Below are positions 1 to 64,000 of a stretch of 64,000 nt of DNA, piece after piece. The notes below the pieces were generated by a model. That model did not search any database, had not been told where the DNA came from, and saw nothing but the letters and a program-made list of their open reading frames with translations. Positions within the stretch are counted from its first letter, which is position 1. Each line of letters begins with the position of its first letter. This DNA is from Flammulina velutipes (lineage: Eukaryota; Basidiomycota; Agaricomycetes; Agaricales; Physalacriaceae): the NCBI GenBank assembly GCA_011800155.1, contig CM022371.1, positions 1,302,001 through 1,366,000 of the forward strand. Direction: 5' to 3'. The position numbers and the translations under genes were made by a program.

Positions 1-636
1 TACACCGTCTACGAGCCTGCTTGCGTCAACTTGGTGCGTTTTCCAACCGCTGCTTAGGCGGCTTTGAGCTCACATTCCCGCGTCGACAGATCTACAGCTG
101 CCTGGATACTCTCAACGAGACCACAGCTGTTTGGAGCCAGGCGTCGTGCGTTGCTGCTGCCACTTGTGACGGTACTCGCAACCTCCTTGCCCTCGCCCAA
201 TGCGAGAACTCTGCTATCTCGGCAGACGTGACGGACGACTCTTTCCTCAACTACAATGTAAGCTAGACGGCTGGTCTCGCACCATTTCGATGCTTATTTG
301 TTGTAGGTGTACGCGGCGATTGTTGGTGACTGCGCCTGGGAAGAAGATGCATGCCCTATCACCCAGCAAAACTACGTCGATTTCTTCTACAGCACCCTGG
401 AAAAACTCGGCAGCAAGGAATGGCCTGTGTGCGTGTTCTTTTCTACTTCTTCCATCTTAAATCTTGTACTAATACTATCTTCCAGTGACGCCGATTCTGT
501 TGTTAACAACTACTGGGAACCCATCAAAGAGTGGGCACAGACTGGCGAGACCATCCCCTACCGCAACTTTGCCGACTGGCTCCTCTACTCTGACTCCTAC
601 GCTGTAGAGGAAGAATCGACTGATTGCGAAGCCTAA
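1..636 (+). CDS. 3' part of an unrecognised Cys-containing protein gene
   Basis: The 3' end of a spliced gene whose start lies left of the window. Readable exons are about 1-257, 307-428 and 486-636, joined across introns with gtaagc...tgtag and gtgcgt...ttccag borders. The joined frame stays open to the stop at 634-636. The product has several cysteines (an SxCVAAATCD segment, then VGDCAWEEDACP), aromatic residues near the end (NNYWEPIKEW) and an acidic tail. The spacing of cysteines and the lack of lysine-rich stretches would suit a secreted protein, but the signal-peptide region is not present here. I do not recognise the family. The first ~57 bases may include another intron, because a cttag acceptor-like site lies at about 53-57. 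Confidence 0.55.
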
Positions 637-1029
637 ACGACCACCATAGATGATAGCATTTCCTTTCTCTGTTTGGTCCTGCCTGGTGACGGGGCCGCCG
701 CATTCTCTCCCCGCGCTGTGCCTGCGGGCGACCCATACATACAACATTGTTCTTTGCCTCGGTATACCTTAGCCTATCTTGCCAATATTCAAATGGACAT
801 CGTTCTCATGAAATGTGCAACCTGACCTGAAGTAGCAATGCCAGTAGAGCGTAGCTAAGTGTTTTTCGTAAGGATTCTTCTTGTATCGTTGTTTAGGTCT
901 TTACTAACAACCCGCTAGTATCCTGACAAAATTTTCGCAGTTCAAACTGAACGATCGTGGCCAAATATCCCACGCCGCCTCTTGATCTGTATCGTCCACT
1001 TCTGTGTACTCGCCCTTCTTTAATCACCC
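637..1029. other. intergenic region, no gene seen
   Basis: 393 bases between the stop of the first gene and the start of the next + strand gene. Only short, non-convincing open frames are present. It should hold the 3' UTR of the left gene and the promoter of the gene starting at 1030; pyrimidine-rich stretches lie just upstream of that start. Confidence 0.5.
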
Positions 1030-1836
1030 ATGGACTTCGAATACGACACGCTTGATATCATGAGCCGTTCCGGCGAGTCTTACACCGCCCTAAACGAGCG
1101 CCACACCTCCTTCGAAAACGCTCTCCGCGGACGCCAGAACCTCCTGGACGATCTCGCCCAAAGCATCTCAGCAGACGAACGCACCACCCAATATCTCCTC
1201 AAGGCGTTTGACGTTCCCGACGATAGTATAGACTTTGAACCCGCAAACGACGACTCTGAACTCGCAAACGACGACTTTGAACCCACAAACGACGACGACT
1301 CTGAATGGCACCCCTTCGAGCACCACACCAACGAGAACGCCTTCCTCTCCACGCCTTTACGTCTCAAGCACTTCTCCAAGCTCAGCCCTACCATCCTCCG
1401 CGGACTCTTGCGCTCCCCGTCTATCCGCGCTTGCAGCGATGACAGTTTCTCTGACAGTCCAAGTTTCTTCGAGCTTGCTGCACTGCCCTTGACGCCTCCC
1501 CCGACGGTCAAGATCCCTCACGCCACGCTTCCCTCTCCACCGCTCGAGAAATCCGCATCGTTCTATTCCCATCATCCCGCCATGCACAGCTCGACCGTGG
1601 AGCAGTTTAGGCGCGTTATCGACGAGTTGAGTGCTAGCTCCGGGATGCGTCGCAGGATCTCAGCGTCACCTCCGCCTCCTCAACATGGCACCGGAGTGCT
1701 GGAAGCAGAGTTCGCCGACCTGCTGCTGCAGAGGGCGTTCAACGAAGAGGCGGAGGCGGAGCAGTTGATGGGTATGGCAAAGCGGATGCTCAAACTCGCA
1801 GCGAGGCGTAAAGTCTTAGCACGCCTAGTCCGCTGA
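1030..1836 (+). CDS. hypothetical protein with 7-residue tandem repeat
   Basis: A single uninterrupted frame of 268 codons beginning at ATG 1030. No family is recognised. Residues ~68-95 are a short acidic tandem repeat of the type D-[FS]-E-[PL]-[AT]-N-D. The middle is rich in Ser and Pro (LPLTPPPTVKIPHATLPSPP), with several S/T-P sites that could be phosphorylated. The last ~50 residues (LLLQRAFNEEAEAEQLMGMA) are Ala/Glu/Leu/Arg-rich and probably helical. No signal peptide or membrane segment is visible. Composition suggests a largely disordered intracellular protein. It converges with the PCH2 gene, the stops being about 96 bp apart. Coding status rests on frame length, ATG context and codon use. 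Confidence 0.7.
   Translation: MDFEYDTLDIMSRSGESYTALNERHTSFENALRGRQNLLDDLAQSISADERTTQYLLKAFDVPDDSIDFEPANDDSELANDDFEPTNDDDSEWHPFEHHTNENAFLSTPLRLKHFSKLSPTILRGLLRSPSIRACSDDSFSDSPSFFELAALPLTPPPTVKIPHATLPSPPLEKSASFYSHHPAMHSSTVEQFRRVIDELSASSGMRRRISASPPPPQHGTGVLEAEFADLLLQRAFNEEAEAEQLMGMAKRMLKLAARRKVLARLVR
1231..1293 (+). repeat. 21-bp tandem repeat, three copies, inside a coding region
   Basis: Three adjacent 21-bp units of the form GACTYTGAACYCRCAAACGAC, followed by a partial unit. The units are in phase with the reading frame, so each adds seven residues (D-x-E-x-x-N-D). Differences between units are single-base changes. It is a likely site of length variation between strains. Confidence 0.85.
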
Positions 1837-1932
1837 CGGTTTGGTTCAGTCAGTCGTTGGGGGCGGTCTAGCAATACATACACATTTGTATAACACAACA
1901 CGACGACAGCAATATAACGAGATACAAACTTT

Positions 1933-3646
1933 TCATGTCAGCAAATGCTCTTTTTCTTTCGCTTGGTCTGCTATCACGCGTTCCATTCCATCGAGCCACG
2001 CATCGACCTCTGCGCCTTTGGTAGAGCTTCCCACGGCTGCAATGCTTCCTATTCCTATGTAACGTGCCAAAGCCAATACTGGAAGTCGCCTGAGTGCTCT
2101 CCCGGACATGCCATGAGTCTATAACAATTCGTGAGGGACGCGTCCATAGATCGGTAAAAGAAACGTACCCTACAGCTCGAGGCCATTGATAACAGTCTAA
2201 GAGCAACCTGGCTTGACTTCGCATGTCCATCCGTAGTCGTTGAAGGAGTGCTCTGCGCCGGAGCTGATAGCTCATACATTCTTGCCGCTTGAAGGGTGGG
2301 CACGGTCTACGTTCCATTAAGCTCATTTTGCATGGACTAAATGATAAAAAGGCTGACAACTGGCGCTACTAAACCTTTGCTGACAATTTCACAGAGTGAA
2401 GAACGCAGGATTTCGTAGATGGCCTCTTTCGAGGGAAGGTCCACGTATTGGATTATGTCGGCGCGGTCGACAAAGGCGCTATCTGTTAGAGAAGGTCAGA
2501 TATGTCATAGAGAAGCAAGTGTTCGTACCGATCGCCTTCACCAAATTGCTCGTTGACATTATGAGAACGTTCTTGCGGTGTTTGAGTTTATCTAGTTGAG
2601 TCAGCAAGGCATTTACGACCTATGAACCGTGAGCAGATACCATAAGAAGCTAATGAACTTGCATACCCTCAAACCGTCTGAAGGTTCTGTGCCAGCCATT
2701 GCGCCAGCTCGTGCTGCAGTCAGAGACTCGACCTCATCTAGAAGATACTTCAAATTTATGGAGGACGTTAGACCATCAAATAATATCCTACCGATTAACA
2801 CGACAAGAAACGAATCCTCTTCGTCCGCGAGCTCCGTAATACTAGTAAAGAGTCGCTGAACGAGTTTGCCGGATTCGGAAAACCATTTTGAAAACAATGA
2901 ATGCGCGTTGATCTCCAACAAACGTGCACTAGTGTATCTATCCACGACGTTAGAGCGTCACCGCCAGAGTTTATAATAAACGCACCTATGAGATAGGCGG
3001 ATCGAAAGTTTTTGAGCCAAAGCTCTACACAGGGATGTCTTTCCCGTTCCCGGTGGTCCATGCAACAATACGACGCGATTCCAAGAGACAAGATTGACTG
3101 CCAGATCGTCAATCCTTCGTTCACTGACGTTAACAAAGGACACCCACAGTTTACGCTCGCGTCACTGAATATCAGAGTAGCGTGAATGTAGTCCAGGAGC
3201 TTCATCTTAATGTCGTCTGCGTAGATTAGAGAATCCCACAAGCCTTCCCAGCCGATATTGGGCAGTTCGCAGACGCTGGCCGCCATTGTATCGTCTTCGT
3301 CGCCTGCCGAGGTGTTATTGGAGAATTCCTCAAAAGTCTCTGTATCCGAGGGCTGATAGACATGGACTTGTAACGTCAGCGCATCGAGCGGAAGAGATTG
3401 CTGGGGACATGTAGATTCCGAAACGATAATGCGGTCGACAGCGTTTGATAGTTCGGGAACGACTTCCCAGCCAGAAAGCGTTGAATTTAGGTTGATTCGA
3501 CTGAAAGTGTGGACCCAGTCGTTGACATGGCCGCGCACAGTGTCGAATCGGGCTGTGGCGCGAGGCTTGAGACGGACCTCGACTATATGCGTCGTTTGAG
3601 AGAGTTTTAAAGTGTATTTCTGAGATATCTACCGTGCACGGGCCAT
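1933..3646 (-). CDS. PCH2: PCH2/TRIP13-type AAA+ ATPase (pachytene checkpoint)
   Basis: Multi-exon gene for a Pch2/TRIP13 AAA+ ATPase, the family that remodels HORMA-domain proteins in meiotic checkpoint and synapsis control. Visible motifs: the family segment [11 protein letters not shown], Walker [10 protein letters not shown], a segment [17 protein letters not shown] typical of TRIP13, Walker B VVLIDEVESL (split by an intron), [10 protein letters not shown], a sensor region [22 protein letters not shown], and the C-terminal [16 protein letters not shown]. The stop is at 1933-1935. The start proposed is ATG 3644-3646, joined to the next exon through a 57-nt intron, giving M-A-L-E-V-R-L-K. 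The gene diverges from the SelW-like gene; 148 bp separate the starts. The exact 5' exon is the least certain part. Confidence 0.93.
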
Positions 3647-3794
3647 TTCGTTTTCGGCGCGTCGATTCCAGTCATGATGGTGGTCGATGGACAAGACGAT
3701 GAGTCGAGGACGCGAGGCGACCAAACAACGCGTAAACAATGGCCGCCACGCGACATTGTCGATGACAAAGCGTGGCGCCTTAATCAGATCAACC

Positions 3795-4294
3795 ATGTCG
3801 GAACCCATAGATCCTTCAACTTTTGTGTTTCCAGAGCCATATACGAAAACTGCTATAACTATCGAATTCTGCGACCGGGTAAGCACAAGAAGAACTCCTT
3901 TCAAGTAATGGAGATTGACTGCGTTTTAGTGTCGATGGTCAGTGCAACTGAACTCTGAAAGCCTATCTGACGTTCTATAGGCTTCACCGAGCGACATGGG
4001 TACAGACAGAACTGTTCCTAACATTCCCTCCACCGCTCGTGGGCAGCATAATACTCCATCCACTCAACTCAGATGATACAGCGGGGCGCTTTCGTGTTTG
4101 GGTCTCAGTGGGCAGCGAAAAGCCTCATTTACTGTGGGATCGAAAGATGGAAGGCAGTTTTCCAGAGCTCAAGGTGCTAGTGAGTAGAAATGTCCCAACA
4201 CTCATCTGCTGTCTAAATGTCTCTCAAGAAACAACGTCTTCGGGATGTCATCCAACCAGGCAGAGAATTGGGACATTCGGATAAAAAGACTTGA
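3795..4294 (+). CDS. Rdx family (SelT/SelW/SelH-like) thioredoxin-fold protein
   Basis: Four exons: 3795-3878, 3930-3937 (only 8 nt), 3981-4179 and 4229-4294, with introns of 51, 43 and 49 nt. The protein begins MSEPIDPS and carries ITIEFCDRCRW, a CxxC redox motif at the place where animal SelW has CxxU. It continues with HRATWVQTELFLTFPP and ends FPELKVLKQRLRDVIQPGRELGHSD, all typical of the Rdx family. Both redox positions are ordinary Cys codons, TGC and TGT. Family members are small thioredoxin-fold proteins implicated in redox biology; the substrate is unknown. The first cysteine is in exon 1 and the second is in the 8-nt micro-exon. Total length is about 118 residues, normal for the family. 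Confidence 0.92.
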
Positions 4295-4389
4295 AGGTCG
4301 ATCATGGCGTATAGATACAATCGTATTACATGCGAGCGGAGGTCACAAAGGATTTTGAGAACTGGAAAAGTGTACATGCGTGAACGCGT

Positions 4390-4860
4390 TTACGCTTCAG
4401 ATGATGATTCCGCGGCCGCTGGTGGCGCTTCCCTGTGCATGGATCGTTAGCTGGGGGTAAAGGATACGGAGCAATGTAGACTTATTATGTAGAGAACGTT
4501 GTTACACCTTTCCAAACACAGTCAATATCGCACAGATGGAAAATCACATAGGACGCACCGTATAAAGACCTCTCCAAGAGCACCGTTCGATTTTCCGTCC
4601 TGGAACTCCTCCGTATTCGCAAGCTATATTCAAAGATAAGAGACGACGACGCCGAAGGAGGCGAGAGCACATACTTGTAGGTTCATAAAACCATCAGTGC
4701 TAACCAGAAAACCGCTATATTCTAATCCCCATTTTAGGCGCACGAATACGGGTTTGCCTGTGAGCTCCTGTAAGAACGGCTTGGGGTTGACGGGGTTGAC
4801 CTAAATGGCTGTAAGTCGCAAAAAGACAATCCAGCTGCGAAAAATGCGTACGCCTGACAT
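4390..4860 (-). CDS. SNRPF: small nuclear ribonucleoprotein Sm F
   Basis: Core Sm protein of spliceosomal U snRNPs. Motifs: [21 protein letters not shown], then [24 protein letters not shown] (Sm1 motif with D-x-F-M-N), and [13 protein letters not shown] (Sm2 motif). Starts at ATG 4858-4860 (MSG-VNP). Introns at 4801-4851, 4624-4674 and 4508-4558 are each 51 nt. After ...VLYI the frame can continue to [18 protein letters not shown] only if a further 51-nt segment (4435-4485), which begins AT and ends AC, is removed. Without that splice the protein would end with 11 unrelated residues ([11 protein letters not shown] after ...YII). Family members normally end in R plus a short acidic tail, favouring the splice. 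Divergent from NC2-beta. Confidence 0.92.
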
Positions 4861-4952
4861 GGTGGTTGCAAAGTGAGAGCACGTGCGGAGTTGAAAACCA
4901 TCACGATCCAATTCACCCTTTGTTTCCCTCAAACCATCTACCCACCAACACC
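4861..4952. promoter_or_regulatory. shared SNRPF / NC2-beta bidirectional promoter region
   Basis: 92 bp separate the two divergent start codons, so both 5' UTRs and promoters must lie here or overlap the first exons. A palindromic CACGTG (E-box type) is at 4880-4885. No TATA box is obvious. Function is inferred from position only. Confidence 0.5.
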
Positions 4953-5589
4953 ATGTCCGACCGCGAAGGGCACTCTGGCGTTCCCGACGAGGACCTCTCG
5001 CTGCCAAAGGCCACTGTTGCCAAAATGATATCTGGTGCGCAGCGTCCTCTGGGCTCCCGGTCAACGCGCTGAGGGTTTCACAGAACTCCTGCCGAACGAT
5101 ATAAACTGCGCCAAAGACACCCGGGATCTGGTCATCGAATGCTGCGTCGGTGCGCACACATGTAACCGCCCAAGATGATAACCAACACTCACACTTCTCT
5201 CAGAGTTCATTCACCTCATCTCGTCAGAGGCGAACGAAATATGCGAGAAAGAATCAAAGAAGACTATTGCACCAGACCATATCATAACTGCGCTCAAGGT
5301 CTCTACGTTGTCCCCGGGATTCCAGTGCACTTGCTGATGGCCGTTTCAGACATTAGGGTTTGACTCATTTACCGCAGAAGTGGAAGACGTGCTCAAGGAC
5401 CACAAACAGCAGGCCAAGGCAAGTGGCACGACGTCTCTCATATGTCTCCTAATCACACTTCAATAGGACCGTGGCCAACAAAAGGCATCCAAACTGGAGC
5501 AGTCAGGCATGACCCAAGAGGAGCTACTAGCCGCCCAAGAAGAACTCTTTGCTGCAAGTCGAGCGAGGATGAGCACAACAGGACAGTAG
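4953..5589 (+). CDS. NCB2: NC2 complex subunit beta / Dr1 (TBP-binding histone-fold repressor)
   Basis: Five exons: 4953-5034, 5084-5149, 5204-5298, 5350-5418 and 5467-5589. The protein has the conserved Dr1 start (DEDLSLPKATVAKMI), a histone fold with LPNDINCAKDTRDLVIECC and EFIHLISSEANEICEKESKK, then KTIAPDHIITALKTLGF, HKQQAK and a Q-rich C-terminal segment (EQSGMTQEELLAAQEELF). Dr1 pairs with NC2-alpha and binds TBP-DNA to block TFIIA/TFIIB entry. The fourth intron (5419-5466) starts with GCAAGT instead of GT; it is needed to keep the frame. Length (~144 residues) is normal. Its 3' end converges with the PfkB-like gene. Confidence 0.95.
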
Positions 5590-5685
5590 CTCACAACCAC
5601 CATGTATGTAAACGACACAACTATTCCACCATTATTGTTATTCTTGTACCGACATGCTTTGTAGTACTGTACATATATAATTGGG

Positions 5686-7061
5686 TCATGAACTGTATCG
5701 CTCTTTCATCACCTTCAAGCGCTCGTCTGGCTTTTCACCGTTCCATAATGGAGATCCATCGAGTGCCATGGATATACGTGGTAGGCCTTCTTGCTCAATT
5801 GTGTATGACGCAGATACGGAGGCGTATAACGTTGCTGCGCATCGAGTCAATTCCAGCAATTCAACGTGGACGAAGGCCGTACCGTCGTACACATCATCTT
5901 CCACTAATGAAAGACCTGCTCCTAGTCCCCCCAAGAAACTATTTCCTGCCCCTGTGGCGGACATTAGTATTCTATATACTGATTATCTCGCGGAACGACA
6001 CTTGCCGGTCACATCAACGACCTTTTCTGGGTTCTCTTCCGTCCAGAAGGCGCCTATCCATTTCCCCCCTTTCGCTGTTGTCGAAACGTACGCTCCCAAC
6101 GGCCCACTGCGAATAACGACAGCTCCCTCTCCGTCTTTCCCGATGCCATAATCCAGGAATTTCTGCGCCGCTTCCTCGATATTTTCTTTGGTGGGTGGTG
6201 ATTCCATAGACAAGACCGTCAGCGCCTCATCTGCATTAGGACTAGGTATATAAATTCAGATCCACGAAGAACAATACAACCGGAAATGCCAACCTCAAAA
6301 TGTGTATGGAAGGCAGCACTTCGACCAAGGCGTCCAACTCCTCAGGTATGCACCGATCCTACAAAGGATGTTTGTCCCATAATTCTCGGGAAGTAGAAAC
6401 AGAGGAAACCGACGGGTATAGGTTCCCATATCATGATAGGATTCCAATCTGGTATGTCTTGTATCTCTGATACGATATCAGACGCTCTTCGCGGTGAGCA
6501 GACAAGGTGAACGCGGAGAGCACCAGCCAGCCTAGTACCCTTCAGATCCAGAGGCGTGATGCGTATCCTCGGGGTAAGGTAGTCAAAGCTACGCGTCGAA
6601 GAAAGAACGGTTTAAGCTTATCGATTCAGCCCGTGTATTCAATTCCTACCTTCGATGGTCGCCCATGTAGGAGTTCAGAGCACGAGTTGTTTTGCCTTCG
6701 GGTCTATTGCGAAACATCCACATGTCCGCGCCGTACCTCTCGAGGTCCTTTTGCATAGAGGAAGGCCAGTCGTGTCCTCTGTCCACGACCATGCCGACTT
6801 GGTCTGCGTCGAGCCTGTACGCGGTTAACGCCTGCAGGGTATTAAGAAACGTCTGACCATATACGAGCGCCCACTGCAGCATAGGTACCTGCGCCCCCAA
6901 TCTGTTGATTTAATTTAAATTAGAACCCTCATGTTATTAACGCAGAGACAGATCCTGCTTGCCTGAGGCGACAACATTTTTCCCGTCGGGTTCCCGTCCT
7001 CGTCCAAGAACGAGAACTCGTCGATGATAAACATCCCAAGTGTGACGAACTGAGGCGGCAT
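5686..7061 (-). CDS. Mak32-like PfkB-family (ribokinase fold) protein
   Basis: Starts at ATG 7059-7061 (MPPQFVTLGMFIIDEF), followed by IGGAGTYAAVGARIW, VGMVVDRGHDWP, FRNRPEGKTTRALNSY and CSPRRASDIVSEI. The C-terminal PfkB signature is D-V-T-G-A-G-N-S-F-L-GG, where most family kinases have GAGD; the Asp that acts as catalytic base is Asn here, as read from the sequence. That suggests a sugar-kinase fold with weak or altered catalysis. The overall pattern resembles yeast Mak32, needed for L-A dsRNA virus structural stability in yeast; a role here is not shown. Two introns (6902-6962 and 5952-6005) begin with GC rather than GT. Divergent from the PPTase gene, 115 bp between starts. Confidence 0.82.
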
Positions 7062-7176
7062 TGTCGATGTGCTGATCCAGATGGAGGTGAAGAGATAAGA
7101 TCCCCTGATCGCGTACAGGAATTGATCGACGTATCTTTGGGATCGATGACGCATAGTTTGTGCCTTTTCGCTATCG

Positions 7177-8159
7177 ATGAAGACGTGGGCGATTCATTAT
7201 GAGCCAGATGCATTCCCGGACGAGGTTAGCTTTCGTACGCATGGTCTAATGAAATTTCTCAAGTATTTCTAGCTGTTTGAGGCGGCACTTCGTCTTCTTG
7301 ACGAAGAAAGTGTTACTGGACTCCGGAAGTTTTTCAGGAAGGAGGATTCTGTCCGTGAGGAATATCCACATCAGATGAATAGGCTTGACGAACTCTAGGC
7401 GGTTTGATTGGGCGTCTTCTACCCCGGATGATGCTCAAAGAACACGGTGTGACACCGAAAAATATGGTGTTCTCGAAAACCGAAAGCAATAAACCGTACA
7501 TTGTGCGTAGGCTCCGTGTATCTGTCACAATAAGCGAACAAAATATTACAGCTCGAACCACAACTTAACCCTCCGATGGCCTACAACATCACACACGACA
7601 ACGGACTAGTCGCAATGGTGGCTGGTCCAGGATTCAACGACCCTCCTGCTTTTCAGCTCGGAATTGATGTCATGAAGCTCAAGATTCCCGGAAGAGACAC
7701 CTTCAAGACATTTGTAGGTTACATGGATGACCAGGTCAGCCCTCTCAACCTCCCCGATCCTATTTCATCGCGCTGATACGTGGCGTATAGCTCACCCCAC
7801 TTGAGCGGCGCACGTTGTTCTCCGTACCCGAAGACGAAGCTCTGAAGAGGTTTTTCTGGATATGGACTGTCAAAGAAGCATACACCAAAGCATTGGGTCT
7901 TGGTTTAGGCTTCGATTTCAGCCGTGTCGAATACGACGCCACAACCGATGCGTTCAAAGTCGACGGGTCCGTTCCCAAGGGCTGGGAACTCCATAAATTC
8001 GTTTTGACTTTCGGGGAGGATACCTACCAAGGTGTCGTCGCAGAACACATCGGCGGAAACTCAGACGCAGTAGTTCATTCTGAAGTAGAACCACATCCTT
8101 GGCTGACTTCGCAAGACGCAGTTTCATTCGTAAAAGATTGTATACAAGCGCTTGCGTAG
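7177..8159 (+). CDS. 4'-phosphopantetheinyl transferase (Lys5/AASDHPPT type)
   Basis: Five exons: 7177-7224, 7273-7354, 7399-7502, 7552-7734 and 7791-8159, giving about 261 residues. It transfers phosphopantetheine from CoA to carrier proteins such as alpha-aminoadipate reductase (Lys2), fatty-acid synthase or PKS/NRPS enzymes. Motifs: start MKTWAIHYEPDAFPDE, FRKEDSVRGLIGRLLPRMML, NKPYI, AYNITHDNGLVAM, the Mg-binding GIDVMKL, and FFWIWTVKEAYTKALG (W-x-x-KEA). All catalytic residues expected for the Sfp/AcpS superfamily are visible. The start was chosen because the ATG at 7177 joins in frame to the family's N-terminal pattern. The stop lies only 12 bp from the stop of the convergent RPC34 gene. 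Confidence 0.92.
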
Positions 8160-8171
8160 TCTCTTTCTCGT

Positions 8172-9845
8172 TTATGTAGCCTCTTCAACATCAGCCATTG
8201 TCCCACCCGCTAGCCAGTCACCGTAGTATACGCACTCTCGTGCATTGACCGGCCCACCATCCTTGCAGAAATCAAATGTGGGGCACTTACTACAAGGTGC
8301 TTGGGACCACCCCAAAGACAACCTTTCATCTCTAACTGCTCTGTAAATGAACCCACCATCGTCGAAGGCCGCTGGCGACGATGATTGCTGTCGGCGTTTC
8401 GAAGACCTACGACTATGTCGTCCACGCTCGTCGTCAGAGTCAGCTTCGGAATCACTGTCCTCCCGTTTGGGCTTCTTCTTTCTTCGTTCTCCATCCTCCT
8501 CACTGATCGTTTCCTCATCGTCCGACAACTCCTTCTTTGTCTTTTTCTTTTTTCTTTTCTTGTCCTCTTCGTCCGAGTCGACAGACAAACGGCGCTTCTT
8601 CTTTGACTTTTTCGGCGAGGCATCCTCATCCGAATCAGTCTCAGTCTCAGAAGCTGCTTTGCGTTTTTTCTTGCGCCTGCGGGCTGATTCCTCTTCACTG
8701 TCAGATGAGGCATGTTTCCGCTTCTTTTTCTTTCGTTTCCGTGATTTTTCGTCGTCTGTGTCATCTTCAAGAAGATCAGTGTTCCACAGCGTCGTCCCGA
8801 AAGAGGGTACCTAAGGCAGAATATGAGAACGCGAATGAAGAAACGTGGAGGATCTCACTCGTTCAACCTCCCCATCCAAGATAAGAACATTGAGCAACAT
8901 CTCGACATGTTCAACGGAGAGCTCTGTTTCTGTTAAACGGGCTTTTTTCAAGGACGACCGTATATGGTTCGCTGTAGGATATTTTGGACCGCTGGATATG
9001 GGATATAGGGCGCCTTCATCGTGGGCTTGACGATTTGGGAAACTCTAAGAATACGATGAGATGGGCAACGGGAGTGTATGGAGGGATATACCATGTCTCG
9101 AATGAGCTTGAGACACGCTTTCATCAGGGTGTCTATGAACTCCGTATCTAGTTCATTATCGGTGTACCATGGACCACCAGTGAGCGCAATAGATGGCTCG
9201 ATGCCCTCTAGCATATAGATTTTTCTTGTAGCATGCTAAACTGGATTCAATGTATGATACATGAAGTGAGCGTAGAAGACGCACTTGAACGGACTGGACG
9301 CGTTTTATGAGCCGTTTCTGGTTGAGGGTCTTTAGACATCTGTCTATGACAGTCTGATGAAGATTGGTTTTCGTTTTTAGATGTTTTGTCCAGATTCCTG
9401 TATGAACCGTCACAAGAGCACCGGATAGTAGGTGGTTGGGGCGTACCCTCGTTGTTCGAAGCTTTGATGTGACTCAGCACCAGCTTTTCATCATCATTTA
9501 GATCTTTAGTTCTACGATCAGAGGTCAGATATAGCGAGTTCAAGTTATATGGGAGAAGGGAGGCAAGTACGCGGTAAGTTCGCCTTTGGTGACAGCTCGG
9601 AAGATCAAGTTTCCCTTCTTGTCGGCAAGTGTCTTTATCAGGCCAGCACCAAGCAGAAAATTGAGAGCTTTCTGGCGCGTTTTAGGATCAGAGACAACGC
9701 TGTCCAATTCTTTTGCTGTTAATTCCTATGAGTATGGTCAATCCACCGAACTCTTGTTATATGCGAGAATGCAGACATTATTAGGCGCTCCCAAGACAGC
9801 TTGATGAATCTTCGTCTCGTTCTCAGTGGGTTTCCGGCTAGCCAT
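8172..9845 (-). CDS. RPC34: RNA polymerase III subunit RPC34/RPC6 with long charged insertion
   Basis: Starts at ATG 9843-9845 (MASRKPTENETKIHQAVLG). A 51-nt intron precedes ELTAKELDSVVSDPKTRQKALNFLL; later come LNSLYLTSDRRTKDLNDDEK, WTKHLKTKTNLHQTVIDRCL and GGPWYTDNELDTEFID. These are the winged-helix and linker segments of RPC34, which in Pol III helps recruit TFIIIB and open the promoter. The C-terminus has the Fe-S cysteine cluster APCSKCPTFDFC...ECVYY. Between the winged-helix part and the cluster lies an insertion of roughly 135 residues, made of alternating Lys/Arg blocks and Ser/Asp/Glu blocks, which human RPC39 and yeast RPC34 do not have. Ends with an extended acidic tail at 8172. 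Confidence 0.9.
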
Positions 9846-9947
9846 GGCGCCGAGTCATACACGAAGGCAAATGTTGAAAGTTTCCAGTCAAGAGATGATC
9901 GGCATCTGCCGGACCGCCTTGCCTTCCATCCACCGTGTGCTCTAAAT
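9846..9947. promoter_or_regulatory. shared promoter region, RPC34 / small membrane protein
   Basis: 102 bp between the divergent start codons of RPC34 (-) and the small membrane protein (+). No clear TATA box or known factor site stands out. Inferred from position. Confidence 0.35.
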
Positions 9948-10457
9948 ATGGACGACATTCGCAGACGAATACCGTTCACTTTCAACCAGGACGACGAAGC
10001 TGAGAACGCGGATCAACCTCAAATACTTGACGAACAAGAGCAAGAAGAGATGATTGCGAAATTACGGGCACAGAATGTCGCGACTGACAAAAAGGCAATT
10101 CTGGTCCTCCAAGTGGTACTCGCCATGAGCTCTCTCGTGCACCTGCTCACGCTGGTAACATCGGCCAACATCCTAGTCCTGCTACCTATCTTCGCCCACC
10201 TAAATCTATTCCTTATCCTCATCCACCATCCCCACGCGCTGTCATTCCGAATCACATTCATACTGGCCTTTATTCCGCTCCTACTCGCCTACTTTCACCT
10301 GGGCGGATTCGATTCTACACGGGAGCTTTGGTGGTTAATTCACCTGGTGGCACCCGCCATGGTATGGCTGTCACAGAATGTATTGGGAGGTATCGACAAG
10401 ACCACGGAGGGCTTGGAAACTTTGGAGGGGATGAAATATCGAGCAATGGGTGCTTAA
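9948..10457 (+). CDS. small multi-pass membrane protein, unknown function
   Basis: A single exon of 169 codons from ATG 9948 (MDDIRRRIPFTF). The frame is open further upstream, but this is the first ATG after the divergent promoter and the region before it overlaps RPC34 exons. A charged, acidic N-terminal part (~50 residues, with DEQEQEEMIAKL) is followed by about four hydrophobic segments: AILVLQVVLAMSSLVHLL, ILVLLPIFAHLNLFLIL, ITFILAFIPLLLAYF and LWWLIHLVAPAMVWL. No signal peptide. I do not recognise the family; size and layout suit a small ER or mitochondrial membrane protein, which is a guess. Converges with the GH5 gene. Confidence 0.75.
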   Translation: MDDIRRRIPFTFNQDDEAENADQPQILDEQEQEEMIAKLRAQNVATDKKAILVLQVVLAMSSLVHLLTLVTSANILVLLPIFAHLNLFLILIHHPHALSFRITFILAFIPLLLAYFHLGGFDSTRELWWLIHLVAPAMVWLSQNVLGGIDKTTEGLETLEGMKYRAMGA

Positions 10458-10728
10458 GCACGTTCGCTCGCCTAAACACTCTTCGCCGTTGCGCGGTAAC
10501 CAATCGCTCCCTGCATGGACGCATCGATGAAGCTACCTGCCAGTAGCAGTCTTAACGGCTTCGCTTCTTTGGCAGTGGGGCCATATGTACGTCTTTATTA
10601 GGCCGATAGCAGATCAAGGAATGTAATTGTATGTAACGAACGGACGAGTATACCTCTAGTTACACAACACAAAAGTATATAAATTACATGAAGCAGATAA
10701 AGCTGATAGTATGTCCAAATCAGTCCTT

Positions 10729-13102
10729 TCATATCGGAGTCGGGGTAGTTTCAACAACAACACCAGCAGCGGCAACGGCAGCCGCTCCCCCACATCCCGT
10801 TGGCACAGCAGCATCAATGGCGTCCCATGCATCAGGATATACACATCCAGCAATGGCCGTCGGCGCCAACACCGTATCATCATCGTTGAACCAACCATCC
10901 ACAGTAGTGCCAGTCACTGAAGGGCCAGGAAGAGTGTTTATCGTGCCCGTAGCGGTGTAAACTGGTAGCTCTGTTGGGAGTGCAGGCGCACCAGATATCG
11001 TCGCGGGCGGGTAAGGATCGAACGATCCAGTAATCGTTCCAGCACCAGCACCACCCGTCATCCAAGATTCATACTCACCATCGAAAGAGACGAGCCCAGC
11101 GCACTTGCCAGCTGCTTCCCTAGGATCCTTCAAGATCCAACCGTTCTCCAAGCCAAGCTTGTAAGACCACAACGGCGACCCGACGGTTCCATCCGACTTC
11201 TCACCAATCTTCCATGTCCAGAAGAAGAAATCTTGGAATGCATCCATCTAAAGATCAAGTTTCAGTTTCTGAGCGAATATCGAGGTGAGGGCAAATCGCA
11301 CCTGTGCAGCGTTAAAGGCAGCGACACCAGCTTTCATCGACGCGTCCCAAGTCGATGCGTCCTCCCAGACACTGCAGTCGCCTCCGAAAGTCTGACTGCC
11401 CGGTACACCCCTCAGATAAAAGCCGCAATCGTTCCAGCCATTACTCCATTCGCCGGCATACGTAGGTCCAACAGTCCTAGACGTTGTAGCAAACTCGGTG
11501 CCCCAGTTGCATGCTGCATCCACCCAGACACCACCTGCGTCGTCGCCAGTACCCGTAGCAATGGGATCGTCAAACGTCGAACCACTGAACGAGGTATACG
11601 GGTGGCGATCGAGCATCATGCGGTCGCTACCCGCGAGGAAGCCATCCCACTGCGACATATCGCCTTCGAACCCATCGTGGACCGAAATATAAGGCCCCGA
11701 TCCAATACCTGTTATTTCACGGATGGTATCGTGTACTTCCTTGTACCAGGAGGTAAGGACGGGTCGTCCAATCTGGGTGAGGAGAGCCTCGTTGATGAAA
11801 CCAAAGATGCCAACAAGGTTGGCGTATTCAGGCTGCGAGATGAATTCGGTGATTATCCTGATGTAGTTGATCGCACGCTGTGCGTTTGCGAGTCCCATGG
11901 TGCCGTAAAGGAAGTTGACTTGGCCGAGTTTGCCAGAGTGGTTGTAACCTAGCGGATATGTCAGTTACTTGGCAAATTTTCGGCGGGGGGACGTGAGGCG
12001 ATAACTGACCGTTTTGAGAACCTGGGATGGTGTGCAAATCCAAGTTGACACGAAGTCCGTACTTGCGGGCCCATTCGAAGGCTTGGAGGATGTACCTGGG
12101 ATCAGATCAGATGCGTTGAATCGCATAACGAAGTGTGAGGATGCTTACTTCCAGCACGTCCTCTCTAAGAACGGTTCTTCGTCAAGCTTGTCAATGGCCC
12201 AGAAGGGTATGGGCAACCGGATGTAATTCAATCCGGCACCCGCTATTTCAGCGAAGTCTTTCTCAGTCTACGAAGTTATGAGCACATCAAGTGGTTGAGT
12301 GAGCATGAGCAATAGAACGTACTATGAATGTGGCGTAGTGCTCTTCCAACTCGTCTGCGGGCATCAGCTCGCTGAGAGTCCATTCATCCACTGCGCCGGG
12401 GTATTTCTCAAACAGCGCAGGACTGATGAAAGGCTCGAGGACGAACCAACCGCCAAGGTTGACACTGAGGGGATATCAGTTAGCCAAGAAGTCAAGTAAA
12501 CCGAAGAGGATGCCGTGTACCCATAAGCTTTGTCCTTGCCCCACGTCCAAGTCTCATTAAGCGCTGGTGTCCAAGAGTTGGGCTTAGCACCGTCATTGAA
12601 TGGATCGTTCGGGTCGGATACCCCTGCCAGTCAAGAAACATGAGAATAGCTGAGGGATTTGGTTAGAAGAACACGCACAATAGCCGCCAAACTTGTTCTC
12701 GTAGACAAAGGTACTCCCGTCGGATAGAGTGATCGTGGAGCCGTCGCCTCCTGTGACAGCAGCATTGGTGTCGGTGTCTGGGTCGTTATTTCCGCCACTC
12801 CCGTTCCCGTTCCCGCCCCCATTCCCACCACTGGTGCTTGAGCTCGCAGACGAAGAGCTGTCCTTATCCTTGATGACGGTAAAGTAGACGGGGAGGATGA
12901 CAGCTAGGACAACGACAACTAGGGCGGCGAGGGCGATGATCCATACGAGAGGACGTTTCTTCCAGTTCTTCTTGGTAGGTTGTTCACCGTCGTAGCTGTC
13001 CTGCTCAGCCTTGGGAAGGAAAGTAGTTGAAGTTGCAGGCGTTGTGCCAGAATCGGTGCCCAGGTATGAAGCACGAGGAGGGTCAAGTTCGGATGGAGGC
13101 AT
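10729..13102 (-). CDS. GH5 family (subfamily 9-like) exo-beta-1,3-glucanase, type II membrane protein
   Basis: Starts at ATG 13100-13102 (MPPSELDPPRASYLG). A Lys-rich cytosolic tail is followed by one membrane segment (LVWIIALAALVVVVLAVIL), then a Ser/Gly/Asn-rich stalk. The catalytic GH5 domain shows VNLGGWFVLEPFISP, AGLNYIRLPIPFWA, LRVNLDLHTIPGSQNG, GIFGFINEAL (acid/base Glu in NEA), DRHPYTSF and YAGEWSNG (nucleophile Glu). The C-terminal part (after WSYKLGLENGW) is rich in Thr, Pro and Ala. Family members are glucan 1,3-beta-glucosidases acting on cell-wall beta-glucan. The single N-terminal anchor predicts a surface-tethered enzyme. Several ~50-nt introns interrupt the gene. Divergent from the Asp-tRNA synthetase gene (about 330 bp). 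Confidence 0.93.
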
Positions 13103-13432
13103 CCTCGTCAACGTCGTCGTGGTAGAAGGAAAAGAGTGGAGATATGACGGGATCTAAGAGGAAACTTGGCAAGAACAGAAAATGATGTCGTTTCGGCTAT
13201 TCCGTGCGAAATGTCGTATGTACCAAGGCGGCTTCGTCTCCCCGAGTCGACATAAGACTTTCTTAGGTGAATTCACAACCCATCATCGATCATCGTTGGA
13301 TGGGAAACGAACAATTTAAGATACACGAGAATTGACCGATATGTATTGCTAGCGCCTGCTAGCCCGTACAGCACCGCCACTTTTAATTGAGAAAACTCGG
13401 CACCCGGACCGCGTTCTCTTCCTCCGCCAATC
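13103..13432. other. divergent intergenic region, no gene seen
   Basis: 330 bp between the starts of the GH5 gene (-) and the mitochondrial Asp-tRNA synthetase gene (+). It should contain both promoters. No repeat or RNA gene was recognised. Confidence 0.5.
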
Positions 13433-16044
13433 ATGCGCGTCCTGCAGGTGGCGCACTGCTTGGCCAGAAGATGTTCTCAAAAACCTTTCACCTGCAGTCG
13501 ACATCTTACAACTCGGCTGTATTCCATCCCAGCGTCACAAGTCCAGGCCAAAGTCGCGCATTGCGGTGAGCTTCTTTCCTGGCCTGCAAACATGTCATTA
13601 AAGTAGTCGCGTCTTAGCACCGTTCCCCCGCAGAACCCACACGTGCGGGGCACTCTCCGACGCACATGAAGGAGCACAGGTCGTTCTCTCCGGCTGGCTT
13701 CTAAATAAACGGTGACCTACTTGCTACCAAATCCACCGCGTGATTCTCATTTATCCAAGGAAGGGCAAAGAGGTATCGTTCTTTCCAATGAAAGACTCGA
13801 CGGGAACCATTCAGCTTGTCGTTGACAACAGCAACGCGTCTCTTTCCGAAGCGTTGTCATCCATACCCGTCGAGTCCGTGGTCTCTGTAACGGGACACGT
13901 CCTAACCAGACCACCGGAAGCTCGCCGACCAGTACGCACGCGCCAAACCATTCATCTCGTGTTATAACTTGTCATTAGGGTCAAGGCGGTGACATTGACA
14001 TCAAAGTAACGAGCTTCACGCTCTTGAATCCTGCCTCCGAAGCACTTCCATTTGTCCCGTCAGGACATAACCTGGTATGACCCGGTCCAGTACCATCATT
14101 AATGCCCTAATTCAAATAATATCTAGCCCAATGAAGACTTCCGTTTACGCCATCGCTACCTTGACTTGCGAAGAAATGAACTATCCCACAACCTACGGAC
14201 AAGAAGTCAAGTGGCCCACATTGCTAGAACCACCCTACACGAGCTCGGTAACAACACCTTATCCACTTTGACAACCCCAGCTGACACCGTCTAGGTTTCT
14301 TGGATGTAGAGACCCCGATACTCCTACGATCATCACCTGAGGGTGCCAAAGAATTCGTCGTTCCAACGCGGACGAAGGATTCCGACCCCCCAAAGTTCTT
14401 CGCACTGGCTCAATCACCGCAGCAACCCAAACAGCTTTTAATCTGCTCTGGAGGCGTCGATCGATACTATCAAATTGCCAAATGTTTTAGAGACGAGGAC
14501 GGACGGAAGGACAGACAGCCTGAATTCACGCAGATTGATTTGGAGATGGCTTTTGTATCTTGGGGGCCTGACCCTGGGTGTGCTGAGGGGTGGCGCATGG
14601 GCGGTGGGGAGGTCAGAGACGTCGTTGAAAATATCGTTCGGGAAATTTGGAGTCGCGTGAAGGGTATCGCTCTCCCCGAGAGGTTCAAGATCATGACCTA
14701 CACAGAAGCTATGACACGCGTGTGTATTCGTCTTCCTCTATCTTTTACACTTCTGACTAGTCCTAGTTTGGCTCTGATAAACCGGACACACGTTTCGGCC
14801 TTGAGGTTTGGTCTGCTATAGTCATCTACTGCTGATCTCCTGACGGGATCTTCCAGGTTTCAAATATCACGGGCTCTCTGCCCTTGGGGATTCGCTCTGA
14901 GCTAGAAGCCGCTGACGATATACTTGAAGCTCTTGTCGTGCGCAAAAATGACGATCCCGAGTTCTTTGTGGCCTCCAAGAAATGCCTCACGGAACCTGAC
15001 GCTGTAGGATTTTCTGCGTCTCTTAGAAATTACTTGTCTCTCTAACAATGCTCACTAGGATCGTATATCGATATCCAACTCCAACTTGTCGCGATGGATG
15101 GGGCACAGCCGAACCTCCAAGGACGTCGATATCGATACAACACCTATCAACAAGACATTGAACCTCGCACCCGGGGATATTGTTTGGGTATCACGCAGGC
15201 CACGGATACCCTTCGTTAGTCCATCCCTCGCGCCCTCTAAAGCCTACTCACCGGATAATAGGGCGGATCGACAGTCCTTGGACGCCAGCGAAGTGCCTTG
15301 CTCCAAGCCGCACTTGACCAAGGTGAGGCCACAATACCCATTTCACCGAAAGGTACCTCACACCGTCGACAGGCCAAACCGTGTTTCCACCCGGACAAGA
15401 ACCCCACTTCCTTTGGATAACGGAGTTCCCGCTCTTTAGCCCGGAAACCGACAAGTTGTGTAGTACTCACCATCCTTTTACGGCTCCGATGTGGGAAGAT
15501 ATCGAGGATCTCTATAATGGGAATCCTCGTCGGGTAAGTGTTTGGATTTATGTAGGAGTGCAGCTATTGACTTGATTAGGTCCGGGGTCAGCATTATGAT
15601 CTGGTGCTTAATGGCGTGGAGATTGGAGGGGGTTCGGTTCGAGTACATGATGCCGCTATGCAGGAATACATCTTTACGCAGATTCTCAAGGTATACCTGG
15701 TCTTAGTCTTCCCTTTTCCTCAAGCTGACCACCCAAATAGCTTTCGGAGGAAGAACGTGAACCATTCTCACATCTTCTCGATGCTCTAAGATGTGGCGCG
15801 CCGCCACATGGTGGTATGGCACTAGGTTCGTGTTGTTTTCCTCGATATATTCATTGAGTAAACCGTGGTGTTAGGTTTTGATCGTCTTATGGCTATCCTC
15901 TGCGACTCTGCTTCTATAAGGGACGTCATTGCGTTCCCCAAGGCAAGTTCTGGGAATGATCTTCTGTTTGAGAGCCCCGGGATCGTACCGTCCTCTGTGT
16001 TGAAGGAGTATAGCTTACGGCCCACCTCTACTCAATCGGCGTAA
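13433..16044 (+). CDS. MSD1: mitochondrial aspartyl-tRNA synthetase (bacterial type)
   Basis: Class II tRNA synthetase charging mitochondrial tRNA-Asp. Motifs in order: [22 protein letters not shown] (anticodon-binding OB fold), [25 protein letters not shown] (motif 1), [51 protein letters not shown] (motif 2, cut here only for description), [12 protein letters not shown], a His-rich HHPFTAP and [14 protein letters not shown] (motif 3). Proposed start ATG 13433 gives an Arg-rich, acid-free presequence ([18 protein letters not shown]). It joins in frame through a 52-nt intron; another possible start (ATG 13471, other frame) would need a 71-nt intron. Many ~50-nt introns. Stop at 16042-16044. 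Confidence 0.9.
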
Positions 16045-16207
16045 ATAATTTTGAGGATCACGTATCTGTAGTAGCCTTGACAATAGTGATAACCAGCCAA
16101 CGCCCAATCAAGGGAATGCGACGCTAAGCTGAAACTCGAAATGTGGCGCACCCACGTGTCCGTGTTTGGCTGGCATTATGTAATCCAAACTTCTCTTTTC
16201 CTCTCTC

Positions 16208-17070
16208 ATGTCTGAAGTGGAATCGACGCAACCGCCACCGGCGCCTGAAGCTATCGTTGAAGATGCGTCGGAAGAAGATCAGGTGCGTGAAGGACGCGTG
16301 AAAAATGTTGCATTTTTTTTGAAGGGGGCTATTATATAGGAAATAATGCTCATGAAGAAACGAGTAGAGGAGATGGAGCAGGAGGCGATGAAGCTACGGG
16401 AGATGCAGGCTCAGGCGGAGCAGGAGAATGGAGGAGCCGATTCGGGGGGCAATATGGAGACGGACGAAGATAAAAGTGCTGCAGACAACCGGAGTATATA
16501 CATCGGCAACGTGAGTTCCCCCACCCCGCTTGGGTTTCGGTGCGCTACTGAGCTGCGCAGGTTGATTATAGTGCGACGCCCGAGGAGATTCAAGGCCATT
16601 TCCAGTCTTGCGGTGTCATCAACCGGGTCACTATCCTCTGCGACAAGTTTACAGGCCATCCGAAAGGGTACGCACGCCACATTGCTGTTTTGTATTACTT
16701 CGCGCTGAAAGGCGCTGTGCAGATATGCGTATGTTGAATTTTCTGAACCTGAACACGTTGACGCTGCTTTGGTTATGAATGAGTCGCTTTTCCGAGGTCG
16801 TCTAATCAAGGTGTGTGGGTATTGAGTGGGTTGGAGGTTTTTGTGGCTTATGGTGGTGTGTAGGTGACAGCGAAGAGGACGAACGTGCCGGGGTTCAACC
16901 GTGGACGGGGACGAGGTGGTGGTGGTGGGTATCGTGGGGGATACCGCGGGGGTTATAGAGGAGGACATCCTGGGTACCAGCCATACCGAGCGCGGGGAAG
17001 GTATGTTCTGTAATGCTTGACTTGATGCTGCGACTGACTTGTTCTGCAGGGGACGCGGGCGAGGGTTCTA
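16208..17070 (+). CDS. nuclear poly(A)-binding protein, PABPN1/Pab2-like
   Basis: Short acidic N-terminus ([15 protein letters not shown]), a Glu/Met-rich coiled-coil ([19 protein letters not shown]), one RRM domain and a C-terminal RGG/YRGG tail ([20 protein letters not shown]) ending GRGRGF. RRM motifs are visible: RNP2 [24 protein letters not shown], and RNP1 [10 protein letters not shown]. This layout (acidic/coiled-coil, single RRM, RGG tail) is that of PABPN1 and fission-yeast Pab2, which bind nuclear poly(A) and link it to poly(A)-tail length control and exosome decay. The tail arginines are likely methylation targets. Six or so small exons; the last intron splits the final RGG segment. 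Converges with bL19m. Confidence 0.9.
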
Positions 17071-17224
17071 GTCTTAGCGTACTCATTGTATATCATAAGT
17101 ATTTTATTGAAATTTACATATTGTGTTACCGAACGGCGCTTCAGACGGTGGGGTTTGCAAACAGTGAGATTATGTGGGTGTATGTAGAGTACGACCTGAA
17201 CAAGTCCTTCAGTCGTACATACAA

Positions 17225-17755
17225 CTATAGCTTCCTGGCGCTGCCTGCAATCTGGTTCATCTTGTCCGGGTCGTCCCTCAAGAAATACAGCTTTGCCCGC
17301 TTCATCCTCCCATTTGGCGGTGTCCGTAACACCTTGATCTCCTTCAAATGCGGGGAATTGACGTAGAGCTGCATGTCGACGCCCGTCCGCTGTATAACGT
17401 TGCGCACGACGATAGACGTGTCCATTCCCTTCCTCCGTATCGAAATGAGGACGCCGGTAAAAACGGTCGGGGCGTGCTCCATGTTTATCGTCAGAATTGA
17501 GCCTGGGCGCAGCTGCTTGGGGGACTTGCGGCTGAACAGAGTGTCGAGCATGGCGCGCTTTTCGGGCGTAGGCAGGCTCTTTGCGAGAAACGGCATGACG
17601 CCGCGTCCTTCACGAATACTGCGCGGCGCTTGTTTTTTTGAGGGCTCCGGGTGGATTATGACTGTCTTGGAGAATGGATAGGCGCGCGCTTCTGTCGCAG
17701 CAGCAGCCGACGTGGCAAAGGAGCGCGCCGCCCCGCGAAAGATATTGGGCAGCAT
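17225..17755 (-). CDS. IMG1: mitochondrial ribosomal protein bL19m
   Basis: A single uninterrupted frame of 176 codons from ATG 17753-17755. An N-terminal mitochondrial presequence is visible (MLPNIFRGAARSFATSAAA). The L19 domain follows: LRPGSILTINMEHAPTVFTG, GVLISIRRKGMDTSIVVRN and LYVNSPHLKEIKVLRTP, then basic KRAKLYFLRDDPDKM. Corresponds to yeast Img1, a large-subunit mitoribosomal protein. Lack of introns is unusual in this window. Its start lies 63 bp from that of the divergent IVY1-like gene. Confidence 0.93.
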   Translation of the reverse strand: MLPNIFRGAARSFATSAAAATEARAYPFSKTVIIHPEPSKKQAPRSIREGRGVMPFLAKSLPTPEKRAMLDTLFSRKSPKQLRPGSILTINMEHAPTVFTGVLISIRRKGMDTSIVVRNVIQRTGVDMQLYVNSPHLKEIKVLRTPPNGRMKRAKLYFLRDDPDKMNQIAGSARKL

Positions 17756-17818
17756 GGATGATGGAGGTTTGAAGAGAAATTGCTGTTTTGGGCGACCCGC
17801 ACTTGCCTTTCGCCCATC
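17756..17818. promoter_or_regulatory. 63-bp bidirectional promoter, IMG1 / IVY1-like
   Basis: Only 63 bp separate the two divergent start codons. Transcription start sites must be very close together or overlap the coding regions. No known motif stands out. Confidence 0.4.
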
Positions 17819-19631
17819 ATGGCTCCCACCCGGCCTCGCTCAATGCGTGCTCTGGCTTTCGGCAACAAACGAAACTCGTCGCCTGGCCCACCCTCGCCCA
17901 CGTTTTCGGATACCACAAATGTCTCTGCTATGAATTTCGGAGCAGACGGCCCAGAAAAGATCATAACCAGAGCAAACCTCAAGGCTAGTCTTCAGGCTTA
18001 CGACCAAGTGTGTGATATTTGCTTCTTGTTAATCGTAGCTAATATACGTGGGTAGCTAATGACCACCTCTGCGAATTATCGTCTGGCCTTGAAGAACATG
18101 TCCAACGCTACCGCAGCCTTTGCTGATGCCATGGAGGCGTGTAGTGGGTAAGAAGCATTCCCTCTGTATGATAGCCCTAGCTTACTGTCCCTAGGCTCAA
18201 GGGCCCGTCCTATGAAGCTGGAACACGATTACAAGCAGCGTCCGGCCTCCAGCACCTCATCGGCAACCATTGGCATGTACTGGTACGTACTTCCTTACCA
18301 AATATCTCTTATTCTAATTGCATTATTCAGGCCGAAACGATTGACAAGAAGTTTGAGAAGCCTCTCCTTCAGCATCTCGATACCTACAAGACGATTGTCA
18401 ATGTAAGTCCGCCGGCAATTAACCAACATACGATAACGAACGTGTCCACTTTACAGGAGCGATCCGCTTCATATGAACGCGCTCTAAGAGAAAAGAGCCA
18501 GGTGATAAAGGATACCGAGATGCGGAATATGAATAAGAAAGAGCGAAGTACTGATTTACCTTTTGCAGTGCATTCTCGTAGCTGATAACCGTCTTCTAGA
18601 TTTACAAAGCTTCAGAGAAGCTCTCTCTGTTCTTCAACGCCAGGTGGACGATTTGGATGACATCAAGGCTGCCCACTATCAGGAAATTCTGGAGCATGAG
18701 GAAGAGGTGTGGGATGTTGTACAGGCTAAGGCAAGTTCATGCCCTTCAGACATCGTATATGGCTGACCTCATTCGCAGATTTGTGTTGTTGTACGCTCGA
18801 CTATGGATGTATTTGACAGATTCACCGCCAAGGCGTACGCTATCTTACTCCACATCGTCAACAGTCCCACTAACCAAAAATTTTAGGTCTGACCCTGTTA
18901 TCGAACCGATGCTGCAAGCTGTCCCAGACCCATTCGACTCATACGGTCCTCCGCAAGCAGAAGATCAAATCTTCAGCATCCTCCCTCCACTCTCCATCAT
19001 GACTGGACCTGCCTCCACTTCTGCTTCGGCAACGCCCACCATGACAACTCCGGAGCTGAGCGCTGCAGATGGGCTACCTCCTACCACCTCCTCCAGCAGA
19101 ACCAACTCATGGACGCAATCAAATGGATTCTTCCCTTCAGAGTCAACGGAATGGGCCGATTTGCCCTCCCCCAGTTCCACACCGACTCCTCCCCGCTCGA
19201 TCTCCCCTCCATCCACCAGTCAAAGGAGGCATTCGGTGCCCCCCGCGACAGGCCACCATCCCCGCCGCTCTGAATCGTCGAAATTGCGCAGTGTGCTAAC
19301 TGTGATCGACGAGAGTCATTCGCGACATTCCTCCGAAGCAATGGCAGAGTCAAACGCACCTTACACGCCCGACGATACCAAGGTGCCCCCTCCGCTCATC
19401 CAGCCCCAGCCAGAGAAGAAGTCGGCATTTTCATGGACGTCGCCGTTTTTGTATGGGCAATCTCCTCATGATGATAATGGGCATGAACCGGATGAGGCTC
19501 CTACACCGAGGAGTTCTTCGTTCTCCAAGGTGCCTCCTCCGCCTGCGCTGGATCCCTCTCTCACGGAAGCGCAGAAGGAGAGTGGGGAGGATGTTTCTCA
19601 TAGTGCCGTGTCGATACCTGTGACGACGTAG
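17819..19631 (+). CDS. IVY1-like BAR-type membrane-binding protein
   Basis: Starts at ATG 17819 (MAPTRPRSMRALAFGNK). The N-terminal ~300 residues are helical, with the pattern KIITRANLKASLQAYDQL, SANYRLALKNMSNATAAFADAMEAC, KKFEKPLLQHLDTYKTIV, SFREALSVLQRQVDDLDDIK and YQEILEHEEEVWDVVQAKI, resembling the I-BAR-like domain of yeast Ivy1, a phospholipid- and Ypt7-binding vacuolar protein linked to TORC1. The C-terminal half is Ser/Thr/Pro-rich and probably disordered (SISPPSTSQRRHSVPP, PRSSSFSKVPPPP). About seven exons in the helical part; the tail is one long exon. The family assignment is by overall pattern and is good but not certain. Confidence 0.78.
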
Positions 19632-20359
19632 GAAACGGACATTTCTTGATTATTACCTTTCTTTCTTAATTGTACTTATTCCAATGGTTCGGGTTTTGTC
19701 TTCTCATAATGTTTATTACTGTCTACATAGTCAAGCTTATGTGTGTTTTCTTTCGCTCTGTCCTGATGTCATGTGGCGTAGATGAAAACAGAGGTCGGGA
19801 ACAAGGCAGCCTCATAAGGGGTGAACAACACCGGTTTACACAAAGGTGTCTAGATCTCTTGTTACATACATGAGTAATGCAATGACTCGGACTGAACCCT
19901 TGGCTCTTCCTGCATGGGGATTGTGGCGCTTAACCACGGAGGGGACTTTCCTCCGACATGGAACGATTTACGAGCGATGGGTACCATTCGGACCGAGAGA
20001 GCAGCCTATCGCGACGAGTGCGGAGTCAAGTGGACCAAGCCCCTTCGAAGTAGATTGCATCTTAAAGGTAAAGCTAGTGTCATGCATGAAGCGTGCGACA
20101 CTAAAGATCGACGGGATCCACCGCGTGTGGGAAGAATTAAAAAAACCGTGTGGTTCCGCTCGTCATCCGTTCCACCATCGACGTTCACCGTCGGCCAATC
20201 CCAGCGGTTTCTTTCTTCGTCCGCCTTTTTTATTATTATCGAGTTTCATCAGGCACCCCCTGCAATTAGCAAGGCACCCGAGGGAACACGTGAAAGCTGA
20301 TTGTCATTGTGGCCGTCAGACATCTTTCTTGATTTCCTACTTCCAACATCCTCGACTTG
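19632..20359. other. 728-bp intergenic region, no gene seen
   Basis: Between the IVY1-like gene and the Zn2Cys6 gene, both on +. Open frames on either strand here are short, lack recognisable motifs and differ in composition from the neighbours. The right part should be the promoter of the transcription factor; CACGTG is present at about 20287-20292. Confidence 0.5.
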
Positions 20360-23300
20360 ATGGCAAAGACAGACGCAAATCCGTCTGCTAGTCACCACAG
20401 CAAGAAGAAACGAACTGAAGAGGATTCGTCTACGACAGAGACGAGCCAGAAACCAATACAGCTTCAGCGAAGGAGGGTATGGAGGGCTTGCGAGAGTTGC
20501 AGGTGCGTCCGCTCAGACCGTGTTTTTCGCAAGGCCGTCGCTCATCCGCTCTTTGTAGGAGAAAGAAGATCAAGTGCGATGGCTGTGAGCCTACCTGTTC
20601 GCAGTGCTCTGCGTCGGGCTCGGCATGTACATGGCTCCAAACGAAAGATAGAGCTGCCCTCAGTCGACAGTGAGCTCGGAAGCATTCCCCCTTCATCCCT
20701 CGAAGCTGAATCCCTATTAGCTACGTCCAAGAGCTCGAAGCCCGTCTTCTCCACATGGAATCTCTCTTCAAGCAAGTCGCACCAGCCCTCGGACAAATTG
20801 GGACTGCGAACGGCGGCTCCGCATCCTCTTCTTCGGATTCCCCAATGGCATTGGAAAGCTCCCCGTCCGCTGCTGCTGCAACCGCCATTTTACGCTCCAT
20901 CGCACCGGAGAGGCCGTCTGAACCGAACACGCCAATCAAGATCGAGGACGACGTGAGCGACTCGTTCGGTCAGCTTGCACTTGACGAGTATGGCCATATG
21001 CGATGGATGGGCGGCTCCTCGTCGATGTCTTTAATTCAATCATTCCGCGCCCTCACAACTGCGCCCCAACATCGAATCTCCCCCGCGGAAGAGGACCCTA
21101 ATGCCCCAGGACCAAGCATCAACAAGTTCTACTTCCCGGCGTCCGTCTTCTTTGGCCAAGTGCACGCACTTCCTGGACCAGAGGAGGTTGAATACCCCGA
21201 ACGAGACTTGGCTGATAAGCTGGTCAGTCCTCCATTCTTTCTTAGTGATACTATCTTACATCAACCTCAGGTCGATACATATTTCTCCCGGCTGCACTAT
21301 CTAATGCCAGTTATTGATAAGCCCTCGTTTATCGCGCAGTACACGAACATTATGAACAACACACACGATACTAGTTTAGCTCGCTCTCAGACTGCCTTCA
21401 TCTCGTTGGTATTTGCCGTCTTTGCTTGTGCGGCAAATATAGCGGAAGATCCCCGATTAAAGGACGGCCGCGTCGATGAAGGGGGCATGGGGATGCTTTA
21501 TTATGAGCGGTAAGTGCTACGATATATTTTTTACCCAGAGCACTGATAATCCGGCTGTGTAGTGCCCTGATACTTCAATACATAAGTCATGCAAAGATTC
21601 AGCCGGCCCACGTCCAGTGTTTCCTCCTGCTGTCGTCATTTTTGTGCTCCATCAATTGTCTCCCACAAGCGTGGATTCTTGTTGGACAGGCGCTACGGAC
21701 AGCCCAAGATCTCGGACTTCACGTACGTCTATCGTTATTTGGCGGTGCGGTATTTTGACTTGTCTTATCAGCGCTCTCCACGACGATTACAATATCTGAC
21801 TCCCATTGAGAGGGAGACACGCCGCAAGATATGGTGGGGTGTGTATGTTTTGGATCGAATGTTGGCGGTTGCTCTTGGGCGACCTCTCGGGATAAACGAC
21901 GCGGACTGTGACGTGGAATACCCTGTGGAAGTGGACGATGATCACCTCCCACAGTATTTCCAGGACCCTAATACGCCGAAGATGCCCTCTCTAATGGCGG
22001 GTACGGTGGCTTTGACGAAACTCTATGAGATCGCGGGACGCATGCTCAGGCAGGTTTATGCTCTGGATAACTGCAGAGAGAACTTGGAACCAGAACGGAA
22101 ATTGGAGTTGGAGCGGGTGGTTGAGGGGTTTCACACGGAGGTTACACAGTGGTGTGATAACCTGCCTCCTCAGCTCAAGAATCAGTCTGCGACGCCGGAG
22201 CAAGCTGCGATGGGTGCAGTGCTATGCAGCCATTTCTACGGCGTGTTGACTACTCTTCATCGGAATTTGCTTCCCGTGAAGCGTGAAGACCCGATGACAC
22301 CGAAGTCCACCTCGCATGCTGTCTCCTCTGCGCGTTCTTGCATCACCCTGGCGCCATCTATCAAGACCCATGTGCCATCCTCCCACCACCTTGCTTTCTT
22401 TATCCAGCACCTCTTTGGATCGGCCGCTGTTGTTCTTCTATACGCCATGCACTCTTCGGACGCGAAAGCTTCTGCTCAAGCCCTTGATGAAGCGCGCAAT
22501 GCGCGTTCAGCGATCGAATATTGGGAAGGGCAATGGCCTGGCGCGCGCAAGTGCAAGGAGTTGTTGACTGAGCTCATCGATACCGCTGCTGACGCCGTTG
22601 CGAAGCACTCGAGGGATGTTACTATGCAGCCGCCTGCTGCACGACATGAACGCAGGCGGTCGGTGACTATAGCTACTGTGCCTCCGAACACCCTTCCTGG
22701 GCGGATGATGAAGAGTGCAAGTAAGCAAACTTCCCGGCGAAATAGGTCTCGGGAACAGAGTGGTGCCAATCGCCGTTTGGCCGCGTCTCCTTATCATGTT
22801 GACAGTGAGTGGAATGAGTTTAATCTTCTTGTGTTTCTTATTGACGTGCGTTTATCGATATAGCTGCCCTTCGTGCACGATCTACCTCTCGTAAACGGGG
22901 TCACGACGAGTCTGAGGGGAACGAATCGTACTATCAAAGTTTTGCGAGCCCTACGCTTGCAGCGAGCAATACGAGCTCACCGTCTTCCATGAATCTCCCC
23001 TCGCCTGCAACGTCCACCAGTGGCCTTGTGCAGGAAACCAGTCCGACTTTGGCTTCTGCCTCGGCGTACTATGCGCCCAATTCTGCTGGTGCGCGCGGAC
23101 CGTCTTCGCCGCTTTACGAGTACAGCGAGTACAACCTCAATGGCGGGGCTCTGAACCAGTCTTCTCAGTGGAACGGGAATGGTATTGACATCTATTCTCC
23201 AGATGGCGGTCAGGGTATGATGTACGACTATGGGGCCTATCCGCCTGCCATCGACTCGTATGCCAACTACGATGCGGGTGGTAGCGGTAGTGGATCGAGT

Positions 23301-23504
23301 GGTCTTTCGTCGACGCCCTCGACATCGACGTTCGCTGCGCCAGGCCTTCCCTTCCGCGGCCTGGAGTTCATCCGCAACTACAACAACAACAACGGTGGAG
23401 GCTATTCTGGGATGGAACAGGACTCATTATGGCAGAGTTATGAACCTGTTGACTTTGATTATAATCCTGACCTTCCGTTTACTCTAGGTGAACCGGAACC
23501 TTGA
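20360..23504 (+). CDS. Zn2Cys6 fungal-specific transcription factor
   Basis: Start ATG 20360. After a basic N-terminus (HHSKKKRTEED) comes a binuclear zinc cluster C-x2-C-x6-C-x6-C-x2-C-x6-C (RACESCRRKKIKCDG...), split by an intron. It is followed by YVQELEARLLHMESLF, a likely dimerisation helix. The middle region matches the fungal-specific regulatory domain: RLHYLMPVIDKPSF, HVQCFLLLSSFLC, AWILVGQALRTAQDLGLHR and ERETRRKIWWGVYVLDRMLAVALGRP. The C-terminus is Ser/Gly/Tyr/Asn-rich and probably an activation region. Such proteins bind CGG-type sites and regulate metabolism; target genes are unknown. Neighbouring acyl-CoA dehydrogenase is downstream on the same strand. Confidence 0.92.
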
Positions 23505-23853
23505 TTCTTTTACTTATGACTTCCTTTTCGACGACCATTTTTAACGTTTTACGGACGGACAGTGATTGATTTCTATCCGAGTTGTATGATATTGTATGTA
23601 CCTCTCCCCATTGTATCCATATCGTATGCTGGTCCACCTCTAAGTCAGTCTATCATAGTATTAACCCTCGACAATACATATTCTTGTAGTGCTCGGTTGT
23701 GCGGTGCTCCCCGAGGCGGACAAGTGTCAATGTTGTTTTACAGATATGGACCGTTTTCCCTGTACTTCTCCGGTTACGGGTATCTTAACCACCGGTATAT
23801 ATGTAATAGCAGCCGAGTACTTTCCCCACATTCATCTCTCGGTCTCCCCACAC
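23505..23853. other. intergenic region, no gene seen
   Basis: 349 bp between the Zn2Cys6 gene and the acyl-CoA dehydrogenase gene. AT-rich, with only short open frames. Likely 3' UTR plus promoter. Confidence 0.45.
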
Positions 23854-25832
23854 CATGACATCCCATCCTATCGTTGAGCTTACCTCTGAGGCATCATGGG
23901 CTATGGTACGATCTAGGTTTTATGGGCCTGATAACGCGTGTTGAACTCAGCTTTAGGTCGAAGACAAGTTCAGCCCGTACGGGAAGGAAACGCTGTCTAA
24001 GCTTATTGCTTTCCTCCAGGTTAGAACTCATCTCTCTCGTTATTGTTTGTGTATTGAGAATCATCCGCAGGAGGAAGTGTACCCCGCGTCAAAGGTCGCG
24101 CATGCGCAGATACCGAGTGACCCAGAACAGCGATGGAAGACCATTGTCCCCGTCATCGAGGAACTCAAGGTCAAGGCTAAGAAGCTGGGACTGTGGAATT
24201 TGTTCCTTAGTAAGGCTCATTATCCTGAGTATGGCGTTCCGCTGTCGAATTTGGAGGTGAGTGGGTTGGGGATATGGCTTGTGTGTTAGAGCTGATGTGT
24301 GTGGTATGTTTAGTACGCTGTCATGGCTGAACTTCTGGGTCGTGGAGGGCCCATGGCGTCTCAGGCGGTCAACTGTTCAGCGCCTGATACCGGCAATATG
24401 GGTACGATTCATATGTGATTTACCATCCCCGTATTCAAACATCATTCCAGAGGTTCTGGCCCGCTATGGCTCGCGCGAACAGCAGCAAAAGTGGTTGGTC
24501 CCGCTGTTGAATGGCGAAATACGCTCCGCGTTCGCTATGACTGAGCGTTTCGGTACGTGCCTATTCTTCCATCCATTCCCATTCCCACTCTAATAATCTG
24601 CGCACAGTCGCCTCGTCGGACGCGACCAACATCCGAACGTCGATCAGGCAAGAAGGAAACGAGATTGTCATCAACGGCCACAAGTGGTACGTCCATCTTC
24701 AGGGTATTCAATCAAGCTGAAGGCTCATCTTTCGCAAGGTGGATCAGCGGCGCTGGGGACCCACGCACGCGCCTTCATCTGGTGATGGGGAAGAGTGACC
24801 CGACCAACGAGAACTCGCATAACCAACAGAGTGTCGTGATTGTGCCCTCTGACGCTCCCGGCGTCAGAGTCATTCGTCCTATGCAGGTTATGGGCTATGA
24901 CGATGCGCCGGAGGGGCACTGTGAGATCATCTACGAGAATGTTCGCGTCCCACTGTCCAACCTCGTTTTGGGCTGGGGGAAGGGCTTTGAGGTATACTTT
25001 CTTCTTATGGTGTGTTGAGGCGATGCTCATTGGTGCTTGAAGATTATTCAAGGCCGTCTCGGGTATGTTGGACACGGTTTGTTTCGTGCTCTTGTTGCTT
25101 ACTGCCATCTAGACCCGGGCGTATTCATCACTGCATGCGTACCATCGGTGCTGCTCAGGCTGCTCTGGACATCATGCTTCAACGCGTGACGGACCCCACG
25201 AGGAAGACTTTTGGAAAATATTTGTACCAGCATGGTATGTGCAAGTTATCGGGACATGTGTTCGACGCTAATGAATTTGTTAGGAACCGTGGTGGCGGAT
25301 ATTGCCAAATCTCGTGCTGAAATCGAATCCAGCAGACTTCTGGTCCTTAGTGCAGCTCTGATGGTATGGATATGGTTCGTATAAAGCTGTCCCAGTATAT
25401 CTGAATATCCTCAGATCGACAAGCACAAGGCTAAGGGTGCGTTGAAGGAAATCGGTATCGCGAAGGTGGGCCTACCCGTTTTATTATGATAGACTCTCAA
25501 CTAAATCGGCTTAGTTTGTTGTCCCATCTATGGCGTTGGGTGTCATCGACCGGGCAATGCAATCCTTTGGCGCGGAAGGTTTGTCTCAAGATCAGGAGCT
25601 TGCATCGATGTGGGCGGGAATTCGGACGCTGCGAATCGCGGACGTATGTTCTTCCTTGTTTTTCTTACTGCGACGGAATTTGAACCATCTACAGGGCCCG
25701 GACGCTGTGCATATCCAACAAGTCGGACAGAGGGAACTGAAGCGCGCGCCTGGATTGGTAAAAAAGAATGCAGAGCTGAAGAAAAAGGAAAAGGTGCTCA
25801 TGGAGAAAGCTGGGTTGAAAGCGCATCTATGA
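23854..25832 (+). CDS. acyl-CoA dehydrogenase (ACAD10/11-like)
   Basis: Start ATG 23854 ([17 protein letters not shown]). Flavoenzyme catalysing alpha,beta-dehydrogenation of acyl-CoA. Motifs: [114 protein letters not shown], and [24 protein letters not shown], the usual ACAD order. The pattern is closest to long fungal ACAD10/11-type enzymes. The C-terminus is Lys-rich and ends A-H-L, which fits the loose PTS1 peroxisome signal [SAC]-[KRH]-[LM]. About ten small introns. Converges with the unknown gene on the minus strand. Confidence 0.92.
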
Positions 25833-26138
25833 TTGTTTGGGTCGAAAGGACGACTATGGCATGTAGTATGTATAACAAATGTATCAGTTCGCACGTCGGA
25901 CCTCGTTCATCGATACTGTAGGTAGTTAGATGATGACCAGGGGTAAAATACAAGTCCTGCCGCTTCGAAGGATGGAGTACTCTCAGATAGAGGAATGATA
26001 ATCGAAAGGCGATCGTCTGCAGTCAGAAGACTGGTAGAAGATTACCAGAGTGAGGCGGCCTCACAACTCAGGATCATCGTCAGTGCCACAGCTTTTAATT
26101 ATCCCAGGTCATACAGATAATGTATCTAAAAGCAATGA
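25833..26138. other. convergent intergenic region, no gene seen
   Basis: 306 bp between two convergent stop codons. Holds 3' UTRs and polyadenylation signals; nothing else recognised. Confidence 0.45.
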
Positions 26139-27886
26139 TCACGCAGTTGAAGCATCAAGCATACCTGGACTAAAGAGTAAATCTTGTTGTACTGCCGCCT
26201 CGAGGTGTGGGATAACGTCGGATAGAGGGAGAACGAGAAAGATCTTCTCTTCCGTACGACAAAGTGAGAATACTCCGACACATAGAGCAACAGGACATAA
26301 TAGACCAGTAGAATCTGGAGGATGTTCCGCGTAGACAACAGCGCCAGAGATGCCGGCCCTCGGTAAAGTATACCTGGCTTGGGCTTTTTCACCAACGATA
26401 ACTACTTTTCCGTTGTCCAAAACGTGCAGGCCTTCCTTTTTAGACTTGGGGAGGTAGGCTGGAGTTCGAGACACGAAGGAGGCACGACGATCGACATTAC
26501 TCTTCTTCACATCTGGCGGAGCCGACCACCCCCACGAACGCATGTCGACCTGCATATCCTTTTCTACTTTGCCGTGGTTCGGCAGGAATGGTGACTTCGC
26601 TTTTTTCATCTTGTCAGCGATCAAGGGATTGGTGATTTTGAAGAGAGCGGTGTCAAGGTGGGTAAAAGGGACGTCAAGAGGTGTAGAGGAGGTCAGCTGT
26701 GCAGAAATCGGTGCAATCGATGAGGGCTGGACTTGAGCAACCCGCTCAACCAAACCAAGCTCAGCGGCACGAGCGTACCCAAATGGTCTGCTCTTTGGGG
26801 CATTGATGATTAACTCGAGCACTTGTGTTTTCCTAGTGATGTTTTCTTCAATATCGGTCATGCTTCCACGTATTCGTTGAAGCTGTAACCTTCGCAGAAG
26901 AATTAGACATGTAGCAGGTTACAAAACATATTCACTCACCATGCATCACCCACTACTCGATTTGCACCTTGGAGAGATAAAGGAGGCATCCTATCCTCGG
27001 TAAAAATATCAACGCAGGGGTCGACTCCATTCGTGCTCGCAACGTCAATGAGGTAGGTCTGAGCCGCCACCATCGCATTCTCTTGTAATCCCAACGCCTC
27101 TCGAGCCAAACTGATCTCTTTCTCTACCCCTCTGAGAAGAGAAGACGATGAAGGGGAAACTAGCTGAAGACTCGTGTCACCCGCTGTATCATTGCTGGTT
27201 CCAATCGAGAAAGAATTGCTGGAGAGGTGATGGCCACAGGTGAGGATGTACACACTGTCCGGCTCAGCGTCTTGCAACTTTTCGTTGTTGGAGAGGGGTG
27301 TTGGGGTAGGGGCCACGGCTCCGCGGTCAAATCCAAAGACCACAGCGCCTATAGTGAGAGGCTCGGATGTTTCACCATCGTCGGCGCGGAGCACAGAAAT
27401 GGGATCCCCACAGGCAGGAGGATCATTCATCGCTATAAGCAACCGGGTGGGAACTGAGAAGCTATTACAAGTCGACAGCCAGACTCCTCCGTCGATATGA
27501 ATCCGACAAGGACGCAATCGGGCGTCCGATGGGTAGTCAAATTCGCCGTCGACACCAATGACAATTACCGGCTCGATAGTTCCATTGATTTCGAAACCGC
27601 GTGTGTAAACAACTGCTGTGTTAGCGTTGGAGACAAGGAGAAGGTTCTTGGCGAATTCGAGTTCGCTTTCGATGATATCGATTTGGCTCCTGCCAAAGGC
27701 TTGGATTTCATCTGTAGGCCAATCCTTATAGAAAGAGAGAGCTCGAAATCCCCAGTCTACACCCACGCGGAAATCTTTAACACTTGGAATTTCTATCAAT
27801 ATAAGTAATGGTGGAGTGAATCTTAATGCGCACTAAGTTTGCTGGGAGGACCTGGAGTACTGAGTGGCTTTGCTGCTATACACCAT
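26139..27886 (-). CDS. unrecognised protein, three exons, ~550 residues
   Basis: Two long open exons (26139 to ~26893 and ~26945 to ~27780) join through a 51-nt intron (gtgagt...gcgaag) as GDA-W-LQLQRIRGSM. A short first exon is proposed from ATG 27884-27886 (MVYSSKATQYSRSSQQTY), joined by a 51-nt intron to VKDFRVGVDWG. The N-terminal region has RALSFYKDWPTDEIQAFGRSQ and PVIVIGVDGEFDY; a Ser/Thr-rich linker follows; the second exon has RKTQVLELIINAPKSRPFGYA and a Lys-rich segment, ending with a hydrophobic stretch (LLCPVALCVGVFSLC) and a leucine-rich tail. I do not recognise a family. Codon use and conserved-looking hydrophobic blocks support a real protein. The 5' exon is the weakest part. 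Confidence 0.65.
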
Positions 27887-28361
27887 TTAGTGATAGCAAT
27901 ATATTCACTTTTGAACGTGTCTGTGGTGGTGGTAAAAGCTTAGACTGGTCTTAGGGGTGACCGGTGAAGTCCGACTGTCCGAGGCTCCGAGCCTGTGCCG
28001 ATTGCAGTACTTATCGGCGGTGGCGTCTGAAAAATTGGCTCTTCCTCGACTACCCTCATAAAAAAGGAAACAATTTTCCTCAAGAAAGAAGCCTTTGCGA
28101 CTAATGCTCAATAGACCTGAATGTCTAATTTCAGGTTCTCAGTATGTAGCTCACAAAGACCTCTCGGTCGGTTGGGGCTAAAGTGATCATGAAGGATGAC
28201 GCTGACTATATCTCATCGAATGACTATAAAGTGTGGTGAACTGCTCATTCCTCGACTTTGCTTGCGTATAGTTTATTTGCCTTTTGGATTTGCTGTAAAT
28301 TACACCTACACCAATCGCCACAATATATATGACTAGTTCTACGTACAGTGCTGACAGCATG
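27887..28361. other. intergenic region, no gene seen
   Basis: 475 bp between URB1 (upstream on -) and the unknown gene. AT-rich; contains the URB1 3' UTR and the promoter of the next - strand gene. No RNA gene or repeat recognised. Confidence 0.45.
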
Positions 28362-31300
28362 TCAGATTTTGTCCGCAGTGTTGTTAGCCACAACCGTTTC
28401 AACACGAACCCAATCTAGGGTGACAACATTTTGCTTTTCCTGAACACTTGCGCGCCAGACTAAGAGGCGACTAGTCAAAAAGTCCCACTTCTCGTGCTTC
28501 TCTTTCAACGTCATTGATACCCTCCAAAGTGTCTCCACGATACGACCCCACTCGTCCGCTTGATCCTCGTGGAGGGTTGACTTGGAGTGAGGAAGCTGGA
28601 ATGGTCTTGAGACTACATCGGAGACATCAAATAGCTCTATTTCCTCCATCTCTTGCAAACGTTCGAATGCCGTGTCAAGAAGACCTGTAACATCGGAGCC
28701 TGCGGATGGCGGACACATCGACAATCGCAAAATCACTCTGCTGGCCAAAGAAAGCACATTCCGCTTGCCTAACAAATAGCCATCAGCGTGTTAGGAAAAA
28801 TGGAGGATCGAATCGACGTACGAGAAGATGGGCATTCCAATATAAGCTCCAAACAGCGGCTGATTGACCACCTCCATTGACCGTTTGTGCTCGCCTCCAA
28901 CTGTTGAGTATTGGGTACAGTCAAGATATTTTCAAGTATCTTCAGCCACAAGACAGCTTCTTCGTCTACGACACCTTTTAGTTGCATCTCAATCCACGCC
29001 AAGAGCCCAGACTTCAAGACAAGCGACGTGGCTGCTTGACGAATGCAAGTAAGGTTGGCTAAAACCTGTTGCGAGAGTCAAAATCACGGACTCAATAGGC
29101 ACAGTGCATTATCTTACCTCGAAGATAGTCTTGCGCAGCGACCGGTCATTGGAGCTCTGGAACATACTAGCCAATAGGTCCCAAGTGTGCCGGCGTTTGA
29201 ACACCTTCCAGTCTTCCGAGCTGACAAGACCGTCTGCGAGGAAGTGAATCATCCACGCGCGTTCCTTCTTCCAGTCGTCCGAGCTGCTGTAGAGCATGCC
29301 AAATAACATAGGAACATCGGTCGAGTCGAGTTCCGGCCGCTGGAGGAGGAACCTAGCTGTCACGGGATAGAGGAATAGATGCGGATAGAAAATGCCTCTC
29401 AAGGAGTGAGCCAACAATAGTGTCGTATATTTTGGTAGCCTTCGGCATGTTTCTCCGGGTGTCGGTGGGGGCATCTCGTTGCGCAAAAGATAGAGAATAT
29501 GCTTCACAGGTGTAGCCTCGAGCATGTCTGCATCCTAATTTCGCTTTCAGTACCGCACGCGATATAGTGATATCCACATCGAACACATACCTCAAGTTGC
29601 TTCCACAACGCGGCCAAAGCGCACAGAGATAGCTCACGCATATGGTCATCCTTGGCTGACAGCGCGGTGATTAACACCCCAACAATGTTCGTCCGGAACA
29701 TCTCGATCCAAGCAAAGGTGCTCTGCGGTGGGCTCTCCAGCATGTGTGCGAAGATGAGGATGATAAAGACAGGATCGTACGTGACACTCGAGATGTTCGT
29801 ATACTCCGTCACCTGATCCTCCACCTTGCGCCAAACTGGAAACTGTGTACACGTCCGCAGGAGGAGGGCCGGGTCCAGTGTTTGGATGGCCTCGAGGCAA
29901 TTGCTAGACGATCCATCGGGCGACGCATCCCAATGAGCGAAGAGACTGGCGACGGACGTCTTGCGCTGCGACTCGAAGAGGTGGAAGATCGAGAAAAGTT
30001 TACGGTCCGCGATGGAGGTGGTTCCATAGTAAATCTGTATCAAAGGAACGACATGTGAGACTTGGCATGTGTTGGCGGGGTGTAGATTGAAGAGAATGTG
30101 TAGGACGTCGACGAGAGCTTCGCGTAAGGGAGTGTCGGCTCCTACGGTGGCCGAGCAATGCTTGACAAAACGATGTGATTGGACGATGGTTTGCAAGACG
30201 CGATTCACGATCAAAGGCTATATCATCGGCGCATTAGATTTCGGTGGATTGTCAGGGATGACATCCGTACCTTGAAAGATACTCTCTCGAGAACAGCCCG
30301 CAGGAGCTTGAGTGAATGCAGATTCGATAATTGACTTTGCGTGATGACAGTTAGCAGAGGCTCGAAGATATGAGGAGGCGAAGGAGGCGATGACTCCAGT
30401 AATCGACCTAGAGAGATAAAAAGTCAGATGTGTGATGTATGTTTCGTATTCCAGACCTACTTAGCGCATCGACCGTTAGCTGGGACGTAGACTCCTCCAA
30501 CAATTCATCACCGAGCGCTCGAATAGCCCACTGCGCCCCGCGTTCAACCAAAGCCGAAGCAAAGGACGGACAGTGGGGTACCGCCGTTTGTCCAAGACGA
30601 AGTAAGTCAGCCGAGAGCCATTTTTTCGGAACCCTCCCAAGCTCATCCACCAAGATACGTGACATCTCACTAGACCTAGTCTGAAGCATGCTGAACAGAA
30701 GCGCCACGCACGACATGCTCTGCTTGCGTAGACCGTCTGCGGACTTCGGATCGAACGACCACCCAACCAACAGACGGAATATCTCCAACCAACAGCCACT
30801 GTCGTCCTCCTCTATGTTTTCCCCCCGACAGTTTGCCGTGTCCAGAAACGCATGAAGAAGATCAACAAGCAACACCGGCTCCCTCATCTCATGATTTCCC
30901 GTTTTCAGCCACGCCGTAATCGAGCGGGTGCTATGACCGCGATATACGAGGCATCGCATAATGCTAACGGTGGACCCTGTCCACACGCTTTGCTCGAGGA
31001 ACGTCGATAGTTGTAACTCCTCAGGAAGCCGCTGGAATCGTAGAGCCCATTGTTGCTCCGCGCGGTGCAAGAGGTCGGCGGTGAGGCTGAACTCTGGGCG
31101 AGATCGCCCATCGAGGAACATGGGCTGGAGAGCATCGAGCGATGACGCTAAAAGGTCTTCAAGCACATCTGAAGTGGGACAGGACGTCCGCAACGACATG
31201 AGTTCCCCGAGATGCGATCCAAGGAACGGTGTAACGCTGACAGCGTGCAGCTTTAGCGCGCGAAGCGTGATATCGAGAAGTTGTTGCCCAGCAGCAGCAG

Positions 31301-34300
31301 AACGCTGACCCAAAATCACCGACAATTCGAGCAGAGCACCCATTTCTAGGAATGGGATCCAAGATGTCGCGAGGGTCACCTGGAAGATGTTAACATCCCC
31401 CTCAAAAGTAAGTATTTGGCGAATACATACATGGTCATTATTTGGATCGCTCACTACTTCCGCCCAGTGGAGAGCAATTTCAGAAACTAAATGTCTGTCG
31501 TCCGCCGATGAGGTGTCCAAGTTGTGCTGCACAAGGTCCTTCAGAGCTATTGCCATTGATCAATCATCTAGCTGCCTGATCTCAAAAGAAAACACACCTT
31601 CACTGACACAGCTCGAGAGCGAGGGCGACAAGGAGAGCTGGCGAATTGGTTGGCACGAGACGAAGACACGTTCCTTCAACGCCATGGAGTCTGACGGCCA
31701 GGCAGTCGAAGCACGGGACAGAATATCATCCGTCAACTGTAGCAACGCCGCTGTTAAGGTATCAGAGTGAAGAGCCACCGCCAACGCGTGCTCCACCTGG
31801 CCCAAACAACGGCCGATCTTCGCCACAGATGCGCCAGGACCAAACGCAGTATCCAACAACACCCTATGACGTCCCCTCTCTTCCAGCTGTTCCTTATTAG
31901 ACGACACAAACAGCCACTCGAAATCAACACTACAACACCTACATCAATACATCGACAAGAAATATCTATGACAGACTTACTGGGCTTGAATCTCCTGTGC
32001 GGGGGAGGACCCATCCCATATCATGTTATAGCCCGGATTGACCGACTGCACGAGCTCTCGAACGGCAGGAGGGTGGTATCGATGGACTATCAAGACCAGT
32101 CGCATCATTTCTGAAGATCGGATGGGTTGATCGAGGAGACGGAGCCAGTCGACGAGCTCGAAAGCGGAGTTGATACGAGCCGATTCAGTAGCAGCTGTCC
32201 CATCGTCATTTAAATCGAATTGACGAAAGGAGAAATTGAACAACGTACGAGGCTCCAATTTCTCTACGGCTGTCAAGAAATCTCGCACATCCTTTCCTAC
32301 CCTCGTAGGCAGCGACAGAGGAGCAAGCTGTAGGTGACCTAAACAGTACTTGATCGTTTCCGCTTCCTTCACGATGGCCCCAGTGACAAGAGGGAATTCG
32401 GGGAATAGGTTATCGGGGTGAAGCGCCTCCAAGATGCCTTCGCAGAAACGGCTGGTAAACGTGATATCGGTAATAGCATTATTGAGTCTGAACAACAGCT
32501 TTCGGATGAATGTGGCGATAGCGAGAGTGTCAGAGACAGATATCGTTTTGGCGTTTAACTTCGCGATGAACTGTTCCTTTACGGTTACGAGGAGCGGGCT
32601 GGGGCCGCTGGCAGCTTTGGGTGATTGTGAAGGTGATTGGTACGCGTGCATCTCCTCGATGTATTTGTACGGCGTCTTGATGCATCTTTGGATGCACTCC
32701 TCCAGAAACGTGAGGACGCCCGTCGCTTCGTCGGTTAGTGGTGCACCGTCTGGAGCCTCCCCTCCACCAGGCGACCGTCTGCTAATAGGCAATGAAAGTA
32801 GCCAGAGGTCGATTTCATCTGAATTGTCTTGGAAGATTATGCTCTCCGAAAGCAGATGTTTTATGAGACGAGCAAGAGTTGAGTGGATTGCTTCTATTCT
32901 CGTCGAAAGCAACATCTTCAATAGGATGTAGATGCTAGACTGTTTTGACGATCCTAAACGTATCAGGTTAGACAGCGAGTACGGAGAGACAGATATGAGG
33001 ATGTACCGTATTTAGCTGTCCAGACGAATTGGTCGCTAATCTCCAGGATACGCAGAATGTGCATCTGCTTCAGGACATCCAAGTCGTTCGACTCTTTATC
33101 ACTGTCATCGTCCCCTTCAGTCGGCTGGAAATGGACCAAAAGTTTTCCAACATCAAAACGAGCTTCCGACACCATTTCCGGAAGACAATGGTGATATAGC
33201 CATAGGAGTCTATGCGAACTCTCCGCCAGTAATCGAGTCTTTGGGTCGCCTCCACTAGTGCGCTGTGCAAATGCGACTATCACTTGAAAATCCGGTATCC
33301 TCTTCCGAGCCTCTCTCTCCAAATCGCGTCTCCTTTTGGCCCACAATCCGTCCTCCTCCGTCTCCTCCAACGCTTCCGAAATACTTTGGAATCTCACCAG
33401 GACATCTCGTAATTTGACAAGGCACCTGCAGAGTGCCAATGCCGTGGTATGCTGCACGAGGCTGCGCGCTGTAGGCTGAAGGGCCTTGGCGAGGAATACT
33501 TTGCCGAGTGGCGTGGGGAGTATACTTTCGATGATATTAGATAGGGGTGGTGGTATGGGGCGATACATGGATGAGTTTGGGAGCACAAATGAGGAGGTTG
33601 GGACGGGCAATGTTACGACGGAGGAGAAGATGGCGATATTGGTGAACCAGCGAGATGACAGGCGTGGTTCCAAGGTCAATCCGGCACCAGACCAGAACCT
33701 ATGAAGGGTTAGACGGACTCCAAGGGTTTTGAATGGATGGAAAATACCCAGCGACCAGTTCGGGGCATGCAGCCAGAATCTTCAGAGTCAACTCTTGCTG
33801 TCTAGAATCTTCGTTCGGTTTGAGATTCCGCAGGAGGTTGCTGAGAATCTTGTTGTATATTTTGGATTTTGTGTTGGCTTCTGCTCCGTCTTCTGCGAAT
33901 GGACGGTGGTCTTCGGTAGTTTCGCGTGGGTACCAGCCATTGTCCTTGAAGCATACACCAGTCCCGGGGTGTGTGCAGATGGCAAGGAGGAAATGATGAA
34001 CAACATCCGCGGGTATGCCTCCATCGTCTTCGGTACGATCGTAAATTTTAGACAGTTGAGTAAGAGTGATTTCATTGAAGACAGTTATCTTGACTGTTCT
34101 TTTGAGCTTGGAGTCGTTCCACATTCCGGACCAACAAGTCTCTAATATTTTTCGAATGACGGTGTAAGGATCCTGGTGCATGCCCTTGAAGATGGTAATG
34201 AATGCATCTCGATGTTGTTCGAGGAAAATAGATTTGGTGGAGGTGGTCGATGAGTGGTCAATGAAGGAAAGCATTAGTAGGATGTACAGAGTACGTATAT

Positions 34301-35005
34301 CTGAGACACAGGTGAGCAATGGAGGAGGGAGGAATTAGGTATACACATACCAGGCTTGTCCAATGGATCATCTGCTTTTGCCTTCCGCCTCATATTCACG
34401 AGTCTAGGAAGGGACTTGAGTTCCCATGGGAAGACATCCAGGACGGTTTTCCTCTCGCGGCCGCTTGCAAATCGAGACACGCTGTTGTAGAGTTTGAGGG
34501 ACGATAAAATCAAGTCATGGGTTGCGCCGCCGATGTAGCCTTTTAACACGCGTGTGTACGTGGGCTCCAGTAGTTTTTTGGCTATGGGGTGGCCGTGGGT
34601 GTGGTATGGATAGTGGGTCGTCAAAAGATTCAAGAGGGCAGCGAGAACGGAGAGAATGACAGAGATGAATGCTGTTTGGCGCTGCGGGACAATAATTGGC
34701 AATCAATCTGCTTAAAACACAATGTACGCACTGGTTCAGCATTTTCCCATAGTGTGAATAGCTCGTGGGCTCCGGGAGAGGCGATAAGCCATTGCTGGGC
34801 GAGGATCAGTCTGCTGTCCTGCGGAGGAAGGGGCTGATTGAGGTTGAAGGAGAGTTGGTTTCGAAGAAGGACGAGGGCTTGGAAAACATTAGGAAATGGT
34901 AGGAAAGTGAAAGGATTGCATGCCTTTTGTCAAGGCGTCGACATCCTGGTTTTTAAGAGCGGCCTTGACTTGTTCGCCCGACGCGTAGACATGACCGGCG
35001 CTCAT
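28362..35005 (-). CDS. URB1: nucleolar pre-ribosomal-associated protein URB1/NPA1
   Basis: A long helical-repeat protein of roughly 2,000 residues in more than ten exons. Start ATG 35003-35005 (MSAGHVYASGEQVKAALKNQDVDALTK). The N-terminal Npa1 domain is visible: LILAQQWLIASPGAHELFTLWE, LLTTHYPYHTHGHPIAKKLLEP, WELKSLPRLVNMRRK, HRDAFITIFKGMHQDPYTVIRKILE and ICTHPGTGVCFKDNGWYPR. The middle is alpha-helical repeat without strong motifs. The C-terminal Urb1 domain includes LSLASRVILRLSMCP and WDFLTSRLLVWR, ending at 28362. URB1 acts early in 60S ribosomal subunit assembly. Only 29 bp separate its start from that of GPI18. Confidence 0.9.
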
Positions 35006-35034
35006 GAAAAAATGAAGAAAGGTCAGCTGACGTC
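35006..35034. promoter_or_regulatory. 29-bp bidirectional spacer with TGACGTCA (CRE/ATF) site
   Basis: Start codons of URB1 (-) and GPI18 (+) are 29 bp apart. The palindrome TGACGTCA lies at 35028-35035, its last base being the A of the GPI18 ATG. bZIP factors of the ATF/CREB class bind this sequence. Direction-neutral placement would let one factor act on both genes; that is inference. Confidence 0.55.
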
Positions 35035-36169
35035 ATGCAGACCCTTACTCTCATTCTTCTCACTCTTCTTGCGCGCGCATTTGTGTTTTCGCTCGCCACA
35101 CTTTGCGCGTCGTGGCTGCCATCCTTCGACTCGTCCGCAGGAAAAGACGTGTTTACGCGCTGGGATGTCGTTCACTTTGCCCACATTGCACAGTCTGGCT
35201 ACACCTTTGAGTATGAGTGGGCATTTCTGCCGGGCGTACCCATGCTCCTGCGCTACCTTCCAACACCAATATTTCATCTTTTGAGCGTCGCCGTAGACGT
35301 CGGATCCACCATCTCGCTCTATGACCTATCGTTGGAAGTTCTCAAGGAAGAACGCGTCGCAGCTCTCGCGACGCTCTTGAGTCTGCTGCCCAGCAGTCCC
35401 GCAACGCTCAGACTGGCACCATACAACGAGCCCTTCTTTGCTTTTCTGTCATACAGAGGTACGCTTTCCATCCCATCTCTCCGGTCCCTACTAACAGTCC
35501 ACAGGCATCCTCCACTGCCAACGGAAGCAATACCTCGCTGCCACAGCCTACTTCACCTTGGCCGGCCTCTTCAGATCAAACAGCATCCTACTCGGTGGAT
35601 TCCTCCTATGGGGAATGCTTGTCGCCCCATTCCTCTCTGGAAAATCCATCCAGCTGTCCGCCCCGCTTTATGTAGCTCCCATTTTCCTCCCCTTCCTCGG
35701 CCACAACGCCGCTGCCTACCTCAGCTTCTGCACCTCAGATAACGCACCCCAATGGTGCACACATACCATTCCATCCATATACTCCCACGCCCAAAAAACC
35801 TATTGGGGCGTCGGCTTTCTCTCCTACTTCACGGTGGCGCAACTCCCGAACTTCATCATCGCCGCCCCACCCATCCTTCTCATCTATGGATTCGCCATAT
35901 CCCATATCCGCCAATCATCTACGCGTCCGTTTCGCTCTCGCACACTGACGCCTCACGTCATTCATGCCGTCGTTCTCACAACCACGCTCGTATTCTCTGC
36001 GCACACTCAAATCGTGCTGCGGCTAGCGTCTTCGATGCCGGTCACGTACTGGGCTGCTGCGTGGCTGGTCATGTACCATCCAAAACTCGGTTATGCTTGG
36101 GTTGCGTGGAGTATCGTGTGGGGTACGATTAGCATTGTGCTGTGGGCTACGTTTCTCCCTCCGGCCTAG
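35035..36169 (+). CDS. GPI18: GPI mannosyltransferase 2 (PIG-V / Gpi18)
   Basis: Two exons, 35035 to ~35459 and ~35505 to 36169. A polytopic ER membrane enzyme adding the second mannose to the GPI anchor. Motifs: N-terminal hydrophobic signal-anchor LILLTLLARAFVFSLATL, then the PIG-V signature FTRWDVVHFAHIAQSGY with YEWAFLPGVPMLLRYL, LRLAPYNEPFFAFLSYRG, LAATAYFTLAGLFRSNSIL, LPNFIIAAPPILLIYGF, and VYHPKLG-like C-terminal helices ending SIVLWATFLPPA. Membrane segments recur along the whole length. The luminal acidic residue in RWD is the family's probable catalytic site. Confidence 0.92.
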
Positions 36170-36511
36170 TAAGTAGGGATCAGTGTATTACTATGGAGCG
36201 AATTAGTATGCCAAATATGTTTTAGTATCTCAAGGACATCAGCAAATTTACTGAAGACTACGAGCCCGTTCCAGATTTAGATTCAAAAAATTGGGCGCCA
36301 CACTCCAGCCACGACACTCCTGTACAATAAGAGCATTTGATTATCATCAAAACAGGTCGTACGCATCTCTATAAAACAAAGCAGTATTCATCAAACCAAC
36401 AACGTAGAGATGAGGCAGTTAACGTTCGCCCCCTGGGGAAGGGATAAATTAGTCGAGTATACATGTACACCTCTCATTCGGGTCATATAAAGATAATCAC
36501 AACAAATACTT
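36170..36511. other. convergent intergenic region, no gene seen
   Basis: 342 bp between the GPI18 stop and the stop of the GAR-domain gene. AT-rich; holds two 3' UTRs. No other feature recognised. Confidence 0.45.
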
Positions 36512-39500
36512 TTACGGCCTCCACACAGAGTTCCGAATGGGAGTAGAGGGTGGTATTGTCCGTGAGCGTATAGGCGCCTTTGACGGAGTAGCAGGGCGTA
36601 TGGCAAAGGGAGACTCTGGTTCCGCGCGACGCATGAACTGCAATGGCGTCAATGGGGAGCCTTTGGACGACGGGGTCGAGCGGAGGGAACGAGGACTGTG
36701 CCCTGAAGGGGTGGATAGAGCAAAAGAAGGCAGGAAAGACCCCCTCGGTTCGGGGGTGCGAGGCGGGTGTGGCGGGGACCCCGCACTGCTAGCGATCTCA
36801 ACAGCTTCCGCTAACGTCGCCGAACTTATCCAGCGCTCCTCCCGAGCGCCAGTCTTCGGTGAATCTGGCATCAAGCGGAAGCTGTCCGCGAAGTGACCTC
36901 GGATGAACCTAAGTTGAAAAGCGTCAATTGACGTCGTACATGCAAAGCGATGAATAGAGACTCACTTGGACAGTTCTTGCCACCCACCTCCCACTCTAAC
37001 CATAACAGTCTGCGAACGCAGTATCCGACAAAAGCATAACCGCGGGTCTTGATCACCAATCCAATATTTCCCGCTCTGATCTTTCCAGCTGCCACTTACA
37101 CCCTCGACGTTAATCCCCACAGGAAGATTATTCACAACGTCCCCAACCGCGACATCGAGCTTGCTCTTCGGATTGGCGACGTACGTTTTCCTAGGAATCA
37201 CCGCCTTGCGCGGCGGGGTAGAGCGCGGGAGGGACATTCGGGGTGCGCGTGACCACGAAGAGGTAGATGTAGACAGCCGGGAACTCGTCATGTTGGAAGT
37301 GGAGGAAAGCTCGGAGATGCTGGGAGAGGCGGTACCACGCCGGAATGTCGGAGTCTGCATGCGGGGAAGTAAAGTAGCCGAGGGTCGGCGGGGTGGTGTG
37401 GCGCTGGGAGTCAAGCTGGTGGTACGTTGCCGCGAAGCGAACGTCGATCCATATACAGAGAAGCCAATAGGCCCAGATGCCGATCGTGACGATGAAATAG
37501 ACATCCTGCTAGGTGTTCGTTCGCTCGAGGTGGACACTGTCCGTCGCGATGGAGAAGGAACTGCTAAGCCTCCACGTCCGCGAGAAGACACAGACAAGTT
37601 GGCATAGGTACCTGATTTCCTGTGGGTTGGTCCACCAAGGACCTTCGGTGGCGGCATGTTGCTCAGAGAAGTACGACTGTTCCTACCAGATACAGTAGAC
37701 GTACGGCTGTTTCTTCCGGTACTAGGACCAGAGCTAAGCGTAGCACTGCTCGGTCGTGATTTCTTGCCACTGATCCGATCCTGCGCCATATCCTGCAGTT
37801 CACTCCAAGTCTGCAGTACGCGCTGGTGCTCGGAAGATGCCCGGGGATCATCGGAAACAGCACGAAATGCCGTCCCGAGGAGGTCCATGGAAGCTTTGGT
37901 AAAAGCAAGTCGTCCTTTCATCTGTTCGTCGGCTGATTGGGATACATCTGGCTGGTAGGATGTAGAAAGAGGTCCAACAGGTATACTCGGGAAACTGTCA
38001 ATGTGTTCCAATAGATCGCTGAGTGCGGCGTCGCATGCAACTATCGCATCGGTCAACGCCGCGAGAGCACGCAACCGTTCCATGGAATCGATAGACACGT
38101 CAACTTCGTGTTTCAGCGAGTCCAACTCCACCTGTGCGGATTGGTCGTTGATGGTGAGAGGCAATAGAGAGACCTCTTTGCATATCGCCACGAACTCTCC
38201 ATTGAGATTCTCCAGTTCCTCACTCGTCGGCAAGGCAGCAGACGCAGCGGTGGCACGAGATAAGGTAACAAGACTCATGGCACGAATCCGTTTACGAAGG
38301 TTCAAAATGCGCACTTGCAGGTCGATAATCTCCTGCGACTTGTGTTGATGCATGTCTGACGTGTTGAGTTTGAGGCCAAAGACATCTGGACAGAGACAAG
38401 ATGATCAATAAGAATTTCGCCTCCACACTAAAAAGACATACCTTCCGTGGACGACTCATCTTTAGTCGGAAAGGCCATTGGCTTGGCTTGCGCATCAGCT
38501 TCAGCTTGCAAGCGAGATTGAAGTTCCTGAGCTATCCGATCAGCCTGAACTTGACGTTCCGCAGCTAGCTCATCCTCTGCCCGCCGCAATTTCATCTGCA
38601 TCGCCTGCTTCTCCAGTTCCAAAGCCTCCAGATTCCTTTGTTCCTCCGACCGTCTCGCATTCTCAGCCTTTTCACGCTCCCGTTCCAATTGTCTAGTTTT
38701 CTCTTCGGCGAGAAGACGCTCAGATTCCAGTCGAGCTCGTTCGGATTCTTCAGCCTTCATTCGAGCCTGCCGCTCTTCTTCAGCTTTCTGCACCTCTAGA
38801 GCTAATACCCGCGCCTCTTCCTCTCTCTGTCTCTGAATAGCCTCTTCAGCTAAACGCTCCTGCTCCGCTTTGATTTGTGCTGCCTCGGCAAGTCGAAGCT
38901 CCTCAAGTCTTTTGGACTCAAGTCGCTGAGCATCAACAACCGACTTCAATAAAGTCTTCACCTGTTCGTCCCAGGTCGCAAACCGAAGCTCCGCGTCATC
39001 CTGTCTTCTCTGACGAGAGAGGAAAAGACTTTCGTGGACGGCAGGATCGTGAACTCCGGGCGAATCACTCATTTCGCGCAGGAGGTCACGAGTAGGTGAG
39101 AAGGATTGACTGATGCGCCGGCGTAACGTCTGTGAGTGGGTTTCGACATCCGTAACGAGCCGAGTGAGCGCGGCATGCAGCTCCTCTTCTCCAGCAATGT
39201 TCTGCTGTGCAACTTTAAGCCCAGAAAGCTGCTGAGACGCATCCGTCAAGCCAGCCACAGTCGTAGCCAAACAATCATCCACCTCCCTAGCCAGCCGTGT
39301 CAGACCGAGATGATTGGTTTTCTGCTCCAGACCACGCAGATCGCCATTGAGCCTCATTGCAAAGTCGTTACAATCGTGTCGTACCGCATCGTCCAGCGAG
39401 CGAGGAATGGCGGTGTGGTCGTCGTGAATGGTGGTGTCGTTAGATGGAGCATGGGCTAGGTGTTCGCTGGACGGCGAGGATTTGTGGGTACGTTCGATGA

Positions 39501-41969
39501 ATTGGACGCGAGTGGGTAGGAGGTTGATGAATGATAGGACGTCTGTGCGAAGCTTGTCGTGAGACGCAGCGAGCTCCGTCTGAGCCTCTTCGAATGCAGC
39601 GGGATCCGACAGATCTTGCATCGCAGAGTCATATCGCACTTTGAGGTCCTCGATATGCATCCGCCAGGCGTCCACTTCGTCCTTGATACTCTGCATCGCT
39701 GCAGACTGAGTTTGGATGGAAGTGAGTAAGGTCATGTTTTGCCGTGCGCGATGCACTAAATCGTTCAACGCATCGTATGAGCCGCGGAGCGAGGTATTCA
39801 GAGGTTTCTCGAGACTGTCTAGGAGGGCAAGTAGGGGTGTGTGGATAGTTCGAGTGATTGTCGCAGCGGCATCGTCAATTTGTTGTTGGAAGTCTGTGTT
39901 GAGCGGCAACGCGGGCAAGGGAATGGAAGGTGGACTTTCAGGTGTTGGAGGTGCACCGTCACGCCTCACAGCCGGTTGCCATCGATGTTGTTCCATAGAA
40001 GTAGCCATATCCTTGATGAGTGCGTGTGTGCTGCTGGTTTGCTGGTCCATGAGCGCCTTCAACCTTCTTGCCTCTCGCATCCGATCCACACGCGCCGAGA
40101 CTTCTCCACGGACACGATCCGCGTTCTCTTGGTGCCTCCTCAATCCCTCCATCACATTGAGCCCATCCTGTCTAAACTCTGGGTCAACGCCCGGTGCCGT
40201 CAACCTCAGCACCGCAGCGGGAAAGGAGCGCAAAAGCTGTGATGTCTCCCTTTTAAGACCATCCAATTCGCGAAATGTGGTGGGCATGAGCGCGAGGAAG
40301 ACAGAATGAGCCGTCACGTTGAGGCAGGCTTCGGACGTCAGATTCGGAGGAGATCCATCCCCATTATCTGCAGGGACCCCAGTTTCCAAACGGTCCACGA
40401 TATCATTGAACTGGGTAGTCAACGCCTTTCCTGATTCCACCAGACTCTCGAAGGCTTTGACGGCTTCGTATCCTGAGCGATAAGCAGCCGCTGCAGCTTC
40501 AGCGGACTTGATTGTCGCTAGGGCTGCAGCTATCTCTGACGACAGATTTTGTATCAGAGTCTGGTTGAAGAGGTGTTGCTCTGGAAATAGGGGATGGACG
40601 GGACAAGGAAAAGTAGATCCACGCGCAGTGGGGTCACCACGTATTGCAAGTCGTTTGCGTAACGTGTCGGCACGAGAAGTGAACGAAAGACTTTGACGAA
40701 CAGTAGGATGCTGAGTCTTTGCAGCATCGATGTCGTCCAGCAAAATCTTGGCGGCCATTTGGTCCTTCACAGTTTCGACGTACGTTTCATCCGCTCTGAA
40801 GGTAGGTGAGCAACACACTCACGCTCCTAACCATGCTTACTCACTTTCGCCACTGCATAACAACGTTCATGACGAACTTTCCAATATGCTCCATATGTGC
40901 AATGCCTTGCTCTTCCAGCCTATCCTGTTCATCAAGAAGCTCTTCTGGAACGGGTCGCCGACTATGGTCAATCAGCTTGTCCAAAATCTTTCCGGCGTTC
41001 GCAATGGAACCATGGCGCAGAGACGTGACGCGCGCGGCGAACTGTGCAGAGTCTCTTGATAATAACTCTGCTTGTGTGAAACGCGCCGTACGCGAGAATC
41101 CAGGAGCCAACAAAACGGCCTCTGAGACGGCTGAAGCCAGCGACGCGGCGGAACCTTTGCGACGAACAGTTAGAGTTGGGCCAAGAGTATTAGTCTCCGC
41201 GGGCTGGGGGGTGTGATCGTAAACCGATGGCGACCAGCGAGCGCGCGTCTCGAGGAAGTTCTTGAGGTCCTGAATGACTTGTCTTCGAGAAACCCAGGAT
41301 GCTATACGACACTCCTCCCAAGTCAACCTAACACCCAGCAAATCCAGGTTCTCTGACCGATCCCGCAGTAGATGAAGCAATTTGTCAAGCTCATAAATAG
41401 TCGTTAACGTGAGTTCAATAAGGTCCGTGTCTTGTGGTGATAAATTCCTCTGAGTGGCAGCTAGTATAGAGAAGGATTGAGATGACCGTGACCGGGGGTA
41501 CATAGGGTTGACGCACCTCTCGTGAATTTACGCAGCTTTTTCAATTCGCCAGTGTCAAATATTTCCGTTTCCTTCTCGATTATTTCGTGTTCGGCGAGCC
41601 ATTGTTGAAGTTGGGGACGGGTAGGAAGGCCTGGGACTTCCTCAGCGGATGAGCGCAGTGCTTCGATACCGACAAACACCTCGATGGCAGGGAGCTTTTC
41701 CAAGAACTGCGAGCGGTCATGAGCGTCGATTGTGACCGCAGCCCGCCCAAGAAACGCACCTTTATCTTCTCCTCAATCCAAGCTTTTCTTTCTATGAATG
41801 TTTGCAATTCGATGACTTGGAGACTGTCTAATGCTTCGCTATCCGGGGAAGTAGGGTGTGTTAAAGTAGTTGGATTGGGACTGGCGACTGGCTCCTTTCC
41901 CTCGTTTGCAAGGACCGTGCCGGACGGCTCGCTGGATGGAATGACGAGGGAAGACGGCACAGATTCCAT
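36512..41969 (-). CDS. giant coiled-coil protein with GAR (GAS2-related) domain
   Basis: Start ATG 41967-41969 (MESVPSSLVIPSSEPSG). About eight exons give some 1,700 residues; the largest exon runs 38428 to ~40800. The N-terminal two-thirds is helical, with spectrin-like stretches (FLEKLPAIEVFVGIEALRSS, KILDKLIDHSRRPVPEELL, ETYVETVKDQMAAKILLDDI). A long Glu/Arg/Ala coiled coil lies near 38480-38900. A Ser/Arg-rich basic region follows. Near the C-terminus is a GAR domain: SKLDVAVGDVVNNLPVGINVE, WKDQSGKYWIGDQDPRLCFC, RVGGGWQELSKFIRGHF. GAR domains bind microtubules in animal GAS2, MACF and related linkers. The tail is Ser/Pro-rich. No calponin-homology domain is visible, so actin binding is not predicted. 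Confidence 0.85.
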
Positions 41970-42229
41970 TGAGGGCCGTTGAAGAGCACGAAAAAGGCGT
42001 CGTTAATGGGTTAAATGAGAGTAGTAAGCAGGTCCAAGCATAATCTGTGCCGTAGGAGCCTCAAGAATGCATGCGTATTACAACGAGGCGCAGACAAAGC
42101 CAAAAGCAAGGGGTCCTTCTCCCACGTGCCCGTCATCGTGACATAACGCTGCAATATCAAAGCTCGTCTCCATTACAATTACACCTAACATACACCGATA
42201 TGTACAGCTCTGCTACCCCAAAGAAATGT

Positions 42230-43356
42230 CTACTTGCCCTCCCCGAGCGTATCTCGCAATCTCCGTGCCATTATTCGGAGACTGTTTGCCTGACCAACGA
42301 AATTACTTAGACCTATTGTCCTGCCCATTTCTTCCATGAAAGCTGCCATCTCCGACAGCAATATCTCTAAAACTTTGAGGGTCGCAAGGTGGCGTTCGCT
42401 TTCCAGTCCGATGAGCTCACTAGCATATCATTACATTGATGGAAACGTACCGTTCATTCGAAGTGGTTGCTGAGGAAACGCCCTCCAGCGTCCCGAGCCT
42501 ACCTCCCAAGGACTTCGTCTCTGTATCAAGCAAACTGGCCAATTCCTTCACCTTCTCCCCCAGTGCATCCACCTTGTGATCGAAGTCCTTCTCCGAGTCG
42601 ACTTCATCCAATCTATGCACCACATCCGCCACTTCAGAACGTATGCCGGCAACTTCTACAGAAAGCTGCTCCGCTGGTAGATGCGTCAAGATTTCCATCT
42701 CCGTGACAGCTCTCTTCAACTCGTCTGCGTCGCGACGCTGCTTGTCTTCCAGCTCCATCAGGCGAGCCTCGACGGTATGTTCTGCCTTGATACGGGCGAA
42801 TAGTTCCGTCACCAAGGTCGTCATACTTTCTTTCATATCACTGTGCTGGGCCTCAGGCGATAGGTCTGGTCGGCTACACAATTGAGAAGAAGATGTGAGA
42901 AGGCGTATTCCATTCAATCGTTACGAAGACATACTCATCACGTCCAATATCATCCTTACGCGTGCCAGACATCGCGTCCAACCTCCCGGTGAGAACGTGC
43001 ATACGGCCATCATGGTCCTTCCAAGCATGCTCAAGAGCACCAATATCTTGGAAGATCGTGTCATAGCGGCGTTGGAGTTGAGTAGAGGTACTACCCATCT
43101 CCGCGCTGTACCTCCTCAGTTCCTCTTGGAGCTTGGACTGTATACGAGCGCTATGTTTCACTTCACGGCGTAGCGAGGTTATGGCCCGTCGGTTCAAGAA
43201 ATAAGGTAGGAGAGCGATCGGAGCAGCTATTGCTGCGAAGATACCGATTCGCGACAGTGTGGAAAGACCTGCTGCAGGTCTGGCGATAAGGACGGGCTCT
43301 TGGGCGAGCGTGTCAGCCGTTGCCCTCTTGTCTGGAAGAGCACTAGGATCCGGCAT
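42230..43356 (-). CDS. single-pass membrane coiled-coil protein
   Basis: Start ATG 43354-43356 (MPDPSALPDKRATADTL). A hydrophobic segment (LSRIGIFAAIAAPIALLPYFL) is followed by a long coiled coil (ITSLRREVKHSARIQSKLQEELRRY and on). One intron near 42880-42930 joins DIGRD to RPDLSPEAQ. A second proposed intron (42420-42450) would be only 31 nt and leads to ELIGLESERHLATLKVLEILL, MAAFMEEMGRTIGL and MARRLRDTLGEGK before the stop at 42230. Without it the protein ends at 42420. The added 62 residues keep the helical pattern, so I include them. Function unknown; the layout suits an organelle-membrane tether. Confidence 0.7.
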
Positions 43357-43658
43357 ATGTTAGGAGGACCCAGTAGTGGCCAATCTAAGAAGAATGGTAT
43401 GAAAGCAGCAGATGATGGTCAATGGTAGGAAGTGAGTTTAGATTAGATCAGCTGACTAACCGCGCCACATTTCGTAATATTAACGCTTTTGTACACTACG
43501 ACAGAGCTTTGGTATCGCGCATGAAGCCTCGACATCTGCGTAGCAGCAAGATGGATGCCCGGTAAAAGCTTTATCAAAGTGACGCGCCGACGCGCGCGCT
43601 TCATTTAGAGGGCAATTGCACGTGACACTACTTTTCTTGCTTTGCTCCGTCGGCGTAA
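43357..43658. promoter_or_regulatory. 302-bp divergent promoter region
   Basis: Between the starts of the coiled-coil membrane gene (-) and the cytochrome-b5-reductase-like gene (+). No gene, repeat or clear factor site recognised. Confidence 0.35.
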
Positions 43659-44689
43659 ATGCTTCGTCGTTACTCTCGACCTCTTCGCATCGCAGGTCTG
43701 GCCGGTATAACAACTGCTTATTTCTTCTATCCTTCTCCCTCAAGAGGAGCTCCTACGAAAGATGACCGACCGCTTGCAGCCACACACTTCACTCCGTCCA
43801 CTGTCATCAGCACCGAAGAATGCGACCCCCAAACACGCCTCATAACGCTCGCTGTTCCTCCGCATTTGATACCAAAGGATACGCAGTTCTTGCCGGTATG
43901 GTCTGTCTTTGTTAAGGACGACGATATCCAGGTGGAGAGGCCGTACACACCGTTGGAGGGCATAGACGAGCGCGGTCATATGAAATTCTGGATTAAGCGC
44001 TATAAGAACGGGGAGGTCGGACGCTGGCTGCATACGAAACGTATAGGCGACCAAGTTGAGTTACGTGGGCCGTTGCAGACGTGGTTATGGGATGATGAGA
44101 AGGAATGGGACGACGTCGTGATGGTCTGTACCGTATACGATTACCGTTCAAGATATACTCATTCAGTGCAGATATCTGGTGGTACCGGCATCACACCTTT
44201 CTATCAACTATTTCACTCATACATCTCACGCAACCCGACGTCAAGGACGCGCTTTACACTGCTCCATTCATCTCGAAACCCCTCCGAACTGCCACCACCA
44301 AGTATAACCAAACCGTTGCTCGCCCACTCCGGTAACAATTTGAAAGTACGATTCTTTGTCGACACGGATGCGGAGACGTCGGTGAACCCAAAGCTAGACG
44401 CGGGTCGCATCGGCAAAGAGACCATTAAGGATATCTTGGGGATGCAGCCATCATGGTGGCAAAAGATCTCTGGGCAATCACCGGGCAAACCCAGCAGAAG
44501 GATTCTCTTTCTAGTCTGTGGTCCCGAACCGTGAGTCCCACAACGAACTCTCCATACCATTCTTGACGCGAAGTTTCCAGCATGATTAGCGCAATGGCAG
44601 GACCGTACGGGCGCAATTACTCGCAGGGCCCAGTAGCTGGGATTCTTGGCGAGCTTGGGTTCTCCTCGAGCGAAGTTCGAAAACTGTAG
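43659..44689 (+). CDS. NADH-cytochrome b5 reductase-like FAD protein
   Basis: Three exons from ATG 43659. The N-terminus (MLRRYSRPLRIAGLAGITTAYFF) is a basic segment plus a membrane anchor, as in mitochondrial forms. FAD-binding motif RPYTPLEGIDERG with FWIKRYKNGEVGRWL, then NAD-binding GGTGITPFYQLFHSY and the terminal CGPEPMISAMAGP. The order and spacing match ferredoxin-reductase-type FAD/NAD domains of cytochrome b5 reductases (yeast Mcr1/Aim33 group). The middle part is more diverged than in Mcr1, so the electron acceptor is uncertain. Introns split it just before ISGGTG and within GPEP. Converges with ARL1. Confidence 0.88.
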
Positions 44690-44780
44690 GTCGGCCAGGA
44701 GCGAATATACATTAATGCTAGATTATAAGTTTCCAGAGCAATTACACGTAGACAGCTGGTGGTATAATGGAGTCCGTGAA

Positions 44781-45640
44781 TCACTTCTTCTGGATTGCGT
44801 TGACAAGCCTACAAAGACATATTAGCTTGGGTATCGTAAAAGAATCAAAAACAGACGCACCAGTCAAGCCCCTCCTCCAGACCTTCGCCTTTCGTAGCAC
44901 AGCTCCCGCGAACACTCCATGGCCTCGACTTTTCGGCGCCGGCGAGTCCCAGCTGTTCGCTAACTTCCTCAGCTTTGAGAGCCCCTTCAACGTCCTGTTT
45001 GTTTGAGAAGACCAACAGAGGAACGCCTTTGAGTTCTTCTTCAGACAGCATGGTGAGCAGTTCGGTGCGTGATGTGGTGAGACGAGCGTGATCCGACGAG
45101 TCAATAACGTAGATGATGGCAGACGTGTTGGGGAAGTAACATCGCCAGTATGGTCTGCAGAGTATGTTCAGTAGGAGGAGCCATGGCCAGTGGGGATGCC
45201 TTGCCGTATGCTTGATTGTCCTCCCAGATCCCAGACTTGGAATTTGATGTTTTTGTACTGCACGAGGTTAATACAAGATTATAGAGGGACGGCGGACATA
45301 CCTCTACAGTCTCCACATTGAATCCAATGGCTGCGAACATTGTTAACGAGCACTACGCCGACGCTTTGCAAAGACCCACTTGGTATCGTCGACACGACTT
45401 CGCCGATCTGGGGGGAGAGTAAGAAGCTGAGATTGCATATGGACAACAGTAGGGATACCTGTAGCCTATATAGTATAGTGGTCTAGAGAGCAATGAGCGA
45501 CGTGAAGCGGTGGGTGCTGACGCGTGACTGACCTTTCCCGCAGAGTCGAGACCGAGCATGAGTATCCGGACGTCCTGGTCTTTGCTCCATCGAACAAGCG
45601 AGGCGAGCGACGTGAAAAGAGATGATATTGAGAGTCCCAT
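44781..45640 (-). CDS. ARL1: ARF-like small GTPase ARL1
   Basis: Start ATG 45638-45640; Gly2 (MGLSISSLF) is a myristoylation site. G motifs: GLDSAGK-TT (P-loop), TIPTIGFNVE (switch 1), VWDLGGQSSIRPYW (switch 2), FSNKQD (G4) and a diverged G5. Specific resemblance to ARL1: LYRLQIGEVV and RCYFPNTSAIIYVIDSSD. ARL1 acts at the trans-Golgi, recruiting GRIP-domain golgins. About six exons with 50-nt introns. The last exon encodes LVNAIQKK. Length is normal, apart from a somewhat diverged stretch (EKSRPWSVRGSCATKGE) before the C-terminal helix. Divergent from the WKF gene, 77 bp between starts. Confidence 0.93.
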
Positions 45641-45717
45641 GTATGCGGTGGTGGTCAAGGGGCAAATGCTTAGAAATTCACAGCCAGGCACCGCCATCTC
45701 TCTTGCCTGCCGCCATC
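45641..45717. promoter_or_regulatory. 77-bp bidirectional promoter, ARL1 / WKF protein
   Basis: Space between divergent start codons. No known factor site is obvious; inferred from position. Confidence 0.35.
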
Positions 45718-46504
45718 ATGGCTCTCGCCGCCGACAAGAAAAAGAAATCAAAAATAGCGGACGTCGACGTGCCCCAGGAAAAGAAAAAGAGGGAAAAGAG
45801 GAGCAAAAACCGAACAAAGATAGTCACGAAGGAGCCGGAAGATGAAGAAGAACAGACGGAGAAAAAGTCTAAAAAGCGCAAACGAGAAACCGAGGATGAA
45901 TCCGCACCGCCAAAGAAAAGAAAGAACAAGACAGGTTTCTTGGACCCATCGGATGACTCTGACCTCTCTGAGCAAGCACAGAAAGGCAAGTCGTACTCCC
46001 TCATCTGCAATTCTATCTAATCAACTGTAAAGCCCTCGAGTATGCATTCACTCAATTCCGTCATCCAAAACGCTGGAAGTTTCACAAAGCTCGCCAGAAT
46101 TGGCTGATAAGAAACATATGGTCGCCCGAGAACGTTTGTACCAACACCTCTCTTCTCCAGCCTCCACGCTCATCCGACCTCTAGATCCCAGACCCACATG
46201 TACCACTCGTCATAAAGTATCTCTCGAATGTGCAAGGGGGCGTTAGAGAGGTAAGTTCATCCTCTCTGTATCCAAGATTCAAGCTCTAATCAGTGTCCTC
46301 AAGAACCTGATAAAAACATGCCAGTCACACTTGACTTCATCGACCGACACGGTTCAGCCAGCAGTCGAGCAACCGTCAGATGTTGCCGTCCCACCCATCG
46401 ATGCCAAAACTCCAGCCCCCGTCGAAGATACCTCCGCCAAAGCCAAGGCGGAAAGGGCGCGCTTGCTGCTCGATGTCCTAGAACCAGCCACCGCATCCTC
46501 TTGA
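45718..46504 (+). CDS. WKF-domain (C7orf50-like) lysine-rich protein
   Basis: Four exons. The N-terminal ~85 residues are dominated by Lys/Arg and Glu/Asp blocks (KKKKSKIADVDVPQEKKKRE, KKSKKRKRETEDESAPPKKR), typical of nucleolar proteins. The WKF domain follows: ALEYAFTQFRHPKRWKFHKA, RQNWLIRNIWSPEN, VPLVIKYLSNVQGGVRENL and IKTCQSHL. A Pro/Ala-rich segment and a helix (KAERARLLLDVLEPATASS) end the protein. The first intron (45986-46032) begins GCAAGT. Human C7orf50 is the best known relative and is nucleolar; a role in ribosome production is likely but inferred. The last intron was placed to keep VRE-NLIKTC in frame. Confidence 0.85.
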
Positions 46505-47109
46505 TCTTTCCAACGTCGCCTGGTCCAAGGCCACCAACATCACGGGGGACCTTGAGGCTGGATTCCCATGTCCAGGTCTACTATGCACTCTGGGGTGACA
46601 GATCTTCGACGTAGGTTGACGCAGTGGCGTTCTCTTCCATCCGAATCCGAACGGCAGCCACGACTTGAAGTCCACCTAAAACTTTCTTTGATTACTTGGG
46701 ACGTAAAATCAACTCGTCCTCTATGCGATCTTGTCTGATTAATCTCCGCGTATGCCTGATTGATACTAAGAGTGAGTTCCACTTTCTTGTGGCTGAATGG
46801 ATTGATCCAGTAAGGTTTGATAGTCTGACAGCAACTATGCCTGAACCTTAGGTATGCCTCTTGGTTTTGCCAACGATGGACTATTAGATTCCACATGCAG
46901 GTTTGGCTTTCAAGTTGTCCTGCTGTCAATAGCGTGCGTTATCCGAACGTCGAGCTGGTCTCTAATAGCCTTAAGCTCTCTGAGCCAGAAGCCCTCGTAG
47001 CTCGGCTGAGTTTCGGCGATTCTCCCGTCTGGGGTACTTAAGTAGTGGGAATGCTCACCTCTCGAGACTGTTGTCCTTCTAGGTTATAAGATTTTCGACG
47101 ATACTTAGG
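46505..47109. other. 605-bp intergenic region, no gene seen
   Basis: Between the WKF gene and the DUF6533 gene, both +. An open - strand frame at 46540-46929 has no recognised motif and an unlikely composition. Otherwise nothing seen. Confidence 0.45.
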
Positions 47110-48808
47110 ATGATTAATTGGTCAGATCCGGAAGAGGTGGCCAAGGATTATGGTGCGTCCTATTACAACGCTTCAAACTAGACTTTAACCGATCATTCGT
47201 AGAGGTGTTCGAGCGTCTTATATTCATCCTCCTGGGCATATGCATCTGGGAGATATTTGTGACATGCGATTTCGAATGGTCGTTGATCACTGGGAGGAGG
47301 AAGTTCAAGTGGCCACTAGTAAGTCTGGCCTACCCAATTCTCTCTCACTGATTATATCTGGTTAGAGTGGTTTATTCTATTTTCCCTCCAGACTGGTTTT
47401 GATCTCCATCCGATAGCCTTCTTCTTCCTTTCGCGATACTGTATCGTATTGGCCATCATTGGGCTGTAGGTTCCGCCATGTCAATGGTTTTCACGTCTGA
47501 TCATATTCTCGCTCTCAAGGATCGTCTCATTATCTGTGTCAACGCAGGTATGGTTGTCATTTCCTCGTCAATTATCAAACTCTTAATACGAACCCACATT
47601 CTATAGATCAATTGTCGGGTACGTTTATCTCTCTCACTCGGCAACTCGGAGTGAAAGTACCTGACATTCGTTAGGCTCTCTATGGATTCAATTCTGTGGG
47701 TTCTCGCGTCATTTGGCTTGAGTCGGGATGCTGAATGGCTATACATAGTGGGCGGGAAACATGACGATCCTCTGCTCCTCGACATCCCTCGTGCTCCGCA
47801 CGTAAGCCTTCTTCCATCCTGACATTTCAAGGCTGATCAGCTAAAAGGATAGCGCTCTGGGAACGCCACCGTTACGTCGTCGTTCCTCTCGGCGTATTCT
47901 GCGCCGCCCATTGGATCTTCCTCTATCGAACAATGTTCATCGTCCAGGCGGACTGGAGCGCTGAAGCCGAGACGTGTGTAGTCGTTCAAGCCAGTCCAAC
48001 CACGCTCAACGTACCTTTTTTCTTCAGTGAGTACATCATACTGGAAATCAATTCCGATGAGGGGCTAATACGCGTAGCGATCGTGTTCGACTTGTGTATT
48101 TTGGTACTAACGACGTTGGCATTGACGTTCAAACACACTGCACATACGGACCTATGGAAGCTTCTCTTCCACGACGAGCTCGCCTTTTTCGTCGTGACAT
48201 TTTCCGCTAATTGTATCCCTGCGGTATGTACGCTCTAGGGTAGTAGACCTGATATCTTACCTCTCGCTTACTAGGTCCTGAATGTTGTCAACTTGAATAG
48301 TAAGTTTATTGTCACAATTTGTTATGTGCCACTGAATAGCATTTATCTAGCTCCAATGAACGTGTGCGTTCCCTATTCGTATCGATACTTTGATCCCTCT
48401 TGACCTCTTTCCCTATAAACCAGCATCGCAACGGTATGCTCTCACAGACTTCTCCAAATGCATTTCGTTCTCACTATCCTTACATAGGTCCCCGCAGCGG
48501 TCATCTCGTACGTGCAGACCTTCCCAAATCATAGACCCGAGCGTCTCATTATAACCATCAGGTCCATCGCTTCAGGCCGCGCCGTCATGCGCCTCCTAGA
48601 GTTCAACTACAACACAAACACAACCAAAAACCTGTTCAGCTCCGGTCCAAGGGGGCGTATTCGATGTGATTGTGAATTCGCAGAAGGAGTTTTGCCGTTA
48701 CACCCTCCGGAAGCACATCTGTACGTGCTTCTTGATTATTGTTTTTCGCTGCTGATCTTGATTAGACGACGTTCCAGTGGGCGGCGAGGAGGAGGAGGAA
48801 AATACTAG
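47110..48808 (+). CDS. DUF6533-type multi-pass membrane protein
   Basis: Start ATG 47110 (MINWSDPEEVAKDYEVFERL). The DUF6533 region is visible: LIFILLGICIWEIFVTCDFEWSLIT and GRRKFKWPL, then FFFLSRYCIVLAIIGL. Later membrane segments include VVVPLGVFCAAHWIFLY, IRVAIVFDLCILVLTTLAL, HDELAFFVVTFSANCIPAVLNVVNLN and MNVIATVPAAVISSIASGRA. The layout of about seven hydrophobic segments is typical of a family much expanded in mushroom genomes, of unknown function. Nine or more tiny exons; joins between 47350 and 47800 are partly tentative. The C-terminal end (48650-48840) could be spliced differently, with an alternative stop near 48870. Confidence 0.75.
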
Positions 48809-49193
48809 GATGGCTGGGCTTGTTTGGAGGTTGCGAAATAGTGTACGTGTAAGTAGAGCAAGAGACAAGTGATCCAGCAAGGGAAGTATATTTGAGGTGC
48901 GGTGCCACGAACGCTACGCTAGCTATTTCCGCAACAAGTCATACGGTGGCGTATGAACCGTGGCGCCGGCCTCCTCACAATTAGGTATTTACGAGCAGAA
49001 GCTGTAGGATAGAGGTTGTCGCCAAACGCGATACTAATAGGATGATAGTCCCCCAGCATTGTATTGAGTTGTGCATTCCTGGTAAGTCGGGCCGGTCAGC
49101 CGACCCTGGCGCCACTTTTGCATACGAACAAGAAAATCCTGTTCTCCAGAGGCATCGGTTTCATACTAAGATTTGTGACTTCGTACTCCCAAA
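48809..49193. other. intergenic region before kinase pseudogene
   Basis: About 385 bp between the DUF6533 gene and the left edge of the kinase repeat. Short open frames only; nothing recognised. Confidence 0.4.
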
Positions 49194-50870
49194 CAGAAAA
49201 TACGAAATGCGGAGGCAAAAAACGTTGGCCACGTGCGCCACCATCCGCCAACCGAATCGTGACTCCCACGTCGAAATACCCATCAGCCGCAGAGTGGTAT
49301 TCTTGGACGACCCCATCAAAGTTCGTCTACCACACAACCCACCGACAAAAACCATACAGAACGAAAGTTCCCCAGATTGATTTTCTCCCAGGTATCCCTC
49401 CAGACGACCTTTACAAGCGTATGAAGTTTTGGGAGTCGTGTCGCCCTTGGCTACTCGATAAAGGCTACAATCTGTTCAATGTTGATATCTGTTCTCCAGG
49501 CGCATTCATCTGTACTATGGTACCCTGTACCGTGGGATGCGGTCACGATCTGCCCTACGCCTACCATGAGCGGGGACCCGATGAACGAAAACAGTTGACA
49601 GCTTGCTGTGAGGTGTGTCTTTCTATTTCACCCGTATAATCAAGTTCAACACTGAGGTTTTCGATAGGGACGCGCTGTCTTTGCTCAAGATGATCATCGT
49701 CGACACGTCGTTCTCAAACTCGTCCCCAGTGATTCTGACGAACTTCGTATCTATCAACTGATCCTCCGAGAGCAGAGATCTGGCAACTATACGGGGGGAC
49801 ACATCCCTGGGATCGTACCTATTCTGGACGTGCTTGAGTTTGGCGGACACTGGCTTGCAGTCATGCCACGGTCAGTAAGCTCTCATACATGATATATGCT
49901 ACCATACTTACTTCGTACCCCCTGCAGATGGGATAATGATATCCCCCCTGCATGGTTTAGCACTGTGAATACTGTCTTCGCATTCCTTCGTGATCTATTG
50001 CGCGGCCTGGCATTTCTTCACAGCCATCGAATTATTCACAGGGTACGTTCTCTCGTGTGTCGTGATTGGTGACTCACTGACGGACCTCCAGCCTCGCAAC
50101 TACCTAGTTAACCACATTTTAGTCTGCAGCAGCTTCGACCTAACTCCTATGCGCCGTGATCTAATGCGAGAAGGGAAATTGGAGTATGTGATCATGGACT
50201 TTGACATATCGCTCATACTTCCTCCCACAATCTCACGCTTGTCGTACAAACATACACAGTGGGGGCCTGCACATCCTGTTGCGCAAGGTGAGTATGACTA
50301 CGACCCCATTCGCCTTTGATATCGCAGTTTTGGGTTACCAATTTATGTCGCATGTTCCAGGTAAGTAGTTCTATTTCATCGCTTTTTGACTGTGCGCAAC
50401 TAACTGGTTTCTACTACTAGCACCTTGCACCGATTGTCCCCGCTCTCGCGCCATTATTCGACAAGATGGTCACTCGCGATATCCAAGCACGCTTCACGGC
50501 GGCAGAGGCGCTGGCCTTCCTTGAAGACCGCTACGCAGAGATGAAATGGTATGAACAGATGGCAGGGGCACCTAAACGGGATCCAAGAAAAATGTCTTAT
50601 GCTGTGCTGGCCACCCCTTGCGAAGAATTGGATCGCTGGACGGACCTGCCTAAGGATTTCGTGGAGAAGTGGGGTCATTTGAGAATGGTTGCGAAGGTGC
50701 CGGGGAGGGTTAGGGTGCTTCGTGCTATTTGTCGCTACCGACCGTTGGCATGTGTTGTTCGCTCGCTGAGACGCGTTGGGGTGATTGGTGGGTAGATATT
50801 GGTAATGCCAGTGAGATAGTTAGCAATCGAAAGACGTGAACTACGACAAACCGTATCATCAGTGTTTGAT
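49194..50870 (+). repeat. kinase repeat copy 1 (direct orientation)
   Basis: Similar over its length to the reverse complement of about 58.0-59.77 kb and 61.3-63.0 kb. Similarity includes ~100 bp upstream of the kinase start (containing GTTGGCCACGTGCGCCAC and CCGCCAACCGAATC) and ~70 bp beyond the stop (tagatattggtaatgccag). The copies on either side of NPC1 are therefore in inverted orientation. Edges are estimated by eye. Confidence 0.8.
49294..50795 (+). pseudogene. decayed copy of a protein-kinase-like gene
   Basis: Compared with the two copies at the right, this copy has several lesions. The start ATG is GTG at the aligned place (49294). Nine bases (three codons) are missing in the segment between MVPC and TVGCGHDLPYAYH. 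The splice acceptor before the catalytic DLQPRN segment is deleted near 50084. There is one extra C in the YDYDP segment (near 50306) and an extra T shortly after (near 50335), each shifting the frame; the first produces an early stop. Recognisable kinase parts remain: VVLKLVPS, HSHRIIH, DLQPRNYLVNH and MDFDISL. The final exon (MVTRDIQARFTAAEALAFLED) is open to 50795. An upstream ATG could in principle replace the lost start but not the other defects. Confidence 0.82.
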
Positions 50871-51195
50871 TCAAGTACGACTCGTAGTCGCCATTCAACT
50901 TTGTGGGACGCGCCACTCCAGCCTCATTAAAACCGAGCCGCTGTGGCATTACTCTCAATTCTTTGAAGAGCGTAACGTCGAATCTCTTGGCTATAGGAGG
51001 ATGTTCACTACACGGGCCGTAGGCCATGAAGATACCGTTCTTTCATCGCGCCACCAGATACAAGCTCGCTCAAACGTAGCAGTATGATTGTAGACAAAAT
51101 CAACGCACAGGACGCGAAGGCTACAGGCAGCTGTGCATGTGAGCGTGAACGGGTAGACTCGGCAAATTCCGAATCCATTTTCGTTCTCTCTGACC
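50796..51195. other. intergenic region, no intact gene seen
   Basis: 400 bp. The first ~75 bp belong to the kinase repeat. The rest holds the promoter of the + strand gene at 51196; an overlapping frame starting at 51084 is not convincing. Confidence 0.4.
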
Positions 51196-51696
51196 ATGTC
51201 GCATTCAGTCGCGACACGTCTCCGCTCGCCCATACAGACGCTCTGCCGTCGTTCCTCATCAGCTACAGCCACCCGCGGAATACCACGCCTCCCCGAAAAG
51301 AAACTACGCGCGCTCGTATCCCTCTACCACCAAACCGACACCTTCATCACCCCCGAAAACCTCTCCGACCGCATAGACGACGCATTCATCACCAACCCCT
51401 CCACCTCAACTCTGAAATCCACCATCAGCTACGACCTTCTGAAGGAGAAGAATGCGCGAGAGTCGGAGCAGCCGGAGTTTTGGGAATGGGAGAAGGACGG
51501 AGGGAGTTTGAAGAGGGGAGGAGCGAATGATGGGAAGAGTTGGGTTGAGTCGCCTTTGACGGATAGAGAGGCGATGGTTATGGAGGCGCTGTATGGGGTG
51601 GATACGAATGACCCGCGGCATCGTCGTCTCCCGGGTTTGGACGTGTTGAATGATCCTGAGACGGTTTCTAGCGACGAGCCTCCCTCTAAGCCATAG
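51196..51696 (+). CDS. hypothetical protein with mitochondrial-type presequence
   Basis: A single exon of 166 codons from ATG 51196. The N-terminus is basic and Ser-rich without acidic residues (MSHSVATRLRSPIQTLCRRS), as in mitochondrial presequences. The rest has LPEKKLRALVSLYHQTDTFI, DRIDDAFI and REAMVMEALYGVDTNDPRHR, with a Glu/Trp-rich segment between (EFWEWEKDGG). I do not recognise a named family; the conserved-looking first and last parts suggest a real small mitochondrial protein. Converges with the sirtuin gene on the other strand. Confidence 0.72.
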   Translation: MSHSVATRLRSPIQTLCRRSSSATATRGIPRLPEKKLRALVSLYHQTDTFITPENLSDRIDDAFITNPSTSTLKSTISYDLLKEKNARESEQPEFWEWEKDGGSLKRGGANDGKSWVESPLTDREAMVMEALYGVDTNDPRHRRLPGLDVLNDPETVSSDEPPSKP

Positions 51697-51789
51697 GTGC
51701 GTGTCAAAATTTAGTTGCGGTCTGTGACAAACTAATTCTTTGGTAGCGTATCTCATTTATTGCTTAATTTCGAACCAACATATATAGAT

Positions 51790-52742
51790 TCACGTCCCCA
51801 AAGCTTTGGGAAGAATTTCCTCGCATGGGCCTAGGAAGAGGAAATCGGCGTCTTCGTCTCCTTCACTCCTTTCCAGGTTGAATACGGCGACAGTTCCCCC
51901 GTTCTCCTTTACAGCGTATGCATAACCTCCGGCAGGATATACCTTACCATCAACGAGTGAGTCAATGGACGGGGTATTCTGAAGACGGCTCACCGTCGAA
52001 GACGTGCCCACGACCAAACACAAGTCTGCTTCCTCGACCAGTTTGTCGATAGTCTCTAGGTAGTCTGGAATCTCCTCAAACCACACGACTCCTGGTCGCG
52101 CCAGCCCTCCGCACTTTGCGCACCGCGGGAGGTCAGATTCCGGGATCTTTGTGTTATGCGTGTGTTTCTCGACTAATTTCTCAGTTCCTCTCAGACTTTC
52201 GCAGATGGGGGAGGAGCGATCAAAGGAGACATGGTCGCAGGATGAGCACTTGACGTCGAATACCCTTCCGTGCATCTCGAGGATTGGGGGCTGCGTTTCG
52301 GGCTGTATCTCGCCGGGGTATTGTCGTTTTACCTCTTCCAAGGAAATTGCACTGAGCCCATCGACGTTTTGTGTGATGAGTGTAAAGGTGGAATCGGGAG
52401 AGATGGCATGGCGGATGGATGGGATGGAGAAACGGGCGAGGGCTCTATGCGCATCATTGGGATTCGCCTTGAGCACACTGGGAAAGGGGTCGGTAGGAAT
52501 TCATGTTGAATGGCTGAAAACACGCACGCTTCTCTGCGGTAGTGGTAGAACTGCCAGACCAAGGATGGATCGCGGGCGAATGCGGTAGGGGTTCCCAGAC
52601 TCGTAGCTTTGTATTTACGCCAGAGCCCGCCGGCGCCTCTGAATGTGGGAATCCCAGATGCGGCGGATAGTCCTGCTCCAGCGACGCAGATTATGTGTTT
52701 TGACGATTTGAGGACTTGGCGAAATTCATCCATGTCTGCCAT
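51790..52742 (-). CDS. class III (SIRT5-like) sirtuin, NAD-dependent deacylase
   Basis: Two main exons from ATG 52740-52742 ([14 protein letters not shown]). Motifs: [15 protein letters not shown] (NAD binding), TQNVDGLS, the catalytic His in LEMHGR, the zinc site C-SSC...[22 protein letters not shown] and FNLERSE. The segment [10 protein letters not shown] has the Tyr-x-x-Arg pair that lets SIRT5 accept succinyl, malonyl and glutaryl lysine. The protein is thus probably a lysine desuccinylase/demalonylase. No mitochondrial presequence is obvious. Start lies about 78 bp from the apparent start of NPC1 on the other strand. Confidence 0.93.
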
Positions 52743-52820
52743 TGTTGTGCGAGGCGAAGAAGGGCCACGTGAACGGAGTTAAACGCGTCTTGCACCCTGA
52801 CGGCGACGACCTCGCACGCT

Positions 52821-55800
52821 ATGCCAGGCCAATGTTCCATGCGGGATACCTGCGGGAAGAAAGGCCTGTTTGGAAGAGATTTACCATGTCCTTACGATGG
52901 ACCTCCAGTCCAAGTGCGTCCCCGCTACTTCCGCTGTCGAACAATACACTGATAAACGCAGCCCGACAACCGTGCACTGCTCACATCGATATGCGGCGCT
53001 GAATTTGCCAGCGGGCCAACCTGCTGCACGACGGCCCAACTGGAATCACTGCAGTCCAACTTTGCCCAAGTCACCGGGCTCGTTTCCTCTTGCCCGGCAT
53101 GCCTCAACAACTTCAAGTCCTTCTTCTGCCAGTTCACCTGCTCCCCCAACCAGGCTGACTTTCTGAACGTCACCTCCACCCAGGCTACCACGTCCGGGAC
53201 AGCCGTAGCCTCAGTCGACTTTTTCGTTGGCGACCAGTACGCAACTGGCTTCTTCAACTCGTGCAAGGATGTACAGATGGGGGCCACCAATGGATTCGCA
53301 ATGGACTTTATTGGCGGTGGCGCAAAGACTGCGCCAGCGTTTCTCAAGTTTCTGGGCGACGAGAAACCCATCGGCAGTCCGTTCCAAATAAACTTCCCCG
53401 CGGAGGAGCTGGGAACACCCGAGGACATCTCCCGCCTCGACCCACCGCCACGTAATTGCGCCTCCCTCGACTTGGAAAGCCGCTGCACGTGCATCGACTG
53501 CCCCGATATCTGCCCGAGTCTGCCAGAGCCACCACAACCGACGTCATGCAATGTGGGCGCCGTGACGTGTCTGTCCTTCTCCCTCATCCTCCTGTGGTCT
53601 TTGGCCGTTTCGGGATTTGCTATCGGCATCTTGGTGGGGAGAACAGTGCGCAGACGGAGGGAGAGTCGGTACGAACGAGTCGCGCTCAGTGTAGAGACGG
53701 CGTCCCTTTCGCCGAGGTCCCACACGCGCGGTCTCGTAGGCGCGGGCTCTCTCTCGCAATACCTTGATAGCGAGAATGGGCATAGTATGGACGTGGACGA
53801 TGATTTAGGCCGTGGTACAACCTTATTGGACCCCATGGAGACCGCTCAACCTCGCCAGAATAAACTAAACAATCTCCTTCGTCGTGGATTCTACCGTCTT
53901 GGCTCGTGGGCAGCATCAAGCCCCTGGCTCACCTTCTGCATCGTGTTCACTCTCATCGGACTACTCAATATCGGCTGGAAATTCTTCGAAATCGAGACGG
54001 ATCCTGTACGTTTGTGGGTGTCGCCTACCTCGGAGACCAAGGTTAACAAGGAGTTTTTCGACGAACACTTTGGTCCGTTCTATAGGGCTGAACAGATCTT
54101 CTTAACCTCGTCGCGAGAAGAAGAAAAGACCGTTTTGTCATGGGATCACCTCAAATATTGGTTCGACGTCGAGAAGGATATCCGTTCGTTAACCTCACCC
54201 AATGGATATACGCTTGAGGACGTATGTTTCAAGCCTGCTGGAGAAGAAGGCGCGTGTGTTGTACAGTCGGTTGCCGCTTGGTTTGGCAATAGCCTAGATG
54301 AGTATGACGAGGACACCTGGGCGGAGCATTTACTGGACTGCGCAGAGTTCCCTGGGGACTGTCTGCCCGATTTCCAGCAGCCCTTGGGCCCTCAGTATGT
54401 TCTGGGTGGTGTTCCATCGAACGAGGACGGGAAGAAACTCTACACTGAAGCCGAAGCTATGGTCGTTACTTACGTGGTATCGCACCACGCAGGTGCGTCA
54501 GAGTGGGAAGAAACACTTCGCGCATACCTTTTGGACCTTTCGCAGCGCTCGCAAGAAGAGGCAGGATTGGACCTTGCGTTTTCCACTGGGGTTTCGTTGG
54601 AGGAAGAACTGAATAAGAGCACCAACACGGATATTACCATTGTCGTTCTTTCGTATCTGGCGATGTTCTTGTACGTGTCTTTGACCCTTGGAGGTGGCGC
54701 ACCTTCAGATGATGAGAGTGTGTTTCACTCGCTGGGAACATGGGCCAGGAACTTCCCGGGTCTCTTCAAGAAAGGCACTTCGAGTTCGAGTACAGCATCT
54801 ATTGATTCCAGGACGATACCACGATGGTTTCCCAGACTCCCGAGGTCATTATTCACGGACAGCAAAGTTATATTGGCGCTATTCGGCATCGCCTTGGTCA
54901 TCCTATCCGTCTCATCATCTGTTGGTCTCTTCTCCCTTATGGGCGTAAAAGTGACGCTCATCATCGCGGAAGTGATTCCCTTCTTGATCCTGGCTGTAGG
55001 AGTCGATAATGTCTTCATCCTGGTCCATGAACTAGACCGACAAAACACGCTGCATGGTCCCAATGCTGCGATTCTTGGAGGAGGCCCGGCGTCGCCTGTG
55101 GAACCTCGTGGTGGCCATTTCTCGCCTTTTGATTCTACGAATGATGATTCCGTCGATGCTGCTTCGGTACCGCTTTACCTTAGCGCGGAGGAGCGTGTGG
55201 CTAGGACTCTGGCTAAGATGGGGCCTTCGATTTTACTGAGCTCTATAACAGAGACGGTTGCCTTTGCTCTGGGCGCATTGGTGCCCATGCCTGCTGTACG
55301 CAACTTTGCGTTGTATGCAGCGGGAAGTGTACTCTTGAATGCGATTCTGCAAGTCACGGTGTTCATCAGCGCTCTGGCATTAGATTTGCGTCGCGCAGAG
55401 GTCAGTTACCCTCGTTAAACAATCCATCCCTTTCCGACGCTAAAGCTTCCACTAGGCGAACAGGATTGACTGTTTCCCTTGCGTTAGACTCACGACCCGT
55501 ATCGCGCTGCGTGAGGGTGGTGGGAGCGGCTTGAGCCGACTTGCGAAATTCATCAAGAGGCATTACGCGCCGTTCCTTCTTCAGCCCGTTGTCAAAGGCA
55601 TAGTGGTGCTCATATTCTCTGGGATTTTCGTTGGTTCCGTGATTTCTATGCAACACATCGAATTTGGATTGGGTCAGCTCCTTGTGCGCTATCTAGCTTT
55701 CTCCCACTGACGCTACCGCAGATCAACGTTTGGCGTTACCTTCAGACTCGTATCTAGCATCGTACTTCAACAAACTAGACGCATACCTGGACATTGGACC

Positions 55801-57142
55801 TCCTGTCTACTTTGTATCCACGGACATCAACGTGACCGAGCGAAAAGGCCAACAGGCGCTTTGTGGTAGATTTACGACATGCGACGAACTTTCCGTGGCC
55901 AATGTACTAGAGGCGGAGAGGAAACGGCCGGACTATTCCTTTATTTCTGAGCCCAGCGCGTCTTGGATTGATGATTTCATGGGCTGGTTGGACCCTGCCA
56001 AAGAGATGTGCTGTAGGGTGAGGAAAAATGATCCCTCCACTTTCTGTGGACCGGACGAGAACGCACGTCGGTGCAGGTCGTGTTATGAAGGGAAAGAGCC
56101 TGCGTATAATATCACGATGCGGGGATTGCCTGAGGGAGAGGAGTTCATGCGATACCTCAAGCAGTGGATAGTGTCGCCTACGAACGAGGACTGCCCGCAA
56201 GCTGGAAAAGCGTCGTTCGGAACTGCCGTTGCGCTTGGGGACGACCAAGTCGTTGCGTCCCATTTCCGCACATTCCATAAACCGTTAAAGTCCCAAGCGG
56301 ACTTTATCGCGTCCTACGAAGCTGCCGATAGGATTGCGAAGGACATGTCTGAGCTCACTGGGGCTCGAGTGTTCCCTTATGCTATCCACTACGTGTTCTT
56401 TGAGCAGTATGCCCATATCGCTGCTACGACCCAGATGGTGTTGGGCCTTGGGTTGGCTGCTGTGCTTCTGGTGACTGCGATCCTCCTGGGGTCCTGGCGC
56501 ACGGGCACGATCGTCACTGGCGTCGTGGGGTTAACGGTCGTTGCTGTGATGGGCATGATGTCGCTCTGGGGCATCAGCCTCAACGCCCTCAGCCTCGTCA
56601 ACCTCGTCATCTCCCTGGGTATCGCGGTGGAGTTCTGCGCGCATGTGGCCCGGGCGTTCATGAGCGCTGGCTCGGGGCTGGCTGTCGACCATCCAGCTGG
56701 CCAGAAGGAGCGAGACGAGCGGATGTGGACGGCGTTGGTGGACGTGGGGCCGTCGGTGTTGTCTGGTATCACGTTCACGAAACTTATTGGGATGTGTGTT
56801 ATGGCGTTGACGAGGTCTAAGCTCCTTGAGGTATGTGGGATGCAGTGCATTGATGTTGATACTGAATGAATGGTCGTTAGATATATTACTTCCGTATGTG
56901 GCTGACTCTCATCGTGTCCGGGGCGTTGCATGGGCTTGTCCTTCTTCCCGTGGTCTTGAGTGTCGCGGGAGGACCTGGGTTCCCTATGCAGGAGGCGGAC
57001 GAGGAGTGGATGTCGAATGCCATTAGGAATGATTATGAATATGCGTGAGCTGTCTTCTTCTCTTTTAGTGGGTGAATTGGTACTGATGCCATGTGCATGT
57101 AGTCCATTCCTGGCAGACGATGAATCGATAAACAGCGATTAG
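52821..57142 (+). CDS. NCR1: NPC1/NCR1 sterol transporter, polytopic membrane protein
   Basis: A long protein (about 1,380 residues) in few exons. N-terminal luminal domain rich in Cys: CSMRDTCGKKGLFGRDLPCP, CGAEFASGPTCCTTAQLESL, CPACLNNFKSFFCQFTCSPNQ. Then PSCNVGAVTCLSF-type helices, the sterol-sensing domain (ILALFGIALVILSVSSSVGLFS, IIAEVIPFLILAVGVDNVFI), and the second luminal loop (AMLFCGPDEN-like Cys cluster at 56050). The RND-type C-terminal helices end VLSGITFTKLIGMCVMALTR. It carries cholesterol/ergosterol out of the vacuole or lysosome. The first in-frame ATG (52821) gives MPGQCSMRDTCG with no signal peptide; upstream frame is open only to a TGA about 50 bp before. The last two exons end at 57142. 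Confidence 0.92.
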
Positions 57143-57399
57143 GCGTATGTATGGGATATACCACTTTGTATCTTATTCACGGACATATTTGTGATTTCTT
57201 TTTGCGCCCAGACCAGATCGCAATTGACGTGCTGACTAGAATGTGCCATGGTTTGACGTTGACTTGGAGTTATCCGATGAGCATGGTGTATAGCCTAAGG
57301 ATGTCTCGTATACGCGACCTGCCTAGCCGATACCAGACTGGGTGGAAGGCAAGTATATAGTACGACACTCTTCTGATGACTGGTCCGGCTCTTCAAAAG

Positions 57400-57909
57400 A
57401 TGAAGTTACTCAGCACTCTTCTGTGTCTTATTCCCTCTGCCTTGTTTGTCTCGGCTGGGACGTTCCAGTCCCCTACGCAAGGCGCCACACTCTCCATTTC
57501 TGAGGTTCGTTCTCGTCCTTCTATCCTGCATAACAAGTTTCTGATTCTTGTATCAAACAGCCTTTCAACCTAACCTACACCTCTGGAAAATACTTCAAAG
57601 AGCGCAGTGAGAGCATCACTGTCCTCCTCTCCAAATCTCCCTTCAGTGACAGCCCGTACGGCGCACTCTTGATTGAGGCGCTCCAGCCTAGTACGTATGG
57701 GACGTACCAGTACTACGCGGAGTTGACTCCCAAGTATTTTTCTCCTGGTATCTCGGCGGGTCAGTATGATGTCGTTGTTTTGGAGAAGTATTATGGATAT
57801 GCTGTGAGTCCTGTAGGATTTGTGTTTTGTGCTTTGGTTTGATCTTTGGGATGTTACATAGGGTGTTGACGGGTACGATATGTACACTCAGACTGTTACG
57901 TTTGAGTGA
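57400..57909 (+). CDS. small secreted protein, paralog A
   Basis: Three exons: 57400-57504, 57561-57803 and 57862-57909, about 131 residues. Start ATG 57400 chosen because MKLLSTLLCLIPSALFVSAG is a classical signal peptide; an ATG 24 bp upstream is in frame. The mature part begins near TFQSPTQGATLSISE and has NLTYTSGKYF (N-glycosylation site), SITVLLSKSPF, LIEALQP, and ends QYDVVVLEKYYGYAGVDGYD..QTVTFE. No cysteine beyond the signal region is visible. Beta-strand-like pattern; family unknown. Converges with kinase copy 2; the same pair recurs in unit B. Confidence 0.82.
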
Positions 57910-58091
57910 GGCTTGGAGCGTGTAAGGTTGTTGTGGCTCAAAGGAAGGACTCTCCGATTCTCTAGTGGTATTATGGTCAACGTGTCATGGGCGTATATTG
58001 ATAGCGAACAATTTCGTTACATCCTCACATCGTCGAAATGGGCCGATTGGCATGGGATGTGTGTCGAAGCTCAACGTCTCTCGATTGCTAT

Positions 58092-59623
58092 CTACACGCC
58101 ACTACCAATCACGCCAACGCGTCTCAGCGAGCGAACAACATATTCCAGTGGTCGGTAGCGACAAATAGCACGAAGCGCCCTGACCTTCTTCGGCACCTTC
58201 GTAACCATTCTCAAATGAGCCCATTTCTCCACGAAATCCCGAGGCAAGCCCGTCCAGCGGTCCAATTCTTCGCAGGGGGTGGCCAACACAGCATAAGACA
58301 TTTTGCTTGGATCCCGGTTAGGTGCCCCTGCCATCTGTTCATACCATTTCATTTCTGCGTAGCGGTCTTCAAGGAAGGCCAGCGCCTCCACCGCCGTGAA
58401 GCGTGCTTGGATATCGCGAGTGACCATCTTGTCGAATAATGGCGCGAGGGCGGGGACAATCGGTGCAAGGTGCTAGTAGTAAAAAACGGTTACTTGCGCA
58501 CAGTCAAAAAGCGATGGAATAGAACTACCTGGAACATGCGACACAGATTGGTACCCAAAACTGCGATATCAAAGGCGAATGGGTCGTAGTCATACTCACC
58601 TTGCGCAACATCTGGCGGAGGATATGCAGGCCCCCACTGTGTATGCTTGTACGACAAGCGTGAGATTGTGGGAGGAAGTATGAGCGATATGTCAAAGTCC
58701 ATGATCACATACTCCAATTTCCCTTCTCGCATTAGGTCACGGCGCATAGTAGGAGTTAGGTCGAAGCTGCTGCAGACCAAAATGTGGTTAACTAGGTAGT
58801 TGCGAGGCTGGAGGTCCTTCATGGGATGTCAGTGAGTCACCAATCACGACACACGAGAGAACGTACCCTGTGAATAATTCGATGGCTGTGAAGAAATGCC
58901 AGGCCGCGTAATAGATCACGAAGGAATGCGAAGATGGTATTCACAGTGCTGAACCATGCAGGGGGAATATTATTATCCCATCTACAGGGGGTACGAAGTA
59001 AGTATGGTAGCATATATCATGTATGAGAGCTTACTGACCGTGGCATGACTGCAAGCCAGTGTCCGCCAAACTCAAGCACGTCCAGAATAGGTACGATTCC
59101 AGGGACATGTCCCCCCGTATAGTTGCCAGATCTCTGCTCTCGGAGGATTAGTTGATAGATACGAAGTTCGTCAGAATCACTGGGGACGAGTTTGAGAACG
59201 ACGTGTCGACGATGTTCATCTTGAGCAAAGACAGCGCGTCCCTATCGAAAATCTCAGCGTTTGAACTTGATTATACAGGTGAAATAGAAAGACACACCTC
59301 ACAGCAAGCCGTCAACTGTTTTCGTTCATCGGGTCCCCGCTCATGGTAGGCGTAGGGCAAATCGTGACCGCATCCCACGGTGTCAAGGTCACAGGGTACC
59401 ATAGTACAGATGAATGCGCCTGGAGAACAGATATCGACATTGAACAGATTGTAGCCTTTATCGAGTAGCCAAGGGCGACACGACTCCCAGAATTTCATAC
59501 GCTTGTAAAGGTCGTCTGGAGGGATACCTGGAAGAAAATCGATCTAGGGTATGTTCTGTATCGTTTTGTCGGTGAATGATAGAGTAAACAAACTTGAATG
59601 GAAGTCTTTTCCAAACCTGCCAT
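58092..59623 (-). CDS. protein-kinase-like gene, copy 2 (intact)
   Basis: Start ATG 59621-59623 (MAGLEKTSIQ), then a ~50-nt intron and IDFLPGIPPDDLYKRMKFWE. Kinase features: VVLKLVPSDSDELRIYQLIL (Lys and a following Glu), a hinge region, AFLRDLLRGLAFLHSHRII, the catalytic loop HRDLQPRNYLVN (Asp and Asn present), and YVIMDFDISL in place of DFG. A C-terminal segment has MVTRDIQARFTAVEALAFLED and RAICRYRPLEYVV. No membrane segment or signal. About six exons. It belongs to the kinase-like families expanded in mushroom genomes; substrate unknown. The key residues appear intact, so activity is possible. Confidence 0.8.
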
Positions 59624-60030
59624 TCTAAAAGAAAGCCTGTATCACGACCCAATCCAACTTGGAGTCAGGATTCGGTTGGCGGAAGCAACAAGTAGTGGCG
59701 CACGTGGCCGACGGCCGCGACGTTGATTTGCCTCCGCATTTTCTATCTTCTGTTTGTTTAGAATTGAGGCCCAGTAAGAATCAGCTCTGAGGGCCTCCGA
59801 GTGATCACGAAAGTTACAGAGAATGACCGTATATATCAGAGAAATAGGGCGGGGCTCGGGATTCTCGGATGACGGGACCGGAGCCGTGGTTGTATTACCA
59901 AAAATAGATCAGTTCAGTACTTTACCTTCGACCATCTGTATCATCTGTACGTTTCCATCGTTTAGCAGTGCCAGAGGTCTTGAGTCTCGGGTCGCCAAAT
60001 GTTGGCAATTGGGATTCGTGGGCCCAAACT

Positions 60031-60325
60031 GCTATACAGTGGAGTGCATTGATATTGACACTGAATGGTTGTTTCTCTGTCTCTCATCGTGTCCGGAGCG
60101 TTGCACGAGCTCATCCTTCTGCCCATCATCTTGAGTGTCGCGGCCCTGCGGGAGGATCTGGGTTCCCTATGCAGGAGGTGGACGAGGAGTGGATGTCGAA
60201 CGCCATCAGGAATGATTATGAATATGCGTGAGCTACCTTCTTCTCTTTCAGTGGGTGAATCGTTAATGATGCCATATGCATGTAGTCCATTCCTGGCAGA
60301 CGATGATTCGATAAACAGTGATTAG
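60031..60325 (+). pseudogene. NPC1 3'-end fragment
   Basis: Matches the last part of the NPC1 gene (SGALHELILLPIILSV, EWMSNAIRNDYEYA, PFLADDDSINSD). The splice acceptor and the first codons of the penultimate exon are missing, and about eight extra bases sit in the AGGPGFPMQE segment, shifting the frame. No NPC1 sequence precedes it. A non-functional remnant carried by the duplication. Confidence 0.85.
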
Positions 60326-60602
60326 GCGATTCCGACGTATGTATGGGATATACCACTTTGTACCTTATTCACATTCACGGACTTCATTTTTGTGGTTTTG
60401 CGCCCAGATCGTAGCTGAATGCATGGAGACCATTGACCAGAATGCGCCATGGTTTGACCTTGACCTCAAGCTATCCGATCAGCATGGTGTATAGCCTAAC
60501 AATCTTGTCTAGCGTCTTGTGTACGCGACCTGCCTAGCCGATACCAGACTGGGTAGAAGGCAGGTATATAAGACGAAACTCCTCTGAATGATCCTCCAAA
60601 AG

Positions 60603-61111
60603 ATGAAGTTATTCAGCACTCTCCTCTATCTTATCCCCTCTGCCTTGTTTGTTTCGGCTGGGACGTTCCAGTCCCCTACGCAAGGCGCCACACTATCCAA
60701 TTCTGAGGTTCGTTCTCGTCCGGCTCTGCTATATAACAAGTATCTTCTGACAACGAACAGCCTTTCAACCTAACTTACACCTCGGACAAGTACTTCAAAG
60801 AGAACACTGAGAGCATCACTGTCCTCCTCTCCAAATATCCTTTCAAAGACAGTCTGAAGGGCGTAGTCTTGATTGAGGCGCTTCCACCTGACACCTACTC
60901 CACTGGGACGTACAGCGCGGAATTGACTCCCGAGTTCTTTTATCCTGGTTTTGAGCCGGGTCAGTACGACGTAGTCGTTTTGGAGAAGTATTATAGCTAC
61001 GCTGTGAGTCATGGAGCCTCCGCTTTCTATACTTTGGTTTGACCTTCTTAATATTAGGGTGTTGATGCCTACGATGTAAACACTCAGACTGTTACATTTG
61101 AATGGGCTTAG
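60603..61111 (+). CDS. small secreted protein, paralog B
   Basis: Start ATG 60603 (MKLFSTLLYLIPSALFVSAG, signal peptide). Same three-exon layout as paralog A with introns at the same places. Differences cluster in the mature part: NTESITVLLSKYPFKDSLKG and PDTYSTGTYSAELTPEFF, against ERSESITVLLSKSPFSD and the matching part of A. The end is extended by two residues (TFEWA). The N-glycosylation site NLTYT is kept. The frame is intact, suggesting it is functional or recently so. Converges with kinase copy 3. Confidence 0.82.
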
Positions 61112-61349
61112 AGCTCGAATGTTGTTCTGGAGCAGTGGAAGAATGGTTGTCCGATTATCCAATGGTATCATGATCAACATGAACGTATAGCTAACGATTT
61201 CGTTACATTCTCACACCGTTGAAATGGACCAGATTTTGAGTTTGATCTTACTGCCACCACCGTGACAAGTCGACTCGAACGAGGACATAGGGTGTGTCGT
61301 AGCTTCAACGTCTTTCGTTTGCTAACCCAGTCTCTGGCATTACCAATAT

Positions 61350-62869
61350 CTACGCACCAATCACCCCAACGCGTCTCAGCGAGCGAACAATGTATGCCAA
61401 TGGTCGGTAGCGACATATAGCACGAAGCGCCCTAACCTTCTTCGGCACCTTCGTAACCATTCTCAAATGAGCCCATTTCTCCACGAAATCCTTTGGCAAG
61501 TCCGTCCAGCGGTCCAATTCTTCGCAGACTGTGCTCAACACAGCTTGGGACATCTTGCTTGGATCCCGTTTAGGCGCTCCTGCATTGAGTACATGCGGTT
61601 GCATCTCTGCATAGCGGTCTTCAAGGAAGGCCAGTGCCTCTGCCGCCGTGAAGCGTGCTTGGATATCACGAGTAACCATTTTATCCAATAATGGCGCGAG
61701 AGCGGGGACAATCGGTGCAAGGTGCTAGTAGTAGAAACCGTTTAGTTGCGCACAGTCAAGGAGCGGTGGAATGAAACTACCTGGAACGTGTGACATAAAT
61801 TGCTACCCAGCACGGCGACGTCAAAGGCGAATGGGTCATAATCATACTCGCCTTGAGCAACGTCTGGTGGACGATATGTAGTCCCCCACCATGAATGCTT
61901 ATACGACAAGCGTGAGATTGTGGGAGGAAGTATGAGCGATACGTCAAAGTCCATGATCACATACTCCAGCTTTCCTTCTCGCATCAAATCATAGCGCATA
62001 TCAGTCATGTTGTAGCTGCCGTCGACCAAAATGTGGTTAACTAGATAGTTACGAGACTCAAGATCCTTCACAGGATGTCAGCGAGTCACCAATCACGACA
62101 CCAGAGAACGTACCCTATGAATAATTCGATGGCTGTGAAGAAATGCCAGACCGCGCAATAGATCACGAAGGCATGCGAAGACGGTATTCACAGTGCCAAA
62201 CCACATAGGGAAGATCCTATGATCCCAGCTACAGGGCCCACAAAGTAAGTATAGCAGGATATACCACGCATGAGAGCTTACTGACCGTGGCATGACTGCA
62301 AGCCAGTGTCCTCCAAACTCAAGTACGTCCAGAATAGGTACGATCCCAGGGATATGTCCCCCCGTATAGTTGCCAGATCTCTGCTCTCGGAGGATTAGTT
62401 GATAGATACGAAGTTCGTCAGAATCACTGGGGACGAGCTTGAGAACGACGTGGCGACGACAATTATCTTGAGCGAAGACAGCACGTCCCTATCTAAAATC
62501 TCAGCGTTGAACTTGATTACAGAAGTAGAATGGAAAGACATACCTGACAGGGAGCCGTCAACTGTTCTTGTTCATCGGGCTCCCGCTCATGGTAGGCGTA
62601 GGGCAAATCGTGACCGCATCCCACGGTGTCAAGGTCACAGGGTACCATAGTACAGATGAATGCGCCTGGAGAACAGATATCGACATTGAACAGATTGTAG
62701 CCTTTATCGAGCAACCAAGGGCGACACGACTCCCAGAATTTCATACGCTTGTAAAGGTCGTCTGGAGGGATACCTGGGAGAAAATCGATCTAGGGTATAT
62801 TCTGTATCGTTTTGTCGGTGAATGATGGAGTAAACAAACTTCAACGGAAGTCTTTTCCAAACCTTCCAT
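61350..62869 (-). CDS. protein-kinase-like gene, copy 3 (intact)
   Basis: Start ATG 62867-62869 (MEGLEKTSVE). Same exon plan as copy 2. Catalytic features retained: VVLKLV, HSHRIIH, RDLESRNYLVNH, VIMDFDVSL, and QGEYDYDPFAFDVAVLG. Changes from copy 2 include SYNMTDMRYDLMRE for SFDLTPTMRRDLMRE, and EMQPHVLNAGAPKRD near the C-terminus, next to the position where copies 1 and 2 have KWYEQMAGAP. All splice sites seem usable. Same unknown kinase-like family. Confidence 0.8.
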
Positions 62870-63329
62870 CCTAAAAGAAATCCTGGGGCTGATAGGTATA
62901 ACGGCCCAGTCTCTAGTTGGAGTCACGATTCGGTTGGCGGAAGCAACCAGTGGTGGCGCACGTGGTCAACCTTAATTTGCCTCCGCATTTTTTATCTCCT
63001 GCTTATTCTAGAAGCGAGGAGTTTGGTATCGAGTTACGGAATTTTTGCGATTGCCAGTCGGGATCCCAACGGTTACACTTGAATTTCTTGAAGTCAAGTG
63101 TGGCGCAATGTAAGAATTGTTCTTCGATCATCAAATAAATTGTCCAATACGAATTGTGTGTCGTAAACATGTTGTACGTAGAAATTACGTAGCATTATCA
63201 TATCGTTGTACCCAGTAATGTATCATAAGATGATAACTTACTGAAATTTATCCCGTCGTCGTATTGACAGCTCGCGAGAAGAGCAGAATCCGAAGGAATA
63301 ATGTACGGAGTCCAAGTGCATACCAAGGC
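62870..63329. other. intergenic region right of unit B
   Basis: 460 bp. The first ~145 bp belong to unit B; the rest is AT-rich, has no recognised gene and should include the 3' UTR of the hydrolase gene. Confidence 0.45.
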
Positions 63330-64000
63330 TTACGATGTCCTGTTGAAGAACAATTCGACATCGAATGCCGTTCCAAAGCCCAGCACATTCCCGCCTTCCA
63401 CGACGAACTGAGCACTGTACGGGGCACCGCCAGTCACATCCTGGGTCCAGTATTCTCCTGTAGGTACGCCATTTGACGTGACAAATGCCTTTGGAGCCAT
63501 AAGTACCATCATAGCCGAATTTTTAGCAGGATACTCACCTTACTAGCCAACGCCGAAACATTCCACAAATCCCCATCGAAGTGTTGCAACCGGATGTGTG
63601 AAGCCCAGACCTTGTCCCACTGAGCGATGAGAGTGGGTCTAGTATCTGCACCTTCCGTAGCATTGGGTAGATGCGCAAGAATGTCGGAGCAGGAATCCGA
63701 AGATGCGACATAGCAGAGGTCGATCGTGCCGTAGCCGCCATTAAAATACGCGCCACCGAGCACGGCTGGATCCACGCTGGAAGGTGCAGGTTCGCTGGGC
63801 CTAGGTGTAGCCGCTGCTAAGTTGGCAGCATACGTCGCTCTCACAGACTCCTTTACTCTAAAAATTGAATGAGAACCAGTCCCTGAAGTTCTTACACAAG
63901 CCACTTACAGGTCACTGATATCGCTCGTTTCCAGCCCTAGGATGGTATCCAAGATTCTGTTCTTGACGATGGCCGTAATTTCCCCGCCGTACAGGTAGTC
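63330..64000 (-). CDS. beta-lactamase-like serine hydrolase, 3' part
   Basis: The C-terminal part of a gene that continues beyond the right edge. Exons: 64000 to ~63908 (YLYGGEITAIVKNRILDTIL), ~63856 to ~63539 (ESVRATYAANLAAATPRPSE, PAVLGGAYFNGGYGTIDLCY) and ~63490 to 63330 (AFVTSNGVPTGEYW, VVEGGNVLGFGTAFDVELFF), ending at 63330-63332. The pattern resembles the C-terminal region of fungal beta-lactamase/transpeptidase-fold hydrolases, where a small beta domain follows the catalytic part. The catalytic Ser-x-x-Lys motif would lie outside the window, so the assignment is moderate. Likely secreted, given Cys and N-glycosylation sites. Confidence 0.6.

Follow-up and report, generated by a model that had tools for sequence, protein, structure and literature searches.

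The genome of the basidiomycete Flammulina velutipes carries, at the 3' end of an NPC1-type gene, an old tandem duplication of about 3 kb. It holds two copies of a gene for a small secreted protein (S) and two of a protein kinase gene of the AgaK1 type (K). All positions refer to the window, the whole stretch of 64,000 nucleotides analyzed (GCA_011800155.1, contig CM022371.1, positions 1,302,001 to 1,366,000). Very probably, this is a plain tandem duplication in which S and K were each retained for their own reasons. Two adjacent genes, one duplication event and ordinary constraint on each would give the observed pattern, which looks like ordinary gene-family growth.

Self-BLAST of the window revealed two head-to-tail copies (56902-59769 against 60077-63019; 81.8% identity over 2,997 columns, E=0), a match far beyond chance. 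Unit A (56845..60034) comprises part of the last NPC1 intron, the last exon and 3' flank of that gene, the S gene SA, the kinase gene KA and the KA 5' flank, and it contains a 205-bp insert; unit B (60036..63078) repeats this order head to tail with its NPC1 piece broken. The outer edges were placed by eye on the alignment: the units begin within the last NPC1 intron, at about 56845 and 60036, and past the insert, which was excluded, weak homology continues to about 60034 and 63078, the alignment score to the right of the insert being equalled by 11 of 500 shuffles. In each unit the NPC1 3' end is followed by a three-exon S gene on the forward strand and a six-exon K gene on the reverse strand, which are convergent. 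The four spliced models all have intact frames, and all 14 of their introns are GT-AG. The duplication, the identical order of the three pieces and the open frames and splice sites of both genes in both units, as described in a first-pass annotation of this DNA, were thus borne out by self-BLAST, the alignment of the units and the gene models. The self-comparison proposed there also uncovered a third kinase copy, KC, at 49190-50856; neither KC nor the 205-bp insert had been mentioned.

The NPC1-type gene (52956..57049, forward strand) was read in parts, with Pfam matches to NPC1_N, NPC1_MLD and sterol-sensing domains on two open stretches and a 3' end, within unit A, that was read from the sequence. 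Its copy in unit B (60077..60228, forward strand; from self-BLAST and the indel table) consists of the last exon only and is indeed broken, as the annotation had stated, by a 24-bp deletion at the splice acceptor and an 8-bp insertion. Dikaryotic assemblies can in general place haplotypes in tandem, and two haplotypes or a mis-joined repeat might thereby mimic a duplication. Such an assembly duplicate is extremely unlikely because the units are 18% diverged; the broken NPC1 piece, the unit-specific insert and a genome search that located the NPC1 3' end at units A and B only also argue against it. The unit sequences show a genuine tandem duplication that took in the NPC1 3' end and its two downstream neighbors, S and K, and that would have arisen most simply by unequal exchange.

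Purifying selection appears to have held both copies of S and K while the NPC1 piece decayed, a reading with statistical support. Between units, dN/dS, which is a pairwise average of the two copies, was 0.30 for K (bootstrap 0.20-0.45; YN00 estimate 0.43) and 0.32 for S (0.17-0.56). Within S it was below 1 in all four regions, total change being greatest in codons 61-106 (dN 0.306, dS 0.778). Indels numbered 2 in 1,659 bp of S and K exons (a 3-bp event and a second one at the stop of SA) versus 23 in 1,168 bp outside them (Fisher p=1.4e-7). The contrast persisted (p=2.1e-6) when four doubtful non-exon events were removed (56834, on the margin of the alignment; 56878, across the NPC1 acceptor; 59977 and 60028, within the weak extension), and it was weaker when introns alone served as the yardstick (4 in 383 versus 2 in 1,659, p=0.013). 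Because exon indels are scarce and dN/dS is about 0.3, both genes look constrained, and the proposal of selection on both, for which a dN/dS comparison of the paralogs had been suggested, holds up: neither value is neutral. Alternatively, unit B could be a relic heading for decay, its genes intact for want of time. The broken NPC1 piece would suit this account, KC shows that such copies do decay and the pairwise dN/dS is compatible with weaker constraint on one copy. The account is nonetheless improbable: at the rate of non-exon sequence the exons should have gathered 28 to 33 indels instead of the 2 observed, and the upper bounds of dN/dS, 0.45 and 0.56, both lie below 1.

The case for constraint rests on dN/dS and indels because K exons are about as diverged as K introns (141 of 1,260 versus 33 of 266 differing sites, p=0.60; exons not less diverged) and the dead NPC1 exon, with 14 of 148 sites differing, is the least diverged class of all compared. 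S exons differed at 70 of 395 sites. Raw identity fails to separate the genes from their NPC1 passenger, while indels and dN/dS do so. S introns (29 of 107) and the S-K spacer (43 of 170) are each more diverged than K introns (p about 0.001 each). Such unevenness within what would be one event may reflect conversion between the kinases or a different history. The longest run of sites shared by the kinases of units A and B (59602-59617) was equalled by 16 of 2,000 permutations, compared with 202 for A and KC and 933 for B and KC, a pattern suggestive of gene conversion at one spot.

KC (49190..50856, forward strand) is inverted relative to the other kinases and lies on the 5' side of NPC1. Self-BLAST gave 89% identity to unit A and 83% to unit B. 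The copy has decayed: the start codon is missing at the KA position, as is the AG of the acceptor before the HRD-position aspartate, and several indels are present. At 248 variable kinase sites, self-BLAST and site comparison showed KC matching A alone at 140, while A and B agreed at 61 and B and KC at 36, and KC grouped with KA in the kinase tree with support of 97/95. By these site patterns and the tree, KC is derived from kinase A; after the duplication, kinase A would have been copied in inverted orientation to the other side of NPC1, where it decayed. The tree comprised 25 rows, with P0010, P0014, P0017, P0018 and two short fragments excluded; its branch lengths are inflated because tblastn, the source of the C7 row and some others, extended its alignments into introns.

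The 205-bp insert (59770..59974) is a repeat piece 98.5% identical to C3:2023825-2024029 and bears AGG on both sides. It was inserted, probably later than the duplication, into the upstream region of kinase A, where 146 bp separate it from the start codon. The three kinase copies end near a common upstream point, which had prompted consideration of a transposon-borne unit. This idea was rejected: the repeat is unlikely to have been the duplication vehicle because the unit A end is due to the insert, weak homology resumes beyond it and the repeat was found at three places only, in a search whose counts are lower bounds. The source repeat resembled a Plavaka/CACTA-type element by look, an assignment that was dropped, as Pfam recognized no family in its open frame.

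KA (58092..59623, reverse strand; exons 59594-59623, 59298-59543, 59039-59241, 58867-58981, 58529-58816 and 58092-58472) and KB (61350..62869, reverse strand; exons 62840-62869, 62544-62789, 62286-62488, 62114-62228, 61781-62065 and 61350-61724) encode AgaK1-like protein kinases of 420 and 417 aa, which match Pfam Pkinase (PF00069) with E values of 1.7e-9 and 1.2e-8, respectively. Eighteen relatives of KA were found (29-39% identity, covering 50-99% of KA), of which two carry the AgaK1 name (P0008, E 9.1e-55; P0013, E 1.8e-43), 15 come from named fungi with hypothetical or other titles and one is unnamed. By sequence relationship, K is a member of the AgaK1 kinases of Agaricomycetes (e.g., Coprinopsis; 'other/AgaK1' at NCBI), with which it shares the catalytic residues K109, D199, N204 and D238 in all 18 aligned rows. 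The position of the DFG glycine is occupied by D (13 rows) or N (5 rows) in these same 18, the motif here reading DFD, and the HRD motif reads HRDLQPRN in unit A and HRDLESRN in unit B. At least eight more near-complete AgaK1 copies were found in the genome; what sets K apart from AgaK1 kinases elsewhere is its local amplification beside NPC1 in F. velutipes. In Coprinopsis, the AgaK1 gene CC1G_09799 is upregulated 5.9-fold in the presence of E. coli and 7.1-fold in that of B. subtilis (PMC4704728). K most likely works inside the cell, as a kinase that is active or nearly so; it belongs to a mushroom group with one bacteria-responsive member.

SA (57400..57909, forward strand; exons 57400-57504, 57561-57803 and 57862-57909) and SB (60603..61111, forward strand; exons 60603-60707, 60761-61003 and 61058-61111) encode acidic, cysteine-free secreted proteins of 131 and 133 aa. 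At least two further S genes are present in the genome, both on contig C1. One of these exceeded the Pfam cut-off for PF10342, the Kre9/KNH-like N-terminal Ig-like family (25.4 versus 24.6 bits), as well as that for Big_7. No Pfam match was returned for SA and SB, for the second C1 paralogue or for P0019; one of four S paralogues thus passed the PF10342 cut-off. S is probably an Ig-like secreted protein; it differs from Kre9/KNH-like proteins in having no second domain. A search among 85 candidates of the protein collection at E <= 0.01 recovered no relatives of S, and a profile search found six proteins, including Armillaria relatives and one of Paramarasmius. The hypothetical secreted proteins of Armillaria and Desarmillaria (P0019-P0021) are 42-48% identical to S; P0019 resembles it in length (134 aa), a cysteine-free mature part and a pI of 4.3, whereas P0020 and P0021 contain an additional segment where exons 1 and 2 meet, which resembles an intron left unspliced. 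Compared by published description, BASIDIN of Moniliophthora (BASIDIN/MrB1) is longer, at 162 aa in a clade of 137-163 aa (PMC10380501, PMC13358014).

Structure matches of S to LaX325 and NIS1 are not taken as a family assignment because the list of Z scores was flat. Pfam includes a NIS1 model; no family of that name appeared among the Pfam matches (maximum E 10, with filters removing most above 0.1), and the S profile, searched up to an E of 10, matched no NIS1 chain. X325 proteins bind copper through an N-terminal histidine, and S has no such residue. S most likely acts extracellularly, in the wall or its surroundings, as a small Ig-like protein free of cysteine.

Whether S and K form a pair was judged from their other loci. 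An AgaK1 gene was found beside neither of the two other S genes, and an S gene beside none of the eight other near-complete AgaK1 copies, within flanks of 1.2 to 5.5 kb, the genome-wide lists being lower bounds. KC likewise has no S gene beside it. Two weak S-like matches, L057 (E 0.007; three forward frames) and L053 (E 0.039; 2.3 kb from an AgaK1 gene; six frames), yielded no S gene. Among the loci found, S and AgaK1 genes are therefore neighbors at units A and B only, and because pairing is absent elsewhere in the genome, their neighborhood would represent linkage rather than partnership. As they are convergent, they share no common promoter. These observations from a single genome lend no support to the suggestion that selection acts on the two genes jointly, or to a self/non-self or signaling pair.

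A functional module of secreted factor and intracellular kinase, duplicated and retained as a pair, is accordingly a decidedly improbable reading. It would accommodate the intactness of both genes in both units and the distribution of their named relatives (17 of 18 matches for K, four of six for S), all of them Agaricomycetes. The bacterial induction of the Coprinopsis gene (PMC4704728) would also be in keeping. The unpaired loci, KC and the convergent orientation weigh against it, and K, inspected by eye, has no signal peptide or membrane part with which to meet S. Highly improbable is the more specific version of a mushroom biotic-response module, in which the Ig-like protein meets competitors or host, the kinase answers inside and the adjacency was kept in the lineage and co-amplified. 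No fungal gene pair of this kind appeared in the titles and abstract openings of the literature matches listed, and a search on FunK1 kinases in Agaricomycetes returned no match.

Read as a plain tandem duplication, the locus illustrates cleanly how local duplication multiplies AgaK1 kinases and small secreted proteins in a mushroom. The NPC1 piece serves as an internal dead control, and KC is a decayed sister. Were S-K adjacency found to be conserved in further genera, the locus would carry greater weight.

Comparison of the window with itself revealed a head-to-tail duplication, in which positions 56902-59769 match 60077-63019 at 81.8% identity (contig C4 of a 38.1-Mb genome in 23 contigs). 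The two copies, units A and B, begin within the final intron of an NPC1 gene (Pfam domains NPC1_N, NPC1_MLD and sterol-sensing) and continue across a plus-strand gene for a small secreted protein (S) and a convergent, minus-strand kinase gene (K). Gene models predicted from sequence alone assign three exons each to SA (131 residues) and SB (133 residues, its frame extending two residues beyond the SA stop) and six exons each to KA (420 residues) and KB (417 residues); all 14 introns are GT-AG and there are no internal stops. The NPC1 piece of unit B consists of the last exon alone, with a 24-bp deletion over the acceptor and an 8-bp insertion. The first-pass annotation, which had claimed this duplication, open S and K frames and splice sites in both units and a broken NPC1 piece in unit B, is thus borne out.

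It had further argued that the survival of S and K beside a decayed passenger reflects selection. By NG86 comparison of the A and B copies (up to 300 bootstraps per gene), dN/dS was 0.30 for K (dN 0.079, dS 0.261; bootstrap 0.20-0.45) and 0.32 for S (dN 0.143, dS 0.447; bootstrap 0.17-0.56), and no bootstrap value reached 1 for either gene. S and K exons contain 2 indels in 1,659 bp, one of 3 bp and the other at the SA stop, versus 32.7 expected at the non-exon rate (23 in 1,168 bp, including 16 whose length is not divisible by three; Fisher p=1.4e-7). Omission of four doubtful non-exon events (19 in 1,108 bp) leaves 28.4 expected (p=2.1e-6), and introns alone as the yardstick give 4 indels in 383 bp (p=0.013); the NPC1 exon has 1 in 169 bp. 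Yet divergence in K exons is no lower than in K introns (p=0.60), and the NPC1 exon shows the lowest divergence of any class (14/148) despite being dead in unit B, a value that includes an A copy still belonging to NPC1. The argument for selection therefore holds for indels and dN/dS, but not for raw identity.

Non-exon sequence is about twice as diverged on the S side as on the K side (57400-59623 vs 60603-62869), with values of 0.27 for S introns, 0.25 for the S-K spacer, 0.17 for the NPC1 3' flank, 0.15 upstream of K and 0.12 for K introns, a heterogeneity greater than expected of one event (p=6.6e-4). Conversion among three kinase copies, if it occurred, would explain the low K divergence. 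The third copy, KC (49190-50856, plus strand), is inverted and decayed and lies 5' of NPC1, past a Sir2-family gene (51793-52778, minus strand; Pfam match on 51793-52500, further exon assigned by eye), so that NPC1 is flanked by inverted kinase copies. KC lacks the KA start codon and an AG at the acceptor preceding the HRD-position aspartate, and carries two single-base insertions and several deletions; the self-comparison found no S gene beside it. Because 140 of 248 variable ungapped sites have a state shared only by A and C (A and B, 61; B and C, 36) and the protein tree groups A with C (support 97/95), KC was most likely derived from KA after the A/B split. Directly to its left is an old repeat (48904-49070; 72% identity to C4:1401055-1401213).

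A 205-bp repeat piece (59770-59974) lies between the units, upstream of KA, with 146 bp separating it from the start codon of that gene. It matches C3:2023825-2024029 at 98.5% and, in part, a sequence in C8; both copies are portions of longer shared repeats, and no Pfam family was found in a 396-aa open stretch of the longer C3 copy. AGG flanks the piece on each side, possibly marking a target duplication of 3 bp. When the piece is removed, unit A weakly aligns with the right-hand end of unit B over ~60 further bases, the score right of the insert being equalled or beaten in 11/500 shuffles. Because likeness resumes past the insert, the insert appears younger than the duplication.

PF00069 scored above cut-off in KA and KB. 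The searched collection yielded 18 K matches at 29-39% identity (two named other/AgaK1), of which 17 come from named Agaricomycetes and one is unnamed; the best was from Hymenopellis, the best S match was from Armillaria, and the closest protein relatives of the window genes are Agaricomycetes. All 18 aligned rows retain the catalytic lysine, the HRD-position aspartate, the next asparagine and the metal-binding aspartate; in all 18 the DFG glycine is replaced (D in 13, N in 5). One AgaK1 gene of Coprinopsis cinerea is reported to be up 5.9-fold with E. coli and 7.1-fold with B. subtilis (PMC4704728). The genome holds eight further near-complete AgaK1 copies (331 to 399 of 420 KA positions matched; one on C7, one on C8, four on C12, two on C13) and at least three fragments (C12:91k, C13:1275k, C13:1678k). 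AgaK1 copies near 143 kb and 153 kb of C12 (L050, L051), 9.48 kb apart, have identical matched protein parts and would represent a recent duplication or conversion.

Genome-wide searches with SA and with P0019, an Armillaria/Desarmillaria relative of S, agreed on the same four S genes, counts being lower bounds. Adjacency was assessed at 12 loci of this genome plus the window end (five S-type and seven AgaK1-type protein queries; flanks of 1.2 to 5.5 kb each side; fragment C13:1678k outside the set). Among these, S genes occurred only in two C1 loci and the window, and neither C1 locus gave an AgaK1 match. Weak S-like matches in L053 and L057 were rejected as S genes after their sequences were read. 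The suggestion that S and K form a functional pair finds no support here beyond adjacency; at the loci of this genome that were searched, S and AgaK1 genes were neighbours in the window alone. Two proteins from ENA contigs of ~1.1 kb (P0022, P0023) show near-identity to the two S paralogues on C1 (L047, L048), so Flammulina velutipes or a close species may be present in the sample behind them.

The duplication mechanism is ordinary. The tandem duplication is confirmed and old: S and K are both constrained, the NPC1 passenger is dead, a single insert came later, and one additional kinase copy has decayed.
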